Below are positions 1 through 64,000 of a stretch of 64,000 bases of DNA, piece by piece. The notes under the pieces were generated by a model. That model made no database searches. It saw only the letters and a list, made by a program, of their open reading frames with translations, and was not told the DNA's origin. The stretch's first letter is position 1. Each line of letters begins with the position of its first letter. This stretch comes from Aerophototrophica crusticola (GTDB lineage Bacteria; Pseudomonadota; Alphaproteobacteria; Azospirillales; Azospirillaceae): NCBI GenBank assembly GCA_001939945.1, contig MOEB01000002.1, positions 124,001-188,000 of the forward strand. Direction: 5' to 3'. The position numbers were made by a program, and so were the translations under genes.

Positions 1-1
1 C

Positions 2-232
2 GGCCGCATCAATGCCTATGAGGGGGCGATGAAGCCGGATGCCGCGCCCGACGCCCTGGCCCAGGCCTTGGACCGGAACCTGTACGGCTCCACCTTGCCC
101 GACCCGGCGGATGTCGCGACCATGGAGGCCTATGTCCGCGCCCAGGCCGCCGCCCTCGATTCCTTCCCGCCTGCGCGTCTGTTGGCGGGAGAGGTGGCCT
201 TCGCCCCGGCTCCAGGCCCGTCACACACGTAA
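2..232 (+). CDS. Ubiquinol-cytochrome c chaperone family protein (CBP3-like), C-terminal part
   Basis: The frame is open from the window edge to TAA at 230-232, giving about 76 C-terminal residues; the start lies outside the window. The residues around RINAYEGAM and LYGSTLPDPADVATMEAYVRAQ resemble the end of the Ubiq_cyt_C_chap family, which assists assembly of the cytochrome bc1 complex in mitochondria and alphaproteobacteria. The assignment leans on context: this family commonly precedes the DUF177 gene that follows here after 20 bp. The visible fragment is short, so the family call is moderate. Confidence 0.6.
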   Translation, partial: GRINAYEGAMKPDAAPDALAQALDRNLYGSTLPDPADVATMEAYVRAQAAALDSFPPARLLAGEVAFAPAPGPSHT

Positions 233-252
233 TTCCCAGGAGTAGCCTAGAA

Positions 253-840
253 ATGTCCCAGCCCCAGACCGTCGGCGGGTCCGCACCCGAGATGTCCCGC
301 GTCGTCATCGCGGACACGGTGAGCACCGGCGGGAAGTCCCTGACCATCGATTCCAAGCCGGAGGAGCGGGCCGCCCTCGCCAAGCGCTTCGACCTGGTCG
401 CCATCGACAGCCTGACCGCCACCCTGCGCCTGCGCCGCGTGCGGGGGGAGATGGTGAAGGTCACCGGCAGCCTGTCCGCGGATGTTGTGCAGACCTGCGT
501 CGTCACCCTGGACCCCGTGCCCGCCCATGTGGAGGAGGAGTTCAGCGCCCTGTTCGCCCCGGACCACCTTCTCCCCAAGGAGGAGGAAGAGGAGGAGATG
601 ACCTTCTCCGTGGAGATGCTGGAAGAGGACGTGCCCGAGGCCATGCCCGGCGGCCGCATCGACGTGGGCGAGCTGGTGGCCCAGCACCTGTCCCTGGCGC
701 TGGACCCCTATCCGCGCAAGGCAGGCATCAGCTTCGAGGAGATCGACGAGGGTGCGGAGCCCGATTCCGCCCCCGTCCAGGCCGAGCCGGCGAAGCCGAA
801 TCCCTTCGCCGCCCTTGCACGCTTAAAGAAGCCGTCATAA
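253..840 (+). CDS. DUF177 (YceD family) protein
   Basis: This 195-residue protein belongs to the DUF177/YceD family, found next to rpmF in most bacteria and linked to 23S rRNA/ribosome metabolism in plants and bacteria; the exact role is unsettled. The sequence shows the typical core [22 protein letters not shown], an acidic stretch around residues 108-116 (KEEEEEEM), and the C-terminal signature [16 protein letters not shown]. An AGGAG ribosome site lies about 10 bp before the ATG. It precedes rpmF in the conserved order DUF177-rpmF-plsX-fabH. Confidence 0.9.
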
Positions 841-896
841 ATACGGGTTTCGCGCTTGCCCCGGCTGGTGGTTTCCAGTATTCAAGCGCTCCTGTC

Positions 897-920
897 AGGC
901 GGCCCTCCCGGGGGCCGCCT
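897..920 (+). terminator. Hairpin between the DUF177 gene and rpmF
   Basis: A 9-bp perfect stem (AGGCGGCCC at 897-905 with GGGCCGCCT at 912-920) is followed only by AAAAC, with no T run. It may be a weak terminator, an attenuator or a stabilising 5' structure in the rpmF leader. The function is inferred from position. Confidence 0.4.
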
Positions 921-980
921 AAAACATTGTTTGGCCGGGCGTCGGGCTTGGCCGCCTGTCCCCATCGCGAGTGTAAGACC

Positions 981-1172
981 ATGGCTGTTCCCAAGAAGAA
1001 GACCTCCAAGTCGCGGCGTGACATGCGCCGTTCGCACCACGCCCTCACGGCCGCCGCCTACAATGAGTGCAAGAATTGTGGTGAGCTGAAGCGCCCGCAC
1101 CACGTCTGCGGCTCGTGCGGCCACTATGACGGCCGTGAGGTCGCCGCTGCCGCCCCGGCCGCGACCGCCTGA
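981..1172 (+). CDS. rpmF: 50S ribosomal protein L32
   Basis: The 63-residue product starts [20 protein letters not shown], the characteristic L32 N-terminus. It carries a zinc-ribbon pattern of two CxxC pairs ([17 protein letters not shown]). The frame stays open upstream to 927, but family alignment fixes the start at 981. It is a large-subunit ribosomal protein located between the DUF177 gene and plsX, as in most proteobacteria. Confidence 0.97.
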
Positions 1173-1203
1173 CGACCAGCCAGCGTAAGGACGCCCGACG
1201 GCC

Positions 1204-2301
1204 GTGACCGCGCGCTTGCGCATCGCCCTGGACGCCATGGGCGGCGACCATGCACCAGACATGGTCGTCGCCGGTGCGGACCTTGCCCGTGAGCGCTGCC
1301 CCAACGTCTCCTACCTGTTTGTGGGCGACGAGGCCAAGATCCGGGCCCTGCTGGAAAAACATCCTGCGGTAAAAGCTATCGCCGAGGTCCGGCACACGCC
1401 GGACTTCGTCGCGATGGACGCGAAGCCGTCCCAGGCCCTCCGGGGCGGGCGGAACAGCTCCATGCGCCTTGCCATCGACGCGGTGGCGGCGGGCGATGCC
1501 GCATGCGTGGTCTCCGCCGGCAATACCGGCGCGCTGATGGCCATCGCCAAGTTCGTGCTGAAAACCCTGCCGGGCATCGACCGGCCGGCCATCGCCAGCT
1601 TCTTCCCTACCCTGAAGGGGGAGAGCGTGATGCTGGATCTGGGCGCGAACCTGGAATGCGACGCCCAGAACCTGGTGCAGTTCGCCGTCATGGGCACGGT
1701 GTTCAGCCGCACGGTCCTGGGCCTTCTGGAACCCACCATCGGCCTGCTGAACGTGGGCTCGGAGGAGCAGAAGGGCCACGAGTCGATCCGCCAAGCGGCC
1801 GCCGCCCTGCGCGCGACCCCCCTGGCCAAGAATTTCCACGGCTTCGTGGAAGGCAACGACATCGCCGCCGGCACGGTGGACGTGGTCGTGACCGACGGTT
1901 TCACAGGCAACGTCGCCCTGAAGACGGCCGAGGGCACGGCAAAGCTCTATGCGGAGTTCCTGCGCCGCACGTTCGGCTCCTCCCTCATGGCGAAGCTGGG
2001 CTACCTGCTGGCCCGCGGTGCCTTCCAGAAGCTGAAGCTGCGCACCGACCCGCGCCGTTACAACGGCGCCATGTTCCTGGGGCTGCGCGGCGTCTGCGTG
2101 AAAAGCCATGGCGGCACCGACGCCGTCGGCTTCGCCAACGCAATTTCCGTTGCCTTCAACCTGGCGACCAACCAGTTCAATGAGAAGATCGGGGCGGAGT
2201 TGGCGAAGCTCCAGGCGGCGCTGGCCGCCGCCCCCGAGGGTAACCCCATCGCCGGCCCCGATACCCCGCCGGCCGACCCGTCAAAGGTGGCTGCAGTCTG
2301 A
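1204..2301 (+). CDS. plsX: Phosphate acyltransferase PlsX
   Basis: PlsX converts acyl-ACP and phosphate into acyl-phosphate, the acyl donor for PlsY in phospholipid synthesis. The 365-residue protein begins with the family signature [13 protein letters not shown] and contains [24 protein letters not shown] and [17 protein letters not shown], all typical of PlsX. The start is GTG, with TAAGGA upstream. Its stop overlaps the fabH ATG by one base (2301), so translation of the two lipid genes is probably coupled. Confidence 0.96.
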
Positions 2302-3275
2302 TGCCGATCCGTTCCGTCATCCTGGGCTGCGGCTCCTATCTCCCCGCCCGGATCCTCTCCAACCAGGACCTCGCGTCCATGGTGGACACGTCCGACGAGT
2401 GGATCGTGGAGCGGACGGGCATCAAGACCCGCCACATCGCCGCGGAGGGGGAGACAACCGCCGACCTGGCCGAGAAGGCTGCCCGCGCGGCCCTGGCCCA
2501 TGCGGGTGTGGAGGTGTCGGAGCTGGATCTGATCGTCCTGGCCACCGCGACCCCGGACAACACCTTCCCCGCCACCGCCACCAAGGTGCAGCAGCGCCTG
2601 GGCATGACCCGGGGCGCCGCCTTCGACGTGCAGGCGGTCTGCTCCGGCTTCATCTACGCCCTGTCCGTTGCTGACAATTTCATCAAAGCGGGCCAGGCCA
2701 GGACGGTTCTGGTCATCGGGGCGGAAACCTTTTCCCGCATCCTGGACTGGACCGACCGGGGCACCTGCGTCCTGTTCGGCGACGGGGCCGGCGCCGTCGT
2801 CCTGCGGGCGACGGAAGGGAAGGGGGATGCCACCGACCAAGGCATCCTCTCCACCCACCTGCACTCCGACGGCCGCCACCATGACCTGCTCTATGTGGAT
2901 GGCGGCCCGTCCAGCACCCAGACCGTGGGCCACCTCCGCATGCGCGGGCAGGAGGTGTTCAAGCACGCCGTGGTGAACCTGGCCGAAGTGGTGCATGAGG
3001 CGCTGTCCGCCAACGGGCTGGAAGCATCTGCCATCGACTGGCTGATCCCGCACCAGGCCAACCGCCGCATCATCGAGGGCACGGGCCGCAAGCTGCGCCT
3101 GCCGCCGGAGAAGGTGGTGCTGACCGTGGACCACCACGGCAATACCTCCGCCGCCTCCATCCCGCTGGCCCTGTGCGAGGCGGTGCTGGATGGGCGCATC
3201 AAGCGGGGTGATGTGCTGCTGCTGGAGGCCATGGGTGGTGGTTTCACCTGGGGCGCCGCCCTGGTCCGTTGGTAG
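2301..3275 (+). CDS. fabH: 3-oxoacyl-ACP synthase III (beta-ketoacyl-ACP synthase III)
   Basis: FabH starts fatty-acid synthesis by condensing acetyl-CoA with malonyl-ACP. The 324-residue sequence shows the full catalytic triad context: Cys in [11 protein letters not shown] (about residue 115), His in IPHQANRRI (about 250) and Asn in [10 protein letters not shown] (about 280). The N-terminus [13 protein letters not shown] and the C-terminal [13 protein letters not shown] are family-typical. An AAAGGTGG ribosome site lies within the plsX end, and the ATG overlaps the plsX stop. Confidence 0.97.
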
Positions 3276-3427
3276 GGTGCCACCTTTTCCGGTTGAATAC
3301 CACGGAGCGATAGCGTTTCCCGCAGGTGAGCAACGGGGCGCAACTCTCTGGAATTGACGGATTTCCGGCGTGGAAGTACGGTTCAACCATGGGCCCCGGC
3401 CATCGGGGCGTCCTGGGGGGACTCACC

Positions 3428-3745
3428 ATGTCGAATACCGTCACGCGCGCCCAGTTGAGCGAGGCCGTGTACCAGGAGGTCGGGCTCTCGCGGAACGAAT
3501 CCGCCGACTTGGTGGAAAGCGTGCTGGATGAGATCGCTGACGCCCTGGCACGCGGCGACATGGTCAAGATCTCCTCCTTCGGCAGCTTCGCAGTCCGCGC
3601 AAAGGGCCAGCGGGTGGGCCGCAACCCCAAGACGGGGGAGGAGGTGCCGATCCTGCCACGGCGCGTCCTCGTCTTCCGTGCCTCCCACGTGCTGAAGAAC
3701 CGTATCAATGAGCGCTTCGGCGCCGAGCGGTCCGTGCAGGCATGA
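3428..3745 (+). CDS. ihfA: Integration host factor subunit alpha
   Basis: The 105-residue DNA-bending protein (HU/IHF fold) forms a heterodimer with IhfB and acts in transcription, replication and recombination. The chosen start gives [20 protein letters not shown]; the frame runs open to 3326, but those 34 residues do not match the family. The signature [12 protein letters not shown], containing the DNA-intercalating proline of the beta arm, is intact. It overlaps the following MerR-type gene by ATGA (3742-3745), as is common in Rhodospirillales. Confidence 0.95.
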
Positions 3746-4296
3746 CGATGGCCGACCCCGCCGGCGCGGGCACTCGGCCCGCGGGGAAGTCCGCCACCGC
3801 CTTCCGCACCATTAGTGAGGTGTCGGAGGAGCTGGACGTCCCCCAGCATGTGCTTCGCTTCTGGGAAACCAAATTCCCGCAGATCAAGCCGCTGAAGCGT
3901 GGCGGGGGCCGGCGTTACTACCGTCCTGACGATGTCGAGCTGCTGCGCCGGATTCAGGCCCTGCTGTATCGGGAAGGCTACACGATCAAGGGCGTGCAGC
4001 GCCTGCTGAAGGAAGCCAAGGGCCAGGCCGCCGCGCTACCCGTAGGTCCTGCCGCCAAGCCGGTCGTCAGCCTGTTCGACGACTCCACGGAATCCAGCGA
4101 GGATTTCCCGGCAGAGGATGAGTTGCCGCCGGAAGACGGCCAGGCGGTGGAGGATGAGGCCCCGGAGGACACGGAAACGGCCCCGGCGCCTCCCCTGGTC
4201 GCGCCGACGCGGGCCGCTCTGGCCCCGGAAACCCGCGCGGGGTTGGAGAACCTGCTCCAAGACCTGCTGGACCTACGGCAACTGCTGAGGCGCTAG
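3742..4296 (+). CDS. MerR family transcriptional regulator
   Basis: The N-terminal MerR-type winged helix is clear (residues about 14-80: [20 protein letters not shown], followed by [19 protein letters not shown] and [14 protein letters not shown]). The C-terminal 100 residues are acidic and low in complexity, ending in a short helix [15 protein letters not shown]. No cysteine cluster for metal sensing is visible, so the effector is unknown. The downstream-of-ihfA position is conserved in alphaproteobacteria. Translation is probably coupled to ihfA through the ATGA overlap. Confidence 0.9.
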
Positions 4297-4333
4297 ACCC
4301 GTTTCCAGTCGGCGGCAAACGGGTCTAACCCGT
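4294..4333 (+). repeat. Overlapping inverted repeats at the end of the MerR-type gene
   Basis: TAGACCCGTTT (4294-4304, including the stop codon) is perfectly complementary to AAACGGGTCTA (4317-4327). The second arm can alternatively pair with ACCCGT at 4328-4333 across only three bases. The three arms thus define two mutually exclusive hairpins. There is no T run, so plain Rho-independent termination is doubtful. Confidence 0.5.
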
Positions 4334-4434
4334 AGGCCTGGCTGGAGCGAAGCGCAAGCCCGACAGCAAAGCCGAGCATCCATACCATCTCGCAGACAAA
4401 GCCCGCGCCGCCCCTTAGTTGAGCCGCGCCACCA

Positions 4435-5019
4435 TCACGACAGGCGCGTTGCCGGGGGCTCCCCCGCATAACGGCGCAGCACGTCGCGCACGGCCAGCAC
4501 CTTGCGCGCATAGTCCCGTGCCCGTGGCTCATCCAGCCAGGTGTGGTAGCGGCCTATTGCCAGCTCCGGGTCCCGTGGCGACGAATCGATGGCTTCCCGC
4601 AAGATGCCGGCACCGATCCGCAGGTTGATGGTGGGGTTCAGCAGGTGGGCCAACACCGGCACCCGGTTTCCGTGCCAGCGTACGTTCACCTGCATCCAGC
4701 CCAGGTCCGACTCCTTCACGCTTTCCGCCGGCAGGGTGTCCAGCAGTTTCACGGCGGATTCGTAGTCGTCGGGGTAGTGGGACTGTTCCGGCGCCCGGAT
4801 CGCATAGGGCCAAGGCCCCTCCCGGTTACCCCGGCGATGGCGGCTCTCCACCCAGCCCACGGCATAGAGCAGGTAGGGATCCAGCCGCGCCAACTGCCCG
4901 GCATCGGCCCAGGCCGTCCCCCGCAGGGTAAAGCGCTGGGCTTGAGCGCGCGCTTCCTTCGCCAGCAAACCGAAGGCGGCGGAACCGGCAAGCAGGCTGC
5001 GGCGGGAAAGTTCAATCAT
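4435..5019 (-). CDS. Secreted lytic transglycosylase-like protein
   Basis: The 194-residue protein begins MIELSRRSLLAGSAAFGLLA, a Tat-like signal with twin arginines and an Ala-x-Ala site near residue 26. The mature part has the lysozyme-like SLT fold: YAVGWVESRH with the likely catalytic Glu, SDLGWMQVN (equivalent to the GLMQVN motif), LNPTINLRIGAGILRE and a C-terminal IGRYHTW. It probably cleaves peptidoglycan in the periplasm. The frame extends 20 codons upstream, but those residues do not look like a leader. It is a lone gene; the partner system is not visible. Confidence 0.85.
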   Translation of the reverse strand: MIELSRRSLLAGSAAFGLLAKEARAQAQRFTLRGTAWADAGQLARLDPYLLYAVGWVESRHRRGNREGPWPYAIRAPEQSHYPDDYESAVKLLDTLPAESVKESDLGWMQVNVRWHGNRVPVLAHLLNPTINLRIGAGILREAIDSSPRDPELAIGRYHTWLDEPRARDYARKVLAVRDVLRRYAGEPPATRLS

Positions 5020-5243
5020 CCGGGATGGGCATGGTTGGGCTAACCCCGGAGGATTACGCCGGGCCGCCGCGTCGGGCAAGGATCAAGGATGGGACGACGG
5101 CTTTGACGGTCTTCAATGCCGTTCCAGACCGCTGTCGAGCCAACCCCTGGTCCGACATATCGGCCAAGAATTACATGAAAACAGCGTGTTAGCAGTCGGT
5201 TCCCGACCTCCACCGAAATGATGAAAAAACCTGATTTCAGGCG

Positions 5244-5272
5244 TTGCATCCCAGGGGGGGCATGGCTATAGT
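5244..5272 (+). promoter_or_regulatory. Sigma-70-like promoter of tRNA-Pro
   Basis: TTGCAT (5244-5249) and TATAGT (5267-5272) are separated by 17 bp and lie 36 bp before the mature tRNA 5' end. The spacing and hexamers fit a housekeeping promoter. This is read from the sequence and not confirmed. Confidence 0.6.
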
Positions 5273-5308
5273 CCGCGCCCGGACCGGGGAACTGGTCCAC
5301 GGAACGGT

Positions 5309-5385
5309 CGGAGCGTAGCGCAGCCTGGTAGCGCATCAGTCTGGGGGACTGGGGGTCGCTGGTTCGAATCCAGTCGCTCCGACCA
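5309..5385 (+). tRNA. tRNA-Pro (anticodon GGG)
   Basis: The cloverleaf is complete. The acceptor stem CGGAGCG (5309-5315) pairs with CGCTCCG, followed by discriminator A and an encoded CCA (5383-5385). The D arm is GCGCAGCCTGGTAGCGC and the T arm contains GGTTCGAATCC. The anticodon loop CTGGGGG gives anticodon GGG (5343-5345 region), reading CCC/CCU proline codons. Confidence 0.95.
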
Positions 5386-5413
5386 TCCCCGCCCCTCCCC
5401 AAGGGCGGACCTT

Positions 5414-5719
5414 TCAAACAGTATCAGTCAGTTCGGCCAGCCCGGGCAGGATCTCCTGCCCAGGGCTTGCGCCGTTCTCCGTGGCCACGCGCCGCCCTTC
5501 CTCGGTCAGGCGACAGACCATCCAATCCGGCATCGTGGGATTGGCGAACCAGGGCTCTGCCCAACCCAGCTCGATGCAGCGACGCACCAGGGTCTTCGGC
5601 ACTTTCCCACCCTTTTTGTCGAACAGGGGGAGCTTGCCGCCTGCCTGGTCCAGGCCCCGTCGCAGCCAGGCGCGCTGCTGGGCGGTGGGCTGCTGGACGG
5701 GTAAACGCGATCTGTTCAT
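5414..5719 (-). CDS. Small winged-helix-like hypothetical protein
   Basis: I do not recognise a named family for this 101-residue protein. The chosen start (MNRSRLPVQQPTAQQ) skips 32 upstream codons of low-quality sequence. The protein has a helix AQQRAWLRRGLDQAGG, a basic turn DKKGGKVPKTLVRRCIELGWAEPW and an ending MVCRLTEEGRRVA. This resembles a winged-helix layout of recognition helix, wing and TEEGR motif seen in small DNA-binding proteins. It lies between tRNA-Pro and the divergent cutA; the function is unknown. Confidence 0.65.
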   Translation of the reverse strand: MNRSRLPVQQPTAQQRAWLRRGLDQAGGKLPLFDKKGGKVPKTLVRRCIELGWAEPWFANPTMPDWMVCRLTEEGRRVATENGASPGQEILPGLAELTDTV

Positions 5720-5813
5720 GGCCGATGGCACCCTGGGCATCGGGGTGGGACGTCGCCGGGATGCTACGCTAAGCTCCGCACCCATGAAAATGCCGTCGCA
5801 GCCGGGGGTTGCC

Positions 5814-6155
5814 ATGCCGGATCAGGATCTGCCTGTCGTCTTCGCGTACATCACTGCCGGGAACCTGGAGGAAGGCGAACGCATTGGCCGCGCGCTCGTG
5901 GAGGAGGGGCTGGCCGCCTGCACGAACCTGCTGCCCGGCATGCGCTCCATCTACCGCTGGAAGGGTGCCGTTGAGCAGGCGGAGGAGGTGGTCCTGATCG
6001 CCAAGACCCGCGCCGACCGCTTCGACTCGCTGGCAGCCAGGGTCCGGGCCTTGCACAGCTATGACACGCCCTGCGTCGTGGCCCTGCCGGTCACGGCCGG
6101 CTCGGCGCCCTACCTGCGGTGGATCGCGTCGGAGAGCACCCAACCCCACGACTGA
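5814..6155 (+). CDS. cutA: Divalent-cation tolerance protein CutA
   Basis: CutA is a small trimeric PII-like protein linked to metal tolerance, though its molecular role remains uncertain. The 113-residue product carries the family features FAYITAGNLEEGERIGRALVEEGLAACTNLLP, then IYRWKGAVEQAEEVVLIAKT and the ending YDTPCVVALPV, including the conserved Cys in AACTN. A GGGGG element precedes the ATG at 5814. An in-frame ATG at 5784 would add 10 residues and lacks a ribosome site. Confidence 0.93.
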   Translation: MPDQDLPVVFAYITAGNLEEGERIGRALVEEGLAACTNLLPGMRSIYRWKGAVEQAEEVVLIAKTRADRFDSLAARVRALHSYDTPCVVALPVTAGSAPYLRWIASESTQPHD

Positions 6156-6344
6156 ACGGCAGCCCTGCATTTCTGCGGTCTCTGCCGCGCGGAACCCGCA
6201 GCACTGTCATAGCGTTGTCACCTCCGCACAGGGAGGCTTGCCTCCGGAAGCGTCTGCTACCCCTTTCGAAGGGATTGGCAGGCGCGTGTCGCGGCTTATC
6301 TGCTGAATCCGGCAGGTAAGCGCGGCGAGTGAAGGAACCGCAGT

Positions 6345-6767
6345 ATGCAGCAGGAGTCAGGCCACGGGGACCCCATGCGGGTGTTGATCGTCGAGGATGA
6401 GGCGATCACCGCCCTGCACCTGGAGTCGCTGGTCAGCCAGCTCGGGTATGAGGTGTGCTCCGTCGAGGCGACGGGGGAGGGGGCCGTGGCCGCCGCGGCC
6501 GCGCACAAGCCTGACCTGGTGCTGATGGATGTCCGCTTGGCGGGGGAGCTGGACGGCATCGCCGCCGCCTGCCAGATCCGTCGCCAATTCGGCATCCCGT
6601 CGCTGCTGGTCACCGCCTACAGCGACGACCGCACCAAGCAGCGGGCGGAGCATTGCAAGACCATGGGCATGCTGTCCAAGCCCTACACCGCCACCCAGGT
6701 GGAGCAGATGCTGGCCCGCGCCACCACGGCCCTGGGCGGGGAGATGGGCGGCACCTGCGAGGCGTGA
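6345..6767 (+). CDS. Single-domain response regulator (CheY-like)
   Basis: The 140-residue protein is a receiver domain without an output domain. Key residues are visible: acidic pocket VEDEA, phospho-acceptor Asp in LVLMDVRLAGELDG, Thr/Ser-type switch in LLVTAYSD, and the conserved Lys in MLSKPYT. The AAGGA site before 6345 supports this start; an in-frame ATG at 6375 begins right at the receiver core. No kinase is adjacent, so it probably acts by protein interaction or in a phosphorelay. The 190 bp before it hold only a short hairpin (GGAGGCTTGCCTCC). Confidence 0.9.
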   Translation: MQQESGHGDPMRVLIVEDEAITALHLESLVSQLGYEVCSVEATGEGAVAAAAAHKPDLVLMDVRLAGELDGIAAACQIRRQFGIPSLLVTAYSDDRTKQRAEHCKTMGMLSKPYTATQVEQMLARATTALGGEMGGTCEA

Positions 6768-6841
6768 CCTCTGCCTGACCTACGTCAAATCTGGGCCCGC
6801 CCGGCTTGACCCGCCGGGCCACCCCGGTTAGACAGCCCCCC

Positions 6842-6972
6842 ACATTGGGGAGTAGTCGGCCGTCCCGTCCCGGGGCGGCGCCCGCGTCAACAGACTTGGC
6901 GCCCGTCCGTCGGGCCCATGGTGCGGGCAGCGTCCCCCGGCCTACCCAGGCCGGGCCGTGTGGCGAGACCGA
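6842..6972 (+). promoter_or_regulatory. yybP-ykoY (manganese) riboswitch
   Basis: The leader upstream of mntP carries the hallmarks of the yybP-ykoY Mn2+ riboswitch: GGGGAGTAG (6847-6855), the distal CGTCAACAGACTTGGC segment (6885-6900) and the closing GGCGAGACCG (6962-6971). Intervening GC-rich arms can form the paired helices. The segment after the aptamer to the ATG at 7044 contains further GC hairpins that could be the expression platform. Mn2+ binding normally turns on exporters of the MntP type, matching the gene behind it. Confidence 0.85.
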
Positions 6973-7043
6973 TGGCGCACCGACCCCGCGGCCGGCGGGG
7001 ATAGCTGCGTCATTGGACCGTCCGGCCGCCGGGATGCCTTCCC

Positions 7044-7610
7044 ATGATCGCCACCACCGTCCTCGCCCTGGCCCTCAGTCTGGCCATGGACGCCTTTGCC
7101 GCCGCCCTGGGCAAGGGCGCCAGCCTCAACCGCCCCTCCTGGTCCAACGCCCTGAAGGTCGGGGCCGTCTTCGGCCTGTTCCAGATGGTGATGCCCCTGG
7201 TGGGGTTCGGCTTGGGCGTCGCCTTCGCCGGCCTGATCGAGGCCGTGGACCATTGGGTCGCCTTCGGCCTGCTGGCCGCCATCGGCCTGCGCATGGTGTG
7301 GGAGGCCTGGGACGCCGACCCGGGTGAGATGGCGGGCCGCTCCGACCTCGCCCTCACCACCCTGTTCGTGGCGGGCCTCGCCACCTCGATCGACGCCCTG
7401 GCCGTGGGCGTGCCCCTGGCCCTGTTCGATGAGCCCATCGTGATGAGCGCCGCAGTGATCGGCCTCGTCACCTTCGCGCTCAGCACCCTGGGCGTCCTGC
7501 TGGGTCGCGCCGTCGGCCCCGTCTTCGGCCGCTGGGCCGTGGGGGCGGGCGGCTTGGGCCTGCTGGCCCTCGGTACCAAGATCCTGGTGGAGCACACGCT
7601 GGGGGCGTGA
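7044..7610 (+). CDS. mntP: Manganese efflux pump MntP
   Basis: MntP exports Mn2+ across the inner membrane. The 188-residue protein has about six transmembrane segments and an internal duplication typical of the family: LALSLAMDAFAAALGKG near the N-terminus is echoed by VAGLATSIDALAVGVPLAL in the second half, each with the conserved Asp. KVGAVFGLFQMVMPLVGF is also characteristic. A yybP-ykoY riboswitch in its leader makes Mn-responsive expression very likely. It converges on metY. Confidence 0.94.
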   Translation: MIATTVLALALSLAMDAFAAALGKGASLNRPSWSNALKVGAVFGLFQMVMPLVGFGLGVAFAGLIEAVDHWVAFGLLAAIGLRMVWEAWDADPGEMAGRSDLALTTLFVAGLATSIDALAVGVPLALFDEPIVMSAAVIGLVTFALSTLGVLLGRAVGPVFGRWAVGAGGLGLLALGTKILVEHTLGA

Positions 7611-7621
7611 CCCCCAGCGTG
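7595..7621. terminator. Bidirectional hairpin between mntP and metY
   Basis: CACGCTGGGGG (7595-7605) pairs perfectly over 11 bp with CCCCCAGCGTG (7611-7621) around a 5-base loop containing the mntP TGA. It sits between two convergent genes only 24 bp apart and lacks a T run. It probably limits read-through in both directions. Confidence 0.55.
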
Positions 7622-7634
7622 GCATTCCAACCAC

Positions 7635-8930
7635 TTACCCCAGCTTGTTCAGCGCCCGGTCCAGGTCGGCGATGATGTCGTCCACGCTCTCCAGGCCGAC
7701 GGAGATGCGGATCACGTCCGGCGTGGCGCCCGCCGCCTTCAGACCCTCGGGCGAGAGCTGCCGGTGGGTGGTGCTGGCCGGGTGGATGATCAGGGACCTT
7801 GTGTCGCCGATGTTCGCCAGATGGCTGAACAGCTCCACCGACTCCACCATCCTGACGCCCTCCTCGTACCCGCCCTTGAGGCCGAAGGTGAAGACCGCCC
7901 CCGCGCCGTTGGGCAGGTAGCGCTTGGCGAGGGCATGGTACGGGCTGTCCGGCAGGCCGGCATAGTTCACCCAGGCCACGGCCGGGTGGCCCTTCAGGAA
8001 CTCCGCCACCGCCTTGGCATTGGCGCAGTGCCGCTCCATCCGCAGGGCCAGCGTCTCCACCCCCGCGATGGTCAGGAAGGCGTTCAGCGGCGCCATGGAC
8101 GGGCCCAGGTCGCGCAGCCCGATGGCATGGCCGTGGATGGTGAAGGCCAGGTGGCCGAAGGTGTCGGCGAAGCGCAGGCCGTGGTAGCCCGGCTCCGGCT
8201 CGCTCAGCGCCGGGAACTTGCCGTTCCGCCAGTCGAACTTGCCGCTGTCGATGACGATGCCGCCCACGCTGTTGCCATGGCCGGACAGGAACTTGGTGGT
8301 GGAATGCACCACCAGCGTCGCCCCGTGCTCGATGGGCCGGCACAGGTAGGGCGTGGCCATGGTGTTGTCCACGATCAGCGGGATGCCCGCCGCGTCGGCC
8401 ACGTCGGCGATGGCCCGAATGTCGCAGACCACGCCGCCGGGGTTGGCCAGGCTCTCGATGAACAGGGCCTTGGTGCGGGGGGTGATGGCCTTGCGGAAGT
8501 TCTCCGGGTCGTCCGGGTCCACGAAGGTCACCTTCCAGCCGAAGGCGCGGGGGAAGCTGTTGGCGAACTGGTTCAGCGACCCGCCATAAAGCTTTTTGCT
8601 GGCCACCAGCTCGTCCCCCGGCCCCATCAGGGGGAACAAGGCCAGGATCTGCGCCGCGTGGCCGGAACTGGTGCAGGTGCCGCCGACGCCGCCCTCTAGG
8701 TTGGCCAGCTTCTCCTCAAGCACAGCCACGGTCGGGTTGGTCAGGCGGCTATAGATGAAGCCCACCTTCTGCAGGTTGAACAGGGCCGCCGCCTCGTCCA
8801 CGTCCTCGAAGACGAAGCTGGTGGTCTGGTAGATGGGCGTGGCCCGGGCGCCGGTGGCCGGGTCCGGGGCGGAGCCGGCATGGATGGCGCGGGTCTCGAA
8901 CCCGAAGCTGCGCGGCGACTCGTCGGTCAT
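7635..8930 (-). CDS. metY: O-acetylhomoserine aminocarboxypropyltransferase (sulfhydrylase)
   Basis: This PLP enzyme of the Cys/Met metabolism family makes homocysteine (or methionine) from O-acetylhomoserine and sulfide. The 431-residue protein starts [19 protein letters not shown]; 50 upstream codons in frame are rejected as non-family sequence. Family motifs are [25 protein letters not shown], the cofactor stretch [11 protein letters not shown] and the PLP lysine in [13 protein letters not shown]. Length and motifs fit MetY rather than cystathionine lyases. It is a single gene converging on mntP. Confidence 0.92.
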
Positions 8931-8974
8931 GGTGGTTCTCCCTGTGCCCCGTCCAAGGGGTCTCGTTAGTCTAG

Positions 8975-9089
8975 AGCGGTTGCCGGCCTGCCGGGAACCG
9001 CTCCGGCGGCGACCGCCGCCGCGCGGCCACGTGGCCGCGGAAGCCAAGCCGCGGATGCGGCGCCGGCGCCTGAGGAACACGAAGACTCA
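8975..9089. repeat. Multi-hairpin dispersed element, copy A
   Basis: The region between metY and the CoA-binding gene is a chain of four hairpins: AGCGGTT/AACCGCT (8975-9002), GGCGGCG-AC-CGCCGCC (9005-9020), CGCGGCC-ACGT-GGCCGCG (9022-9039) and GCCGC-GGAT-GCGGC (9048-9061). A tail GGCGCCTGAGG plus ACACGAAGACTCA (to 9089) follows. The same architecture occurs at 44584-44692, and the tail recurs at 30352-30376. The tail ends exactly on the stop codon of the minus-strand gene. It is non-coding in my reading. Confidence 0.75.
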
Positions 9090-9587
9090 GATCAGTTTCT
9101 TCACGGCCTTCACGGGCCGCTTCTTGGTGGTGATGATGTTGGAATTGATGCCCTGCCGGCCGATCTCCCCGAACAGGCGGGCATACTCGATCTTGGGGCA
9201 GCGATTCATGATGACGGTGGCGCCAAGCGCCTCCGCCTTGGCCGCGGCCTCGTCGTTGCGCACGCCCAACTGCATCCAGATCACCGGCACGCCCAACTCC
9301 GCCGCCTCCACCGCCACGGCTCCTGCGGCCTCGGCGTTGCGGAAGATGTCCACCATGTCCGGCCGCTCCGGCAGGTCCTTCAGGCTGGCATAGGCCTTCT
9401 CGCCCAGCACCTCCTTGCCCACCAGCCCGGGGTTGACCGGGATCATGCGGAAACCCTTGTCCGTCATGTACTTGGTCACATAGAAGCTGGCGCGCACCTC
9501 GTTGTCCGTGGCGCCGACCACGGCGATGGTCTTCACGCGCCCCAGCACGTCGCGGATGAAGTCGTCGGGGTACCAATCGTGGGTCAC
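9087..9587 (-). CDS. CoA-binding domain protein (YccU-like)
   Basis: The 166-residue protein has a Rossmann-type CoA-binding fold: VKTIAVVGATDNEVRASFYVTKYM, then MIPVNPGLVGKEVLGEKAYASL and a C-terminal LGATVIMNRCPKIEY. This pattern is widespread as a stand-alone CoA_binding protein of unknown physiological role. The start is GTG, with GGAGA upstream. Its stop lies on the edge of dispersed element A. It follows the enoyl-CoA hydratase-type gene by 19 bp, so the two may be co-transcribed and linked to acyl-CoA metabolism. Confidence 0.88.
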   Translation of the reverse strand: MTHDWYPDDFIRDVLGRVKTIAVVGATDNEVRASFYVTKYMTDKGFRMIPVNPGLVGKEVLGEKAYASLKDLPERPDMVDIFRNAEAAGAVAVEAAELGVPVIWMQLGVRNDEAAAKAEALGATVIMNRCPKIEYARLFGEIGRQGINSNIITTKKRPVKAVKKLI

Positions 9588-9606
9588 GTCTTGTCTCCGG
9601 TCCGCC

Positions 9607-10410
9607 TCAGCGGTGGGTCCAGTTGGGGTGGCGCTTGCCGATGAAGGCGTCGATGCCCTCTCCCGCGTCGGGCAGGCCCATGTTGATGGCCATCACCTCT
9701 GCCGTGTAGGCGTAGGCGTCCTCCAGGTCCATCTCCCTCTGCCGGTAGAAGGTCTCCTTCCCCAGGGTCAGCACCCGGCCGGACTTGGAGGCGATCTTGG
9801 CAGCCAGCGCGTCCACGGCCGAGTCCAGTTCCGCCGCCGGCACGGCCCGGTTCAGCAGGCCCAGCCGCACCGCCTCCGCACTGTCGATCGGGTCCCCGGT
9901 CAACAGCATCCCCATGGCCGACTTGGCACCCACATTGCGGGTCAGCGCCACCATGGGAGTGGAGCAGAACAGGCCGATGTTCACCCCCGGGGTGGCGAAT
10001 GTCGCATGGTCTGCCGCAACGGCTAGGTCGCAGGTGGCGACAAGCTGGCACCCGGCCGCCGTGGCCGTGCCCTGCACCTTGGCGATCACCGGCTGGCGCA
10101 GCCTGGTGATGCTGATCATCAGCCTGGCGCATTGGCGGAAGGTCTGCAGGTGGCCGTCATGTCCTTGAGTCGCCCGCATCTCCTTCAGGTCATGCCCGGC
10201 ACAGAACACCGGCCCATTGGCGGCCAGCACCACCACGCGCACGGCCATGTCATGGGCAATCTCGTCCAGCCGGGCCTGCAAGGCGGCCATCAGCCCGCGG
10301 GACAGGGCGTTGCGGGCGGCGGGACGGTTCAGGGTCAGGGTCGCCACCCCCGCCTGATCCTGGCGCAGGACCAGCTCCTCGGCGGGCGTGGCATCGGGCA
10401 GGGCGGCCAT
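9607..10410 (-). CDS. Enoyl-CoA hydratase/isomerase family protein
   Basis: The 267-residue crotonase-fold protein shows the oxyanion-hole segments VVVLAANGPVFCAGHDLKEM and VQGTATAAGCQLVATCDLAVA, and the loop FATPGVNIGLFCSTPMVAL. It resembles the ECHDC3-like branch of enoyl-CoA hydratases. The Glu residues of classical 2-enoyl-CoA hydratase are not obvious at the second position, so the exact reaction is uncertain. It is the first gene of a probable pair with the CoA-binding protein and is divergent from a thioesterase gene. Confidence 0.88.
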   Translation of the reverse strand: MAALPDATPAEELVLRQDQAGVATLTLNRPAARNALSRGLMAALQARLDEIAHDMAVRVVVLAANGPVFCAGHDLKEMRATQGHDGHLQTFRQCARLMISITRLRQPVIAKVQGTATAAGCQLVATCDLAVAADHATFATPGVNIGLFCSTPMVALTRNVGAKSAMGMLLTGDPIDSAEAVRLGLLNRAVPAAELDSAVDALAAKIASKSGRVLTLGKETFYRQREMDLEDAYAYTAEVMAINMGLPDAGEGIDAFIGKRHPNWTHR

Positions 10411-10596
10411 GGGTACACCTCCGGGGCAGGGGCGGCGGGGACCGCATGCTATCCAGCGGAGGCAGGAAACCGCAACGGGGCGAAGGGTTCAACAGCTTTC
10501 CTGCTGCCGATCCGGACAAACACGCATTCCTTCTTGTGGAATGGGCGTGTGGCGCAGCTCGGCATCAGCCTCTATACCGGGACAAAAGGCCAGATC

Positions 10597-11058
10597 ATGG
10601 GGAGCGCAGGGGTGACACCAGTCCGCAAGCCGGCCGCCATCACCGCGGCGGAGTTTGAGACGATCATGCTGGAGGGCCTGCCCCAGGCAAAGGCCATGGG
10701 CGTCCGGGTTGACGTGTTGGAGCACGGCTTCTGCCGCGCCCGCCTGCCGGTGACGGACTTCATGATCCGCCCCGGCGGCACCATCAGCGGCCCGACCCTG
10801 TTCGCCATGGCCGACCTTGCCCTGTATGGCGCCGTGCTCAGCATCATCGGGGCCGTGCCCCTGGCGGTGACCAGCCAGATGAGCATCAATTTCCTGCGCA
10901 AGCCGGGCCTCGTGGACCTGATCGCCGAGTCCCGCATCCTGCGCGCCGGCAAGCGGTTGGCCTTCGGCGACGTCACGCTTTACTCCGACGGTGATGCCGA
11001 ACCCGTGGCCCATGCGTCGGGCTCTTACGCCATCCCCAGTCCCAAGGTCGCGCCATAG
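10597..11058 (+). CDS. PaaI-family hotdog thioesterase
   Basis: The 153-residue protein has the hotdog-fold signature of PaaI/YdiI-type acyl-CoA thioesterases: RPGGTISGPTLFAMADLALYGA (central helix with the catalytic acid) and TSQMSINFLRKPGL, followed by AGKRLAFGDVTLYSDG. It probably hydrolyses acyl-CoA thioesters in the cytoplasm. AAAGG sits 7 bp before the ATG at 10597; the frame is open further upstream but without family similarity. It is divergent from the enoyl-CoA hydratase-like gene. Confidence 0.88.
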   Translation: MGSAGVTPVRKPAAITAAEFETIMLEGLPQAKAMGVRVDVLEHGFCRARLPVTDFMIRPGGTISGPTLFAMADLALYGAVLSIIGAVPLAVTSQMSINFLRKPGLVDLIAESRILRAGKRLAFGDVTLYSDGDAEPVAHASGSYAIPSPKVAP

Positions 11059-11062
11059 CAAA

Positions 11063-11088
11063 GGGGCCGGACCCACCGGCCCGGCCCC
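11063..11088. terminator. Hairpin between convergent genes
   Basis: GGGGCCGG (11063-11070) pairs with CCGGCCCC (11081-11088). It lies 5 bp after the thioesterase stop and 24 bp from the stop of the opposing lipoprotein gene. No T run is present, so the bidirectional terminator role is inferred from position. Confidence 0.5.
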
Positions 11089-11112
11089 CTGGTTCCCACC
11101 CTGCGTCGCGCA

Positions 11113-11397
11113 TCAGCGGCGGCGGTCGCAGTACCCGTCATTGTTCCGGTCGCGGCAGCGGTCCCGGTCGCGGCGGTCGTCGTCGCGGTCGTCCTTGTAG
11201 CGGTCATAGGCATAGCCCGCGCCCGCCCCACCCACGGCGCCCAACGCCGTGCTGCCCAGGTCGCCGCCCAGGATCGCGCCCGCCGCACCGCCCGCCAGGG
11301 CGCCCGACGCCGTCCGCTCCTCGGTGGTCGAACCGCAGGCCCCCAGCAGCAGCGTGGCTGCGGTCGCCAGGGTGATGGTCATGGTCCGGGTCTGCAT
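11113..11397 (-). CDS. Small glycine-zipper lipoprotein
   Basis: The 94-residue product has a lipoprotein signal: MQTRTMTITLATAATLLLGACGS, with lipobox LGAC and Cys at about residue 21. A glycine-zipper membrane segment follows (SGALAGGAAGAILGGDLGSTALGAVGG), then a very charged Asp/Arg tail ending DRNNDGYCDRRR. It is probably an outer-membrane-associated envelope protein of the glycine-zipper type; the role is unknown. The start is set by the signal peptide; 29 upstream codons are not plausible. Confidence 0.8.
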   Translation of the reverse strand: MQTRTMTITLATAATLLLGACGSTTEERTASGALAGGAAGAILGGDLGSTALGAVGGAGAGYAYDRYKDDRDDDRRDRDRCRDRNNDGYCDRRR

Positions 11398-11584
11398 CGT
11401 TTCCTCCGCTGATGTCCAAACTGCCGGGTCAACGGCGCGTAAGGCGATGTAGTTCCCGCGAAGGCACGAAGCCGGACGGGACAAAGGGGGAGTCCGGCCG
11501 GGCTAACACCACCCGCCGGTACCCTGCACGCCCGGGCAAAGGGGTGTATGCTGGCAGTCCCGCCGCCTCCTGAACGGGATCGCC

Positions 11585-13057
11585 ATGGCCCCGGCTTCCT
11601 TCGACGAAGAACTGCGCATCCGCCAGGCCATGCACCTGGTGAAGATGATGCCGTTCCTGGTGTTCGGGAATGTGGCCGTGGCCGGGGGCGTCACCTACCA
11701 GTCCTGGGCCGTGGTCCTCGCCAGCGATGCCTGGCTGCCATTAGCCCTGGAAGTCCTGCTGGTTCTCCCCGTGGCGGTCAGTTGGTTCAGGTTGCGCCAT
11801 GCCCCCCGGCCGGAGCGGGTGAGCCACCGCCACATCCGCCGCGTCGTCCTGCACTCCCTGGCCATGGGTCTCACCTGGGCGGCGGCGACGGCCATGTTGT
11901 TCCCGCGGCTGGGCGCCTTCGACCAGTTCGTGATGATGACGGGGCTGACGGTGCTCTGCCTCGGCGGGGCCGCCACCATCTTCGCCATCCCGCGCGCCGG
12001 GCTGGGCTATGTCGGCCCGCTCTGGCTGGCCCTGATCGCCGCCGCCGTCTTCTTCGACCGGTCGGAGACGCACATCACCCTGCTGTCCGCCGCCATCGCG
12101 GGCATCAGCGCGGCCGCGGTGCTGCGGGCCAACTGGCTGACCTTCGTGGACAATGTCCGCACCGCGGCGGAGCGCGCCCAGTTCCTGCACGACAGCTTGG
12201 CCGCCAAGGCGGAGGTGGAGGACGCGCTGGACCGGCTCCGCTCCATGCAGCGAACCGTTATCCAGGCGGAAAAGCTGGCCAGCCTCGGCCAGCTCGTGGC
12301 CGGCGTGGCGCATGAGATCAACACGCCCGTGGGTATCGGCGTCACCGGCGCCTCCATGCTGGCGGAGGAGGCGGGGCGCGTCTCCGGCCTGCTGGAGGCC
12401 GGTCAGTTGAAGAAGAGCCAGCTTGTGGAATTCGTCGCCACCACCCGCGACGGGGCGGGCGTGGTGCTGCACAACCTTCGCCGCGCTGCCGACCTGATCC
12501 AGAGCTTCAAGACCGTGGCCGTGGAGCAGACGGCCGCCGAACGCCGCCGCTTCGACCTGCCGGACTTCATCAGGGACGTGCTGGCCTCCCTTGGCCCGGT
12601 CCTCGACCGCAGCCGGATCCAGGTCTCCTTCGACGGCCCGCCGCAGCTGGAGGTGGACAGCTATCCCGGCGCCGTCTCGCAGGTCCTGACCAACCTCTGC
12701 ATCAATGCCCAGATGCATGCCTTCGAAGAAGGGAAGGGCGGCAACCTGCGGATCACCCTGTGGGAAAGCGCCGGCCAGGTGCGGCTGGACGTGGCGGATG
12801 ACGGCAGGGGCATCCCGGCCCGGAACCTGGGCCAGGTCTTCGACCCCTTCTTCACCACCCGGCGCGGGTCCGGCGGCTCGGGCCTCGGCCTGCACATCGT
12901 CTACAACCAGGTCTCAGGTATCCTGGGCGGCGGCATCGAGGTGGAGAGCACCATGGGGCAGGGGACCCGGTTCATCATCCGCTTCCCGCAGGTCGCGCCC
13001 GCGCCGCTGCGGGGGGATATCGGCGTGGTGCCGCATGGCCTGAAAAAAACCAGCTAA
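11585..13057 (+). CDS. Membrane sensor histidine kinase (orphan)
   Basis: The N-terminal ~190 residues hold about six hydrophobic segments (for example LALEVLLVLPVAVSWF and FVMMTGLTVLCLGGAATIFAI), followed by a short coiled-coil (RSMQRTVIQAEKLASLGQL). The H box VAGVAHEINTPVGI (about residue 240), N box NLCINAQMHAF, G1 VADDGRGIPARN, F box DPFFTTRRGSGG and G2 SGLGLHIVYN are all present. It is therefore a complete 490-residue kinase. No response regulator gene is adjacent, so its partner is unknown. Confidence 0.93.
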   Translation: MAPASFDEELRIRQAMHLVKMMPFLVFGNVAVAGGVTYQSWAVVLASDAWLPLALEVLLVLPVAVSWFRLRHAPRPERVSHRHIRRVVLHSLAMGLTWAAATAMLFPRLGAFDQFVMMTGLTVLCLGGAATIFAIPRAGLGYVGPLWLALIAAAVFFDRSETHITLLSAAIAGISAAAVLRANWLTFVDNVRTAAERAQFLHDSLAAKAEVEDALDRLRSMQRTVIQAEKLASLGQLVAGVAHEINTPVGIGVTGASMLAEEAGRVSGLLEAGQLKKSQLVEFVATTRDGAGVVLHNLRRAADLIQSFKTVAVEQTAAERRRFDLPDFIRDVLASLGPVLDRSRIQVSFDGPPQLEVDSYPGAVSQVLTNLCINAQMHAFEEGKGGNLRITLWESAGQVRLDVADDGRGIPARNLGQVFDPFFTTRRGSGGSGLGLHIVYNQVSGILGGGIEVESTMGQGTRFIIRFPQVAPAPLRGDIGVVPHGLKKTS

Positions 13058-13221
13058 ATCAAGAGCTTTGCGGATAGGGTATCATAATACCGTTTACTAG
13101 ACCATTGCCGAAGCATGCTTATCCGCCTTGACGGCGCGCCCTGGCTTCCGTACAACCCACACCGCTTCGGCGCCGGATGTCATGTCCGGTGCCGTCAACC
13201 GTTTCACCGCCGAGTGTTCCG

Positions 13222-13683
13222 ATGAAGACGTTCAATCTGAAGCCGGCCGACATCGAGAAGAAGTGGATTCTGATCGATGCCGACGGCCTGGTGCTCGGGC
13301 GTCTTGCCAGCCAGATCGCCATGCGACTGCGCGGCAAGCACAAGCCCACCTTCACCCCCCACATGGATTGCGGCGACAACGTCGTCGTGATCAACGCCGA
13401 GAAGGTCAAGCTGACTGGCAACAAGCGCCAGGATGACATCTTCTACTGGCACACCGGCTACCCCGGCGGGATCAAGGGTCGTTCCAAGGGCCAGATCCTG
13501 GACGGCCGGTACCCCGAGCGGGTCATCATCAAGGCGGTGGAGCGGATGATCACCCGCGGGCCGCTGGGCCGCCGCCAGATGTCCAACCTGCGCGTCTATG
13601 CCGGCGCCAGCCACCCGCACGAGGCCCAGCAGCCCGAGGTGCTGGACGTGTCGGCCCTGAACCCGAAGAACAAGCGAGTCTGA
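13222..13683 (+). CDS. rplM: 50S ribosomal protein L13
   Basis: The 153-residue protein starts [20 protein letters not shown] and contains [35 protein letters not shown] and [16 protein letters not shown], all L13 signatures. An in-frame start at 13177 is rejected by family alignment. It forms the conserved rplM-rpsI operon with 4 bp between the genes. The 160-bp leader contains GGTATCATAATACC at about 13078-13091, a small inverted repeat that overlaps possible -10 sequences. Confidence 0.97.
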
Positions 13684-13687
13684 TAGC

Positions 13688-14179
13688 ATGGCCACCACAC
13701 TCACCAGCCTCGCCGACCTGAAGCAGGGTGGGGCCTCCGGCGCCACCGTCGCCCCGGCCGCCGCCACGCCGGCCGAGCCGAAGATCGACAACCTCGGCCG
13801 CTCCTACGCCACGGGCAAGCGCAAGAACGCGGTTGCCCGCGTCTGGATCAAGCCGGGCAAGGGCAAGATCACCGTCAACGGCCGGGACCAGGAGGTCTAC
13901 TTCGCCCGCCCCGTGCTGCGGATGATGATCGACCAGCCGTTCCTGATCACCGGCCGCCGTGAGCAGTTCGACGTGATCTGCACCGTGTCCGGCGGTGGCC
14001 TGTCCGGCCAGGCCGGCGCCCTGCGCCACGGCATCAGCAAGGCCCTGACCTACTACGAGCCGGGCCTGCGCCCGCCGCTGAAGGCCGCCGGCCTGCTGAC
14101 CCGCGACCCGCGCGTGGTCGAGCGTAAGAAGTACGGCAAGGCCAAGGCTCGCCGTTCCTTCCAGTTCTCCAAGCGCTAA
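13688..14179 (+). CDS. rpsI: 30S ribosomal protein S9
   Basis: S9 binds 16S rRNA near the P site. The 163-residue protein carries the usual alphaproteobacterial N-terminal extension (about 35 Ala/Pro-rich residues) before [21 protein letters not shown]. It ends with [20 protein letters not shown] and the canonical C-terminal QFSKR. It is the second gene of the rplM operon and is followed by a strong terminator. Confidence 0.97.
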
Positions 14180-14211
14180 GCCGTCCCGGGGCAACCCGGT
14201 TCTGCTGCGAA

Positions 14212-14244
14212 GGGCCGTCCCGCCAGGGACGGCCCTTTTCGTTT
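14212..14244 (+). terminator. Rho-independent terminator of rplM-rpsI
   Basis: GGGCCGTCCC (14212-14221) pairs perfectly with GGGACGGCCC (14226-14235) around a GCCA loop and is followed by TTTTCGTTT. It is a strong canonical terminator 33 bp after rpsI. Confidence 0.9.
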
Positions 14245-14284
14245 GAGCTCCCGTTCCCTCGCTCCGGGGGAAGGGAAAAACGAC

Positions 14285-14298
14285 TTTCGAATTCGAAA
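14285..14298. repeat. Palindrome TTTCGAATTCGAAA, copy 1
   Basis: This is a 14-bp perfect palindrome between the rpsI terminator and the stop codon of the convergent MFS gene, which begins two bases further on. Longer versions occur at 28862-28879 (18 bp) and 57658-57677 (20 bp). It is AT-richer than its surroundings. Confidence 0.8.
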
Positions 14299-14299
14299 C

Positions 14300-15556
14300 T
14301 CACCCCGCCGCCTTGCCCTCCAGCGTGTCCGCCTTGCGCAGGTCCGGGAACCACCAGGCCCACAGACCCACCACCACCAGCGTGCCCACCCCGCCCAGCA
14401 CCACGGCCGGGCCGGCGCCGAACAGGGCGGCGGTGACGCCGGACTCGAACTCGCCCAACTGGTTGCTGGCTCCGATGAAGACGCCGTTCACGGCGCTGAC
14501 CCGGCCGCGCATCTCATCCGGCGTCTCCAACTGCACCAGGGTCATGCGCACATAGACGCTGACCATGTCCGCCGCCCCCATCACCACCAGGCTGACCAGT
14601 GCCACCAGCACGCTGGTGGTCAGGCCGAAGATGATGGTGCCGATACCGAACAGGGCCACGCAGGCGAACAGGATCGGCCCCACGTTCCGCCGCAACGGCC
14701 ACACCGACAGGGCAAGGCCGGTGGCCAGCGCCCCCACGGCCGGCCCGGCGCGCAGCACGCCCACCAGCTCCGGCCCCGCCAGGAACTGCTCCTTCGCCAG
14801 CACCGGCAGCAGGGCCGTGGCCCCGCCCAGCAGCACGGCGAACAGGTCGAGGGAGATGGCGCCCAGCACGATGGGCTTGGCCCGGATAAAGCGGATGCCG
14901 GCCAGCAGTGTCTCCAGCGTGATGGGCCGGCGGTCTACGGGCCGCGGGGTGATCCGGATGCACAGGATCAGGCAGGCCGCCGCCAGGAACAGCCCGGCGC
15001 TGACCGCGAAGACCCAGGTCCCGATGAACCCGTAGAGCAGCCCGCCCAGCGCCGGCCCGACGATGCTCGCCCCCTGCCACGCGGAGGAGTTCAGCGCCAC
15101 TGCCCGCGGGAAGACGTTCGTCGGCACAAGGTTCGGCACCAGCGCGCTTGCGGCGGGTGACTCGAACGCCCGCCCCACGCCCAGGACCACGACGGCGAAG
15201 AAGGCCAGGGCCAGGGAATGGCTGTCGCCGGTCAACGACAGGGCCAGCAATCCCATGGCCGCCACTTCCAGCACTTGGCAAGCCACGATCACCCGCCGCC
15301 GGTCAAACCGGTCTGCCACATGGCCTGTGACCAGGATCAGGGCGATGGCCGGCAGGAACTCCGCCAACCCCACCAGCCCCAGGGCCATGGCGCTGCCGCT
15401 CACGTCATAGACCCGCCAGCCGGTGGCCACGATCTGGATTTGAAGGGCCAGGATTGAGCAGACCCGGGCGAACCAGAACAAGGTGAAGGGCAGGTAGCGG
15501 AACGGCCCCCGCTCGGGTGGGGCGGCGGCCAGGGTGTCGGCGGTGGGTGGGGTCAT
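14300..15556 (-). CDS. MFS transporter (EntS-like exporter family)
   Basis: The 418-residue protein has 10-12 hydrophobic segments and the MFS signature after helix 2, GHVADRFDRRRVIVACQVLEV. It most resembles the MFS_3/EntS-type branch of exporters (VALNSSAWQGASIVGPALGG, GVFIGASNQLGEFESG). The substrate cannot be read from sequence. The start MTPPTADT is chosen over in-frame ATGs at 15589 and 15628 because the upstream residues are not membrane-like and the core begins soon after. It is a lone gene convergent with rpsI. Confidence 0.85.
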   Translation of the reverse strand: MTPPTADTLAAAPPERGPFRYLPFTLFWFARVCSILALQIQIVATGWRVYDVSGSAMALGLVGLAEFLPAIALILVTGHVADRFDRRRVIVACQVLEVAAMGLLALSLTGDSHSLALAFFAVVVLGVGRAFESPAASALVPNLVPTNVFPRAVALNSSAWQGASIVGPALGGLLYGFIGTWVFAVSAGLFLAAACLILCIRITPRPVDRRPITLETLLAGIRFIRAKPIVLGAISLDLFAVLLGGATALLPVLAKEQFLAGPELVGVLRAGPAVGALATGLALSVWPLRRNVGPILFACVALFGIGTIIFGLTTSVLVALVSLVVMGAADMVSVYVRMTLVQLETPDEMRGRVSAVNGVFIGASNQLGEFESGVTAALFGAGPAVVLGGVGTLVVVGLWAWWFPDLRKADTLEGKAAG

Positions 15557-15710
15557 GGGGCCTGAAAGGGCAGCGGCATGTAGGGGCATCACTATGGGCG
15601 ACCGCCGCGCCGGACCGCATCCGGCCACTCACGCAGGGCTGCCTTGCGGCGGGGCTCGCCGCCGGCCGGGCTTCTGTCTATGATCCCGGCCGCACAATAC
15701 CGGAGGAACC

Positions 15711-16172
15711 GTGGCCCTGACCGATGACGTGGTGGTGCGCGTGGCGCAGCGGCGCGACGTGCCGGAAATCGTTGCCCTGCTGCTGGATGACACGCTCGGC
15801 AGCGGGCGGGAGCAGGTGGAGGACCTGGAACCCTACTTCGAGGCCTGGGATGAGATCGCCCTGGACCCGGCGACGGAAATCCTGGTGCTGGACCTGGACA
15901 GCCGGGTCGTCGCCACCGCAACCTTGACCTACACCCGCCACCTCGCCCGCCAAGGTTTGCGCCGCTGCACGGTGGAGGCGGTGCGCGTCGCGGGGGACTT
16001 GCGGAGCCAAGGGCTCGGCAAGCTGTTGATTGAGGCCTGCCTGGACATGGCCCGGGCTCGGGGCTGTGGCCTCGTCCAGCTCACCAGCGACAAGAGCCGG
16101 GCGGATGCGCACAGGTTCTACCTGGGGCTCGGCTTTCAGGCATCACACGAAGGTTTCAAGCTGTATCTCTGA
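15711..16172 (+). CDS. GNAT family N-acetyltransferase
   Basis: The 153-residue protein has the GNAT acetyl-CoA fold: CTVEAVRVAGDLRSQGLGKLLIEACLDMARARGC contains the R/Q-x-x-G-x-G/A pyrophosphate loop (RSQGLGK), and SRADAHRFYLGLGFQ is the usual last motif. The target (small molecule or protein) is unknown. The start is GTG, with a GGAGGA ribosome site 5 bp upstream. It ends 36 bp before argC on the same strand, so co-transcription is possible. Confidence 0.9.
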   Translation: MALTDDVVVRVAQRRDVPEIVALLLDDTLGSGREQVEDLEPYFEAWDEIALDPATEILVLDLDSRVVATATLTYTRHLARQGLRRCTVEAVRVAGDLRSQGLGKLLIEACLDMARARGCGLVQLTSDKSRADAHRFYLGLGFQASHEGFKLYL

Positions 16173-16208
16173 CCGCGACGTCCCCATCCCCGCCGGAGGA
16201 GCCATCCC

Positions 16209-17261
16209 ATGACCCCCGACACCGCCCCCGTCCGCGTCGCCATCCTGGGCGCTTCCGGCTATACGGGCGCCGAGCTGATGCGCCTGCTGCTGCGCCATCC
16301 CGGCGTGCAGATCACGACCCTGACCGGGGAGCGGCAGGCGGGCCGGCCGGTGGCGGAGGTGTTCCCCCACCTTGCTTCCTTCGGCTTGCCGGACCTGGTG
16401 AAGATGGAGCAGGTGGACTGGGCGAACGTGGACTTCGTCTTCTGCGCGCTGCCGCACGGCACCACCCAGGACGTCATCGCCGCCCTGCCCAAGACCATAA
16501 AGGTCTGCGACCTGTCCGCCGACTTCCGGCTGGCGAACGTCGAAACCTATGCCAAGTGGTACGGCCATGCCCACAAGGCACCCGATCTTCAGCGGGAAGC
16601 CGTCTATGGCCTGTCGGAGCTGAACCGTACCGGCGTGCAGAACGCGCGGCTGGTGGCCAACCCCGGCTGCTATCCCACCTCGGCCCAACTCCCCCTGATC
16701 CCGCTGCTGCTGGCCGGCCAGGTCGAGGCGCAGGAGATCATCATCGACGCCAAGTCCGGCGTCTCCGGCGCCGGGCGCGACGCCAAGCAGGCCAACCTGT
16801 TCGGTGAGGTGGCGGAGGGCATCCACCCCTACGGCATCGCCAGCCACCGCCACGCGCCGGAGATCGAACAAGGCCTATCCCTGGCCGCGGGGGAGCCGCT
16901 GCTGGTCGCCTTCACCCCCCACCTGATGCCCATGAGCCGCGGCATCCTCGCCACCACCTATGTCCGGCTGAAGGGCGGGGCCACCGCCGCCGACCTGCGC
17001 GCCACCTTGGCGGAGACGTACGCCAAGGAGCCTTTCGTGAAGGTCCTGCCGGAGGGCATCGCCCCCCAGACCCGCCATGTCCGCGGCTCCAACCTCTGCC
17101 TGATGAACGTCTTCGCCGACCGGCTGCCCGGCCGGGCCATCATCGTCTCCGCCATCGACAACCTCGTTAAGGGCGCGTCCGGCCAAGCCATCCAGAACAT
17201 GAACATCATGCTGGGCTTCGATGAGACGGCGGGCCTGGAGGTGGTGCCCGTCTATCCGTGA
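16209..17261 (+). CDS. argC: N-acetyl-gamma-glutamyl-phosphate reductase
   Basis: ArgC carries out the NADPH-dependent third step of arginine synthesis. The 350-residue protein has the Rossmann start VRVAILGASGYTGAELMRLL, the catalytic Cys in ANPGCYPTSAQL (about residue 155), SGVSGAGRDAKQ and a late SNLCLMNVFAD. The length fits the type 1 ArgC. A GGAGG site lies 8 bp before the ATG. It overlaps or abuts the next gene region, consistent with one transcript. Confidence 0.96.
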   Translation: MTPDTAPVRVAILGASGYTGAELMRLLLRHPGVQITTLTGERQAGRPVAEVFPHLASFGLPDLVKMEQVDWANVDFVFCALPHGTTQDVIAALPKTIKVCDLSADFRLANVETYAKWYGHAHKAPDLQREAVYGLSELNRTGVQNARLVANPGCYPTSAQLPLIPLLLAGQVEAQEIIIDAKSGVSGAGRDAKQANLFGEVAEGIHPYGIASHRHAPEIEQGLSLAAGEPLLVAFTPHLMPMSRGILATTYVRLKGGATAADLRATLAETYAKEPFVKVLPEGIAPQTRHVRGSNLCLMNVFADRLPGRAIIVSAIDNLVKGASGQAIQNMNIMLGFDETAGLEVVPVYP

Positions 17262-17290
17262 GGGGCATTTTGATGGAAGGGGAGAGCACG

Positions 17291-17839
17291 ATGACCGACC
17301 ACCTCACGTCCGCCCGGCCCACCCTGCTGCCCTTCCGCGGCAAGCGGCCGGTGGTTCACCCCAGTGCCTTCCTCTCCAACGCCGTGGTGATCGGCGACGT
17401 GGAGGTGGGGGCGGATGCCAGCCTGTGGTTCGGTGTCACCGTCCGCGGCGACGTGAATGAGATCCGCATCGGCCGCGGCACCAACATCCAGGACGGCACC
17501 GTCATCCACTGCACCACTGACAAGTTCGGCACCTACATTGGTGAGGACGTGCTGGTCGGCCACCTGGCCCTGCTCCACGGCTGCGTGGTGGAGGACGGCG
17601 CCTTCATCGGCATGAAGGCCTGCCTGATGGATGGGGTGGTGGTGGAGAAGGGCGCCATGGTCGCCGCCGGCGCCCTGGTCACCCCCGGCAAGCGGGTCAA
17701 GTCTGGCGAACTCTGGGCCGGCAGCCCCGCCAAGTTCGTCCGGATGCTGACCGACGAGGAAAAGGCCAACCTGCCCAAGGCCGCGCCGCACTACGTACAG
17801 TTGGCACAGCAGTACTTGCGGGAGGCGGGGGAAGGGTGA
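17291..17839 (+). CDS. Gamma-carbonic anhydrase family protein (left-handed beta-helix)
   Basis: The 182-residue protein is built from hexapeptide repeats typical of gamma-carbonic anhydrase-like trimers: FLSNAVVIGDVEVGADASLWFGVTVRGD, then RGTNIQDGTVIH and GHLALLHGCVVEDGAFIGM, with metal-binding His residues in the VIH, VGH and LLH contexts. Catalytic activity is not certain, since many homologues are inactive. GGGGAG lies 6 bp before the ATG at 17291; GTG 17258 and ATG 17273 are weaker options. It follows argC closely. Confidence 0.9.
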   Translation: MTDHLTSARPTLLPFRGKRPVVHPSAFLSNAVVIGDVEVGADASLWFGVTVRGDVNEIRIGRGTNIQDGTVIHCTTDKFGTYIGEDVLVGHLALLHGCVVEDGAFIGMKACLMDGVVVEKGAMVAAGALVTPGKRVKSGELWAGSPAKFVRMLTDEEKANLPKAAPHYVQLAQQYLREAGEG

Positions 17840-17842
17840 AGG

Positions 17843-18223
17843 TCAGACAGCTTCCGGCGAGGGCAGTGGAGAGTAGCGGATGTCGTCTTCCGTCCTGACC
17901 TCCAGCAAGCCGTTCACAAGGTCTTCCCTGGCAGCCAGATAGTCCAAGACAGCGCCCATCAGCTTCATCTGGTGGTCGCGGTCACCCTGTTCGACGAAGA
18001 TGATCAGGCCGGCATGGATATCGAGCGACGCTGCCAGTTTGCGGAAATCACGCCCGTTGTTCGTCACCAGGGTCCAATCACCGTCGGACATTTCCCTCAC
18101 AAGCACATGGTCCGGCGTGCCGCGCCATCCCATGTGGGTGACATGCTCGGCGACATGGCCACGACTCCTTGCCATGAAGGCCAGCCTTGGGGTCAGGCAC
18201 TCATCGACCAAGAACTTGAACAA
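17843..18223 (-). CDS. DUF5615 PIN-like toxin
   Basis: The 126-residue protein begins FKFLVDECLTPRLA, with the acidic VDE pattern of PIN-like nucleases. It continues with DWTLVTNNGRDF, the second conserved acidic/Asn region typical of DUF5615. Such proteins are predicted ribonuclease toxins. The start is TTG at 18223, 4 bp after the DUF433 stop. The pair DUF433-DUF5615 is a recognised type II toxin-antitoxin arrangement. Activity is inferred from family and context. Confidence 0.85.
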   Translation of the reverse strand: MFKFLVDECLTPRLAFMARSRGHVAEHVTHMGWRGTPDHVLVREMSDGDWTLVTNNGRDFRKLAASLDIHAGLIIFVEQGDRDHQMKLMGAVLDYLAAREDLVNGLLEVRTEDDIRYSPLPSPEAV

Positions 18224-18227
18224 GATG

Positions 18228-18461
18228 TCAGTCCAGGTCGTTCGGGTTGGCCTGGGCGTAGGCGATCGCCGCGCGTATGCCCTCCAGATCGATTGACGGA
18301 TAGTCCGTCATGATCTCGTAGTCGGAGTATCCTGAGCGCACCATCAGCGCGATGGTCTTCGCCGGGACCCTTGTGCCACGGATCACGGGCATCCCGCCCA
18401 GGATGTTCGGGTCCCTGACGACCTCCGCCGGAAGCTTCCGACGCGGGCGGATATGGTTCAT
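18228..18461 (-). CDS. DUF433 antitoxin
   Basis: The 77-residue protein contains the DUF433 winged-helix signature: RDPNILGGMPVIRGTRVPAKTIALM, followed by GYSDYEIMTDYPSIDLEGIRAAIAYA. It is the expected DNA-binding antitoxin of the downstream PIN-like toxin and probably represses its own promoter. It is the first gene of the two-gene unit. Downstream of phaC (18482-18530) a GC hairpin CGGCGCCCC/GGGGCGCCG separates it from that gene. Confidence 0.87.
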   Translation of the reverse strand: MNHIRPRRKLPAEVVRDPNILGGMPVIRGTRVPAKTIALMVRSGYSDYEIMTDYPSIDLEGIRAAIAYAQANPNDLD

Positions 18462-18539
18462 GGTATCGGCCTCCCCGGGGAACGGCGGCGCCCCTGCCGG
18501 TGCCTGGCCGGGGCGCCGCGCATCATAGCAGGAACAGGC

Positions 18540-20339
18540 TCACTCCACGATCCGCACCTTGACGTAGGACCCGGGCGCCGCCTCCAGCGCGGGCAGGCCG
18601 CCCTGGCCGGGGACACGGGCAGGGACCTTGCCGCCGGCGTACTTGGAGACCCACTTCTGGTATTCCGGCCACCAGGACCCCGGCAGTTGCTTCGCCGTGG
18701 CCAGCCACTGCTCCGGGTCCTTCGGGCACTTGGTGTTCAGGAAGTGGCTGTACTTCTCCGCCGACGGCGGGTTCACCACGCCGGCGATATGGCCGGACGC
18801 CGCCAGGACGAACTTCACCGGCCCGCTGTAGAGCTGCGTGGCGGTGTAGGTGCTCTTCCACGGGGTGATGTGGTCTTCCCGGGTGGAGAGCATGAAGGTC
18901 GGCACCTCGATCTTCCGCAGGTCGATGGGCACGCCTTTGACGCTGATGCCGCCCGGCTGCACCAGCAGGTTCCGCTGGTACATGTTGCGCAGGTAGAAGC
19001 TGTGCATGGCCGCCGGCATGCGGGTGGCGTCGGAGTTCCAGTACAGCAGGTCGAACGGGAACGGGTCCTTGCCCAGCAGGTAGTTGTTTACCACGAACGA
19101 CCAGATCAGGTCGTTGGCCCGCAGCATGTTGAAGGTGGTCGCCATGGTCTGCCCGTTCAGGTAGCCCTGGCTGTTCATCTTCTCCTCGAGTGTCGCGAGC
19201 TGTTCCTCATCGATGAAGACCGACAGCTCCCCCGGTTCCTTGAAGTCCACCAGGGTCACCAGGTACATGGCGCTCTTGATGCGGTCGGTATCACCCGTGG
19301 CGGCCATGTAGGCGAGGGTGGAGGACAACAGCGTCCCGCCGATGCAATAGCCGATGACGTTCAGTTCCCGCTCCCCGGTCGCCTTCTCGATGGCGTCGAA
19401 GGCGGCCAGCGGCCCCAACTCCATGTAATCGTCCCAACCCTTGTCGGAGAGCGACTCGTCCGGGTTGATCCAGGAGATGATGAAGACCGTGTGCCCCTGG
19501 TCCGTCAGCCACTTCACCAGGCTGTTCTGGGGCCGCAGGTCCAGGATGTAGAACTTGTTGATCCAGGGCGGGATCACCAGCAGGGGGCGCTTGAACTGCT
19601 GCTCCGTCGTCGGCTCATACTGGATGAGCTGCATCAGCTCGTTCTGGTAGACCACCTTGCCCGGGGTGACGGCGATGTTGCGACCCACCTCGAACTTGGA
19701 ATAGTCGGTCATGGAGATGGCAAGCTGGCCCTTGCCGCGCTCCAGGTCGTGCAGCAGGTTCTCCAGCCCCTTCACCAGGTTCTCGCCGCCCGTCTCCAGC
19801 GTGGTGCGCAGCACCTCCGGGTTGGTCATGACGAAGTTGCTGGGCGCCATGGCGTCCACGAACTGCCGGGTATAGAAGTCCACCTTGCGTGCCGTCTTGT
19901 CGTCCAGCCCCTCCACGTCCTTCACGGTGGCCTGCAGCCAGCGGGCGGTCAGCAGGTAGGACTGCTTGATATAGTCGAACAGCGTGTTCTCATCCCAGGC
20001 GCTGTCCTTGAAGCGCTTGTCCTCCTTGGCCGGGCGGATCACCGGTTCCGCGTCCTGGCCCAGGAACCGGGCGGTGGTCCGCTGCCAGAGCGTCATGTAG
20101 TCCTGCCACAGGCTCATCTGCGCCTGCATCAGCTTGGCAGGGTCCGTCATCAGCTTGGTGGTCATCTCCAGGAACGCGTTGCCGATGTGGCCGGCGCCGT
20201 TGGTGGCGCCCCCATCGGCCTGCTTGGCCAGGAATTCCGTCACCAGACGCTGGCTCTGCTCCGCGATGCGCGCCATGGCGCGGGACATCTCCACCGGGTC
20301 GGGGAGCTTGACGTCGTGGCCGTGCTGGGTGTCTGCCAT
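18540..20339 (-). CDS. phaC: Class I poly(3-hydroxyalkanoate) synthase
   Basis: PhaC polymerises hydroxyacyl-CoA into PHA granules. The 599-residue length fits class I. Visible are the lipase-like box IGYCIGGTLLSS with the nucleophilic Cys (about residue 332), the catalytic Asp in MLSTREDHITPW and His in AASGHIAGVVNPP, and the family segment WDENTLFDYIKQSYLLTARWLQ. It is a single gene on the minus strand, divergent from a lipoprotein gene; phaAB are not in this window. Confidence 0.96.
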   Translation of the reverse strand: MADTQHGHDVKLPDPVEMSRAMARIAEQSQRLVTEFLAKQADGGATNGAGHIGNAFLEMTTKLMTDPAKLMQAQMSLWQDYMTLWQRTTARFLGQDAEPVIRPAKEDKRFKDSAWDENTLFDYIKQSYLLTARWLQATVKDVEGLDDKTARKVDFYTRQFVDAMAPSNFVMTNPEVLRTTLETGGENLVKGLENLLHDLERGKGQLAISMTDYSKFEVGRNIAVTPGKVVYQNELMQLIQYEPTTEQQFKRPLLVIPPWINKFYILDLRPQNSLVKWLTDQGHTVFIISWINPDESLSDKGWDDYMELGPLAAFDAIEKATGERELNVIGYCIGGTLLSSTLAYMAATGDTDRIKSAMYLVTLVDFKEPGELSVFIDEEQLATLEEKMNSQGYLNGQTMATTFNMLRANDLIWSFVVNNYLLGKDPFPFDLLYWNSDATRMPAAMHSFYLRNMYQRNLLVQPGGISVKGVPIDLRKIEVPTFMLSTREDHITPWKSTYTATQLYSGPVKFVLAASGHIAGVVNPPSAEKYSHFLNTKCPKDPEQWLATAKQLPGSWWPEYQKWVSKYAGGKVPARVPGQGGLPALEAAPGSYVKVRIVE

Positions 20340-20480
20340 GGTGCGTCTTCCTCGTTCGGCCGGCGGGACCGGCGCTTGTTCTGGTGCATGTCCCCGTCAA
20401 TGGGCGGGTGTGCGTGGAACACCTGCCGGGCCTGGGCATTCCACCTTGCCCGGCCAACCGTTTTCATACACGATCCGTGC

Positions 20481-20945
20481 ATGTTTTTCACCCTGACCCG
20501 CATCAAGCTGCGGCACCATGTCCGCAGGCTTGCCGCCCCCGCCATGGCCCTCGCCGCCCTGTCGGTGCTGCCCGGTTGCGCCAACGTTCCCCTGCCGGAC
20601 GTGGTGTTCGACGACGGGCCCGCCACCGCCACCCCCGACCAGGTCGCCTCCAAGGACCCGCAGGCCGCCCTGACCGGGGCCCGCCCGATCCGCCGCGCCG
20701 ACCCCGGGGTGGATGGCTACCCGAACCTGTCCACGGTCCCACCCCGCCCGAATGAGTTCTCCACGCCCGTGGAGCGGCAGGCCCTGCTGGATCGCCTCAC
20801 CGCCGACCGGGGGGAGGGGGAGGCCGTGGCCGGCAATTTGCGCGCGACCGACGTGCCGGCGCCGAAGGCCCCGGTGACCACCGGGCTGCCCGCCGTCCCC
20901 GACGCGCCACCGCCCGTCCCGCAAGCCGCGCCGCGGGTACCATGA
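20481..20945 (+). CDS. Proline-rich lipoprotein of unknown function
   Basis: The 154-residue product starts [20 protein letters not shown], followed by the hydrophobic segment [16 protein letters not shown] with a lipobox (LPGC, Cys near residue 33). The mature part is low in complexity and rich in Pro, Ala and Asp, ending in [13 protein letters not shown] recognise no domain; [21 protein letters not shown] is the only helix-like part. It overlaps the next gene by ATGA (20942-20945), implying co-translation. Confidence 0.75.
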
Positions 20946-21367
20946 CGCTTGCCGATGGCTGTCCGGGGGCGGGCGCCGTGAAGGGGGCGCCGCTCCTCCT
21001 CCTCAGGCTGGAGGGGGCCGCGGCCCTGGCCTTGAGCGTGCTGGCCTATCGGGAGATGGGTGGCGGTTGGGGTTGGTTCCTCGGCCTGTTCCTGCTGCCG
21101 GACCTGTCCATGCTGGGCTACATGCTGGGCGCGCGGGCCGGTGCCGCTTGCTACAACCTTGCCCACACCTACCTGGCACCGGCCCTGGTGGGCATCGCCG
21201 CCTGGGTCGCTGGCGCGGAGATGGCCGTCCTGGGCAGCCTCATCTGGTCGGCCCACGTCGGCTTCGACCGCCTGTTGGGCTATGGCCTGAAGTACCCGGA
21301 CGCCTTCGGCAGCACCCACCTGGGCACCATCGGCCGCGCCGCGCGCCGCGCCGGCCCCGAATTGTAA
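20942..21367 (+). CDS. DUF4260 membrane protein
   Basis: The 141-residue protein has about four transmembrane segments and matches the DUF4260 pattern: [46 protein letters not shown] and [24 protein letters not shown]4260 proteins are small inner-membrane proteins of unknown role. Translation is coupled to the upstream lipoprotein by ATGA overlap. Confidence 0.85.
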
Positions 21368-21477
21368 CAGCCTTGCGCATAAAGCCGCGGTCCCGTGCCG
21401 AATATTCCTATCGCGGCAAGGTGAATGCGGGGCTACATAGGCGGACCGACAACCCCCTGCCAGGCCCGTGCCCCCAA

Positions 21478-22698
21478 ATGACCGAGCCCGAATTCCACCG
21501 GATCAAGCGCCTCCCGCCCTACGTCTTCGCGGAAGTCAACGCCATGAAGGCCAAGGCCCGCGCCGCCGGGGAGGACGTGATCGACCTCGGCATGGGCAAC
21601 CCCGACCAGCCGACCCCGCCGCACATCGTGGCGAAGCTGGTGGAGGCCGTGCAGGACGGCAAGACCCACCGCTACAGCCAGAGCCGGGGCATCCCCGGCC
21701 TGCGCCGCGCCATCAGCGCCTATTACAAGCGCCGCTTCGACGTGGACATCGACCCGGAGACGGAGGCGATCGTCACCATCGGCTCGAAGGAGGGCCTGGC
21801 CAACTTGGCCCAGGCCATCACCAGCCCCGGCGACGTGATCCTGGTGCCGAACCCCAGCTACCCCATTCACCCCTTCGGCTTCATGTTGGCGGGCGCCGCC
21901 CTGCGGCACATCCCGGTGAATGAGGGGCTGGAGGGTTTCGTCCCGGCGCTGGAGCGGGCCATCCGCCACTCCGTGCCCAAGCCCACGGCCCTGATCGTCA
22001 GCTTCCCGGCCAACCCCACCGGCCAGGTGGTGACGCTGGACTTCTACCGACCCATCGTGGAGCTGTGCCTGAAGCACGGCATCTACATCCTGTCCGACAT
22101 CGCCTATGCGGAGATCTATTTCGACGGCAACCCGCCGCCGTCGGTGCTGCAGATCCCAGAGGCGCGCGACATCACGGTGGAGTTCAACAGCCTGTCGAAG
22201 ACCTACAACATGCCGGGCTGGCGGGTGGGCTTCGGCGTGGGTTCCAAGAAGCTCGTCGGCGCGCTCGCCAAGTTCAAGTCCTACGTGGACTACGGCGCCT
22301 TCACCCCCATCCAGGTGGCCGCCACCGCCGCCCTGAACGGCCCGCAGGACTGCGTGCTGGAAATCCGCGAGATGTACCGCCAGCGCCGCGACGTGCTGGT
22401 GGAGGGATTGGCCGCCGCCGGCTGGAAGGTGCCGTCGCCCAAGGCCAGCATGTTCGTCTGGGCAGAGATCCCGGCGCCCTTCAAGCATCTCGGCAGCCTT
22501 GAATTCGCGAAGCTCCTGATGCAGGAAGCCAGGGTCGCCGTCAGCCCCGGGATCGGCTTCGGGGAATATGGCGACAGCCACGTCCGTTTCGGGCTGGTGG
22601 AGAACACGCAGCGCATCCGGCAGGCCTGCCGCAGCATCAAGGCCTTCCTGGAACGCGCCCGCAAACAGAACGCGCCGGTGGGTGAGACCATCGCCTGA
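21478..22698 (+). CDS. alaC: Class I PLP aminotransferase (AlaC-type)
   Basis: The 406-residue protein starts [20 protein letters not shown] and has the fold-type I features [50 protein letters not shown] and the PLP lysine in [16 protein letters not shown]. It is closest to AlaC-type glutamate-pyruvate transaminases, often annotated as LL-diaminopimelate aminotransferase. It lies 24 bp before hom, an order common in alphaproteobacteria. The exact substrate is inferred from the family. The start has no clear ribosome site; the residues before it lack similarity. Confidence 0.88.
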
Positions 22699-22722
22699 CC
22701 GGCGCCGCTGAGGGGGACCGTG

Positions 22723-24021
22723 ATGAAAGCTGCCGCACCGCTGAAGGTCGGGATCGCAGGGCTCGGCACCGTGGGCGGGGGCGTGCTGCGCCTGCTGGAG
22801 ACCCAGGCCGAGCTGCTTGAGGCGCGCTGCGGCCGCCGCATCATCGTCACGGCCGTCAGCGCCCGCGACCGGACCAAGGACCGGGGTACCGACCTGTCCG
22901 CCGTGCGCTGGTACGACGACGCTTCCGTCATGGCCACCGACCCCGACCTGGACGTGGTGGTGGAACTGGTGGGCGGCAGCGATGGCATCGCCAAGCGGAC
23001 GGTGGAGGCCGCTTTCGCCCATGGCCGCCACGTGGTCACCGCCAACAAGGCCCTGCTGGCCCACCATGGCGCCGCCCTGGCCCTTGCGGCGGAGGAGAAG
23101 GGCCTGACCCTCGCCTATGAGGCGGCGGTGGCCGGCGGCATCCCTGCCATCAAGGGGCTGCGGGAAGGGCTGGCCGGCAACAACATCCGTGAGGTGCACG
23201 GCATCCTGAACGGCACCTGCAACTACATCCTGACGGAGATGCGCACCACCGGCCGGGAGTTCGCGGAGGTGTTGGCCGATGCCCAGAAGCTGGGCTATGC
23301 GGAGGCAGACCCCAGCTTCGACATCGACGGCATCGACGCCGCCCACAAGCTGGCCGTGCTGACCGGCGTCGCCTTCGGGGTGACGGTGGATTTCGCGGCG
23401 GTGCATGTGGAGGGCATCCGCCACATCTCCTCCCTGGACATCGAGTACGCGCAGGAGCTGGGCTACCGCATCCGCCTGCTGGGCATCGCCCGCCGGACGG
23501 ACCAGGGGATTGAGCAGCGGGTCCATCCCTGCATGGTCCCCATCGGCAGCCCCATTGGCGCCACGGACGGCGTGTTCAACGCCGTCGTCGCCGACGGCGA
23601 CTTCGTGGACAAGGTGGTGCTGGTCGGCCGCGGGGCCGGGGCCGGTCCCACCGCGTCGGCCGTGGTGGCGGATTTGCTGGACATCGCCCGTGGGCGCTCC
23701 ACCCCGACCTTCGGCGTCCCTGCCGGTCGGCTGGCATCCCTGGTGGCGTCGCCCATCGACCGGCGCAAGGGAAGGTACTACGTTCGTTTGATGGTGGTTG
23801 ACAGGCCCGGCGTGATAGCGGACATCGCGGCGTCCCTGCGTGACCAGAACGTCTCCATGGAGGCGTTCCTGCAGCGCGGCCGGGCGCCCGGTGAAGCCGT
23901 GCCCGTGGTGCTGACCACCCACGACACGGAAGAGGCGGCCATGCAGCGTGCCCTTGCCCTCATCGGCGGGTTGGACGCGGTGCTGGAGCCGCCCCGCATG
24001 ATCCGGATCGAGGATTTCTGA
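22723..24021 (+). CDS. hom: Homoserine dehydrogenase
   Basis: The enzyme reduces aspartate semialdehyde to homoserine for threonine and methionine synthesis. The 432-residue protein shows KVGIAGLGTVGGGVLRLLE (NAD(P) binding), VTANKALLAHHG, LNGTCNYILTEM, YAEADPSFDIDGIDAAHKLAVL (active site) and a C-terminal ACT domain (YVRLMVVDRPGVIADIA), implying feedback control by an amino acid. GAGGGGG precedes the ATG at 22723; an adjacent GTG at 22720 is an alternative. It probably forms an operon with alaC and glpX. Confidence 0.96.
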   Translation: MKAAAPLKVGIAGLGTVGGGVLRLLETQAELLEARCGRRIIVTAVSARDRTKDRGTDLSAVRWYDDASVMATDPDLDVVVELVGGSDGIAKRTVEAAFAHGRHVVTANKALLAHHGAALALAAEEKGLTLAYEAAVAGGIPAIKGLREGLAGNNIREVHGILNGTCNYILTEMRTTGREFAEVLADAQKLGYAEADPSFDIDGIDAAHKLAVLTGVAFGVTVDFAAVHVEGIRHISSLDIEYAQELGYRIRLLGIARRTDQGIEQRVHPCMVPIGSPIGATDGVFNAVVADGDFVDKVVLVGRGAGAGPTASAVVADLLDIARGRSTPTFGVPAGRLASLVASPIDRRKGRYYVRLMVVDRPGVIADIAASLRDQNVSMEAFLQRGRAPGEAVPVVLTTHDTEEAAMQRALALIGGLDAVLEPPRMIRIEDF

Positions 24022-24072
24022 TACGGCGGGAAACACCCGCGCTGACGTACGTACGACAAGGGGGAAACGAGT

Positions 24073-25101
24073 ATGGCAACCGATCACGCCGTTCCGGCCA
24101 GCGTCCGGGGCGACATCTCGCTGGTCATGGACCGCAACCTCGCGCTCGAGGTGGTCCGGGTCACCGAGGCGGCGGCGCTGAGCGCATCGCTGCTGATGGG
24201 CCGTGGCGACGAGAAGGCTGCCGACCAGGCCGCCGTGGACGCCATGCGCCAGGCCCTGAACAGCCTGTCCATCGACGGCACCGTGGTGATCGGCGAGGGT
24301 GAGCGCGACGAGGCCCCCATGCTGTACATCGGGGAGAAGGTCGGCACGGGCATCGGCCCGAAGATCGACATCGCCCTGGACCCGCTGGAGGGCACCACCA
24401 TCTGCGCCAAGGGCGGCCCGAACTCCCTGGCGGTCATCGCCATGGCGGAGCATGGCGGCTTCCTGAACGCCCCCGACGTCTACATGGACAAGATCGCCGT
24501 GGGCGGCGGCCTGCCCGAGGGTGTGGTCGACCTGGACGAGACGGTGGACAACAACCTGAAGAACCTCGCCAAGGCCAAGGGCGCCGACGTGTCGGAGCTG
24601 GTGGTCTGCGTGCTGGACCGCCCCCGCCACGCGGAGATCATCGCCCGCATCCGTGAGGCCGGCGCCCGCATCATGCTGATCGGCGACGGCGACGTCTCCG
24701 GCGTCATCGCCACCAGCCAAGCGGCCAGCGGCATCGACATGTACATGGGCTCCGGCGGCGCGCCGGAAGGCGTGCTGGCCGCCGCGGCCCTGCGCTGCAT
24801 CGGCGGCCAGTTCCAGGGCCGGCTGCTGTTCCGTAACGACGACGAGCGGGAGCGTGCCAAGCGCTGGGGCGTCACCGACCTGAACAAGAAGTACAGCCTG
24901 ACCGAGCTGGCGAAGGGCGACGTGATGTTCTGCGCCACCGGCGTCACCACCGGCGCCATGCTGCGCGGCGTGCGCCGCTTCCCCGGCGGCGCCGTCACCC
25001 ACTCCGTGGTCATGCGCTCCAAGAGCGGCACCGTCCGCTACGTGGAGGCGCACCACAACTTCCGCACCAAGACCAGCATCATCCCGGAGAAGAAGGGCTG
25101 A
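24073..25101 (+). CDS. glpX: Class II fructose-1,6-bisphosphatase
   Basis: GlpX dephosphorylates fructose-1,6-bisphosphate in gluconeogenesis. The 342-residue protein carries the GlpX motifs DGTVVIGEGERDEAPML, the metal/substrate motif DPLEGTT, GDGDVSGVIA, and MGSGGAPEGVLAAAALRCIGG. It follows hom by 51 bp and ends before a strong terminator, making it the last gene of the alaC-hom-glpX unit. Confidence 0.96.
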   Translation: MATDHAVPASVRGDISLVMDRNLALEVVRVTEAAALSASLLMGRGDEKAADQAAVDAMRQALNSLSIDGTVVIGEGERDEAPMLYIGEKVGTGIGPKIDIALDPLEGTTICAKGGPNSLAVIAMAEHGGFLNAPDVYMDKIAVGGGLPEGVVDLDETVDNNLKNLAKAKGADVSELVVCVLDRPRHAEIIARIREAGARIMLIGDGDVSGVIATSQAASGIDMYMGSGGAPEGVLAAAALRCIGGQFQGRLLFRNDDERERAKRWGVTDLNKKYSLTELAKGDVMFCATGVTTGAMLRGVRRFPGGAVTHSVVMRSKSGTVRYVEAHHNFRTKTSIIPEKKG

Positions 25102-25130
25102 ACCAAAGCCCCTCTTCGTGAACCATGACA

Positions 25131-25159
25131 ACGGGCGGAGCTTCGGCTCCGCCCGTTTT
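25131..25159 (+). terminator. Rho-independent terminator after glpX
   Basis: ACGGGCGGAGC (25131-25141) pairs with GCTCCGCCCGT (25146-25156) around a TTCG tetraloop, followed by TTTT. This is a canonical strong terminator. Confidence 0.92.
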
Positions 25160-25236
25160 GCTTGGCTGGCATGGGGACCCCCGTCCGGTGTAAAGCTGTC
25201 GGCCATCCCTCCGCACGCATCCGACGGTACCCGAGC

Positions 25237-27042
25237 ATGTCCGACACCGCCTTCCTCGGCATCGAGCGATCCCTGGCCGGCAAGCGCTGGCGGGCCCGCG
25301 CGGTGGATGAGCGGTTGGCGCTGGCCCTGTCCCAGGGGCACGGCCTGCCGGAACTGGTGGGCCGCCTGCTGGCGGGCCGTGGTGTGGGGGTGGAGGAGGC
25401 GGACCGCTTCCTGCAACCCACCCTGCGCGCCCTGCTGCCCGACCCCAACGGGCTGAAGGACATGGACAAGGCCGCCGCCCGGGTCGCTGCCGCGATCCGC
25501 GACGGGGAGGCGGTGGCCGTCTTCGGCGACTATGACGTGGACGGGGCGACGTCCTCCGCCCTGATGACCCGTTTCTTCCGCGCGGTGGGCCGCCGCTTGC
25601 GGGTCTATATCCCCGACCGTATCCAGGAAGGCTATGGCCCCAACCTGCCCGCCCTGCAGAAGCTGGCTGCAGAGGGGATCCGGCTGGTGGTCACCGTGGA
25701 CTGCGGCGTCACCTCCTTCGACCCGCTGGCCGGCGCCGCCGACGCGGGTCTGGAGGTGGTGGTGGTGGACCACCACAAGGCGGAGCCGCGCCTGCCCAAG
25801 GCAGTGGCCGTGGTCAACCCCAACCGGCTGGACGAACCCGCGGGCGGGCCGTTGAGCACCCTGGCCGCCGTGGGCGTCACCTTCCTGCTGATCGTCGCCG
25901 TGAACCGGGAGCTGCGCCGCTCCGGCTGGTACCAGGCCCAGGGCATCGCCGAGCCGGACCTGATGTCCTGGCTGGACATCGTGGCCCTGGGAACGGTCTG
26001 CGACGTGGTGCCCCTGGTGGGGCTGAACCGGGCCTATGTGTCCCAGGGCCTGCGGGTCATGGCCAAGCGCGGCAACCCCGGCATCGCGGCCCTGGCCGAC
26101 GTGGCCGGGGTGAACGACCGGATGGACGCCTACCATGCCGGCTTCATCGTCGGCCCGCGGGTGAACGCCGGCGGTCGGGTGGGCAGCTCGGAGCTGGGCG
26201 CCCGCATCCTCGCCACCGACGACCCGGTGGAGGCGGCGGACCTCGCCCGGCAACTCCACGCCTACAACGCGGAGCGCCGCACCATCGAGGCGGAGGTGCT
26301 GGAACAGGCGCTGGAGCAGGTGGGCACCTCCGTGGATGTCAGCCCGGAGCTGGTGCTGGCGGCGGGGGAGGGCTGGCACCCCGGCGTCATCGGTATCGTC
26401 GCCGCCCGGCTGAAGGAACGTTACGCCCGCCCCGCCTGCGTCGTCGCCCTGGACGGGCTGCTGGGCAAGGCATCGGGCCGCTCCGTGCGCGGGGTGGACC
26501 TTGGCTCCGCCGTCATCGCCGCGCGTCAGGCCGGGCTGCTGGTGGCGGGCGGCGGCCATGCCATGGCGGCGGGCTTCACTGTGGAGCGGGAGAGGCTGGA
26601 GGACCTCCGCGGCTTCCTTCGTGACCGCATCGCCGCCCAACTGGCGGGGGCCGGGCCCTTGGTGCCGACCTTGACCCTGGACTCCGCCCTCACCGTGCGC
26701 GGCGCCAACCCGGGGCTGATGGAGCATCTGGAGCGGCTGGCGCCCTATGGCACCGGCAACTCCGAGCCCCGCTTCGCCGTCACCGACGCCCGCATCGTCC
26801 GGGCCGACGTGGTGGGCGGGGCCCATGTGCGCTGCGTCCTGACGGGGCCGGACGGGTCCAAGCTGAAGGCCATCGCCTTCCGTTCCCTGGACACGGACCT
26901 TGGCCGCGGCCTGCTCCAGTCCGGTGGCGTGCCCATGCACCTGGCCGGTACCCTGCGCCCTGACCGCTGGAACGGGAATGACGGGGTGCAACTCCTCATC
27001 GACGACGCAGCCCCCGCCAGCGGTGCTTCCTTCAACGCTTAG
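25237..27042 (+). CDS. recJ: Single-stranded-DNA-specific exonuclease RecJ
   Basis: RecJ is a 5'-3' ssDNA exonuclease used in recombination and mismatch repair. The 601-residue protein contains the DHH-family motifs: VAVFGDYDVDGATSSALM (motif I), VTVDCGVTS, VVVVDHHKAEPRLP (motif III), IVALGTVCDVVPL and the DHHA1 part VAGGGHAMAAGFTV. The RecJ OB fold follows to the end. The start MSDTAFLGIERSLAGKRW is preferred over the frame opening at 25162, which overlaps the glpX terminator region. Confidence 0.95.
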   Translation: MSDTAFLGIERSLAGKRWRARAVDERLALALSQGHGLPELVGRLLAGRGVGVEEADRFLQPTLRALLPDPNGLKDMDKAAARVAAAIRDGEAVAVFGDYDVDGATSSALMTRFFRAVGRRLRVYIPDRIQEGYGPNLPALQKLAAEGIRLVVTVDCGVTSFDPLAGAADAGLEVVVVDHHKAEPRLPKAVAVVNPNRLDEPAGGPLSTLAAVGVTFLLIVAVNRELRRSGWYQAQGIAEPDLMSWLDIVALGTVCDVVPLVGLNRAYVSQGLRVMAKRGNPGIAALADVAGVNDRMDAYHAGFIVGPRVNAGGRVGSSELGARILATDDPVEAADLARQLHAYNAERRTIEAEVLEQALEQVGTSVDVSPELVLAAGEGWHPGVIGIVAARLKERYARPACVVALDGLLGKASGRSVRGVDLGSAVIAARQAGLLVAGGGHAMAAGFTVERERLEDLRGFLRDRIAAQLAGAGPLVPTLTLDSALTVRGANPGLMEHLERLAPYGTGNSEPRFAVTDARIVRADVVGGAHVRCVLTGPDGSKLKAIAFRSLDTDLGRGLLQSGGVPMHLAGTLRPDRWNGNDGVQLLIDDAAPASGASFNA

Positions 27043-27168
27043 CGGTCAGCGGAAAAGACCTGTTCCACTTTCGATACAGACATCCATCTTCCAGACCGAT
27101 ATAGTTTCCCGAGGGGCCGACGCGAACCCGCGCAGAACGGGATTGTCGGCATGGGGGACAGGGGTGTC

Positions 27169-28668
27169 ATGGCGGCTCGCGTTGGGGGGACGGCAGCGGA
27201 TCGGGCGGGGACGGAAGCTCCGGGTCCGGACGGCGCCCTTGCCAAGCTGGAAGCCCATTTCCGCAGCCTGGACGAACCCGCCCTGCTGCGCGTGGCCCGG
27301 GCGGTGGAACTCGCCCGTGCCGGCGACCGCAAGGACCCCACCGACGAACAGATCCTCAGCAGCCTCCGCCCCCGCCTGCGGGAACTGCGCCCCCCGCGGG
27401 TGCCGACCCTGCAACGGGTCATCTGCCAGGGCTTCGAGCCCTTCCTGCATGATGGGCCATTCCCGGAGGAGAAGCGCCGCGGCCACCTGTCCCGCGCCGT
27501 ACTGGGACCCTGGTGGCGGCTGCTTCTGACCAGCCCCGACCGTCAAACCCTGGTGGCCCTGGAGGTCGGGTACGGCAAGGCCGTGCAGGACCACCGCGCC
27601 GACGCCGCGGAAAGCTTCGGCACCCAGGCGGCTTCCGTCGCTCTCGGCATGACCGCCACCCTCCTGGCAGAGGCGGACCGGTCCATTGGCCGGCGGGCCG
27701 AGCTGGCCCAGACCCTGGGCGGGGAACAAGGGCTGGCCGACCTGCGGGAACTGGCCCTGTTGCTGCGCCTCCGCCCGCGGCTGGTCCCCGCCCTCGACCG
27801 GGTCCGCCAGGCAGCCCCCCTGGACATGGGCTGGCGGGTGGCTGACTTCACGCCCGCCGCGGTGATCGCCGCCCGCAACGCCTATCTCGACCTGCATGAC
27901 GCGGAGCCGGAGTTGGTCGAGTATCTCTTCCTCGGCCTGATGGGCGCGCTGGCCCAGCCCTGGCAGGCCCTGCGGCTGGTCCGCGTCCTGTCCCAGGACA
28001 TGTCCAAGGCGGCGGGCCACCCGGCCGCCCTGATCCCGGCCCGCCTGTTCTCCGACCTCACCCGCACCCTGGGTGAGATCGGCCGCCAAGTGGGCGGGGA
28101 GGGGCAGATGAGCCGCCGGGCCTGGCTGCTGACCTGCGCCAAGCTGGTCTCCGACGCCGGCCAGATGGTGAAGGGGCTGGCGGAGGAAGGGCAGGTGGAT
28201 GCCCACCCCGACTGGCAGAAGCTGCTGGCGGAGGCCCGGCAGAAGGTGGCCCAGGCGGTGGACGGGTTCGCCGCCCTGGCCCTGCGCGAATGCCTCCAGG
28301 TCCTTCCCGTGCGGCAGGTGCGGGAGGACGGGGGCCAGGCCCGTCAGGAACCGGACATGACCCGCGCCCTGACGGAAGAACAGGTGGCCACCGCCCAGGC
28401 CGCAACCGTTCTGTTCGCCGCCGTGCGCAAGCTGGCGGAGCAGGAACGCCTGGACCGCTCCATCCGCGCCAAGGAAGCGGATCTGGAACAGTCCCTGAAG
28501 ATCGGCATCGACTTCCGGATCGAGTATCTGCGCGCCCGCCTGAAGCACGGCATCGCCATCGCCCAGCTCGACGCCGTGCACCAGGTGCTGAAGGGCCTGC
28601 CCGGCATCAACATCATCCGCGACCTGGAATACCGGGTGGAACGCACCCTGGAACGCTTCCGGGCGTGA
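27169..28668 (+). CDS. Large conserved-looking protein of unknown function
   Basis: I do not recognise this 499-residue protein. It is soluble, almost entirely alpha-helical by composition, with no signal peptide or transmembrane segment. Recurrent features are HFRSLDEPALLRVARAVELA, a central helical part with LVEYLFLGLMGALAQPW, and a C-terminal coiled-coil (EADLEQSLKIGIDFRIEYLRARLKHG). AGGGG sits 6 bp before the ATG at 27169; ATG 27151 would add six residues. It stands alone between recJ and tRNA-Glu. Confidence 0.8.
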   Translation: MAARVGGTAADRAGTEAPGPDGALAKLEAHFRSLDEPALLRVARAVELARAGDRKDPTDEQILSSLRPRLRELRPPRVPTLQRVICQGFEPFLHDGPFPEEKRRGHLSRAVLGPWWRLLLTSPDRQTLVALEVGYGKAVQDHRADAAESFGTQAASVALGMTATLLAEADRSIGRRAELAQTLGGEQGLADLRELALLLRLRPRLVPALDRVRQAAPLDMGWRVADFTPAAVIAARNAYLDLHDAEPELVEYLFLGLMGALAQPWQALRLVRVLSQDMSKAAGHPAALIPARLFSDLTRTLGEIGRQVGGEGQMSRRAWLLTCAKLVSDAGQMVKGLAEEGQVDAHPDWQKLLAEARQKVAQAVDGFAALALRECLQVLPVRQVREDGGQARQEPDMTRALTEEQVATAQAATVLFAAVRKLAEQERLDRSIRAKEADLEQSLKIGIDFRIEYLRARLKHGIAIAQLDAVHQVLKGLPGINIIRDLEYRVERTLERFRA

Positions 28669-28719
28669 CAAGCCCGCGACAGCGCATCAGCCCCCTGCGT
28701 CGCCCACACAACTAAGCGC

Positions 28720-28748
28720 TTGCAACGGCCGCGTTACCCCGCTAACAA
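28720..28748 (+). promoter_or_regulatory. Sigma-70-like promoter of tRNA-Glu
   Basis: TTGCAA (28720-28725) and TAACAA (28743-28748) are separated by exactly 17 bp and end 17 bp before the mature tRNA. The layout resembles the promoters in front of the other tRNA genes in this window. Confidence 0.6.
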
Positions 28749-28765
28749 GACGCCCGCCGCACGAC

Positions 28766-28841
28766 GTCCCCATCGTCTAGAGGCCTAGGACACCAGCCTT
28801 TCACGTTGGCAGCACGGGTTCGAATCCCGTTGGGGACGCCA
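28766..28841 (+). tRNA. tRNA-Glu (anticodon TTC)
   Basis: The cloverleaf is complete: acceptor GTCCCCA pairs with TGGGGAC, followed by discriminator G and encoded CCA. The D arm is TCTAGAGGCCTAGGA, the anticodon loop CTTTCAC gives TTC, and the T arm contains GGGTTCGAATCCC. It is typical of bacterial tRNA-Glu. Confidence 0.96.
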
Positions 28842-28861
28842 CTCCTTCCGTCGGCTCACGC

Positions 28862-28879
28862 ACTTTCGAATTCGAAAGT
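28862..28879. repeat. Palindrome ACTTTCGAATTCGAAAGT, copy 2
   Basis: This 18-bp perfect palindrome lies 20 bp after tRNA-Glu. On the minus strand it is preceded by GGGGAAACAAAGCG, which resembles the GGGAAAAACG flank of copy 1. See also 14285 and 57658. Confidence 0.85.
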
Positions 28880-29006
28880 CGCTTTGTTTCCCCTTCAGCG
28901 TTGCGTTTGGCTTCCCGGCGCCTCTGGCAACCGGACATCTCCCCTGCGTGCCGCGCTTTCGGATAGCGTAGCCGGTCGACTGTGCCGCCGCGACCGGAGA
29001 CGTTTC

Positions 29007-29396
29007 ATGCCTGCCTTGTACCGCGCCGCCCTGGTGGTAGCCCTCGCCATCGTCCTCTCCGTTCCGGGCGCCATCCCGACCCATGCTGGGACGCGCGGCA
29101 AGGATGACCTGCTCCAGGCCGGGGTGACAGCGGCCGCTGTGGCGGGGCTGCTGGGCCCGGCTGCCTCCCAGATCCTGTCCGTGGGCGCAAAGCCGCTGGC
29201 GCCGAGGATTGCCAAGGACATCGTGCGCGGCAAGAAGCTGCCACCCGGCATCGGCAAGCAGGCCGTGCCGCCGACCCTGCTGCACCGGCTACCCGGGCTG
29301 GACGGGCATGAGTGGGCGCGCATCGGGACCGATCTGGTCCTCGTTGCCGTCGCCACGCAGGTTGTGGCCCAGGTGATTACCGACGTGTTTTCCTGA
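29007..29396 (+). CDS. RcnB/CigR-like periplasmic protein
   Basis: The 129-residue protein begins with a signal peptide (LYRAALVVALAIVLSVPGAI, cleavage near THAG). Its C-terminal half has the pattern RGKKLPPGIGKQ, LPGLDGHEWARIGTDLVLVAVATQVVAQV, which resembles the RcnB/CigR-type domain (LPPG repeats followed by G-DLVL-D-ATG-V). Family members are periplasmic and linked to nickel/cobalt homeostasis or virulence modulation; the role here is unknown. The similarity is by eye and moderate. Confidence 0.65.
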   Translation: MPALYRAALVVALAIVLSVPGAIPTHAGTRGKDDLLQAGVTAAAVAGLLGPAASQILSVGAKPLAPRIAKDIVRGKKLPPGIGKQAVPPTLLHRLPGLDGHEWARIGTDLVLVAVATQVVAQVITDVFS

Positions 29397-29424
29397 TCCT
29401 GCCGGTCGGAAATTCACCGGCCGA

Positions 29425-29438
29425 ATGATCCTGATCAA
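29425..29438 (+). promoter_or_regulatory. FNR/FixK-type box upstream of the SafE-like gene
   Basis: ATGATCCTGATCAA differs by one base from the FNR/FixK consensus TTGAT-N4-ATCAA. It lies 68 bp before the start codon, compatible with activation under low oxygen. Confidence 0.7.
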
Positions 29439-29505
29439 GGCACGACCGAAGGTGGGCAGGGCAGGGTGTGTCCAACGTCGCCCGCCCTGACCGGATCGGC
29501 CAACC

Positions 29506-30285
29506 ATGCACGACCACGCCCACCACGCCGCCCAGGCCGTCCCGCACCTGCTGGAGGCCGCCAGCCTATGGCCCCTGATGGCGGCCCTGTTCATGACCGG
29601 GCTGGTGGGCGGGTTCGGGCACTGCACCGGCATGTGCGGCCCCTTCGTCATGGCCCAGGTGGCCGGGGGCATCGCCAACCGTCCCGCCAGCGCCGACACG
29701 GTGCTGCGCCGGGCCGCGGGTGGGGTGCTGGTGCCCTATCATCTGGGAAGGCTGACGACCTATGGCTTGCTCGGCGCCGTGGCGGGTGGGCTGTCCGGAA
29801 TGGTGGTGCAGGCCACCGGCTTCCGCTGGGTGCTGGTGGGCTTCCTGGCCCTGGCGGCCACGCTGTTCCTGCTCCAGGGTCTGGGCGGCCTCGCCCGCTG
29901 GATGCCGGCCCTGGCGGTATTCAAGAACGTGTCCGGGCTGGGTTGGGCCTCCCAGGTGGGCCAAGCCCTTTCCCGTCCCCTGCGGCCCCTGTTCGCGAAG
30001 CCCGGGGGCCTGAACGGCTACCTGCTGGGCGTGACACTGGGCTTCCTGCCCTGCGGCTTCCTGTATGCTGCCCTGGCGTCGGCCGTGGGGGCGGGCAGCA
30101 TGGTCGGCGGCCTTGCCCTGATGGCGGCTTTCGCCCTGGGCACCATGCCCAGCCTGATGACGGTGGGCATCCTGGGCTCCGTCGCCGGATCCCGCTGGGT
30201 CGGGGTGATGAAGGCGCTGACCCCGGCGCTGATGCTGTTCAACGCCGGGGTGGTCGCGACCATGGCCTGGCACGCGGCCGGTTAA
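29506..30285 (+). CDS. SafE/COG2836-type membrane protein, probable copper/cbb3-linked transporter
   Basis: The 259-residue protein has about six transmembrane segments and belongs to the sulfite exporter TauE/SafE-like COG2836 family related to DsbD-type transporters. A His-rich start (HDHAHHAAQ) precedes GGFGHCTGMCGPFVMAQV with two Cys residues, and GVTLGFLPCGFLYAAL holds another. COG2836 proteins often lie in cbb3 oxidase gene clusters, where a role in copper delivery or cytochrome maturation is suspected. An FNR-type box upstream and ccoN 1.3 kb away support that link. Confidence 0.82.
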   Translation: MHDHAHHAAQAVPHLLEAASLWPLMAALFMTGLVGGFGHCTGMCGPFVMAQVAGGIANRPASADTVLRRAAGGVLVPYHLGRLTTYGLLGAVAGGLSGMVVQATGFRWVLVGFLALAATLFLLQGLGGLARWMPALAVFKNVSGLGWASQVGQALSRPLRPLFAKPGGLNGYLLGVTLGFLPCGFLYAALASAVGAGSMVGGLALMAAFALGTMPSLMTVGILGSVAGSRWVGVMKALTPALMLFNAGVVATMAWHAAG

Positions 30286-30296
30286 CGCGGGTCAGG

Positions 30297-30376
30297 CTTC
30301 CGGTAACCGGAAGTCCGACCCGGCGTAGCCTGCCCCGGCCCCCGAGCCGGGGGCGCCTGAGGCACACGAAGACTCA
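30297..30376. repeat. Dispersed element, degenerate copy C
   Basis: The hairpin CTTCCGG-TAA-CCGGAAG (30297-30313) and the hairpin CCCCC-GAGCC-GGGGG (30339-30353) are followed by the tail GGCGCCTGAGG plus ACACGAAGACTCA (30352-30376). The 25-base tail matches copy A at 9065-9089 with one mismatch. As in copy A, it ends exactly on the stop codon of a minus-strand gene. Confidence 0.7.
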
Positions 30377-31171
30377 CACCGTTTCCCCGTCCTCCGCCAC
30401 CAGGTCCTTGTAGGCGTGCCAAGTGGCGTGGCCGATCAGGGGGAAGGCCACCGCCAACCCGAAGAACAGGGTGGCCAGACCGACACCGGTGAAGAAGACG
30501 ATGATGAACCCCCATAGCAGCATGGCCTTGGGGTTCACCTGCACCGCGGTGATGCTGGTGGCCACGGCGGTGAAGATGTTGGTCTGCCGGTCCAGCAGCA
30601 TGGGCAGTGACACGGCCGACAGGCAGAAGGCGGCGAAGGCCAGCACACCGCCCAGGGCCGTGCCCACCACCAGGAAGGGCAGGCTGACGGGGGAATTGAA
30701 GACCACCGACACCAAATTCTCGAAGCTGGGGTTCAGCCCGGAAAAGAACAGGGCATAGAGCAGTGTCGCCGTGCGGATCCAGAAGAGCTGGAGCAGCAGC
30801 AGCATCACCCCCATAAGCCCGATCTGCAGCCCGTTGGCCCGGAACGCGCCGAGGATGTCGCGGAACGAGGCTTCCTCACCCCGGGCCCGGCGGCGGCTGG
30901 CCTCATACAGCCCTACCGCGGCCAGCGGCGCCACCAGCATGAAGCCGGCGCACATGGGCAGCAGCAGGTAGAAATAGCCGGCCCCGGTCATGGCCAGCAC
31001 CAAGCCCCAGCTGAAAGCCGCGACGGTGGCGCCATAGGCGAGGCTGACCCGCCAGCCGGCGACCAGGTCGGCGTAGCCCATCTGCATCCAGTGCCAGGGC
31101 CTGTCCACGGCGATCCGTCGCACTTCGGGCGACGGGGTGGCGAATACGGGGACCACGTCGGTATGGTTCAT
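30374..31171 (-). CDS. DUF2189 membrane protein
   Basis: The 265-residue protein has six hydrophobic segments and the DUF2189 layout: DLVAGWRVSLAYGATVAAFSW, GFMLVAPLAAVGLYEASRR and a final FFGLAVAFPLIGHATWHAYKDLV. DUF2189 proteins are often near cytochrome oxidase genes but have no settled function. GGAGGAG precedes the ATG. It is divergent from ccoN across a 447-bp regulatory region that contains an FNR-type box. Confidence 0.88.
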   Translation of the reverse strand: MNHTDVVPVFATPSPEVRRIAVDRPWHWMQMGYADLVAGWRVSLAYGATVAAFSWGLVLAMTGAGYFYLLLPMCAGFMLVAPLAAVGLYEASRRRARGEEASFRDILGAFRANGLQIGLMGVMLLLLQLFWIRTATLLYALFFSGLNPSFENLVSVVFNSPVSLPFLVVGTALGGVLAFAAFCLSAVSLPMLLDRQTNIFTAVATSITAVQVNPKAMLLWGFIIVFFTGVGLATLFFGLAVAFPLIGHATWHAYKDLVAEDGETV

Positions 31172-31618
31172 GGGAGCTCCTCCTGGTCGCGGGCCTTTGC
31201 GCCTCTTTTCAGGATAGATTGCACGAATCAGTGCGCGACGTCCCGCATTTTACCTGTGGCATCCGCTGATTTTCGCGACGACGACCCGGCCGCGGACCAC
31301 CGCGCGGGCGCGTGGGGGAAGGGCAGGCCGACCCAAAGGGGGCCTCCGTCCGCCAAGCCGCATCCTCGCGGGCATTTCAGCTCTTCGGGATAGTGTTCTT
31401 GGGCGGCAGCCGCCGAATACCGTCCGATTCGGCCTGATCTGCCACCACAACTGCGACATTAGTATCCGCCTGCCCCACTGCGCCTTGATGCAGGTCAATG
31501 CGCCGGCATGCCCCCACAAGCAGTGTGGCGTCACCAATGGAAGCCGCCCGGACTCCATCAGGGGTGACCCCATGCAGCAGGGCGGCCGACAAGAACGACC
31601 AATTGACCGGGGGTTGTT
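31172..31618. other. Intergenic region between DUF2189 and ccoN
   Basis: No gene is seen in these 447 bp. The half next to DUF2189 is GC-rich without clear structure. The ccoN-proximal part carries the FNR/FixK box at 31485-31498 and a long leader of about 120 bp ending in GGGGG before the ccoN ATG. Confidence 0.6.
31485..31498 (+). promoter_or_regulatory. FNR/FixK-type box upstream of ccoNOQP
   Basis: TTGATGCAGGTCAA matches TTGAT-N4-ATCAA with one mismatch, the same form often seen in front of ccoN/fixN operons. It lies 120 bp before the ccoN start, as expected for an activator site with a leader of some tens of bases. Low-oxygen induction of the oxidase is inferred. Confidence 0.8.
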
Positions 31619-33103
31619 ATGAGTGTTGCCCTCACCGGCGAGGCATCCCGCGCGACGGCCGGACCCGTCGTGCAGGAGGCGTACTATGAGGACGTCGTCC
31701 GCGCCTTCATGATCGCGGCCATGTTCTGGGGCATCGCGGCCTTCGCCGCGGGCGTCGTCATCGCCCTGCAACTGGCCTTCCCCGAGCTGAACCTCGGGAT
31801 CGAGTACACGAGCTTCGGCCGCCTTCGTCCGCTGCACACCTCCGCGGCGATCTTCGCCTTCGGCGGCAGCGCGCTGATCGGCTCCAGCCTCTACGTGGTC
31901 CAGCGCACCTGCCGCGCCCCGCTGTTCGGCGGGCCGGAGCTGGCCTGGTTCATCTTCTTCGGCTACCAGCTCTTCATCGTGCTGGCCGCCACCGGCTACC
32001 TGCTGGGCATCACCCAGGGCAAGGAATACGCCGAGCCGGAGTGGTACGTGGACCTGTGGCTGACCATCGTCTGGGTGGTCTACGCCATCGTCTTCATCGG
32101 CACGCTGTTCAAGCGCCGTGAGCCGCACATCTACGTGGCCAACTGGTTCTACGTGGCCTTCATCCTGACCATCGCGATCCTGCACCTGGTGAACAACACC
32201 ACCGTGCCGGTCAGCCTCTTCGGCACGAAGAGCTACATCGCCTGGTCCGGCGTGCAGGACGCCATGATCCAGTGGTGGTACGGGCACAACGCGGTGGGCT
32301 TCTTCCTGACCGCCGGCTTCCTGGGCATGATGTACTACTTCATCCCCAAGGCCGCCGACCGCCCGGTCTACAGCTACCGGCTGTCCATCGTGCACTTCTG
32401 GGCCCTGATCTTCCTGTACATCTGGGCCGGCCCGCACCACCTGCACTACACCGCGCTGCCCGACTGGGCGCAGACGCTGGGCATGGTGTTCTCGGTCATC
32501 CTGTGGATGCCCAGCTGGGGCGGCATGATCAACGGCATCATGACCCTGTCGGGTGCCTGGGACAAGCTGCGCACCGACCCCGGCCTGCGCTTCTCCGTGG
32601 CCGCCGTCGGCTTCTACGGGATGAGCACCTTCGAAGGCCCGGTCATGTCGGTCAAGGCCGTCAACGGCCTGTCCCACTACACCGACTGGACCATCGGCCA
32701 CGTGCACTCCGGTGCGCTGGGCTGGGTCGCCTTCATCTGCTTCGGCATGATCTACTATCTGACGCCGGTGCTGTGGAAGAAGCGTGGCCTGTACAGCAAG
32801 GCCCTGGTGGAGTGGCACTTCTGGACCGCCACCATCGGCATCGTGCTGTACATCACCGCCATGTGGGTGTCCGGCATCATGCAGGGCCTGATGTGGCGCG
32901 CCTACGACGAGTACGGGTTCCTGCAGTACTCGTTCGTCGAGACCGTCGCGGCCATGCACCCCTACTACCTGATCCGTGCGGCCGGCGGCGTGCTGTTCCT
33001 GACCGGCGCCCTGATCATGGCCTACAACCTGATCCGCACCATCCGCAGCGTGGAATCGGCCGAGCCGAATACGCTGCCCGCCTCCGCCGTCGCGGCCGAG
33101 TGA
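31619..33103 (+). CDS. ccoN: cbb3-type cytochrome c oxidase subunit I
   Basis: CcoN is the catalytic, heme b/b3-CuB subunit of the high-affinity cbb3 oxidase and pumps protons. The 494-residue protein has about 12-14 transmembrane helices. Heme and copper ligands are in place: His73 in [13 protein letters not shown], the CuB His pair in [10 protein letters not shown] (about 274), and [11 protein letters not shown] (about 361) near the heme ligands. It is the first gene of ccoNOQP; ccoO starts 13 bp later. Confidence 0.97.
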
Positions 33104-33116
33104 GGAGGGACGTGCC

Positions 33117-33842
33117 ATGAAGTTCAGTCACGCAGTCATCGAGAAGAACGTCCTTCTCCTCGTCGTCCTGTCCCTGATCACCATCTCCATCGGTGGCCTG
33201 GTCCAGATCGTCCCGCTGTTCACGGTGGAGAGCACCATCGAGCGCGTGGACGGCGTGCGTCCCTACAGCCCGCTGGAGCTGGCCGGCCGCAACATCTACA
33301 TCCGCGAGGGTTGCTACGTCTGCCACAGCCAGCAGGTCCGCACCTTCAAGGACGAGGTGGAGCGCTACGGCCACTACAGCCTGGCGGCGGAGAGCATGTA
33401 CGACCACCCGTTCCAGTGGGGTTCCAAGCGTACCGGCCCCGACCTGGCCCGCGTGGGCGGCAAGTACTCCAACGACTGGCATGTCGCCCACCTGAACAAC
33501 CCGCGGGCGGTCGTGCCGGAATCCATCATGCCCTCGTACCCCTGGCTGAACCGGCCGCTGAAGTACGCGGACATGGCGGAGCACCTGAAGACCAACCGCA
33601 TCGTCGGCGTCCCCTACACGGATGAGCAGATCGCCAACGCCGTGAAGGACCTGGAGCTGCAGGCCGGCGCCCTGCCGGACGGCGACACGAGCGTGGTGAC
33701 CGCCCGCTACCCCAAGGCCGTGGTCGGTGACTTCGACGGCAACCCCGCCGTGACGGAGATGGACGCCCTGGTGGCCTATCTCCAGATGCTGGGCACGCTG
33801 GTCGACTTCACGAAGATCACCCCCGAAGACCTCAAGCAGTAA
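33117..33842 (+). CDS. ccoO: cbb3-type cytochrome c oxidase subunit II
   Basis: CcoO is the membrane-anchored monoheme cytochrome c subunit. The 241-residue protein has an N-terminal anchor ([22 protein letters not shown]) and one heme c site CYVCHSQQ at about residue 66, then the family segment [27 protein letters not shown]. An axial Met is likely in [11 protein letters not shown] strong GAGGAGGGA ribosome site separates it from ccoN. Confidence 0.97.
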
Positions 33843-33854
33843 GGGGAGGCATCG

Positions 33855-34022
33855 ATGATCGAGTTCTATGTCTTCCTGAAGCAGCTCTGGGTCGTCTGGT
33901 TCGTGCTCCTCTTCTCCGGCATCTGCATCTGGGCCTTCTGGCCCAGCCGCCGGGGCCTGATGGAGGAGATGGGGAACATCCCGTTGCGTGACGGCTCGCC
34001 GTCCGCGAAGGCCGCGAGGTAA
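33855..34022 (+). CDS. ccoQ: cbb3-type cytochrome c oxidase subunit CcoQ/FixQ
   Basis: This 55-residue protein has one transmembrane helix (LWVVWFVLLFSGICIWAFWP) followed by SRRGLMEEMGNIPL and a short polar tail, the standard CcoQ layout. CcoQ stabilises the assembled oxidase. A GGGGAGG site precedes the ATG. It lies 12 bp after ccoO and ends 5 bp before ccoP, so the operon is the complete NOQP set. Confidence 0.92.
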   Translation: MIEFYVFLKQLWVVWFVLLFSGICIWAFWPSRRGLMEEMGNIPLRDGSPSAKAAR

Positions 34023-34027
34023 GTGCC

Positions 34028-34897
34028 ATGCCCACCAAGATCGAAAAAGACGCCATCACCGGCCAGAACACCACCGGCCACGAGTGGGATGGCCTGAAGG
34101 AGCTGAACACCCCGCTGCCGAAGTGGTGGCTGTACACCTTCTACGCCACCATCGTGTTCGGCGTCGGCTACACCGTCCTGTACCCGGCTTGGCCGAGCCT
34201 CAGCGGGCATACCGAGGGCACCCTCGGCTGGACCCGCCGCGGTGAGGTGAGCGCCGCCTTGGCCGAGCAGAAGGCCAAGATCGCCCCCATGATGGAGAAG
34301 ATCAAAGCCGCCGAGGTCGCCGACATCCGCAAGGATCCGGAGATGATGGCCTTCGTCACCGCGGCCGGCCGCACGGCCTTCGCGGAGAACTGCGCGGGCT
34401 GCCACGGCGCCGGTGGCGCCGGGGCGAAAGGCTTCCCCACCCTGGCGGACGATGACTGGCTGTGGGGCGGCGCCCCCGACCAGATCCTCCAGACGGTGAC
34501 CTATGGCATCCGCAACGCCAACGCGGACAGCCGGGTCTCCGACATGCCGCGGTTCGGCGCGGACCAGATGCTGGACAAGGCCCAGATCAACGACGTGTCC
34601 GAGTACGTCCTGTCCCTGTCCGGGACGGCGACGGACAAGGCCGCGGCCGAGAAGGGCGCCCAGGTCTATGCCGACAACTGCGCGGCCTGCCACGGCGAGA
34701 AGGGCGAGGGCATCCAGGATGTGGGCGCCCCCCGCTTGAACGACGGGATCTGGCTCTATGGCGGCGACAAGGCCGCCGTGGTGGAGACCGTCACCAACGC
34801 CCGCCGCGGCAGCATGCCGGCCTGGGGCGAGCGTCTGGACCCCGCCACGGTGAAGGTCCTGTCCGCCTACGTCCACGCCCTGGGCGGCGGCAAGTAA
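34028..34897 (+). CDS. ccoP: cbb3-type cytochrome c oxidase subunit III
   Basis: CcoP is the diheme cytochrome c that takes electrons from the bc1 complex or a soluble cytochrome. The 289-residue protein has the CcoP N-terminal segment GHEWDGLKELNTPLPKWWLY, a transmembrane helix, and two heme c sites, CAGCHG (about residue 122) and CAACHG (about 218), each followed by a late Met (DMPRFG, SMPAWG). It is the last gene of the operon and is followed by a terminator. Confidence 0.97.
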   Translation: MPTKIEKDAITGQNTTGHEWDGLKELNTPLPKWWLYTFYATIVFGVGYTVLYPAWPSLSGHTEGTLGWTRRGEVSAALAEQKAKIAPMMEKIKAAEVADIRKDPEMMAFVTAAGRTAFAENCAGCHGAGGAGAKGFPTLADDDWLWGGAPDQILQTVTYGIRNANADSRVSDMPRFGADQMLDKAQINDVSEYVLSLSGTATDKAAAEKGAQVYADNCAACHGEKGEGIQDVGAPRLNDGIWLYGGDKAAVVETVTNARRGSMPAWGERLDPATVKVLSAYVHALGGGK

Positions 34898-34924
34898 GTC
34901 ACCACGACAACCCCCAGTCCCTGA

Positions 34925-34958
34925 CCCCGGGCTGCCCCAAGCAGCCCGGGGTTTTTTA
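34925..34958 (+). terminator. Rho-independent terminator of ccoNOQP
   Basis: CCCCGGGCTGC (34925-34935) pairs with GCAGCCCGGGG (34941-34951) around CCCAA, followed by TTTTTTA. It is a strong canonical terminator 28 bp after ccoP. Confidence 0.93.
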
Positions 34959-34992
34959 TTGGGGCGTCATTTCCCGAACGGATGACTTCCCC

Positions 34993-36465
34993 TCACCAAC
35001 TCCGCAGCGCCCGCAGCTTCGGTGTCTTCTTGGTCTGGTGTTCGGCCATGCGGGTCAGCAGGCGGTCCAGCAGGGCCACCGCCTCCACCACGTGGGGACC
35101 CTTGTTCAGCATCACGCATTCGGCCCGGGCAGCCATGGCGGCGTCGGTCATGTCGCCGCGGGTGGGCAGGCCTTTCTTGACCAAGCTTTCCAGAACCTGG
35201 GTGGCCCAGATGACGGGCACATGGGCCGCCTCGCAGATCCACAGGATCTCCTCCTGCATCTCCGCCAGCCGCTCGAACCCGATGGCCACGGCCAGGTCGC
35301 CGCGGGCGATCATCACGCCAAAGGGCTGGTGGGAAGCGGCCTGGACGATGATCTCCGGCAGGTTCCGGACGGCGACAGGCGTCTCGATCTTGGCCACCAG
35401 CCCGATGCGGTGCCAGTCATCGGGCCGGCGTGTGGCCAGTTCCTCCTGCAACAGGCGGATGTCGTTGCCGCTCTGCACGAAGGAATAGCCGATCAGGTCC
35501 GCCGTGCGCGCCACGAAGTCCAGGTCCCGCCGGTCCTCCTCCGTCAGCGCGGTCAGGCCCAGGTCCGTGGCCGGGAAGTTCAGGCCCTTGTCCGCCTTCA
35601 GCTTCACCCCATCGGGTAGCGCTTGGGTGACCCGCACCTCCGCCCCGCCGGCAAGCACCCGGTCCACCACGCCGGCCAGCTTGCCGTCGTCCAGGAACAC
35701 GGGGTCGCCCTGCCTCAGCTTCTCCACCGCGCCAGGGATCGTGCAGGTCGCCTGGATGGCCGCCTCGCCGTCCGACAGGAAGGAACCCGAGACCAGCAGG
35801 AACCGGTCGCCCGTTCCCAGCCGCCGTTCCTCCTTTGGCCCCTCAACTGTTCCGACCCGGCATTTGGGGCCGCCCAGATCCATCAGGATGCGGGCCCGCC
35901 GACCCGTCACCGCCTCGGCGGCGCGCAGGTTGGCCACCATGGCGGCCCAGGCGTCGGCATCGTCATGGGCGCAGTTGATGCGCACCGCGTCCATCCCCTG
36001 GCGCAGCAGGTCCACCAGCAGGGATGGGGTGGTCGCCGCCTCGGAGGGCAGGGTCACCAGGATTCGCACGCCGCGCCCGCCTGTGGGGCCCAGCAGCTCC
36101 ACCGTGTCCGCCTCCAGCAGCCGTTCGCCCCGGAAGAAGGCCTTGGGCCGGGGATAATGGGGGGCAGGGCGGCCGTTCACGGCCCGCAACGCGCCGAGCG
36201 TGGCATCCAGGTTGGCCAGGACACGGCCCTCCAACCGGCCCAGGGAGGACAGGCCGTGGGCCATCAGCTCCCGCTGAAGCTCGCGCAGGTCCCGGTGGCG
36301 CAGGGCCAGGTAGTGGGCCAGGTTCAGGGCGCTGACACGGAACCGGCGGCGGCCGATCCCCGGCCGCCAGCGTCGGTAACTCTCCCGGCCCTCCCGGGCC
36401 ACCGCCTCCCTCAGCTCGGTCAATTCGCGCAGCAGGTCGGCGGCGGGGCGCACAGTGTCGGTCAT
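34993..36465 (-). CDS. Divergent pyruvate kinase-like protein
   Basis: The 490-residue protein has a pyruvate kinase barrel at its C-terminal side. Recognisable are MDAVRINCAHDD, ARILMDLGGPKCRVG, DPVFLDDGKLAGV, VAKIETPVAVRNLPEI, MIARGDLAVAIGFERL (substrate loop) and VIWATQVLESLVKKGLPTRGD. It differs from classical pyruvate kinase by a ~130-residue helical N-terminal extension and by ending right after the barrel (CVMLNKGPHVVEAV), without the C-terminal regulatory domain. Catalysis is plausible but unproven. It is convergent with ccoP. ATG 36465 is chosen; the frame is open to 36591. Confidence 0.8.
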   Translation of the reverse strand: MTDTVRPAADLLRELTELREAVAREGRESYRRWRPGIGRRRFRVSALNLAHYLALRHRDLRELQRELMAHGLSSLGRLEGRVLANLDATLGALRAVNGRPAPHYPRPKAFFRGERLLEADTVELLGPTGGRGVRILVTLPSEAATTPSLLVDLLRQGMDAVRINCAHDDADAWAAMVANLRAAEAVTGRRARILMDLGGPKCRVGTVEGPKEERRLGTGDRFLLVSGSFLSDGEAAIQATCTIPGAVEKLRQGDPVFLDDGKLAGVVDRVLAGGAEVRVTQALPDGVKLKADKGLNFPATDLGLTALTEEDRRDLDFVARTADLIGYSFVQSGNDIRLLQEELATRRPDDWHRIGLVAKIETPVAVRNLPEIIVQAASHQPFGVMIARGDLAVAIGFERLAEMQEEILWICEAAHVPVIWATQVLESLVKKGLPTRGDMTDAAMAARAECVMLNKGPHVVEAVALLDRLLTRMAEHQTKKTPKLRALRSW

Positions 36466-36652
36466 GGCAGGGGTGCTTCTCTGCGGGGGCGGTGTCGGCG
36501 GCGGGGGACCCGTCACGGGCACTAAACCAACGGTCCGCGACAGTTTTTTGTCAGGCCGCGCCTTTCCTTCCCGAGCGCGGCCTGCGGCCACGGGGGGGCA
36601 CCCCGGACGGGGCGGCCAGGTCCCAGGCGGGACGGCGGAAATTCGGCCGCCT

Positions 36653-36666
36653 TTGATCTATCGCAA
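36653..36666 (+). promoter_or_regulatory. Degenerate FNR/FixK-type box upstream of ccoG
   Basis: TTGATCTATCGCAA keeps the first half-site TTGAT and spacing of the FNR/FixK consensus, but has two mismatches in the second half. It is 93 bp before ccoG. Position supports it more than sequence. Confidence 0.45.
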
Positions 36667-36758
36667 GGCGCCCCGCGTCCGCCGTCGGTAGCGTCCGGAC
36701 AAGTCGGCGCCCAAACCATTCCGAGGGTTGCCGTCACCGGAACACCCGAGGTCCCACC

Positions 36759-38318
36759 ATGGACGGTCACGTCGACGGGCAAGCGCTGGATCGGCAGGCG
36801 ACCCTGCTGGAGAAGGCTGCGGCCGCCGACGCGGCCCAGGTCAAGTTCGCCTCCCGCGCCGCCCGCACCTCCAAGCCCCAGCCGGCGGCGGAGGGGCAGT
36901 CCCTCTACGCCGACCACCAGAAGGTCTACCCGAAGAAGGTCAGCGGCCCGTACCGCCGGGCCAAGTGGCTGGTCCTCGCCTTCTGCCTGGCCGTCTACTA
37001 CCTGGTCCCCTGGATCCGCTGGGACCGGGGGCCGGACGCGCCCGGCCAAGCCGTGCTGGTCGATCTGGGTGCCCCGCGCGCCTATTTCTTCGGAATCGAG
37101 ATCTGGCCGCAGGAAGTCTATTTCATCACCGGCCTGCTGGTGCTGGGTGCCCTGGGCCTGTTCCTGGTGACCTCGCTCTTCGGCCGCCTCTGGTGCGGCT
37201 ATGCCTGCCCGCAGACGGTCTGGACCGACCTGTTCCTCTGGGTGGAGCGGGTGATCGAGGGGGACCGCGGCGCCCGCATGCGCCTGGACAACGGGCCCCT
37301 CACCGCCGCCAAGGTGGTGAAGAAGGGGCTGAAGCACGCGGCTTGGCTGCTGATCTCCATCGCCACGGGCGGCGCCTGGATCCTCTATTTCAGCGATGCG
37401 CCCACCTTCATGGTGGAGTTCTTCACGGGTGCCGCCAGTGCCCAGGCCTATTTCTTCGTCGGCTTGCTGACCTCCACCACCTACATCCTCGCCGGCTGGG
37501 CGCGGGAGCAAGTCTGCACCTACATGTGCCCCTGGCCGCGCTTCCAGGCCGCCATGCTGGACACCCAGTCCATGGTGGTGACCTATGAGGGCTGGCGTGG
37601 GGAGCCGCGGGGCAAGACCAAGGCCGGCGCGCCGCCGGCCGGCCGCGGCGACTGCGTGGACTGCGCGCAGTGCATCGCCGCCTGCCCCACGGGCATCGAC
37701 ATCCGCGACGGCATGCAGCTGGAGTGCATCGGCTGCGGCCTGTGTATCGACGCCTGCAACGAGATCATGGTGAAGATGGGCCGCCCCGCCGGGCTGATCC
37801 AGTTCGACACCCTGGCCAACCTTGAGTCCCGCCAGTCCGGCAAGGGTCCCGTGCGGTGGAAGCTGCTGCGCCCGCGCACCCTGATCTATGCCGGCCTGAT
37901 CACCGTCGTCTCCGCCGTCATGCTCGCCGCCCTGCTGCTGCGCACGACGCTGGAGGTGAACGTCCTGCGTGACCGTGCGCCCCTCTACGTCACCCTGTCT
38001 GACGGGGAGGTGCGCAACGGCTTCACCCTCAAGCTCCTGAACAAGAAGCGTGAGGCGCTGGGCTTCCTGCTCACCGTGGACGGCATCAAGGACGCCACAC
38101 TGGTGGTCCAGGACATCGGCCAAGCCGCGGGCGGGGAAGGGGTGAAGGTCCACGCCGCCCCCGACACGGTGGAGACCTTCCGCGTCTTCGTCATCGCGCC
38201 GAAATCCTCCCTGTCTGCCGAATCCACCCCCATCACCTTCCGTCTGGCCGAGCCCGACAGCGGCGACACCGCCCGCTATGACGGCGTCTTCCTCGGCCCG
38301 CACGGCCCCCGCAAGTGA
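36759..38318 (+). CDS. ccoG: Cytochrome c oxidase accessory protein CcoG
   Basis: CcoG (FixG/RdxA) is a membrane ferredoxin-like cupric reductase needed for cbb3 maturation. The 519-residue protein has about five transmembrane helices, the conserved loop GRLWCGYACPQTVWTDLF, CTYMCPWPRFQ and two 4Fe-4S clusters (DCVDCAQCIAACPTGI and ECIGCGLCIDACN). A C-terminal periplasmic Ig-like domain follows. An N-terminal soluble segment of about 70 residues is somewhat longer than usual. It is the first gene of the assembly operon ccoG-fixH-ccoI-ccoS. Confidence 0.96.
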   Translation: MDGHVDGQALDRQATLLEKAAAADAAQVKFASRAARTSKPQPAAEGQSLYADHQKVYPKKVSGPYRRAKWLVLAFCLAVYYLVPWIRWDRGPDAPGQAVLVDLGAPRAYFFGIEIWPQEVYFITGLLVLGALGLFLVTSLFGRLWCGYACPQTVWTDLFLWVERVIEGDRGARMRLDNGPLTAAKVVKKGLKHAAWLLISIATGGAWILYFSDAPTFMVEFFTGAASAQAYFFVGLLTSTTYILAGWAREQVCTYMCPWPRFQAAMLDTQSMVVTYEGWRGEPRGKTKAGAPPAGRGDCVDCAQCIAACPTGIDIRDGMQLECIGCGLCIDACNEIMVKMGRPAGLIQFDTLANLESRQSGKGPVRWKLLRPRTLIYAGLITVVSAVMLAALLLRTTLEVNVLRDRAPLYVTLSDGEVRNGFTLKLLNKKREALGFLLTVDGIKDATLVVQDIGQAAGGEGVKVHAAPDTVETFRVFVIAPKSSLSAESTPITFRLAEPDSGDTARYDGVFLGPHGPRK

Positions 38319-38326
38319 GGCACGCC

Positions 38327-38821
38327 ATGGTCGCCGCCACTCCCTCCGCCCCCCGCAAGAGCACCTGGATCCCCTGGGTCTTCGTCGGCGCCATGGCCGT
38401 GGTGGTCGCCGTGAACGGGGTGATGATCACCGCCGCCGTGCGCTCCTTCTCCGGCCTCGCCGTGTCCAAGCCGTTCGAGCGTGGGCTGCAGTACAACAAG
38501 GTGCTGGACGTGCAGCACCGGCAGGACGCGCTGGGCTGGAAGCTCACCAGCGCCTTCACCGGCATGCAGGGCCTGGACGGCACCCTGACCCTCACCGCCC
38601 GCGACCAGGAGGGCAAGCCGCTGGAGGGTGTGGCCCTCACCGCCACGCTGCAACGTCCCCTGGGTGGCGCCGCCGACATCACCCTGGACTTCCTGCCCTT
38701 GGGCGACGGCCGCTACGCCGCCCCCGTATCCCTCCCGGCCCCCGGCCAGTGGGAACTGCACGCCACCCTGGTGCGCGGCACGGCCGAGTATTACCTGGTG
38801 CAGAGGGTGGTCGCGAAATGA
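38327..38821 (+). CDS. fixH: FixH family protein (CcoH)
   Basis: FixH/CcoH is a membrane-anchored assembly factor of the cbb3 oxidase. The 164-residue protein has one N-terminal anchor (IPWVFVGAMAVVVAVNGVMI), then the FixH features KPFERGLQYNKVLDVQHRQDALGW and a beta-rich domain ending GQWELHATLVRGTAEYYLVQRV. ATG 38327 is chosen; a GTG at 38315 would overlap the ccoG stop. It overlaps ccoI by ATGA. Confidence 0.92.
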   Translation: MVAATPSAPRKSTWIPWVFVGAMAVVVAVNGVMITAAVRSFSGLAVSKPFERGLQYNKVLDVQHRQDALGWKLTSAFTGMQGLDGTLTLTARDQEGKPLEGVALTATLQRPLGGAADITLDFLPLGDGRYAAPVSLPAPGQWELHATLVRGTAEYYLVQRVVAK

Positions 38822-41208
38822 GCCTCGCCCTGCAGGATATCGCCGCGGACCCGCGGCCGGCCCCCGGCACCTGCCGGCACTGCGGCCAGCCCGTGCCCAA
38901 GTCCGGCGAGGAATTCTGCTGCCCGGGCTGCGCCGGCGCCTACGCCCTGATCCATGAGCTGGGTCTGGATGCCTATTACGCCCGCCGCGACGCCCAGGGC
39001 GACCAGCCGGTGACGGCCGAGGGCCCCGTCCTCGACCTCGCCAACTTGGTGGAGACCGCGGCCGACGGCACCTGTTCCCTGCGCCTGCGGGTGGATGGGC
39101 TGACCTGCGGCGCCTGCGTCTGGCTGATCGAGAGCGCGCTCAAGGCGCAGGGCCCCGTCACCGACGCCCGCGTGAACCTGACCACCCGCCGCCTGACCCT
39201 ACGCTGGAAGGGCGGCGCCGACCTTGCCGAGGGGCTGGCCGCGACCGTGCGCAAGCTGGGGTACCGCCTGGCCGCCTTCGACACCGGCGCCGCGGACGAC
39301 CCGCAGAAGGCGCAGGAAAAGGAACTGATGCGCTGCATGGCCATCGCCGGCTTCTCGGCGATGAACATCATGCTGCTGTCCGTCTCCGTCTGGTCCGGCC
39401 ATGCCGGCAGCATGGGGGAGGCGACCCGCACCCTGATGCATTGGCTGTCGGCCCTGATCGCCCTGCCGACGGTGGCCTACTGCGCCCGCCCGTTCTTCCG
39501 CTCCGCCCTGGCGGCGCTGAAGGCGGGCCGCACGAACATGGACGTGCCCATCAGCCTGGGCGTGACCCTCGCCAGCTCCATCAGCCTGTGGGAGACCTTC
39601 GAGCACGGGGAGCACGCCTATTTCGACGGCGCCGTGATGCTGCTGTTCTTCCTGCTGATCGGCCGTTTCCTGGACAGCCGCGCCCGCGGCCGCGCCCGCT
39701 CGGCGGCAGAGCACCTGCTGGCCCTGGGCCGCACCCCCGTCACCGTGCTGAAGCCCGACGGCACCGCCACCCTGCTGGCCCCCTCCGCCGTCGCCAACGG
39801 CTCCACCGTCCTGGTGGCGGTGGGGGAGCGGGTGGGCATCGACGGCACCGTCAGCGACGGCGTCTCGGAAGTGGACACCAGCGTCGTCACGGGCGAGACG
39901 CAGCCCCAGCCCGTCGAGCCCGGCGCCCGCGTCTTCGCCGGCATGGTCAACCTGTCCGCCCCCCTCCGCCTGACGGTCACGGCCAGCGGCGAGGGTACCC
40001 TGCTGGCGGAGATCGTCCGCCTGATGGAGGCGGCGGAGCAGGGCCGCGCCCGCTTCGTGGCCCTGGCCGACCGGGTGGCCAAGAACTACACCCCGGTGGT
40101 CCACACCCTGGCGCTGGCCACCTTCCTGGCCTGGACCTTCCTGATGGGCCTGGCCTGGCAGGAAAGCCTGTTCATCGCCGTGGCGGTCCTGATCATCACC
40201 TGCCCCTGCGCCCTGGCCCTGGCCGTCCCGGCGGTGCAGGTGGTGGCCAGCGGCCGGCTGCTGCGCGGCGGCATCCTGCTGAAATCCGCCACCGCACTGG
40301 AGCGGCTGGCCAAGGTCGACACCATCGTCTTCGACAAGACCGGCACCCTGACCCTGGGCCGCCCCGACCTGCTGCCCGACCTGGAGCGGCGGGGTGAGGA
40401 CCTGGAGTCCGCCGCCCGCCTGGCCCGCGCCAGCAAGCACCCCCTGTCCCGCGCCCTTGCCCGCGCCGCCGGCCCTGGCCCCGTGGCGGAGGGCGTTCGG
40501 GAAATCCCCGGCATGGGCCTGGAGCTGGACGGCCCCGCCGGCCCCATCCGCCTGGGCCGCCGGAGCTTCGTCGGGCTGGAGGAAGGACCCCAGGCCGTGG
40601 GGGAGGGGCCGGAACTGTGGTACGCCCGCCCTGGCCGCGTGCCCGTCCGCTTCGCCTTCGCCGACCGCGCCCGCGCCGACGCGGCGGAAGTGGTGGGCAA
40701 GCTGCGCGCCGCCGGCTACCGGGTGGAGCTGCTGTCCGGTGACCGTCCCGGCACCGTCGCCGCCCTGGCCGCCGGCCTTGGCATCGCGGAGTGGCGGGCC
40801 GGCGTGGACCCCGCGGGCAAGTGCGCCCGGCTGGCGGAGCTGCGCGCCAGCGGCGCCAAGGTGCTGATGGTGGGCGACGGGCTGAACGACGCGGCGGCTT
40901 TGGCCGCGGCGGATGTATCCGTCTCCCCGTCCTCGGCCGTGGACATCGCCCAGACCGCCGCCGACGCGGTGTTCCAGGGCGACCGGCTGGCCCCGGTGGC
41001 GGAGCTGCTGTCCGTCTCCCGCAAGGCGGAGCGGCTGGTCATCCAGAACCTGGGCTTCTCCCTGCTCTACAATCTCTGCGCCGTGCCCATCGCCATGGCG
41101 GGCCACGCCACCCCGCTGGTGGCGGCGGTGGCCATGTCCAGCTCCTCGCTGGTGGTCCTGGGCAACGCGCTCCGCCTGTCCCGCCGCGCCAAGGAGGCCC
41201 GGTCATGA
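38818..41208 (+). CDS. ccoI: Copper-translocating P-type ATPase CcoI (FixI)
   Basis: CcoI exports Cu+ for CuB insertion into cbb3 oxidase. The 796-residue protein has a Cys-rich N-terminal metal site (CRHCGQPVPK and FCCPGCAGAY), a heavy-metal domain with CGACVW, the membrane motif ITCPCALALAVP, the phosphorylation motif VFDKTGTLTLG, an HP motif (SKHPLSRALA) and the hinge MVGDGLNDAAAL. It overlaps fixH (38818-38821) and ccoS (41205-41208), so the genes are translationally coupled. Confidence 0.96.
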   Translation: MSLALQDIAADPRPAPGTCRHCGQPVPKSGEEFCCPGCAGAYALIHELGLDAYYARRDAQGDQPVTAEGPVLDLANLVETAADGTCSLRLRVDGLTCGACVWLIESALKAQGPVTDARVNLTTRRLTLRWKGGADLAEGLAATVRKLGYRLAAFDTGAADDPQKAQEKELMRCMAIAGFSAMNIMLLSVSVWSGHAGSMGEATRTLMHWLSALIALPTVAYCARPFFRSALAALKAGRTNMDVPISLGVTLASSISLWETFEHGEHAYFDGAVMLLFFLLIGRFLDSRARGRARSAAEHLLALGRTPVTVLKPDGTATLLAPSAVANGSTVLVAVGERVGIDGTVSDGVSEVDTSVVTGETQPQPVEPGARVFAGMVNLSAPLRLTVTASGEGTLLAEIVRLMEAAEQGRARFVALADRVAKNYTPVVHTLALATFLAWTFLMGLAWQESLFIAVAVLIITCPCALALAVPAVQVVASGRLLRGGILLKSATALERLAKVDTIVFDKTGTLTLGRPDLLPDLERRGEDLESAARLARASKHPLSRALARAAGPGPVAEGVREIPGMGLELDGPAGPIRLGRRSFVGLEEGPQAVGEGPELWYARPGRVPVRFAFADRARADAAEVVGKLRAAGYRVELLSGDRPGTVAALAAGLGIAEWRAGVDPAGKCARLAELRASGAKVLMVGDGLNDAAALAAADVSVSPSSAVDIAQTAADAVFQGDRLAPVAELLSVSRKAERLVIQNLGFSLLYNLCAVPIAMAGHATPLVAAVAMSSSSLVVLGNALRLSRRAKEARS

Positions 41209-41378
41209 CCATCCTCTTGCTGCTGATCCCCGTCGCCCTCGGCCTCGGCTTCCTCGGCCTGATCGCCTTCCTCTGGTCGGTCCGCACCGGCCAGTTCGAG
41301 GATCTGGACGGGGCGGCCACCCGCATCCTCTTCGACGACGGCAAGCCCTTGCCGCCGGGCCAGAAGTCCCAAGCCTGA
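41205..41378 (+). CDS. ccoS: cbb3-type oxidase assembly protein CcoS
   Basis: The 57-residue protein has one N-terminal transmembrane helix (ILLLLIPVALGLGFLGLIAF) followed by the CcoS signature WSVRTGQFEDLDGAATRILFDD. CcoS is required for cofactor insertion into CcoN. It overlaps ccoI by four bases and closes the canonical ccoGHIS set. Confidence 0.94.
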   Translation: MTILLLLIPVALGLGFLGLIAFLWSVRTGQFEDLDGAATRILFDDGKPLPPGQKSQA

Positions 41379-41416
41379 CCATGACAAGAACCATCATACA
41401 GAAAGGAGCATCCGCC

Positions 41417-41629
41417 ATGCGCTCACCGGTCCTCGGCGTCGTCGGCGCCATCATCGCCATCATCGGCCTGTTCCTCGCGGCCGGCACCCATGAGGATGGC
41501 CTGCTGTTCGGCGGCCTGCTGTTCTTCCTGTTCGGCGTGTTGCTGAACTTCTGGCTGATCGCCCGGGTCGACTACTCCGACAAGCACGCCAAGACCGAAG
41601 ACCAGGGCCACGCCGTCGCGGCGGAGTGA
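41417..41629 (+). CDS. Small two-helix membrane protein downstream of ccoS
   Basis: I do not recognise this 70-residue protein. It has two hydrophobic helices (VLGVVGAIIAIIGLFLAAG and LLFGGLLFFLFGVLLNFWLIA) and a polar, basic/acidic C-terminal tail (RVDYSDKHAKTEDQGH). AAGGAG is well placed before the ATG at 41417; an ATG at 41381 is possible. It lies 38 bp after ccoS with no terminator between, so it is probably expressed with the cbb3 assembly genes. Confidence 0.75.
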   Translation: MRSPVLGVVGAIIAIIGLFLAAGTHEDGLLFGGLLFFLFGVLLNFWLIARVDYSDKHAKTEDQGHAVAAE

Positions 41630-41654
41630 GCATCCTTCTCCCCACTCCCCTTAC

Positions 41655-41736
41655 CGTCACCCCGGCGAAAGCCGGGGCCCAGGGGTCCAGGGCGCATCGC
41701 TCGTGATCCTGGGTCCCGGCTTGCGCCGGGATGACG
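41655..41736. repeat. Intergenic inverted repeat (CCCCGGCGAAAGCCGGGG type)
   Basis: The left arm CGTCACCCCGGCGAAAGCC with following GGGGCCCAGG is matched, inverted, by CCTGGGTCCCGGCTTGCGCC plus GGGATGACG on the right (41708-41736). This is the common alphaproteobacterial intergenic repeat whose arms read as two hairpins. It lies between the cco assembly operon and serS. The rest of the gap to 41862 shows nothing definite. Confidence 0.8.
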
Positions 41737-41862
41737 CTTTTTGGGGAAAGGGATGGCTACGATCAGGGCGGGGCTAGCGCGAGGGACCCTCCCTCCCGCT
41801 GGACCGCCCCCGTTCCCCCCACTATAAATCGGGTCCCGTTTACCCCTGTCACGCCGGGCCCC

Positions 41863-43137
41863 ATGCACGACCTCCGCGCCATCCGCGACAATCCCGAAGC
41901 CTTCGACCGGGGCCTTGCCCGCCGCGGGCTGGCGCCCCTGTCCCCGTCCATCCTGGAGCTGGACCAGCGCCGCCGCGCCGCCCAGACCGCCTTCCAGGAG
42001 ATGCAGGCCCGCCGGAACGAGGCCTCGCGCCTGATCGGCCAGTACAAGAAGGACGGCAAGGACGCCCAGCCCCTGCTGGATGAGGTGGCCGCCCTGAAGG
42101 AGCGCCTGCCCGCCACGGAGGAGGAGGAAAAGCGCCTCGGCGCCGAGCTGGACGCCATCCTGGCCGGCATCCCCAACCTGCCCGCCGACGACGTGCCCGA
42201 CGGCAAGGACGAGCACGACAACGTCGAGGTCCGCCGCGTCGGCACGCCCGCCGCCGTCCCCGCGCCGAAGCAGCATTTCGAGCTGGGGGAGGCCCTGGGC
42301 CTGATGCAGTTCGACGCCGCGGCCAAGCTGTCCGGCGCCCGCTTCACCGTCCTGCGCGGCCAGCTCGCCCGGCTGGAGCGCGCCATCGGCGACTTCATGC
42401 TGGACACCCACACGCGGGAGTTCGGCTATGAGGAGGTGAGCCCGCCCCTGCTGGTGAAGGATGAGGCGGCCTATGGCACCGCCCAGCTGCCCAAGTTCGC
42501 CGAGGACCTGTTCCAGACGACCAACGGCTATTGGCTGATCCCCACGGCAGAGGTGCCGCTGACCAATCTGGTGGCCGATTCGATCCTGGACGCCGACGAG
42601 CTGCCCCTGCGCCTGACCGCCCGCACCCCCTGCTTCCGGTCGGAGGCCGGGTCCGCCGGCCGCGATACCCGCGGCATGATCCGCCAGCACCAGTTCTACA
42701 AGGTGGAGCTGGTCAGCATCACGCGGCCCGACCAGTCCCAGGCGGAGCATGAGCGCATGACCGCGGCGGCGGAGACCATCCTGACCCGGTTGGGCCTGCC
42801 GTTCCGCACTGTCACCCTCTGCACCGGCGACATGGGCTTCGCCGCCCAGAAGACCTACGACATCGAGGTCTGGCTGCCCGGCCAGGACGCCTACCGGGAA
42901 ATCTCCTCCTGCTCCAACTGCGGGGATTTCCAGGCCCGGCGCATGAAGGCCCGCTTCCGCGCGAAGGGGGACAAGGCGACCCAGGCGGTGCATACCCTGA
43001 ATGGCTCGGGTGTCGCCGTCGGGCGCTGCCTGATCGCCGTGATGGAGAACTACCAGCAGGCGGATGGCTCAATCCTCATCCCGGACGTTCTAAAGCCATA
43101 CATGAACGGCCTGGAACGGATCTCGAGGAATGGCTGA
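41863..43137 (+). CDS. serS: Serine--tRNA ligase
   Basis: This class II aminoacyl-tRNA synthetase charges tRNA-Ser. The 424-residue protein starts [22 protein letters not shown] and has the N-terminal coiled-coil arm (residues about 30-100). The class II motifs are [51 protein letters not shown] (motif 2) and [19 protein letters not shown] (motif 3). It overlaps surE by eight bases. Confidence 0.97.
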
Positions 43138-43906
43138 GTTCGATTTCACCGGCGCGCGCATCCTGGTCAGCAATGACGATGGTATCCACGCGGCCGGGCT
43201 TGGGGTGCTGGAGAAGATCGCCCGCACCCTCACCGAGGACGTCTGGGTCGTGGCGCCGGAGCAGGAGCAGTCCGGCGCCAGCCACTCCCTCACCATGCAC
43301 CGGCCCCTGCGCCTGAAGCAGGTGGGGGACCGGCGCTACACCGTGGACGGCACGCCCACCGACTGCGTGCTGCTGGCCATCAACCACCTGCTGGCCGACA
43401 GGAAGCCCACCCTGGTGCTGTCCGGCGTGAACCACGGCAACAACATCGGGGAGGACATCACCTACAGCGGCACCATCGCCTGTGCCATGGAGGCGACGCT
43501 GCTGGGCGTCCGCGCCATCGCCTTCAGCCAGCGGATCGAGGGTGACCGGCCCCTGTCCTGGGACGTGGCGGAGCGGTTCGGGCCGGAGGTGGTGCGCAAG
43601 GCCATGTCCGTGGATTGGCCCCGCCACGTGCTGGTGAACGTGAACTTCCCCGCCGTGGCGCCGGAGGAGGTGACCGGCATCCAGGTGGTCCGCCACGGCA
43701 ACCGCAAGATCGGCGACGAGCTGGATGAGCGGATCGACCCCCGCGGCCGTCGCTATTTCTGGATCGGCCCCGTGCGGGGGGAGGCGGAGGTGCCCGCCGA
43801 CACGGACGTGCATGTGGTCAGCCATGGCGGGATCTCCGTGACCCCGATATACTTGGACCTGACACACTACGCGGCCATGGACCGGTTGAGGGAGGCCTTC
43901 GCGTGA
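43130..43906 (+). CDS. surE: 5'/3'-nucleotidase SurE
   Basis: SurE is a metal-dependent nucleotidase active in stationary phase. The 258-residue protein carries the SurE signatures [15 protein letters not shown] (metal Asp pair), [29 protein letters not shown] and [26 protein letters not shown]. It overlaps serS upstream and ends on GTGA with pcm. The serS-surE-pcm order is conserved in alphaproteobacteria. Confidence 0.97.
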
Positions 43907-44565
43907 GCACCGCGGCGCGCAAGATCAGGTTGCTGATGTTGCTGCGCCGCAATGGCGTCACGGACGTCCATGTGCTCCGCGCCCTGGAGCTGATCCCGCG
44001 GGAGGCGTTCGTCCCCGGCCCGTTCCAGGACCAGGCCTATGAGGACACGGCCCTGCCCATCGGCCATGGCCAGACCATCAGCCAGCCGCTGGTGGTGGGG
44101 CTGATGTCCCAGGCGCTGGAGATCACCGACCGGATGAAGGTGCTGGAGGTGGGCACCGGGTCCGGCTACCAGGCGGCGATCCTGTCCAAGCTGGCCCGCC
44201 GCGTCTACACGGTGGAGCGTCATCGCCCCCTGTTGCAGGAGGCGGAAGCCCGCTTCCACCAGCTCCGCCTGCACAACATCACCGCCCGGCTGGCCGACGG
44301 GATGAAGGGCTGGCCGGAGGCAGCCCCCTTCGAGCGCATCCTTGTCACGGCGGGGGGAGGGGCGGAGCCACCCCCAGACCTGCTGGCGCAGCTTGCCCCG
44401 GGCGGGGTGATGGTCATACCTTTGGGCGCCGACCGGCGGGGCCAGTCGGTGGTGCGGTTCCGCCGCACCGATACCGGCATCGACCGGGAAGAGCTGTGGC
44501 CCGTCCGCTTCGTGCCGTTGCTGCCGGACATCGCCGGCGAGCCAGCGCGGGCCAGCGGCGGGTGA
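43903..44565 (+). CDS. pcm: Protein-L-isoaspartate O-methyltransferase
   Basis: Pcm methylates damaged isoaspartyl residues for repair. The 220-residue protein shows [32 protein letters not shown], the SAM motif [35 protein letters not shown] and [32 protein letters not shown]. The start is GTG overlapping the surE stop. It is followed by dispersed element B and then the NlpD-like gene. Confidence 0.95.
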
Positions 44566-44583
44566 ACCACCGGGTGCCTGATG

Positions 44584-44692
44584 CCAAGCGCATGAGTCGC
44601 CGGCTCATGCGCTTGGAGGCCGGCGACCGCCGGCCCGCGGGCTCGTGCCCGCGTGAGCCAAGGGCGCGGATGCGCCCGCCCGGCGTTTGAGG
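44584..44692. repeat. Multi-hairpin dispersed element, copy B
   Basis: Four hairpins in the same order as copy A: CCAAGCGCATGAG/CTCATGCGCTTGG (44584-44616), GCCGGCG-AC-CGCCGGC (44619-44634), CGCGGGC-TCGT-GCCCGCG (44636-44653) and GGCGC-GGAT-GCGCC (44663-44676). The spacer GAGCCAAG corresponds to GAAGCCAAG in copy A, and the tail CGGCGTTTGAGG to CGGCGCCTGAGG. Three stems carry compensatory changes relative to copy A. It fills the gap between pcm and the NlpD-like gene. Confidence 0.75.
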
Positions 44693-44727
44693 GCGCTGTT
44701 GATCGGTCACGATCAACGGCGGCGTGT

Positions 44728-46095
44728 ATGAGGGGAGTGCGTGGGTTGAGGGGTTCCAAGGGTTGGCGCGTGACGGCATGGGCGGTGGGCGCCCTGGTCC
44801 TGGCCGGCTGCTCCACAGGGCAGGCCCCTCCCGTCCCGTCGGGGGGCGGTGCGAACAGCATCTTCGTGTCGCAGGGTGACACGGTCTATACCCTGGCCCA
44901 GCAGTACCGGGTGCCCGTCCGTGAGTTGATCGAGGCCAACTGCCTGGCCGCCCCCTACGCCCTGTCCCCTGGCCAGCGCCTCATCCTGCCCGTGCCGCGG
45001 GATTACACGGTCCAGCCGGGCGACACGGTCTATGCCATCGCCCGCCAGTTCCAGGTGGACATGAGCGCGCTGGTGCGCCTCAACAACATCCAGCCGCCCT
45101 ATACCATCCGGGCGGGCCAGAGCTTGCGCCTGCCCGCCAGCAGCCCCACCCCGGCCACCACGGTGGCCCAGGCGACCACCCGCGCGCCGACGCCGCCCCC
45201 CGTGGCCCGGCCGTCGGCCCCCGCCACCTCCGCCCCGCCCACCCGCGCCACGCGGCTCAGCGTGGAGACGGAGGAACTGGCCCCGCCCGGCGGCCAACCC
45301 GCCCCCGCGGCGCCTTCGTCCAACAATGGCGCCCCGCTTCCCAAGCCCGTTCCGCCCCCTGCCACCCCGCCGGTCACCAGCCAACCCGCCAGCCGCACGG
45401 TCACCACCCCGCCCGTCACCACGGCCCCCACGGGCCCCGCCCCCGTCAGCAAGCGGGGGATGGAGGCGGAGTCCCTGCCGCCCCCGTCGGGGAGCACGGC
45501 ATCTCCCGCCGGTCAGGCCGCCCAGGCGCCGACGGCCCCGTCCTCCGCCGTCCCGCCCGCGTCGCGAGCCACGCCGGCCCCGGTGGACCGTCCCGCGGCC
45601 GCCGACCCGGCCCCGACCGCCACCCGGCCGACGCCGCCCCCAGGCCAAGCCCCCGTGCCGCCGTCAGAGGCAGCCTCCCAGGTCGCGGCCTTGCCCAGCA
45701 CCCCACCGCCCCGGGCGGGTGGCCGCTTTGCCTGGCCGGTGCGCGGCCCGATCCTGTCCGACTACGGCCCCAAGCCTGACGGCCTGCGCAACGACGGCAT
45801 CAATATCGGCGCACCGAAGGGCACCCCGGTGAAGGCGGCTGACAACGGCATTGTCGCCTATGCCGGCAACCAGCTTCGCGCCTTCGGCAACCTGGTGCTG
45901 GTCCGCCACGACGGCGGCCTGGTCACCGTCTACGGCCACCTGGACAGCATGTCGGTGGAGCAGGGCCAGCGCGTCACCAAGGGCCAAGCCATCGGCACCG
46001 TCGGCCAGACCGGCAACGTCCGCTCCCCCCAACTCCATTTCGGCCTGCGCAAGGGCGAGACGCCGCTGAACCCGACGGATCAGTTAGAGCGGTGA
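44728..46095 (+). CDS. nlpD: LysM/M23 endopeptidase-like lipoprotein (NlpD family)
   Basis: The 455-residue protein has a lipoprotein signal (VTAWAVGALVLAGCST, lipobox LAGC). Two LysM domains follow (IFVSQGDTVYTLAQQYRVPV at about 50-95 and YTVQPGDTVYAIARQFQVDM at about 103-148), then a ~200-residue Pro/Ala/Thr-rich linker and a C-terminal M23 domain (FAWPVRGPILSDYGPK to QLHFGLRKGETPLNP). The M23 zinc ligands are incomplete as in NlpD (INIGAPKGTPV lacks the usual His), so it probably activates amidases. The position after surE-pcm matches the classical nlpD order, but rpoS is absent here. Confidence 0.9.
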   Translation: MRGVRGLRGSKGWRVTAWAVGALVLAGCSTGQAPPVPSGGGANSIFVSQGDTVYTLAQQYRVPVRELIEANCLAAPYALSPGQRLILPVPRDYTVQPGDTVYAIARQFQVDMSALVRLNNIQPPYTIRAGQSLRLPASSPTPATTVAQATTRAPTPPPVARPSAPATSAPPTRATRLSVETEELAPPGGQPAPAAPSSNNGAPLPKPVPPPATPPVTSQPASRTVTTPPVTTAPTGPAPVSKRGMEAESLPPPSGSTASPAGQAAQAPTAPSSAVPPASRATPAPVDRPAAADPAPTATRPTPPPGQAPVPPSEAASQVAALPSTPPPRAGGRFAWPVRGPILSDYGPKPDGLRNDGINIGAPKGTPVKAADNGIVAYAGNQLRAFGNLVLVRHDGGLVTVYGHLDSMSVEQGQRVTKGQAIGTVGQTGNVRSPQLHFGLRKGETPLNPTDQLER

Positions 46096-46278
46096 GGGGG
46101 CGTGTCGCAGGCTTGATGGGGCATTTGCTGGTGACCAGGGACGAAGCCCCATGCAGGGCACCTGATGTCACCCCGTCCTCCGAGCCGGGGGCCTCGGGAT
46201 CGGTCGATGCAGATCACCGAAAGCCCTGTTGAAGCACGCCACCAGTACGATCACGTCACGGCAACCCGCCGGCAACCC

Positions 46279-46590
46279 TCACTCCGCCGCGTCGACGGTC
46301 CTTGCTCGCTCGATTTCCCACTCCATCTGTCGGCGCAACGCGGCGTTCATCATGGTTTGGTATCCCCGTAGGCCCGCCTTGGCCCGGAAATATTCCAGCA
46401 CGTCCGCATCCACCCGCATGGTGATGGATGCCTTGGGACGCCTCGCCAGTATCCCGCGGTAGCCCACGGCATCGGGCCTGATCTCCGGCGCGTCCTCATC
46501 GATGACGATTTTGTCGTCCGGTCGGTCGCGCAATGCTTTCAGATCAGCCAAGTCTTCGGGTGTGAGGTTGTCCTCAGGTCTGCCGGGCAT
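46279..46590 (-). CDS. brnA: BrnA antitoxin
   Basis: The 103-residue protein has the BrnA ribbon-helix-helix end: RRPKASITMRVDADVLEYFRAKAGLRGYQTMMNAALRRQME, preceded by an acidic segment DEDAPEIRPDAVG. It neutralises BrnT and represses the operon. Its ATG (46590) overlaps the brnT end (46574), the usual arrangement. Upstream residues in frame to 46647 are not family-like. The 183 bp between it and nlpD contain no gene I can support. Confidence 0.9.
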   Translation of the reverse strand: MPGRPEDNLTPEDLADLKALRDRPDDKIVIDEDAPEIRPDAVGYRGILARRPKASITMRVDADVLEYFRAKAGLRGYQTMMNAALRRQMEWEIERARTVDAAE

Positions 46591-46849
46591 ACCGCATCCT
46601 TTCCGCCTTGTTCGCCCGCCGAACGCTGATGATCCGGCCGGGTTCATCGTCCGCCTCGGGCAGGGTGTGGGTCACATGCAGCACCTCCCCGAACAGGCAG
46701 CACAGGCTGTTCCATCGCAGTTCGTCGGGGTGGGGATCCTCGAAGGTCAACAGTTGGGGGGCCGCTTCAAGGGCGACAGCCCCGACCCGCAGCCTGACCC
46801 CATGCTTGCGATGATTCAGCTCGTCCTTCTTAGGGTCCCACACCCACAT
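46574..46849 (-). CDS. brnT: BrnT ribonuclease toxin
   Basis: The 91-residue protein fits BrnT of the RelE-like superfamily: WVWDPKKDELNHRKHGVRLRVGAVAL, with the N-terminal W-DP-K...N..KHGV motif, and the ending RIISVRRANKAERMRYA, with the basic residues that act on RNA. Type II toxin; targets RNA in family members. It is the first gene of the brnTA operon, 14 bp after a TGTACGTACA palindrome. Confidence 0.9.
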   Translation of the reverse strand: MWVWDPKKDELNHRKHGVRLRVGAVALEAAPQLLTFEDPHPDELRWNSLCCLFGEVLHVTHTLPEADDEPGRIISVRRANKAERMRYARQT

Positions 46850-46862
46850 TCCAGCCTCTGTA

Positions 46863-46872
46863 TGTACGTACA
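46863..46872. promoter_or_regulatory. Palindromic operator-like site of brnTA
   Basis: TGTACGTACA is a perfect 10-bp palindrome 14 bp upstream of the brnT ATG (minus strand). Ribbon-helix-helix antitoxins such as BrnA bind short palindromes at this position, so autoregulation is inferred. Confidence 0.6.
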
Positions 46873-47128
46873 GTTTGCTCGTGACCCCCGGATGTCAAGG
46901 GCCTCGGCAAGAATACACAAAGAGGATATCAGGGCGGGAGGGAAAAGGGGATCTTTCGCGGTTTACGCGGGCAGCAGGGGGCCGAGCGTCGGCAATGGAC
47001 AAAAATCCTATCACCGCCTATGCTCGAGCGCGGAACCAAAGCCATCGGCTCTTGTACATCACCTATATCAAAAATCTGGCAGGCATCCACGCCTATCCGC
47101 GCCCGAGTCCTTTCGCTTCCCTGACCTC

Positions 47129-47264
47129 GCTTAACGTTACCAAACCCCGACCCGGTCAAGTTAGTCACCTTAAGGCGATTTGTCCAACAAAATCAGGCAC
47201 ATATAACTTTACCGGGGTGAAGTTAAGCGTCAACTTTGGTAAAGTTAAGGTCAACTTAGTCAAA
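47129..47264. repeat. Iteron-like cluster of short direct and inverted repeats
   Basis: Two near-identical units AAGTTAAGCGTCAACTT (47220-47236) and AAGTTAAGGTCAACTT (47242-47257) stand in tandem, each an imperfect inverted repeat with AAGTT/AACTT arms. A second motif, (C/T)TTAAC(G/T)TTACC-like, occurs at 47130-47141, 47202-47213 and, inverted, at 47238-47249. The patch is clearly AT-richer than the rest of the window. The surrounding 46875-47285 has no credible gene. Confidence 0.7.
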
Positions 47265-47285
47265 CGCCGTCAAGCATCCGCCCCG

Positions 47286-48143
47286 TCACGGCACCGGCTT
47301 GCCCAGCCGTCCCGCCACCTCCTGGATGAACTGCCAAGCGACGCGGCCGGAGCGGTTGCCGCGGGTGACGGACCATTCCACGGCCTGGGCGTGCAGCTCC
47401 TCCGCCGGGATGTCCAGGCCGAAGGCGGCGGCATAGCCGTCCACCATGGCGAAGAAGGTGTCCTGGGCGCAGTTGTGGAAGCCCAGCCACAGGCCGAACC
47501 GGTCTGACAGGCTGACCTTCTCCTCCACCGCCTCGGACGGGTTGATGGCGGTGGACCGTTCGTTGTCGATCATGTCCCGCGGCATCAGGTGGCGCCGGTT
47601 GCTGGTGGCGTAGAACACCACGTTGGCCGGCCGCCCCTCGATCCCGCCCTCCAGCACCGCCTTCAGGCTCTTGTAGTGGCCGTCATCGGTGCCGAAGGAC
47701 AGGTCGTCGCAGAACAGCACGCAACGCCGCCCCGATCCGCGCAGGATGTCCAGCAGGGCGGGCAGGGTGGGGATGTCCTCCCGGTGGATTTCCACCAGGG
47801 CCAGTGTGCCGGGGGCATCCCGGTTCACCCTTGCGTGCACGGCCTTGACCAGGCTGCTCTTGCCCATGCCACGGGCGCCCCACAGCAAGGCGTTGTTGGC
47901 GGGCAGGCCGCGGGCGAAGCGGCTGGTGTTCTCCAGCAATATGTCGCGCTGCCGCCCGATACCTTGCAGCAGGTCCAACTCCACATGGTTCACGACCGGC
48001 ACGGGGGTCAGTTTCCCCGCCGCCGCATGCCAGACGAAGGCGTCCGCTGCGGACAGGTCGGGCCGGGCCGGCGGGGGCGGGGCAAGCCGCTCCAGCGCGT
48101 CGGCGATTCGGGACAGCAGCGGCAGCAGGGCGTCGGCGGACAT
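47286..48143 (-). CDS. DUF815 family ATP-binding protein
   Basis: The 285-residue AAA-like protein has a Walker A motif in LLWGARGMGKSSLVKA (about residue 90), Walker B-like CVLFCDDLSFG and an arginine-rich sensor YATSNRRHLMPRDM. The ending GRVAWQFIQEVAGRLG is typical of DUF815. The family is widespread in proteobacteria next to yajC; the role is not established. ATG 48143 is preferred over an in-frame TTG two codons upstream. It is divergent from yajC. Confidence 0.92.
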   Translation of the reverse strand: MSADALLPLLSRIADALERLAPPPPARPDLSAADAFVWHAAAGKLTPVPVVNHVELDLLQGIGRQRDILLENTSRFARGLPANNALLWGARGMGKSSLVKAVHARVNRDAPGTLALVEIHREDIPTLPALLDILRGSGRRCVLFCDDLSFGTDDGHYKSLKAVLEGGIEGRPANVVFYATSNRRHLMPRDMIDNERSTAINPSEAVEEKVSLSDRFGLWLGFHNCAQDTFFAMVDGYAAAFGLDIPAEELHAQAVEWSVTRGNRSGRVAWQFIQEVAGRLGKPVP

Positions 48144-48313
48144 GGGCAAGGGCTCGGGGCTTGGCAGGACGGGGTGGCGGGGCCACTTGGGGAAGGCCGC
48201 GGCAGACTAGCAGCCCGCCCCCGCCCCGGGAAAGGCGGGGTTTCCGTTGCAACACCTGTGCGGGTGGGTATAGTCCCGCCAACCCGCGAAGAACGCACCG
48301 AAGGAGCCTTTCC

Positions 48314-48673
48314 ATGTTCATTTCTGAGGCCTATGCCTCGACCGGCGCCGCTGGCGACCCCACGGGCGGCCTGATCTCGCTGCTCCCCCTGGTGCTGATC
48401 TTCGTCGTCTTCTACTTCCTGCTGATCCGCCCGCAGCAGAAGAAGCTGAAGGAGCACAAGGCCATGCTGGAGGCCCTGCGCCGGGGCGACAAGGTGGTGA
48501 CCGGCGGCGGCATCGTCGGCACGGTGGTCAAGGTCGGTGCCGACGAAGACGTGACCGTGGAGATCGCGGAGGGTGTCCGCGTCCGTGTCGTCCGCAGCAC
48601 CATCACCGGCGTCCTGGCCAAGACGGAGCCCGCGAAGGCCGAGGCCATCGACGCCGGCAGCCTGAAGAAGTAA
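48314..48673 (+). CDS. yajC: Preprotein translocase subunit YajC
   Basis: YajC associates with SecDF in protein export. The 119-residue protein has the membrane segment LISLLPLVLIFVVFYFLLIRPQQKKLKEH, the hallmark RPQQKK, then LRRGDKVVTGGGIVGTVVKV. AAGGAG lies before the ATG at 48314. secD and secF do not follow; a terminator comes next. Confidence 0.95.
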   Translation: MFISEAYASTGAAGDPTGGLISLLPLVLIFVVFYFLLIRPQQKKLKEHKAMLEALRRGDKVVTGGGIVGTVVKVGADEDVTVEIAEGVRVRVVRSTITGVLAKTEPAKAEAIDAGSLKK

Positions 48674-48698
48674 GGCCACCCCCTTTACCGGGATGGCG

Positions 48699-48737
48699 GC
48701 GGCCCCCAGCTTGGCTGTTGGGGGCCGCAGGCTTTTC
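48699..48737 (+). terminator. Rho-independent terminator after yajC
   Basis: GCGGCCCCCA (48699-48708) pairs with TGGGGGCCGC (48719-48728), followed by AGGCTTTTCTG. It separates yajC from the Mth938-like gene, with the T-rich part only about 20 bp before the next start. Confidence 0.75.
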
Positions 48738-48756
48738 TGACAGGGGGAATCGACCC

Positions 48757-49131
48757 ATGGACATCACGCCCATCATCCCCGCTGACCGGCAGGTGATCGA
48801 CACCTACGGCACCGGCCGGTTCCGGGTCAGCAACACCTTGCACGAAGGCGCGGTGATCGTCTTCCCGGACCGCACGATCCCCTGGCCCGCCACAGGATTC
48901 GCGGGACTGTCCCTGGCCGACTTCGAGCCGGTGACCAAGGCCGACCCGGGCGTGGAGGTGCTGTTGCTGGGCAGCGGGCCGAAGATGCAACTCCTGCCCA
49001 GCACCCTGCGCCGCCAGCTCAAGGAGGCGGGCGTCGTGGTGGACGTGATGGACACGGGCGCGGCCTGCCGCACCTACAACGTCCTCCTGGCCGAAGGCCG
49101 CCGCGTCGCCGCCGCGCTGCTGCCGGTGTGA
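48757..49131 (+). CDS. Mth938-like domain protein (DUF498)
   Basis: The 124-residue protein fits the Mth938/DUF498 family related to the complex I assembly factor NDUFAF3: FRVSNTLHEGAVIVFPDRTIPWP, VEVLLLGSGPKMQLLPSTLRRQL and VVDVMDTGAACRTYNVLLAEGRRVAAALLPV. In many alphaproteobacteria it follows yajC-secD-secF; here secDF are missing in between. It may act in complex I assembly with the NDUFAF6-like gene 4 kb away. Confidence 0.9.
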   Translation: MDITPIIPADRQVIDTYGTGRFRVSNTLHEGAVIVFPDRTIPWPATGFAGLSLADFEPVTKADPGVEVLLLGSGPKMQLLPSTLRRQLKEAGVVVDVMDTGAACRTYNVLLAEGRRVAAALLPV

Positions 49132-49133
49132 TT

Positions 49134-49219
49134 GTAGGTCGGATTAGGCGCGGAGCGCCGTAATCCGACGGCCCCGTAGACGCGGTGAAGTCGGATTACG
49201 CTTCGCTAATCCGACCTAC
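49134..49219. repeat. REP-like inverted repeat (GTAGGTCGGATTA...TAATCCGACCTAC)
   Basis: The outer arms GTAGGTCGGATTAG (49134-49147) and CTAATCCGACCTAC (49206-49219) are perfect complements, and each half contains its own hairpin (GGATTAGGCG...CGTAATCC and GGATTACGCTTCGCTAATCC). This is the common proteobacterial REP-type palindrome. It overlaps the stop codon of hpnE by four bases and lies between convergent genes. Confidence 0.85.
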
Positions 49220-50463
49220 GAAGCCAGTGCCAGCCTCGCCGCCAGGTGCCCGGATTGCACGGCCCCCTCCAGGGTTGCAGGCAATCCGGTGTCGGTCCAG
49301 TCGCCGGCCAGGAAAAGGTTCGCGAACCGGGTCCGTGCCCCTGGCCGGTTGGCTGCCTGGGCGGGCGTCGAGGCGAAGGTGGCGCGCTTCTCCTTCACCA
49401 CCCGCACCGCGGGGCAGGGGCCTGAAAGGCCCATCGCCTGGGCCACGTCGCGCCAGACCAGATCCGCCAGTTCCTCCGCCGGCCGGTCCACTAGCGTCTC
49501 CGCGGCGCTGACGGTGACGGAAACCACGTCCCCCCGGACGAACAGCCACTCCGCCAGCCCGCCCACCAGCCCCAGCAGGGGCAGCCCGCCGGGTAGGCGC
49601 GCCGGCCGGTCCAGCCGGTAATGCAGGTTCAGGATGGCCCGGTGCTCCGTCGGCGCCGCCAGCCCCGGCAGCAGCGCCGCCGCCTGCTCCGCCGGCAGGG
49701 CCAGCACGACGGCATCGGCTGGCCCGACCGACTCCACCCCGTCCCCGACCCTCAGGCCCGTGACCCGGCCATCCCCGGATTCCAGCCCCTTCACCCGCTG
49801 CCGGAACCGTACCCCCGCCCCGCGGCAGGCCAAGTAGGCCAGGGCCGGTTCCACCAAGGCGTCGGACAGCCCCTCCCGGGCGATGCAGGGCCGGCAGGTG
49901 GCTTCCCCGGCCAGCAGGGTGCGGCGAAAGACGGTCCAGAGCAGCCGCGCCGATGCCTCCTCCGGCTGGGTGTTGAGGATGGAGACGGCCAGCGGCCGCC
50001 ACAGCCGCCGACCGATCAGGCCTTCCAAGTCCAACCGGTCCGCCACCGTGTCCTGAGGCTTGGCCGTGGCCAGCCTCAGCATTTCCAGGTGCGCGAGGGC
50101 GCCTACCCCCGCCACCCGCCGAGCAGGGTTCATCAGCCACAGCGGCAGCCTGCCCTGGGGCCGGACACACCAGCTTTCGCCGGTTTCCAGATCAAGGAAC
50201 GGCACCTGCGCCGGGCTGACCATGTCCAGCCTGTCCCGCGCGCCCAACCGGTCCAGGTAGCGGAAGACTTCCGTGTTGCCGCTCAGGATCAGGTGGTTGC
50301 CGTTGTCCAGTGGCCGGTCGAGCACCCGGTCATGGTAGCTGCGGCAGCGCCCGCCGGCCTGCTCCGCCCCTTCATGCAGCACAACAGGCCTTCCCGCCTC
50401 GGCCAGGGCGGTGGCGGCGGCCAGCCCCGCGAGGCCGGCGCCGATCACATGGGTGGTGGCCAA
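49216..50463 (-). CDS. hpnE: Hydroxysqualene dehydroxylase HpnE
   Basis: HpnE is a FAD-dependent enzyme that reduces hydroxysqualene to squalene for hopanoids. The 415-residue protein starts with the dinucleotide fold THVIGAGLAGLAAATALAEAGRPVVLHE, contains RPLDNGNHLILSGN, PLAVSILNTQPEEASARLL and ends FLAGDWTDTGLPATLEGAVQSGHLAA, all typical of the HpnE family. The start is TTG at 50463 or GTG at 50448; no ATG fits. It follows the hpnCD fusion by 12 bp in one operon. The stop lies within a REP-type repeat. Confidence 0.92.
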   Translation of the reverse strand: MATTHVIGAGLAGLAAATALAEAGRPVVLHEGAEQAGGRCRSYHDRVLDRPLDNGNHLILSGNTEVFRYLDRLGARDRLDMVSPAQVPFLDLETGESWCVRPQGRLPLWLMNPARRVAGVGALAHLEMLRLATAKPQDTVADRLDLEGLIGRRLWRPLAVSILNTQPEEASARLLWTVFRRTLLAGEATCRPCIAREGLSDALVEPALAYLACRGAGVRFRQRVKGLESGDGRVTGLRVGDGVESVGPADAVVLALPAEQAAALLPGLAAPTEHRAILNLHYRLDRPARLPGGLPLLGLVGGLAEWLFVRGDVVSVTVSAAETLVDRPAEELADLVWRDVAQAMGLSGPCPAVRVVKEKRATFASTPAQAANRPGARTRFANLFLAGDWTDTGLPATLEGAVQSGHLAARLALAS

Positions 50464-50475
50464 GGTTGGTCCCGC

Positions 50476-52224
50476 TCAGAAGGAGGGTGGCCGGCCCAGG
50501 GCGCTGCGCAGGGCGATGCCGATCTTCTCCACCTTGCCCAGGCGGGGGCGGGTGTTCAGGTCGCGCCAGCCGCGGGCGCGCAGGCGTTGGAGCAGCCGGT
50601 GGTACAGCAGCATCATGGCCACGGCGGGGGCCAGGGGCTTGATGTCGCCGGTCAGCAGGGACCGGGCTTCCCGGAATTTCTCCTCCGCCCGCTCCGCCAG
50701 CGCCTCGCACACCTCCCCCAGCTTCACATGGGCCAGCACGGCATTGGGATCGCGCAGGGCCAGGCTGGGGTCGATGCCGGCGTCCAGCAGCAGCTCCCAC
50801 GGCAGGTAGCAGCGGCTGTCGCGCGCGTCCTCCGCCAAGTCGCGCAGGATGTTGGTCATCTGTAGGGCATCGCCCAGCGCGATGGCAAAGCGCTGGGCCT
50901 GCGGGTCGTCCCGCCCGAAGACGCGGATGGAGACGAGGCCCACCGCGCCGGCTACCCGGCGGCAGTACAGGGACAGGCTCGTCAGGTCCGGCGCCCGGAT
51001 CGGCCCGTCCACGTCCATCAGCATCCCATCGATGATGGCGTCCAGCTCCACCTTGGGCAGGCCGAAGCGTTTCACGGCGACGGCCAGGTCCCGCAGGGGG
51101 GCACCGGGCCGGCACTGCTCCTCCGGCTCGGCATAGATCGCCTCCACCCGCCGCCGCCACTCCGCCAGGGCGGTGCGCTTCGCGTCGGCGGGGGACGGGC
51201 CGTCGGCCACGTCGTCCACGGCCCGGCAGAAGGCATAAATGGCGAACATGGCCGCCCGCTTTTCCGGCGGCAGCAGCCGCAAGGGCCAGTAGAAGGTGCT
51301 GCCGGACTTGCCTGCCGCTTCCTGGACGGACTTGGGCAGCTTGCGCTTGCGCGGGCGACGGGACAGGCCGTCACCGATGCCCAGCAGGACCGCCCCCATC
51401 CGTCCCAGGGTGCCCACCTCCACCCGGCCGGCCAGCGGATCATGTTTCCGCAGCAGGGCGGCAAGCGCGATGGCGAGGCGCAGGATGACGGCCGCCTCCA
51501 TCCGCAGGCCCGGGTGGCGCACCAGCCGGGGTAGGGCGCGGGCGCGGTCCAGGAGGACGTCCACCTGGTCCAGGGTCCGGTCGATCACCTTGCGCACGGC
51601 GGGGGTGGCGTTTTCCTCCACCAACTGCTCATGGTGGCCGCCGGCCTCCGCGAACCAAGCCAGCGGCAGGTAGCAGCGGCCAAGGTCCACCCAGTCGGCC
51701 CGGCAGTCCTGGATGTGGTTCAGGATCTGGAGCGCGGTGCAGAGGGCGTCGGCGGCCGGGGCGGCGGCCATGCTCTCCCCGTGCAGCTCCAGCAGGAAGC
51801 GGCCCACGGGGTTGGCGGAGTAACGGCAATAGAGGACCAGGTCGCCCCACTGCTTGCAGGTGCCGCCTTGGGCATCCCGGCGGAAGGCCTGGAGCACCTG
51901 CCTGGCATGCAGGCCGGAAACGCCGGTGGCCGTCAGGCTGGCCTTCAACTGGAGGGCGGGGGCCAGCCAGGCCTGGGTGCCCACGCCGCTGACCAGCGCG
52001 CGCTCCAGCGCGTCGAGCTGGGCGATCTTGACGTCCGGTTCCAGGTAGGGGTCGTCGGCGATGTCGTCCGCCAACCGGACGAAGGCGTAGAAGGCCATCA
52101 CGTGCGGCCTAAGCCGCGCCGGGACCAAGCGGGAGGCAACCGGGAAATTCTCCTCGGCCGCGGTCTTCCTGGCAGTGGGCTCCCCCGGTTCCGCGGAGGA
52201 CGGCATGGTGCGGAAGTCGGCCAT
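50476..52224 (-). CDS. hpnCD: HpnC-HpnD fusion: squalene/presqualene synthase double protein
   Basis: One uninterrupted frame of 582 residues holds two squalene/phytoene synthase domains. The first (about 15-265) is HpnC-like: EENFPVASRLVPARLRPHVMAFYAFVRLADDIADDP and the second Asp-rich motif QDCRADWVDLGRCYLP. The second (about 310-582) is HpnD-like: GSTFYWPLRLLPPEKRAAMFAIYAFCRAVDDVADG and LRDLAEDARDSRCYLP. HpnD makes presqualene diphosphate from two farnesyl diphosphates and HpnC converts it to hydroxysqualene. The linker LSRRPRKRKLPKSVQEA is basic. These are normally two genes. Confidence 0.92.
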   Translation of the reverse strand: MADFRTMPSSAEPGEPTARKTAAEENFPVASRLVPARLRPHVMAFYAFVRLADDIADDPYLEPDVKIAQLDALERALVSGVGTQAWLAPALQLKASLTATGVSGLHARQVLQAFRRDAQGGTCKQWGDLVLYCRYSANPVGRFLLELHGESMAAAPAADALCTALQILNHIQDCRADWVDLGRCYLPLAWFAEAGGHHEQLVEENATPAVRKVIDRTLDQVDVLLDRARALPRLVRHPGLRMEAAVILRLAIALAALLRKHDPLAGRVEVGTLGRMGAVLLGIGDGLSRRPRKRKLPKSVQEAAGKSGSTFYWPLRLLPPEKRAAMFAIYAFCRAVDDVADGPSPADAKRTALAEWRRRVEAIYAEPEEQCRPGAPLRDLAVAVKRFGLPKVELDAIIDGMLMDVDGPIRAPDLTSLSLYCRRVAGAVGLVSIRVFGRDDPQAQRFAIALGDALQMTNILRDLAEDARDSRCYLPWELLLDAGIDPSLALRDPNAVLAHVKLGEVCEALAERAEEKFREARSLLTGDIKPLAPAVAMMLLYHRLLQRLRARGWRDLNTRPRLGKVEKIGIALRSALGRPPSF

Positions 52225-52402
52225 CGCGGGACTCGGCTGCTGGGCGGACGGCGTCACTGTGCCAGAACACCGACCCGGCTTGGAAGTTGCGTTAGGGCGT
52301 AGTGCCCTTGGTCGAAAGGACCATCCCCTTGCCACCCGGCCAACCTGACCCAGGGCGCCCTGCCGCCGGCCAGGACCGGCGGCAGGGACCCGCGGTGATG
52401 CG

Positions 52403-53023
52403 TCAGGCGCCCTTGGCGATGGCGGCCAGGCGCTCGTTCACGGCGTTCCAGTTCACCACGTTCCACCAGGCGGCCAGGTAGTCGGCGCGGCGGTTCTGGT
52501 ACTTCAGGTAATAGGCGTGCTCCCACACGTCGTTGCCCATCAGCACCTGCCGGCCGTCCATCACGGGGGTGTCCTGGTTCGGCTTGGCGACGATTTCCAG
52601 CTTGCCGGCGGCATCGGCGGTGACGAACACCCAGCCGGAGCCGAACTGCTTGGTCCCGGCCTCGTTGAACTTCTTCTTGAAGTCCTCGAAGCTGCCGAAG
52701 TCGCGGGTGATGGCCTCGCCCACGGTGCCGGTGGGCTCACCGCCGGCGTTCGGGCCCATGATGGTCCAGAACATGGAGTGGTTGAAGTGGCCGCCGCCAT
52801 TGTTGCGGACGACGGTGCGGATGCTCTCCGGCAACTCGCCCAGCTTGGACAGCAGGTCCTCCAGCGACAGGGACTGGAGCTGGCCATGGTCGGCCAGGGC
52901 GTTGTTCAGGTTGGTGATGTAGGTCTGGTGGTGCTTGCCATGGTGCAGGCCCATGGTCTGCGCGTCGATGTGGGGCTCCAGCGCCGCGGGATCATAGGGC
53001 AGGGGGGGCAGGGTGAACGCCAT
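52403..53023 (-). CDS. sodB: Superoxide dismutase (Fe/Mn family)
   Basis: The 206-residue cytoplasmic enzyme starts MAFTLPPLPYDPAALEPHID and shows the metal ligands His in MGLHHGKHHQTY, His in GGGHFNHSMFW, and the DVWEHAYYLKYQNRRADYL signature with Asp and His. Fe or Mn preference cannot be set reliably from sequence. Upstream residues open in frame to 53134 are rejected. It is a lone gene, divergent from the NDUFAF6-like gene. Confidence 0.95.
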   Translation of the reverse strand: MAFTLPPLPYDPAALEPHIDAQTMGLHHGKHHQTYITNLNNALADHGQLQSLSLEDLLSKLGELPESIRTVVRNNGGGHFNHSMFWTIMGPNAGGEPTGTVGEAITRDFGSFEDFKKKFNEAGTKQFGSGWVFVTADAAGKLEIVAKPNQDTPVMDGRQVLMGNDVWEHAYYLKYQNRRADYLAAWWNVVNWNAVNERLAAIAKGA

Positions 53024-53245
53024 GGTTTCGCTCCTTGTGGACAGCGGATTGTTCGGCTGAACGGGTTGGCGCCGCGCCTGCCTGGGGCAGGACGGCGCAG
53101 GGCACGTGGGCAGAGATACGGCTGCCCTCGGCATGGGTCAACCCGTGCGCGGGAAGGAACGGTCTGCCACACCCATCTTTCCCCGGCCTATCCTTCACCC
53201 GGGTGGGCATCATATAAGCAGGCACCCGCAAGCCCCCCGGACACC

Positions 53246-54091
53246 ATGGCCGACCCCACCCTTTCCTATTGCGCCGACCAGGTGCGCCGCTTCGACAATG
53301 ACCGGTTCCTGACGGCCCTGTTCGCGCCGGCCAACCGGCGGGAAGATCTGTTCGCTCTCTATGCCTTCAACCTGGAGGTGGCGAAGACGCGGGAGGTGGT
53401 GACAGAGCCCATGCTGGGCCAGATCCGTCTGCAATGGTGGCGCGACACCATCGATCAGATCTATGCCGGGCAGGAGCGGCGGCATGAGGTGGTGCAGCCC
53501 CTGGGCGCCGCCGTGCGCCGCCACGGGCTGGAGCGTGCCCTGTTCGACCGGCTGGTGGATGCGCGGGAAGCCGACCTGGACGACTCCGCCCCGGCCAGCC
53601 TGGACTGCCTGGTGAACTACGCCAACTCCACGGCGGCCCCCTTGGTGCAACTGGCGTCCCAGGTTCTCGGCGTGAACGACGCACCGGCCATGCAGGCCGC
53701 CCGCCATGTGGGCATCGCCTGGGCCCTGACCGGCATCCTGCGCAGCGTCCCCTTCCTGGCCCGCGCCCACCGGACAAGGCTGCCGGCCGACCTGATGGCG
53801 ACTCATGGGGTGATGGAGAACGCCCTGTTTGACGGGAAGGCGGGGCCGGGCCTTGCCGCCGTCGTCAAGGAGGTCGCGGCGGTGGCGCGGGATCATCTGG
53901 CGCAGGCCCGCGCCCTGCGGCGGGAGGTGCCCAAGGTTGCCCTGCCCGCCCTGCTGCCGGCCACCCTGGCCGACCTGTACCTGGGCGTGCTGGCGCGGGA
54001 GGGGCATGACCCGTCGGCGGCGCGCGTGCAGCTCCAGAACCCGTTCCGGCAGGTCAGGCTGGGTTGGGCGGCGCTGACGGGGCGTTGGTGA
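53246..54091 (+). CDS. Squalene/phytoene synthase-fold protein, NDUFAF6-like
   Basis: The 281-residue protein belongs to the SQS_PSY fold: YCADQVRRFDNDRFLTALFAPANRREDLFALYAFNLEVAKTREVV, IRLQWWRDTIDQIYAG and HVGIAWALTGILRSVPF. The catalytic Asp-rich motifs of true synthases (DDxxD) are absent: the first is EVAKTREVV. That matches the NDUFAF6-like branch, which in mitochondria is needed for complex I assembly, so a non-enzymatic or assembly role is likely. Confidence 0.85.
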   Translation: MADPTLSYCADQVRRFDNDRFLTALFAPANRREDLFALYAFNLEVAKTREVVTEPMLGQIRLQWWRDTIDQIYAGQERRHEVVQPLGAAVRRHGLERALFDRLVDAREADLDDSAPASLDCLVNYANSTAAPLVQLASQVLGVNDAPAMQAARHVGIAWALTGILRSVPFLARAHRTRLPADLMATHGVMENALFDGKAGPGLAAVVKEVAAVARDHLAQARALRREVPKVALPALLPATLADLYLGVLAREGHDPSAARVQLQNPFRQVRLGWAALTGRW

Positions 54092-54175
54092 GGGAACAGC
54101 ATGGCCGCCCCGCGCTGACCGACCGCGATCAGCATTGTTGTGATTGCGGCATGGAATCGGGAAACGGGGGTGGAC

Positions 54176-55051
54176 ATGGACATCGGCTTCATCGGCCTTG
54201 GCAACATGGGCAGCGCCATGGTGGCGAACCTGCTGAAGGCGGGCCACCGGGTTCGGGTCTGGAACCGGACGGCAGAGGCGGCCCGTGCGCTGGCCGACAA
54301 GGGCGCCGTGCCTGTGGACCGGCCGCATGATGCCTTCGGGGGTGACGCGGTGCTGTCCATGCTGGCCGATGACCGGGCGGTCAGGGCCGTGTTGCTTGAC
54401 GGCGGGGTGCTTGAGCAGGCGCCCGCGGGGCTGGTCCATGCCAACATGGCCACCATCTCCGTCGCCTTAGCGCAGGAGTTGGCGGAGCGGCATGCGGCGC
54501 GGGGGATCGGCTATGTGGCGGCCCCGGTCTTCGGGCGCCCGCCGGCCGCCGCGGCAGCCCAGCTGAACATCGTCACCGCGGGGGCGGCCGATGCCTTGGC
54601 CCGGGTGCAGCCCCTGTTCGACGTGCTGGGCCAGCGTACCTGGCCAGTGGGGGACGATCCGGTGCGGGCCAATGTGGTGAAGCTGTCCGGCAACTTCATG
54701 ATCGCTGCCGCCATCGAGGCCATGGGGGAAGCGACGACCCTGGCTGCCGCCTATGGGGTGGAACCGCGCGACCTGTTGGAAATCCTGACCAACACCCTGT
54801 TCGCGGCCCCGGCCTATAAGGGTTATGGCGAGCAGATTGCCAGTGGCCGGTATGAGCCGGCGGGCTTCAAGCTGGCCCTCGGCCTGAAAGACGTGCGATT
54901 GGCCCTGGAGGCGGGGGAGGGCCGGTCGGTGCCCCTGCCGCTAGGCAGCCTGCTCCGCGACGGCTTTCTGGACTCCATCGCCCATGGTGACGGGGAGAAG
55001 GATTGGGCTGCCCTGGCCCTGGTCGCCCGGCGGCGTGCCGGCCAGGGCTGA
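54176..55051 (+). CDS. NAD(P)-dependent beta-hydroxyacid dehydrogenase family protein
   Basis: The 291-residue protein has the N-terminal Rossmann motif DIGFIGLGNMGSAMVANLLKAGH and the family segment VKLSGNFMIAAAIEAMGEA with the catalytic Lys (about residue 167). GLVHANMATISVALAQELAE takes the place of the DAPVSG/substrate loop region. This places it with 3-hydroxyisobutyrate dehydrogenase/glyoxylate reductase-like enzymes. The substrate is unknown. ATG 54176 begins right at the cofactor fold. Confidence 0.88.
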   Translation: MDIGFIGLGNMGSAMVANLLKAGHRVRVWNRTAEAARALADKGAVPVDRPHDAFGGDAVLSMLADDRAVRAVLLDGGVLEQAPAGLVHANMATISVALAQELAERHAARGIGYVAAPVFGRPPAAAAAQLNIVTAGAADALARVQPLFDVLGQRTWPVGDDPVRANVVKLSGNFMIAAAIEAMGEATTLAAAYGVEPRDLLEILTNTLFAAPAYKGYGEQIASGRYEPAGFKLALGLKDVRLALEAGEGRSVPLPLGSLLRDGFLDSIAHGDGEKDWAALALVARRRAGQG

Positions 55052-55061
55052 CGGCTTTGGC

Positions 55062-55514
55062 TCACTTCGCCCGCTCGGCCAAGGGATAGGCGATGATCAG
55101 GACCAGATCCTGCTCGCCCACCTGCCGGATTCCAACATTGTTGCCGTCGTAGAGATAGGCCGTGTCCCCGGCCCGGACCCTGGTGGTCACGCCATCGGAC
55201 GTCACGTCGCCCTCACCGCTCAGCACATGATAGACCTCGTCATGGGCGATGACATGCAGCCCGATGGAAGCCCCGGGGTGGAGGACGCGCTTGCGGAACT
55301 CCATGGCCCGGTTGGGTACGCCGTCGGAGATCCGATAGGCGGTGCTCATGCCCGTGCCGTTGTGCGGGGGTGGCTGGCGAACCATGGTGTCCGCCTCCCG
55401 CACCACCATGCCCTTACCCGCCGGCGGCGATGCCGGTTCGGGATGCCGTTCCTGCGCCTGGACCGAAAAGGGCAGGGCGGCGATCAAGGCCAGTGGCAGG
55501 AACAGGCGAATCAT
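55062..55514 (-). CDS. Secreted cupin-domain protein
   Basis: The 150-residue product has a signal peptide (MIRLFLPLALIAALPFSVQA) and a cupin fold: LHPGASIGLHVIAHDEVYHVLSGEG with the first metal motif (H...H...E pattern) and VRAGDTAYLYDGNNVGIRQVG. It is likely a periplasmic small-molecule-binding or enzyme-like cupin; the function is unknown. It is convergent with the dehydrogenase gene. Confidence 0.85.
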   Translation of the reverse strand: MIRLFLPLALIAALPFSVQAQERHPEPASPPAGKGMVVREADTMVRQPPPHNGTGMSTAYRISDGVPNRAMEFRKRVLHPGASIGLHVIAHDEVYHVLSGEGDVTSDGVTTRVRAGDTAYLYDGNNVGIRQVGEQDLVLIIAYPLAERAK

Positions 55515-55622
55515 GGATTGTCCCCCGGTGTCATTGTTCCGGGGCACTATCGGGCGCGGGCCGCGCCCCCCACAACCCGGGACGGCGGCCCTTGTCGTAC
55601 TAAGCCGATCAGCGACGCCGGT

Positions 55623-56999
55623 TCATTCCGCAGCCGCGGCTGGAGCCCGACCCAGCCAAGCGTCCAAGTCGGCCAGCGCCCGGCGGGAGTATGCGAGCTT
55701 GCGGTCCTTGCCGTGGAGTTCCTTGCCGTTGGGGCCGCGGGCGTCCACCGGTGGGAACAGGCCGAAGTTCACGTTCATGGGTTGGAACGTCTCGGCATCC
55801 GCACCGCCGGTGATGTGGTGCAGCAGGGCGCCGAGCGCCGTGGTGGGCGGGGGTAGGGACGGGGCCTTGCCCAGCCGTTCCGCCGCGGCGAAGCGGCCGG
55901 CCATCAGGCCGACGGAGGCGCTTTCCACATAGCCCTCGCAGCCCGTGATTTGGCCGGCGAAGCGTAAGGCGGGGCGGGCCTTCAGGCGCAGGGTACCATC
56001 CAGCAGGCGGGGGCTGTTCAGGAAGGTGTTGCGGTGCAGGCCGCCCAGGCGGGCGAACTCCGCATTCTCCAGGCCCGGGATCATCCGGAACACCCGCGCC
56101 TGCTCCGCATACTTCAGCTTGGTCTGGAAGCCGACCAGGTTGTAGAGCGTGCCCAGGGCGTTGTCCTGGCGGAGCTGCACCACGGCGTAGGGGCGCTTGC
56201 CCGTGTGCGGGTTGGTCAGGCCCACAGGCTTCATGGGGCCGTAGCGCAACGTATCTACGCCGCGCTCCGCCATCACCTCGATGGGCAGGCAGCCCTCGAA
56301 GTAGGGGGTGTTCTTCTCCCACTCCTTGAAGTCGGTCTTCTCACCGGTGCGCAGCGCCTGGATGAAGGCCTCGTACTGCTCCTTGTCCATGGCGCAGTTG
56401 ATATAGTCCTTGCCGGTGCCGCCGGGGCCCACCTTGTCATAGCGGGACTGGAACCACGCCTTCGACAGGTCGATGCTCTCCAGATAGACGATGGGGGCGA
56501 TGGCGTCGAAGAAGCTGAGCTGCGCCTCTCCCGTCAGGTCCAGGATGCCCTGGGCCAGGGCCGGGGAGGTGAGGGGGCCGGTGGCCACCACCACGTTGTC
56601 CCACTCCGCCGGCGGCAGGCCGGCGACCTCCCCCCGCTCCACCGTCACCAGCGGGTGGCTGCGCAGGGCGTCCGTCACCGCGTCTGCGAACCCGTCCCGG
56701 TCCACGGCCAAGGCGCCGCCGGCGGGCACCTTGTGCCTGTCCCCCGCCGACAGGATCAGCGAACCGCAGCGGCGCATCTCCTCATGCAGCAGGCCGACGG
56801 CGTTGTATTCGTGGTCGTCGGACCGGAAGGAGTTGGAGCAGACAAGTTCCGCGAACTTGTCGGTCTGGTGCGCGTCGGTGCCGCGGACGGGCCGCATCTC
56901 GTGCAGCACCACGGGGATGCCGGCCTGGACGATCTGCCAGGCGGCCTCGCTGCCGGCGAGGCCGCCGCCGATGACATGGATGGGGGCGTGTTCGGTCAT
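55623..56999 (-). CDS. trmFO: Methylenetetrahydrofolate--tRNA-(uracil-5-)-methyltransferase
   Basis: TrmFO is the FAD- and folate-dependent enzyme that makes m5U54 in tRNA. The 458-residue protein starts with the FAD motif [19 protein letters not shown] and has [24 protein letters not shown] (catalytic Cys region), [50 protein letters not shown] and [20 protein letters not shown]. It is a single minus-strand gene. Confidence 0.96.
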
Positions 57000-57120
57000 G
57001 GCGTAGAGGGATGGGCCTGCGGGCGCGCCTCGTCAAGCCCTTGGGTGCGGGACCCGCTTTCCCTGGCGACGAGGCTTGCGCCTTCGGGGTAGGATCATTG
57101 CAACAACAAGGGATGTGGGG

Positions 57121-57627
57121 ATGAGACGCATGATGTGGGGCATCTTGGCGGTTGCCGTGCCGGTGCTGCTGTTCGCGGGTTGGCACGGGGTCAACGCGAT
57201 GCGGCTGGAGGGGCTGAAGCGCGAGTTGGGCATGCCGGTGGACTTCAACCGGCTGGTCCTGGGCTGGAAGCCGAACCAGTACCTGCTGGCCCCGCCGGGC
57301 ACCACCGCCCAGGCCACCCCCCATGCGGAAGCGCCGACCTTCCCGATCCCGGCGGAGCGGCTGCGCGACCTGCTGCTGGCCGCCGCCACGGCCGAGCCGC
57401 GGGCCCAGGTGTTGTACCGGTCCAATGACGGGTTGCGCTTCACCGTGATGCAGCAGACGGCGCTGATGCGTTTCCCGGACTTCGTGTCGGTGGAGGTTCG
57501 CCCGGTGCCGGGCGGCAGCACGGTGCTGGCCTATAGCCGGTCTGTCTATGGCATCCGGGATTTCGGGGTGAACCAGAAGCGGGTGGAAGGCTGGCTGGCC
57601 GAGGTGAAGGCACAGGCAGGGTTGTGA
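57121..57627 (+). CDS. DUF1499-like membrane-anchored protein
   Basis: The 168-residue protein has one N-terminal hydrophobic segment (MMWGILAVAVPVLLFAGWHG). A domain follows with the pattern VLYRSNDGLRFTVMQQTALMRFPDFVSVEVRPV and STVLAYSRSVYGIRDFGVNQKRVEGWL, which resembles DUF1499 (conserved S-x-YG--D-G-N--RV). Function unknown. GGGG before ATG 57121 supports the start; the frame is open to 57076. Confidence 0.8.
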   Translation: MRRMMWGILAVAVPVLLFAGWHGVNAMRLEGLKRELGMPVDFNRLVLGWKPNQYLLAPPGTTAQATPHAEAPTFPIPAERLRDLLLAAATAEPRAQVLYRSNDGLRFTVMQQTALMRFPDFVSVEVRPVPGGSTVLAYSRSVYGIRDFGVNQKRVEGWLAEVKAQAGL

Positions 57628-57657
57628 CCACCGGGGACCCCGACGGCCCCGTTTCGC

Positions 57658-57677
57658 GACTTTCGAATTCGAAAGTC
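57658..57677. repeat. Palindrome GACTTTCGAATTCGAAAGTC, copy 3
   Basis: This is the longest copy, a 20-bp perfect palindrome, between two convergent genes (stops at 57627 and 57724). It is preceded by GGCCCCGTTTCGC. Confidence 0.88.
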
Positions 57678-57723
57678 CAGGATGGCGTGCCGGCCCGCCG
57701 TGGAACGGCCCGTCGAGCTGAGC

Positions 57724-58116
57724 CTATTTCTTCCACCAGGATTTCTTGGCCGGGGCCAGGGCGCGCTTGGCCTGGTCCAGCTTTTCCTCCAGGTAATCGA
57801 CGCGGAACTGCAGGCCGGCGCTGCGGCGGCGGACCTCGGCCAGTTCCTTGGCGTCTTCCAGCCGCTGCTGCTGCGCCTCGTCCAGCTTCTGGCGCAGTTC
57901 ATCCACTTGGCGGCGGGATTCGCTGAGGTCGCGGCTGGTTCGGTCCAGGATATCCGCCAGGGTTTCCTGGTCCTTGGCCGACGGACCGGCGGCGGGCGCA
58001 CCGCCGCCGCGCCGGCCGGGGGACAGGGACGCAGCCTCCGCCTCGCGGGCCGGAACCTTGCCCGACCCTTCCGCAACCATGCCGGATTCGCGCGGCGACT
58101 GCCGTTCCCCTGCCAT
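57724..58116 (-). CDS. Coiled-coil protein of unknown function
   Basis: The 130-residue protein has a disordered Gly/Ala/Pro-rich N-terminus and a long coiled-coil from about residue 48 to 115: TLADILDRTSRDLSESRRQV, DELRQKLDEAQQQRLEDAKEL, then FRVDYLEEKLDQAKRAL. It ends in a basic/aromatic KKSWWKK. No signal peptide is visible. I do not recognise a family. ATG 58116 follows an in-frame TTG. Confidence 0.7.
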   Translation of the reverse strand: MAGERQSPRESGMVAEGSGKVPAREAEAASLSPGRRGGGAPAAGPSAKDQETLADILDRTSRDLSESRRQVDELRQKLDEAQQQRLEDAKELAEVRRRSAGLQFRVDYLEEKLDQAKRALAPAKKSWWKK

Positions 58117-58197
58117 CAAACTGTCTCCCTGCTGACGGGCAGACAGTTAACGCCCCAGGCGCTAAGGGGCCGCTGCAAAGAAGGGGGTGGGGTCCCC

Positions 58198-59292
58198 CTA
58201 TTTCTGGGCGATCGGCGCGAATTTGCCGTCGGACCAGCGGTACAGGACATAATCCGTGTCAGTCCGGTCGCCCTTCTTGTCGAAGGACAGGGCGCCGATG
58301 GCCGTGTCGTACTTGCCCTCACGCATCGCCTTGGCGACCTTGGGGCCGTCCAGGGACTTGGCCTTCTCCGCGGCCGTGGCCCAGGCCTGCACGGCGGCAT
58401 AGGCATAGAGGGTATAGGCGTCCGGCTCCTGGCCCTTGGCGCGGAATCGGGCGATCACCTCCTGCGCCGCGGGCTGGCTGCGGGCGTCGGCGCTGAAGGT
58501 CATCATGGCGCCCTCGCCGGCCTTGCCCGCCAGGGTCCAGAACTCGTTGGAGGCAAGGGTGTCGCCGGAGAGGAAGGCGGCAGTCACGCCGGCCTCCCGC
58601 ATCTGGCGAACGAACACGCCAGCGTCCGCGTAATAGCCACCGAAGTACAAGGCATCCACATTCTCCGCCTTCAGGCGGGTCACCAGGGCGGAGAAGTCCC
58701 GCTCACCGCCGGTGATGGCGGTGTACAGCACTTCCTTCAGGCCCTTGGCGTTCATGGCTGCCTTGGTGGCATCCGCCAGGCCCTTGCCGTAGGTGGTCTG
58801 GTCCTGCACCAGGGCCACCCGCTTGCCGGCGAAGTTCTCCACCAACCATTGGGCGGCGATGGGGCCCTGCTGGTCATCGCGGCCGCAGGTGCGGAACACC
58901 AGGTCGCTGCCGCTGTCCGTCAGTTCCGGCGCGGTGGCGGTGGGGGTGATCATGATGATCCCCTCATCACCATAGACCTGGGATGCCGGGATGCTGGTGC
59001 CGGACTGGAGATGGCCGACCACCATCCTCGCCCCCTGCGTAGCCAGCTTGTTGGCGACGGCGACGGCCTGGGTCGGCACACCGGCATCGTCATGGACGGC
59101 CACGGTGATCTTCTGCCCCAGCACGCCACCCGCGGCGTTAAGGTCCGCCGCGGCCTGCTCCGTCCCGCGCCGCAGCTGCTCCCCCACTGCGGCGAGGGGG
59201 CCGGTCAGGGGGCCGGCGGAGCCGATGACGATCTCGGCATGGGCGGAGGACACGGCCAGGGCCATGGCCGCGGCGGCAAGCAGGGTGCGCAT
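58198..59292 (-). CDS. Branched-chain amino-acid ABC transporter substrate-binding protein (copy 1)
   Basis: This is a 364-residue periplasmic binding protein of the LivJ/LivK type, with signal peptide MRTLLAAAAMALAVSSAHA. Family features are IVIGSAGPLTGPLAAVGEQLRRGTEQAAADLNAAGG, FRTCGRDDQQGPIAAQWL, VQDQTTYGKGLADATKAAM and ALYFGGYYADAGVFVRQM. It is strongly similar along its length to the next gene. No permease or ATPase genes (livHMGF) are near, so the transporter partner is elsewhere. Confidence 0.92.
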   Translation of the reverse strand: MRTLLAAAAMALAVSSAHAEIVIGSAGPLTGPLAAVGEQLRRGTEQAAADLNAAGGVLGQKITVAVHDDAGVPTQAVAVANKLATQGARMVVGHLQSGTSIPASQVYGDEGIIMITPTATAPELTDSGSDLVFRTCGRDDQQGPIAAQWLVENFAGKRVALVQDQTTYGKGLADATKAAMNAKGLKEVLYTAITGGERDFSALVTRLKAENVDALYFGGYYADAGVFVRQMREAGVTAAFLSGDTLASNEFWTLAGKAGEGAMMTFSADARSQPAAQEVIARFRAKGQEPDAYTLYAYAAVQAWATAAEKAKSLDGPKVAKAMREGKYDTAIGALSFDKKGDRTDTDYVLYRWSDGKFAPIAQK

Positions 59293-59322
59293 TCTGTTCC
59301 TGATCCGAGTTGGTGACTATTT

Positions 59323-59470
59323 CCCCTCTCCCTGGGGAGAGGGTGGACCGGCCGCAAGGCCGGGACGGGTGAGGGAGGTGGGAGCAGCAAAACGGGTGGG
59401 GTTACCGTCCGTCCCGACGCCCACCTCCCTCATCCGGCGCTGACGCGCCACCTTCTCCCCAGGGAGAAGG
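59323..59470. repeat. Long intergenic inverted repeat between the two LivK-type genes
   Basis: The left part CCCCTCTCCCTGGGGAGAGGGTGG...GGTGAGGGAGGTGGG is mirrored on the right by CCCACCTCCCTCATCCGGC...CACCTTCTCCCCAGGGAGAAGG (59419-59470). This is a frequent proteobacterial intergenic repeat (CTCCCTC...GAGGGAG type) that can fold as a long hairpin. It lies between the tandem binding-protein genes and may weaken read-through. Confidence 0.8.
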
Positions 59471-59480
59471 CAATCAGTCG

Positions 59481-60593
59481 TCAGCCCTGGCCCGGGACCG
59501 GCTTGTAGCTGCCGTTGGACCATTTGTAGACGATGTAGTCGGTCTTCTTACGGTCGCCCTTGGCATCAAAGGACAGCGGGCCGATGACGGTGCTGTACTC
59601 CCCGTCGCGCAGGGCCTTGGCGACCTTCGCGGCGTCGGTGCTCTTGGCCTTTTCCGCCGCCTGGGCCCAGGCCTGGACCGCGGCGTAGGTGTAGAGGGTG
59701 TAGGCCTCCGGCTCGAAGTTCTTGGCGCGGAAGCGCTTCACCACCTCCGCCGCCTCCGGCTTGTCGCGGTTCTCCGCGCCGAAGGTGACCAGGGCGCCCT
59801 CCGCCGTGTTGCCGGCGATGTTCCAGAACTCCTGGTTCACGGTGCCGTCGCCGGAGATGAACTGCGCCTTCAGCCCCGCCTCCGCCATCTGGCGGACCAG
59901 AAGCCCACCCTCCGTGTGCAGGCCGCCGAAATAGACCACCTGGATGCCGGCGTTCTTCATCTTGGTGATCAGGGCGGACATGTCGCGGTCGCCCACGGTC
60001 ACCGCGTCATACATGGCCTCCTTCACCCCGGCTTTGTTCATGGCCGCCTTGGTGGCATCCGCCAGACCCTTGCCATAGGTGGTCTGGTCGTGGATGACGG
60101 CGACCTTGTCGGCCTTGTGGTTCTTGGCGATCCAAGCGGCGGCCACGTCGCCCTGCTGGTCGTCGCGGCCGCAGGTGCGGAACACCGTGTCCAGCCCCTG
60201 CTCGGTCAGTTGCGGGTTGGTGGAGGCCGGGCTGATCATGATGATCCCCTCGTCGGCATAGACCTTCGAGGAGGGGATGGAGACCGCGGAGTTGAAGTTT
60301 CCGAACACCGCCACGGCCCCGGCGGTGGCCATCTTGTTGGCGACGGCAACGCCTTGGCTGGGGTTGGAGGCGTCGTCCTCATTCACCAGGCGCAGCTTTT
60401 CCCCCAGCACGCCGCCCTTGGCGTTCAGGTCGGCCACGGCCATGTCGGCGCCGTTGCGCATCTGGATGCCGAACACGGTGTTGGGGCCGGTCAGCGGGCC
60501 GGCCATCCCGACCACGATCTCGGCCTGGGCCGGGGAAATCGCCACGAGGGCAACCGTCGCCAGCATGGCGAGGAGCGACGTCTTTTTCTTCAT
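59481..60593 (-). CDS. Branched-chain amino-acid ABC transporter substrate-binding protein (copy 2)
   Basis: The 370-residue protein starts MKKKTSLLAMLATVALVAIS with a signal peptide (cleavage near AQA). It has the same motifs as copy 1: IVVGMAGPLTGPNTVFGIQMRNGAD, FRTCGRDDQQGDVAAAWI, IHDQTTYGKGLADATKAAM and VVYFGGLHTEGGLLVRQMAEAG. The two genes are clear tandem paralogues. Codons upstream of 60593 in frame are rejected; the AAGGGAGATGG stretch before it contains a ribosome site. Confidence 0.93.
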   Translation of the reverse strand: MKKKTSLLAMLATVALVAISPAQAEIVVGMAGPLTGPNTVFGIQMRNGADMAVADLNAKGGVLGEKLRLVNEDDASNPSQGVAVANKMATAGAVAVFGNFNSAVSIPSSKVYADEGIIMISPASTNPQLTEQGLDTVFRTCGRDDQQGDVAAAWIAKNHKADKVAVIHDQTTYGKGLADATKAAMNKAGVKEAMYDAVTVGDRDMSALITKMKNAGIQVVYFGGLHTEGGLLVRQMAEAGLKAQFISGDGTVNQEFWNIAGNTAEGALVTFGAENRDKPEAAEVVKRFRAKNFEPEAYTLYTYAAVQAWAQAAEKAKSTDAAKVAKALRDGEYSTVIGPLSFDAKGDRKKTDYIVYKWSNGSYKPVPGQG

Positions 60594-60699
60594 CGCGCAC
60601 CATCTCCCTTGGAAAGCTCTCCGTGTGGGGGAGGCTAACATAGGGATCGGGTTGGAAACATGGCGAGTTGGCCCTTGTCGCCGCGTGGGTATTGCCCCG

Positions 60700-61401
60700 T
60701 CAGTCCCGGCGGAGCGAGCGCCACAGCCCCAACCCGCCGAACCATGCCGTCGCTGCCAGCCAGAGCGCCAACGCCCAGACAGGGCGTTCCGGATGGGCGG
60801 CCACCAGCACCACCATCGTGACCGCCCAGGTGGCCGTGGCGGCCAGGGTCAAGGGCCGGAACTCCACGACGCGGAAGGGGTGGACGAACTTGGCCGGGAT
60901 GAAGGTGAGGGCGACCAGGGCCAGGACGGCGGCGGCGTTCACCCAGGCGCTAGGGGCCAACAGCCAGAGATACAGGATTGCCGCGTTCCACACGGCAGGG
61001 AAGCCGACGAAGTAGTTGTCGCCGCTCTTCATGTCCGCCTTGGCGAAGAGGTGCAGGGAGGACAGAAGCACCAGGATGCAGAGCGGCAGGGTCAGTGGCT
61101 CTGGCAGCAGGCCGAATCGCCAGAGGAACAGGACCGGGACGAAGACATAGGTCAGGTAGTCGACGATCAGGTCCAAGGCCGCCCCGTCGAACAGGGGCAC
61201 CCGCTCCTTGACATGGAACGCCCGGGCGAGGGGGCCATCGATCCCGTCCACCACCAGGGCGATGCCGAGCCAGAGCCACGCCATCTTCGCCTCACCCGCC
61301 ACCACGGCCAGGGTGGCCAGCAGGGCCCAGACGGCGCCGGTGGCCGTCAGCAGGTGGACGACCCAGGCGGTCCAGGGGAAGGGTGGTCGCGGTCCCGGCA
61401 T
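60700..61401 (-). CDS. pcs: Phosphatidylcholine synthase
   Basis: Pcs joins choline to CDP-diacylglycerol in the inner membrane. The 233-residue protein has about eight transmembrane segments and the CDP-alcohol phosphotransferase motif DG-x2-A-R-x8-G-x3-D-x3-D: VVDGIDGPLARAFHV, then FDGAALDLIVDYLTYVFVPV. Pcs-typical are ADMKSGDNYFVGFPAVWN and FIPAKFVHPFRV. It starts 6 bp after a small secreted-protein gene and is probably co-transcribed with it. Confidence 0.92.
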   Translation of the reverse strand: MPGPRPPFPWTAWVVHLLTATGAVWALLATLAVVAGEAKMAWLWLGIALVVDGIDGPLARAFHVKERVPLFDGAALDLIVDYLTYVFVPVLFLWRFGLLPEPLTLPLCILVLLSSLHLFAKADMKSGDNYFVGFPAVWNAAILYLWLLAPSAWVNAAAVLALVALTFIPAKFVHPFRVVEFRPLTLAATATWAVTMVVLVAAHPERPVWALALWLAATAWFGGLGLWRSLRRD

Positions 61402-61407
61402 GGGCTG

Positions 61408-61644
61408 CTAACGCAGCAGGGTGCAGGTGCGGTCCTGGCAGCGGACCAGCACGAACACGTCCTTTTGCCCGGTGCAGGCGATCTTGAAGACCGTCGTCGC
61501 CTGCCGGCCGGTGACGCGCTTCACCGGCTCCACTTTGCCAGGGGTGCAATTGCCGGTCCGCGCCGCCTCCCGCGCCTCCGCCTGCTGGGCGTGGGCGGGC
61601 AGAGGAGCGAGCAGGAGCAGCGATAGAACAAGGATGTAGCGCAT
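61408..61644 (-). CDS. Small secreted protein of unknown function
   Basis: The 78-residue product has a signal peptide (MRYILVLSLLLLAPLPAHAQ). A mature part of about 58 residues has three or four Cys (GNCTPGKVEPVKRV, FKIACTGQKDVFVLVRCQDRTCTLL), likely forming two disulfides. I recognise no family. It precedes pcs by 6 bp. Confidence 0.7.
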   Translation of the reverse strand: MRYILVLSLLLLAPLPAHAQQAEAREAARTGNCTPGKVEPVKRVTGRQATTVFKIACTGQKDVFVLVRCQDRTCTLLR

Positions 61645-61743
61645 CAGCTTGGCGTGATTCGGGATATCATCTGAGCATAGCTGAACCTTGTGTCACAGTG
61701 AGGGAAAAGCGCGTGCTAACACCTCGCTTGGCTCTGGAGACGC

Positions 61744-61772
61744 AAAAAGGGCCGCCCGTCGCCGGGCGGCCC
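61744..61772 (-). terminator. Rho-independent terminator of glnBA
   Basis: Read on the minus strand, GGGCCGCCCG pairs with CGGGCGGCCC (61749-61758 with 61763-61772 on the plus strand) and is followed by TTTTTGCG. It is a canonical terminator about 30 bp after glnA. Confidence 0.92.
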
Positions 61773-61800
61773 TCCTGGTCCTGTCCCTCGGGAGAGGGGA

Positions 61801-63210
61801 TCAGACGCTGTAGTACATCTTGTACTCGATGGGGTGCGGGCTGGTCTCGAAGGCCAGGACCTCTTCCATCTTCAGGTCGATGTAGCTGCTGATCATGTCT
61901 TCCGTGAACACGTCGCCCTTCTTCAGGAACTCGTTGTCCGCGGCCAGGTTCTCCATCGCCTCCCGCAGCGAGCGGCAGACGGTCGGAACCTCCTTCAGCT
62001 CCTCCGGCGGCAGGTCGTACAGGTTCTTGTCCATGGCGTCGCCGGGGTGGATCTTGTTCTGAATGCCATCCAGGCCGGCCATGAGCATGGCCGCGAAGGC
62101 CAGGTAGGGGTTCGCCGCCGGGTCGGGGAACCGCACCTCGACGCGCTTGCCCTTGGGGCTGTTGACGTAGGGGATGCGGCAGGAGGCGGAGCGGTTGCGG
62201 CTGGAGTAGGCCAGCAGCACCGGGGCCTCATAGCCCGGGACCAGGCGCTTGTAGCTGTTGGTCGTCGGGTTGGTGAAGGCGTTCAGGGCGCGGGCATGCT
62301 TGATGATGCCGCCGATGTAGTACAGCGCCGTGTCGGACAGGTCGGCATAGCCGTTGCCCGCGAACAGGGGCTTGCCGTCCTTCCAGATGGACTGGTGGCA
62401 GTGCATGCCCGAGCCGTTGTCGCCGAACACCGGCTTCGGCATGAAGGTCGCGGTCTTGCCGTAGGACGCGGCGACGTTGTGCACCACGTACTTAAACAGC
62501 TGCATGCCGTCGGCCATCTTCACCAGCGTGCCGAACTTCACGCCCAGCTCATGCTGGGAAGCCGCCACCTCATGGTGGTGCTTCTCGATCTCGACGCCCA
62601 TGTCGCCGAGGACGGTCAGCATCTCGGCGCGCAGGTCCTGGGCGCTGTCCACCGGGGCCACGGGGAAGTAGCCGCCCTTCACCGCCGGGCGGTGGGCGAG
62701 GTTGCCGCCCTCATAGTTCTTGCTGGAGGTATAGGGACCCTCCTCGCTGTCGAACTCGTACATGACCTTGTTCATCGACACTTCGAACTTCACGTCGTCG
62801 AAGACGAAGAACTCGGCCTCGGGGCCGAAATAGGCCACGTCGCCGATGCCGGCGGAGGCCATGTACTTCTCGGCGGCCTTGGCGATGGAGCGCGGGTCAC
62901 GCTTGTAGGGCTGGCCGGTGGAGGGCTCGTACACGTCGCAGAAGACGGTGAGCAGCGGCTGGGCCGCGAACGGGTCCATGACCGCGGTGGAGGCGTCCGG
63001 CATCAGGATCATGTCGGACTCGTTGATCGCCTTCCAGCCGGCGATGGAGGAGCCGTCGAACATGATGCCGTCGGCGAACATCTCCTCGTTCACCGTGCAG
63101 ATGTGCTGGGCGGTATGCTGCAGCTTGCCCTTCGGGTCGGTGAACCGGAAGTCGACGTACTTCACGTCGTGTTCCTTGATCAGGTCGAAGACCTTGCTGA
63201 TGTCCGACAT
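61801..63210 (-). CDS. glnA: Glutamine synthetase type I
   Basis: GlnA forms glutamine from glutamate and ammonia. The 469-residue protein has the type I signatures [68 protein letters not shown] (metal/ATP site) and [19 protein letters not shown]. The adenylylation-type Tyr is in [11 protein letters not shown] (about residue 397), so activity is likely controlled by GlnE. It lies 90 bp after glnB in one operon, as in Azospirillum. Confidence 0.97.
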
Positions 63211-63300
63211 TGCCTCGAGTTCCGTTGTTTAGGGTTTGTCGCTGGTGGTTGCCGGCCCCAGGGATTGCGGGGCCGGGTGCTGGAAACTTGTCTCCGCCCG

Positions 63301-63642
<342 letters not shown>

Positions 63643-63716
63643 CTATCGCAGCTCCTGTCTCGTCGCCGGCTTCGGCTGACCCTTTGCCCGGGGTTCCCCG
63701 GCGCCGGCCCCAGTGA

Positions 63717-63732
63717 AGCATGTGGCGTGCCA
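63717..63732 (-). promoter_or_regulatory. Sigma-54 (-24/-12) promoter of glnBA
   Basis: On the minus strand the sequence reads TGGCACGCCACATGCT, matching TGGCACG-N4-TTGC with one mismatch. It is 78 bp upstream of the glnB ATG. Together with the NtrC-like site further upstream it predicts induction under nitrogen limitation. Confidence 0.82.
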
Positions 63733-63783
63733 GTTTGGATTAACCGAAAGGACGGGGATTCCGGCCGGTCTTGAGTTCAAATC

Positions 63784-63800
63784 TGCACGAAAAATGTGCA
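63784..63800. promoter_or_regulatory. NtrC-type enhancer site
   Basis: TGCACGAAAAATGTGCA is a perfect dyad TGCAC-N7-GTGCA, matching the NtrC binding consensus. It lies about 50 bp upstream of the -24 element of glnB. A second, weaker half-site may exist near 63850 but is not convincing. Confidence 0.8.
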
Positions 63801-63942
63801 ATGGTCTGCCTGAATCTTGCCCTTGCTGTTCAAACAGGTGGCAGACGTGACCGTTGTGCGGTTCGCGCCGCCGGAATGTCGCCTGTTCCTTGGGCGAAGG
63901 GCAGGGCTGTGCGAAATGCCTCCAGAAAGTTTGACGAAGGGC

Positions 63943-63971
63943 TTGACGGCAGGGGCGGGCTGGGGCATACA
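63943..63971 (+). promoter_or_regulatory. Sigma-70-like promoter of the terminal tRNA
   Basis: TTGACG (63943-63948) and CATACA (63966-63971) are separated by 17 bp and lie 13 bp before the tRNA start. This fits a housekeeping promoter. Confidence 0.6.
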
Positions 63972-63984
63972 GCGGCTCCCTGTG

Positions 63985-64000
63985 GCGGTCGTAGCTCAGC
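63985..64000 (+). tRNA. tRNA gene, first 16 bases (probably tRNA-Asp)
   Basis: GCGGTCG, followed by TA and GCTCAGC, is the 5' acceptor stem, positions 8-9 and the start of the D arm of a tRNA. Alphaproteobacterial tRNA-Asp commonly begins this way. The anticodon lies outside the window, so the identity is a guess. Confidence 0.6.

Follow-up and report, generated by a model that had tools for sequence, protein, structure and literature searches.

Transposons of the IS630 family normally duplicate the dinucleotide TA when they insert, and single-strand transposition of the RAYT type makes no target duplication. Among short repeats, RUP, which is 107 bp long and has about a hundred intergenic copies in pneumococcus, has been proposed to be moved in trans by an IS630-family transposase, that of IS630-Spn1 (PMC2229807). 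RUP/IS630-Spn1 and the CIR repeats of Caulobacter and relatives are the nearest precedents for the element considered here (PMC2229807). Two copies of this element lie in gaps of the window, that is, the whole 64,000-nucleotide stretch of DNA from Aerophototrophica crusticola that was analysed. Both are probably miniature non-autonomous transposons that share a core and not their ends, and the family as a whole is likely to consist of MITE-like non-autonomous DNA transposons with IS630-type ends. Searches of one literature collection, by motif letters and by kind of repeat, listed no description of the element, papers beyond that collection being outside the search; the RepRanger paper (PMC12306157) names one alphaproteobacterium with 1,369 REPs, which may include the present element.

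The original prediction had placed one chain of hairpins in both gaps, and the sequence and folds of both copies bear this out. The RNA fold of copy 1 has an energy of -73.5 kcal/mol (z -3.65) and that of copy 2 an energy of -102.2 kcal/mol (z -7.08); for each, 0 of 200 dinucleotide shuffles were as low. The predicted four-hairpin chain is the plan common to both copies, but copy 2 has a fifth hairpin beyond the interval first considered; its position close to the 3' end of the element is supported by the IS630-like 3' ends that occur in other B-type copies. It had also been seen that the first stems are unrelated; they differ completely because two end types share one core. Copy 1 is of the A type, and its NTA/GAGC start (slashes mark element boundaries) is seen in most of the A-type copies listed; its other end abuts the stop codon (9087-9089) of a minus-strand gene, 9087-9587. 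Copy 2, of the B type, probably extends between two flanking TGA triplets (Table 1), and its ends, TGCCA...GTGTA, are taken from their letters as decayed TACCA...TGGTA. The third copy in the window consists of hairpin 1, a different G+C-rich hairpin and the TGAGG tail, and sits between convergent genes at 29506-30285 (+) and 30374-31171 (-). Elsewhere in the window, two 300-nt direct repeats (58210-58509 and 59496-59795), 72% identical and located within neighbouring minus-strand genes, are likely to represent paralogous genes.

Table 1. Positions of the element copies and their parts within the window.
Feature	Position	Strand	Basis
Copy 1, TA abutting the GAGC end on its 5' side, possible target letters (inferred)	8972..8973	+	sequence
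Copy 1, hairpin 1 (GAGCGGTT...AACCGCTC), A-type 5' end	8974..9003	+	fold, covariance model R1
Copy 1, hairpin 2 (CGGCGGC GACC GCCGCCG)	9004..9021	+	fold, covariation
Copy 1, hairpin 3 (CGCGGCC ACGT GGCCGCG)	9022..9039	+	fold, covariation
Copy 1, conserved core around hairpin 4	9043..9075	+	fold, model R1, covariation
Copy 1, core helix enclosing hairpin 4	GCC 9043-9045 / GGC 9065-9067		
Copy 1, hairpin 4	9048-9061 (GGAT loop 9053-9056)	+	
Copy 1, candidate pseudoknot (may form)	CC 9063-9064 / GG 9074-9075		
Copy 1, tail, without hairpin 5	9076..9086	+	sequence, gene calls
Third copy, partial or mosaic	30284..30372	+	R1, 25.8 bits, E 9e-6
Copy 2, left TGA triplet, proposed direct repeat	44579..44581	+	sequence
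Copy 2, proposed entire B-type element (TGCCA...GTGTA)	44582..44728	+	sequence, fold, R1
Copy 2, hairpin 1, B-type 5' end	44584..44616	+	fold
Copy 2, hairpin 2 (GGCCGGC GACC GCCGGCC)	44618..44635	+	fold
Copy 2, hairpin 3 (CGCGGGC TCGT GCCCGCG)	44636..44653	+	fold
Copy 2, conserved core with GCC/GGC helix	44657..44693	+	fold (hairpin 4), R1
Copy 2, hairpin 4	44662-44677	+	fold
Copy 2, candidate pseudoknot (possible)	CCC 44679-44681 / GGG 44691-44693		
Copy 2, hairpin 5, close to the element's 3' end	44695..44720	+	fold
Copy 2, right TGA triplet, proposed direct repeat	44729..44731	+	sequence

The element is abundant in its own genome. BLAST with copy 1 finds 41 places at E<=1e-3, and the covariance model R1, built from 36 copies of this genome including both window copies (which match by construction), finds at least 148 matches at the same threshold among 150 candidates scored, far more than the two copies from which the prediction had started and which it had proposed to extend by just such a search. 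Short (about 110-150 bp), protein-free and dispersed, the element has in these respects what is expected of a MITE. R1 also matches 23 of 40 genomes (its own and 39 relatives), among them all 11 of the genus. Beyond these, a DNA pattern of the core recovers at least 114 stretches in public genomes, from Niveispirillum, Nitrospirillum, Azospirillum, Roseomonas and relatives, Sphingomonas, Erythrobacter, Methylobacterium, Jiella and Nitratireductor among others. In an evenly drawn survey of alphaproteobacterial genomes (E<=1e-5 with stricter filters), the core model R2 matches 16 of 192, its own genome and G005 counted in the 16, and these matches are spread patchily over families. In plasmids, BLAST with copy 2 matches three records and with copy 1 none. 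Rfam has no family on the element in the window at gathering score or, on copy 1, at relaxed score, and no match on the element in the five distant loci searched. When the called genes of 151 loci were clustered in search of a linked gene, the largest clusters were common families. Several loci show other features nearby: at L077:7560-7684 a match to the suhB/mmgR sRNA (RF00519) stops where an opposite-strand core copy starts; at four loci of different taxa (L095, L098, L131, L164) the core lies, at varying positions, near genes that by sequence look like rpmI-rplT-pheS-pheT; and at the distant loci L149, L170, L133, L113 and L128 paired core copies of opposite orientation, ~150 bp apart, have a BIME-like arrangement.

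For covariation, 93 distinct copies, taken from 94 matches at E<=1e-8 in 99 sources (the genus and other relatives), were aligned to R1 in an alignment that leans to the structure. Standard pairs make up 97.1% of the 3150 cells. Changes on both sides are found in 592 cells, compared with 153.6 in shuffles (0 of 500 as high) and at most 132 in slid controls, and the covariation score of 0.507 likewise exceeds both controls (shuffled 0.115, slid no more than 0.074). The covariation described in the original prediction is real and strong, and neither of the outcomes named there as refuting it, two copies only or no covariation, came about. All 13 pairs of the hairpin 1 helix show double-sided changes. 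G-U cells outnumber A-C cells (79 to 25 in all stems, 25 to 9 in hairpins 2-4) in an alignment, A2, whose fit to the structure favours G-U. A second alignment covers 61 copies of many taxa. The pattern used to choose them prescribes many positions, and invariant columns in this set therefore carry no evidence. Three pairs of hairpin 4 have double-sided changes there. Double-changed cells number 68, where shuffles give 23.6, and the score of 0.212 compares with 0.049, neither value being reached in any of 500 shuffles; the numbers of double-changed pairs and of pair types are not above shuffles in this set (271 and 196 of 500, respectively).

The motifs of the core are AGCCAAG, the GGAT loop and CCGGCGnnTGAGG; GCCAAG, GGAT and CGGCGnnTGAGG, along with the covarying stems, are present as had been described. 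Of 27 distant matches listed out of 126, 25 lie outside the search pattern; among these, GCCAAG is kept in 16, GGAT in 16 and TGAGG in 22, and they carry other stems, for example GGCCGGATGGCC and CGACGGATGTCG. GCCAAG and CCGGC may form a helix through their GCC and GGC, letters that hardly vary and show no covariation. In addition, an extra base before CCGGC, nearly always C, accompanies a G after TGAGG: this G is present in 21 of 22 genus-set copies and 69 of 77 distant-set copies that have the extra base, and in 21 of 59 and 3 of 29, respectively, of those that do not. In the many-taxa alignment, 49 copies have both letters, and in 40 of these the two form a standard pair. By this pattern of letters, (C)CC may pair with GG(G) across the GCC/GGC helix as a core pseudoknot; the association is confounded by relatedness, and the remaining pairs of both helices are invariant. 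With hundreds of copies, one fold and independent stems, the family is a natural library for the question of RNA versus single-stranded DNA.

Insight into the ends comes from comparing filled with empty sites. B-subtype elements start with TACCA and end with TGGTA and may lie between two direct copies of a 3-bp TNA, of which the empty site has just one; A-subtype elements have the ends TA/GAGC...GCTC/TA. Of 14 listed junctions between G009 and G002, 10 carry the core. An exact TNA repeat flanks 6 of these 10 (TAA, TGA, TAA, TGA, TCA, TTA), the empty site having one triplet, as in empty GAG-TAA-GG versus filled GAG-TAA[TACTATC...GCTGGTA]TAA-GG. (Two of the six have an empty triplet that is off by one base, TGA for TAA and CGA for TGA; two have a 3' end unlike TGGTA.) In three more of the 10 the two repeats differ at a single base, and one of these three copies is truncated at its 5' end; the last junction is ambiguous. 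The corresponding core-bearing, non-GAGC junctions with a real gap between G010 and G005 are less regular: one of five has an exact TNA (TTA/TTA, empty TCA), one has TAG/TAA, and three have no repeat, which speaks against duplication. A scan of copies, which overlaps the junction genomes and is not independent of the filled and empty junctions, finds a recognisable TACC 5' end in 23 and GGTA as well in 17, with identical flanking triplets, all TNA, in 8 of the 17. The target-site duplication typical of a MITE is thus present for part of the TACCA type. For the GAGC subtype, most of 31 listed copies show the start (N)TA/GAGC and the end GCTC/TA or GGTC/TA. Of its four filled/empty junctions, one fits TA (empty CCTTGATC, filled CCTTAGAGC...GCTCTAGATC, one base short), two are not clean, and one is clean without duplication, against a TA target; that TA is the target of this subtype is suggested by these letters with less weight than TNA for the other.

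The ends also point to a particular transposon group. In G009, an IS630-type transposon (L300:862-2026) has the form TCA/TACCAAGTCC...GGACTTGGTA/TCA, and its frames carry HTH and DDE_3 domains. Together with six more, fetched from 290 plasmid records matching L300, it makes seven IS630 transposons, five of which, 1159-1165 bp long, run from TACC to GGTA between two identical TNA triplets (TCA, TCA, TAA, TTA, TTA); of the remaining two, one is flanked by TAG/TAA and the other has no recognised ends. L300, L309, L310, L311 and L313 form an alphaproteobacterial IS630 group with TACCA ends and a 3-bp TNA repeat instead of TA. Over the 3' 18 bases, 23 of 39 element copies match one of these IS630 ends at 12 or more positions, compared with 4.7% of shuffles that preserve the last four bases; the 39 are those of 230 cores with GGTW+TNA ends and include related copies of single genomes. 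At the 5' end the element has little beyond TACCA in common with IS630. Against the link are the finding of TACCA ends in only one (L300) of nine DDE_3 loci in seven genomes of the genus, the three of the element's own genome, G000, being without them, and the lack of any match to PF13358 or PF13340 in G010, which has many copies. The TA duplication of standard IS630 is not what is observed, since B-type junctions and five of the seven IS630 copies show TNA; the element is therefore described as linked to the TACCA/TNA subgroup and not as a standard IS630 MITE. As for the GAGC subtype, an IS630-type transposon of G002, L304, has the ends TA/GAGCATCG...CGATGCTC/TA and is by this resemblance a possible, if weak, candidate counterpart. 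Other candidate sources of ends were set aside: IS4/5-type hits (PF13340) had no TACCA ends, and the TAGAGTCC ends of L290 resemble the GAGC type in their first letters only.

Comparison of close relatives, G010 with G005 (coding identity 92.7%, ~358 kb aligned) and G009 with G002 (94.2%, ~186 kb), indicates that sites are gained and lost: in the two pairs together, 22 of 29 placed sites are occupied in one genome only. For G010/G005 the 16 placed sites comprise 5 common, 9 G010-only and 2 G005-only, with one more rearranged; G005 keeps a remnant at two of the nine, which are consequently losses. For G009/G002, where 32 of 47 hits were unplaceable, the 13 placed sites comprise six and five private to one or other genome and two occupied in both. 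These two gene ends (G009 block e 91291 and 97287; G002 block 6 69790 and 63829) hold different elements, which implies either two hits on the same gene end or replacement of the element; at one of them the two elements are apparently oppositely oriented. One-sided occupancy, the TNA repeats and the IS630-type ends together argue that the element is mobile. Both pairs (L201-L220 versus L221-L240, and the G009/G002 junctions) also vary in other intergenic repeats: a large GTCGCATGCGGGC hairpin element, a chain with GGCGGCATGGGCCGCC and GCGCCAGTCGGCGC that has no GCCAAG core, and CCCCGGC...GCCGGGG palindromes.

In the five copies common to G010 and G005, 39 of 667 aligned bases (5.8%) are different; the corresponding figures are 8.3% for non-coding DNA that can be aligned and 19.5% for four-fold sites. 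Some of them have lost motifs (GGAT to GAAT, GCCAAG to GCCTAG, TGAGG to TGAAG) or hairpins 3-4. Their 168 pairs include 5 that one species has broken, 4 with one-sided and 7 with two-sided changes. All seven lie at one locus, at which the two arms of hairpin 1 seem to have been rewritten jointly; the sample is too small to exclude constraint. At one pair of loci, L212:13414-13529 and L224:1393-1514, the arms of hairpin 1 differ by a block of complementary changes, which looks, from the sequence, like a single template-switch event.

Placement of 296 copies relative to genes, made with the analysis's own gene finder and possibly counting some copies twice through overlapping records, gives 1 inside a called gene, 90 between convergent, 22 between divergent and 133 between tandem genes, with 50 unplaced; background spacers of at least 40 nt in the compared blocks number 133, 241 and 532, respectively. 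A preferred orientation, which the original prediction had raised, did not emerge: tandem pairs contain 76 sense and 57 antisense copies (p 0.12). The ratio is 16:8 in G000, 19:27 in genus and family relatives and 41:22 in distant loci, and a sense preference drawn from a smaller count (48 against 24) was dropped when the larger one failed to confirm it. In 45 of 223 copies that face a gene end, a TSD-like end is exactly in frame with the stop codon, a count made with loose end patterns and no computed chance level. For the GAGC type, TA and the first G of the element give a TAG stop; in some copies of the TACCA type the TNA repeat itself serves as stop codon. Such landing would follow from the TNA and TA letters, presumably scarce in G+C-rich DNA and present in stops, together with regeneration of the stop. 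The location at gene ends reflects either a preference of the enzyme or the survival of harmless insertions, and the data fit both.

A different reading, that the element is a cis-acting structured RNA at gene 3' ends (a terminator, stabiliser or processing signal) selected at each site, draws on the strong covariation of the stems, the conserved unpaired motifs, the location at gene ends, the divergence of common copies below that of four-fold sites, and the excess of G-U over A-C that is expected if a given strand folds, although the alignment itself favours G-U. It is nevertheless unlikely. Relatives with 93-94% identical coding DNA differ at most placed sites, the tandem orientation is not significantly biased and is reversed in genus and family relatives, common copies have broken pairs, and their double changes are confined to one locus. 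Because the orientation bias is not significant and common copies have lost motifs or hairpins 3-4, a cis-RNA role at each site is unsupported. The original proposal of selection on a folded RNA or structured DNA stands for the family as a whole, whose structure persists from one subfamily or distant taxon to another, but not as selection per site, since the element behaves as mobile. It is similarly improbable that the palindromes owe their persistence to template switching in hairpins, a mutational process, with the element mobile and its structure neutral. The blockwise change on both arms of hairpin 1 in one common copy and the many unrelated first stems would suit this process, which can hold together with the MITE reading, but the unpaired motifs are also conserved among the listed matches outside the pattern.

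Two known kinds of repeat have smaller claims. A REP/BIME family moved as a single strand by a RAYT (Y1 transposase) would share with the element its dispersed, palindromic, extragenic nature, its mosaic combinations of modules and the junctions without duplication; it is very unlikely, given the 3-bp direct repeats, the IS630-like ends and the 0 matches to PF01797 in the element's own genome, in a search whose control was positive in 5 of 14 named genomes. CIR repeats, compared here by description and not by sequence, are likewise alphaproteobacterial, of ~110 bp, built of two arms and a linker and located outside genes (PMC2229807). The GANTC site is present in 6 of 94 element copies and 0 of 123 cores, and membership in that family is hardly credible.

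Taken together, these comparisons favour mobile, MITE-like elements with IS630-type ends, and a mechanism can be proposed. The TACCA...TGGTA type would be moved in trans by an IS630-family transposase, and the GAGC...GCTC type would have relied on ends of another kind, whose targets were probably TA. As TNA and TA are letters of stop codons, the repeat, or TA plus the first G of the element, would restore the stop; consequently, insertions exactly at gene ends would be harmless and would survive. The internal hairpins would be maintained by selection on active elements and not at each site, and the class-wide core may, as a guess, help the element to move or to be tolerated, whether through folding as a single strand or through insulation of transcripts. 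A bolder and rather doubtful extension is that of a class-wide mobile stop-codon module, in which a conserved, pseudoknotted RNA or single-stranded DNA core with swapped IS630-type ends would spread by insertion into stop codons, remake the stop every time, give genes a structured 3' end and be recognised by a widespread alphaproteobacterial factor; if so, the core, and not the ends, would be the conserved entity. On the MITE-like reading, a feature that abounds between the genes of these genomes is explained and becomes connected with a subgroup of transposons whose 3-bp TNA repeat is unusual; the reading also suggests a route for mobile elements into gene-dense genomes, namely to land on stop codons and restore them.

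Among known systems, REP/BIME with RAYT, ERIC and NEMIS resemble the element as dispersed palindromic repeats outside genes; it differs from them in its TNA repeats and in a core common to families of the class, and its own genome has no Y1 match. CIR of Caulobacter and Brucella are alphaproteobacterial intergenic two-arm repeats with TA ends (PMC2229807); CIR carries a conserved GANTC, and the present element does not. The TACCA-ended IS630 transposons share with it TACCA/TGGTA and the TNA repeats and are similar to it in the 3' 18 bases, but they are ~1.16 kb long with a transposase, whereas the element has none and is without a long matching 5' repeat. RUP/IS630-Spn1 is alike in being small, with about a hundred intergenic copies and a proposed IS630-type mover, and its sites contain TA, whereas the present element has TNA repeats at one end type (PMC2229807). 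Unlike RUP, the present element consists internally of successive hairpins and a conserved core, which carries two end types.
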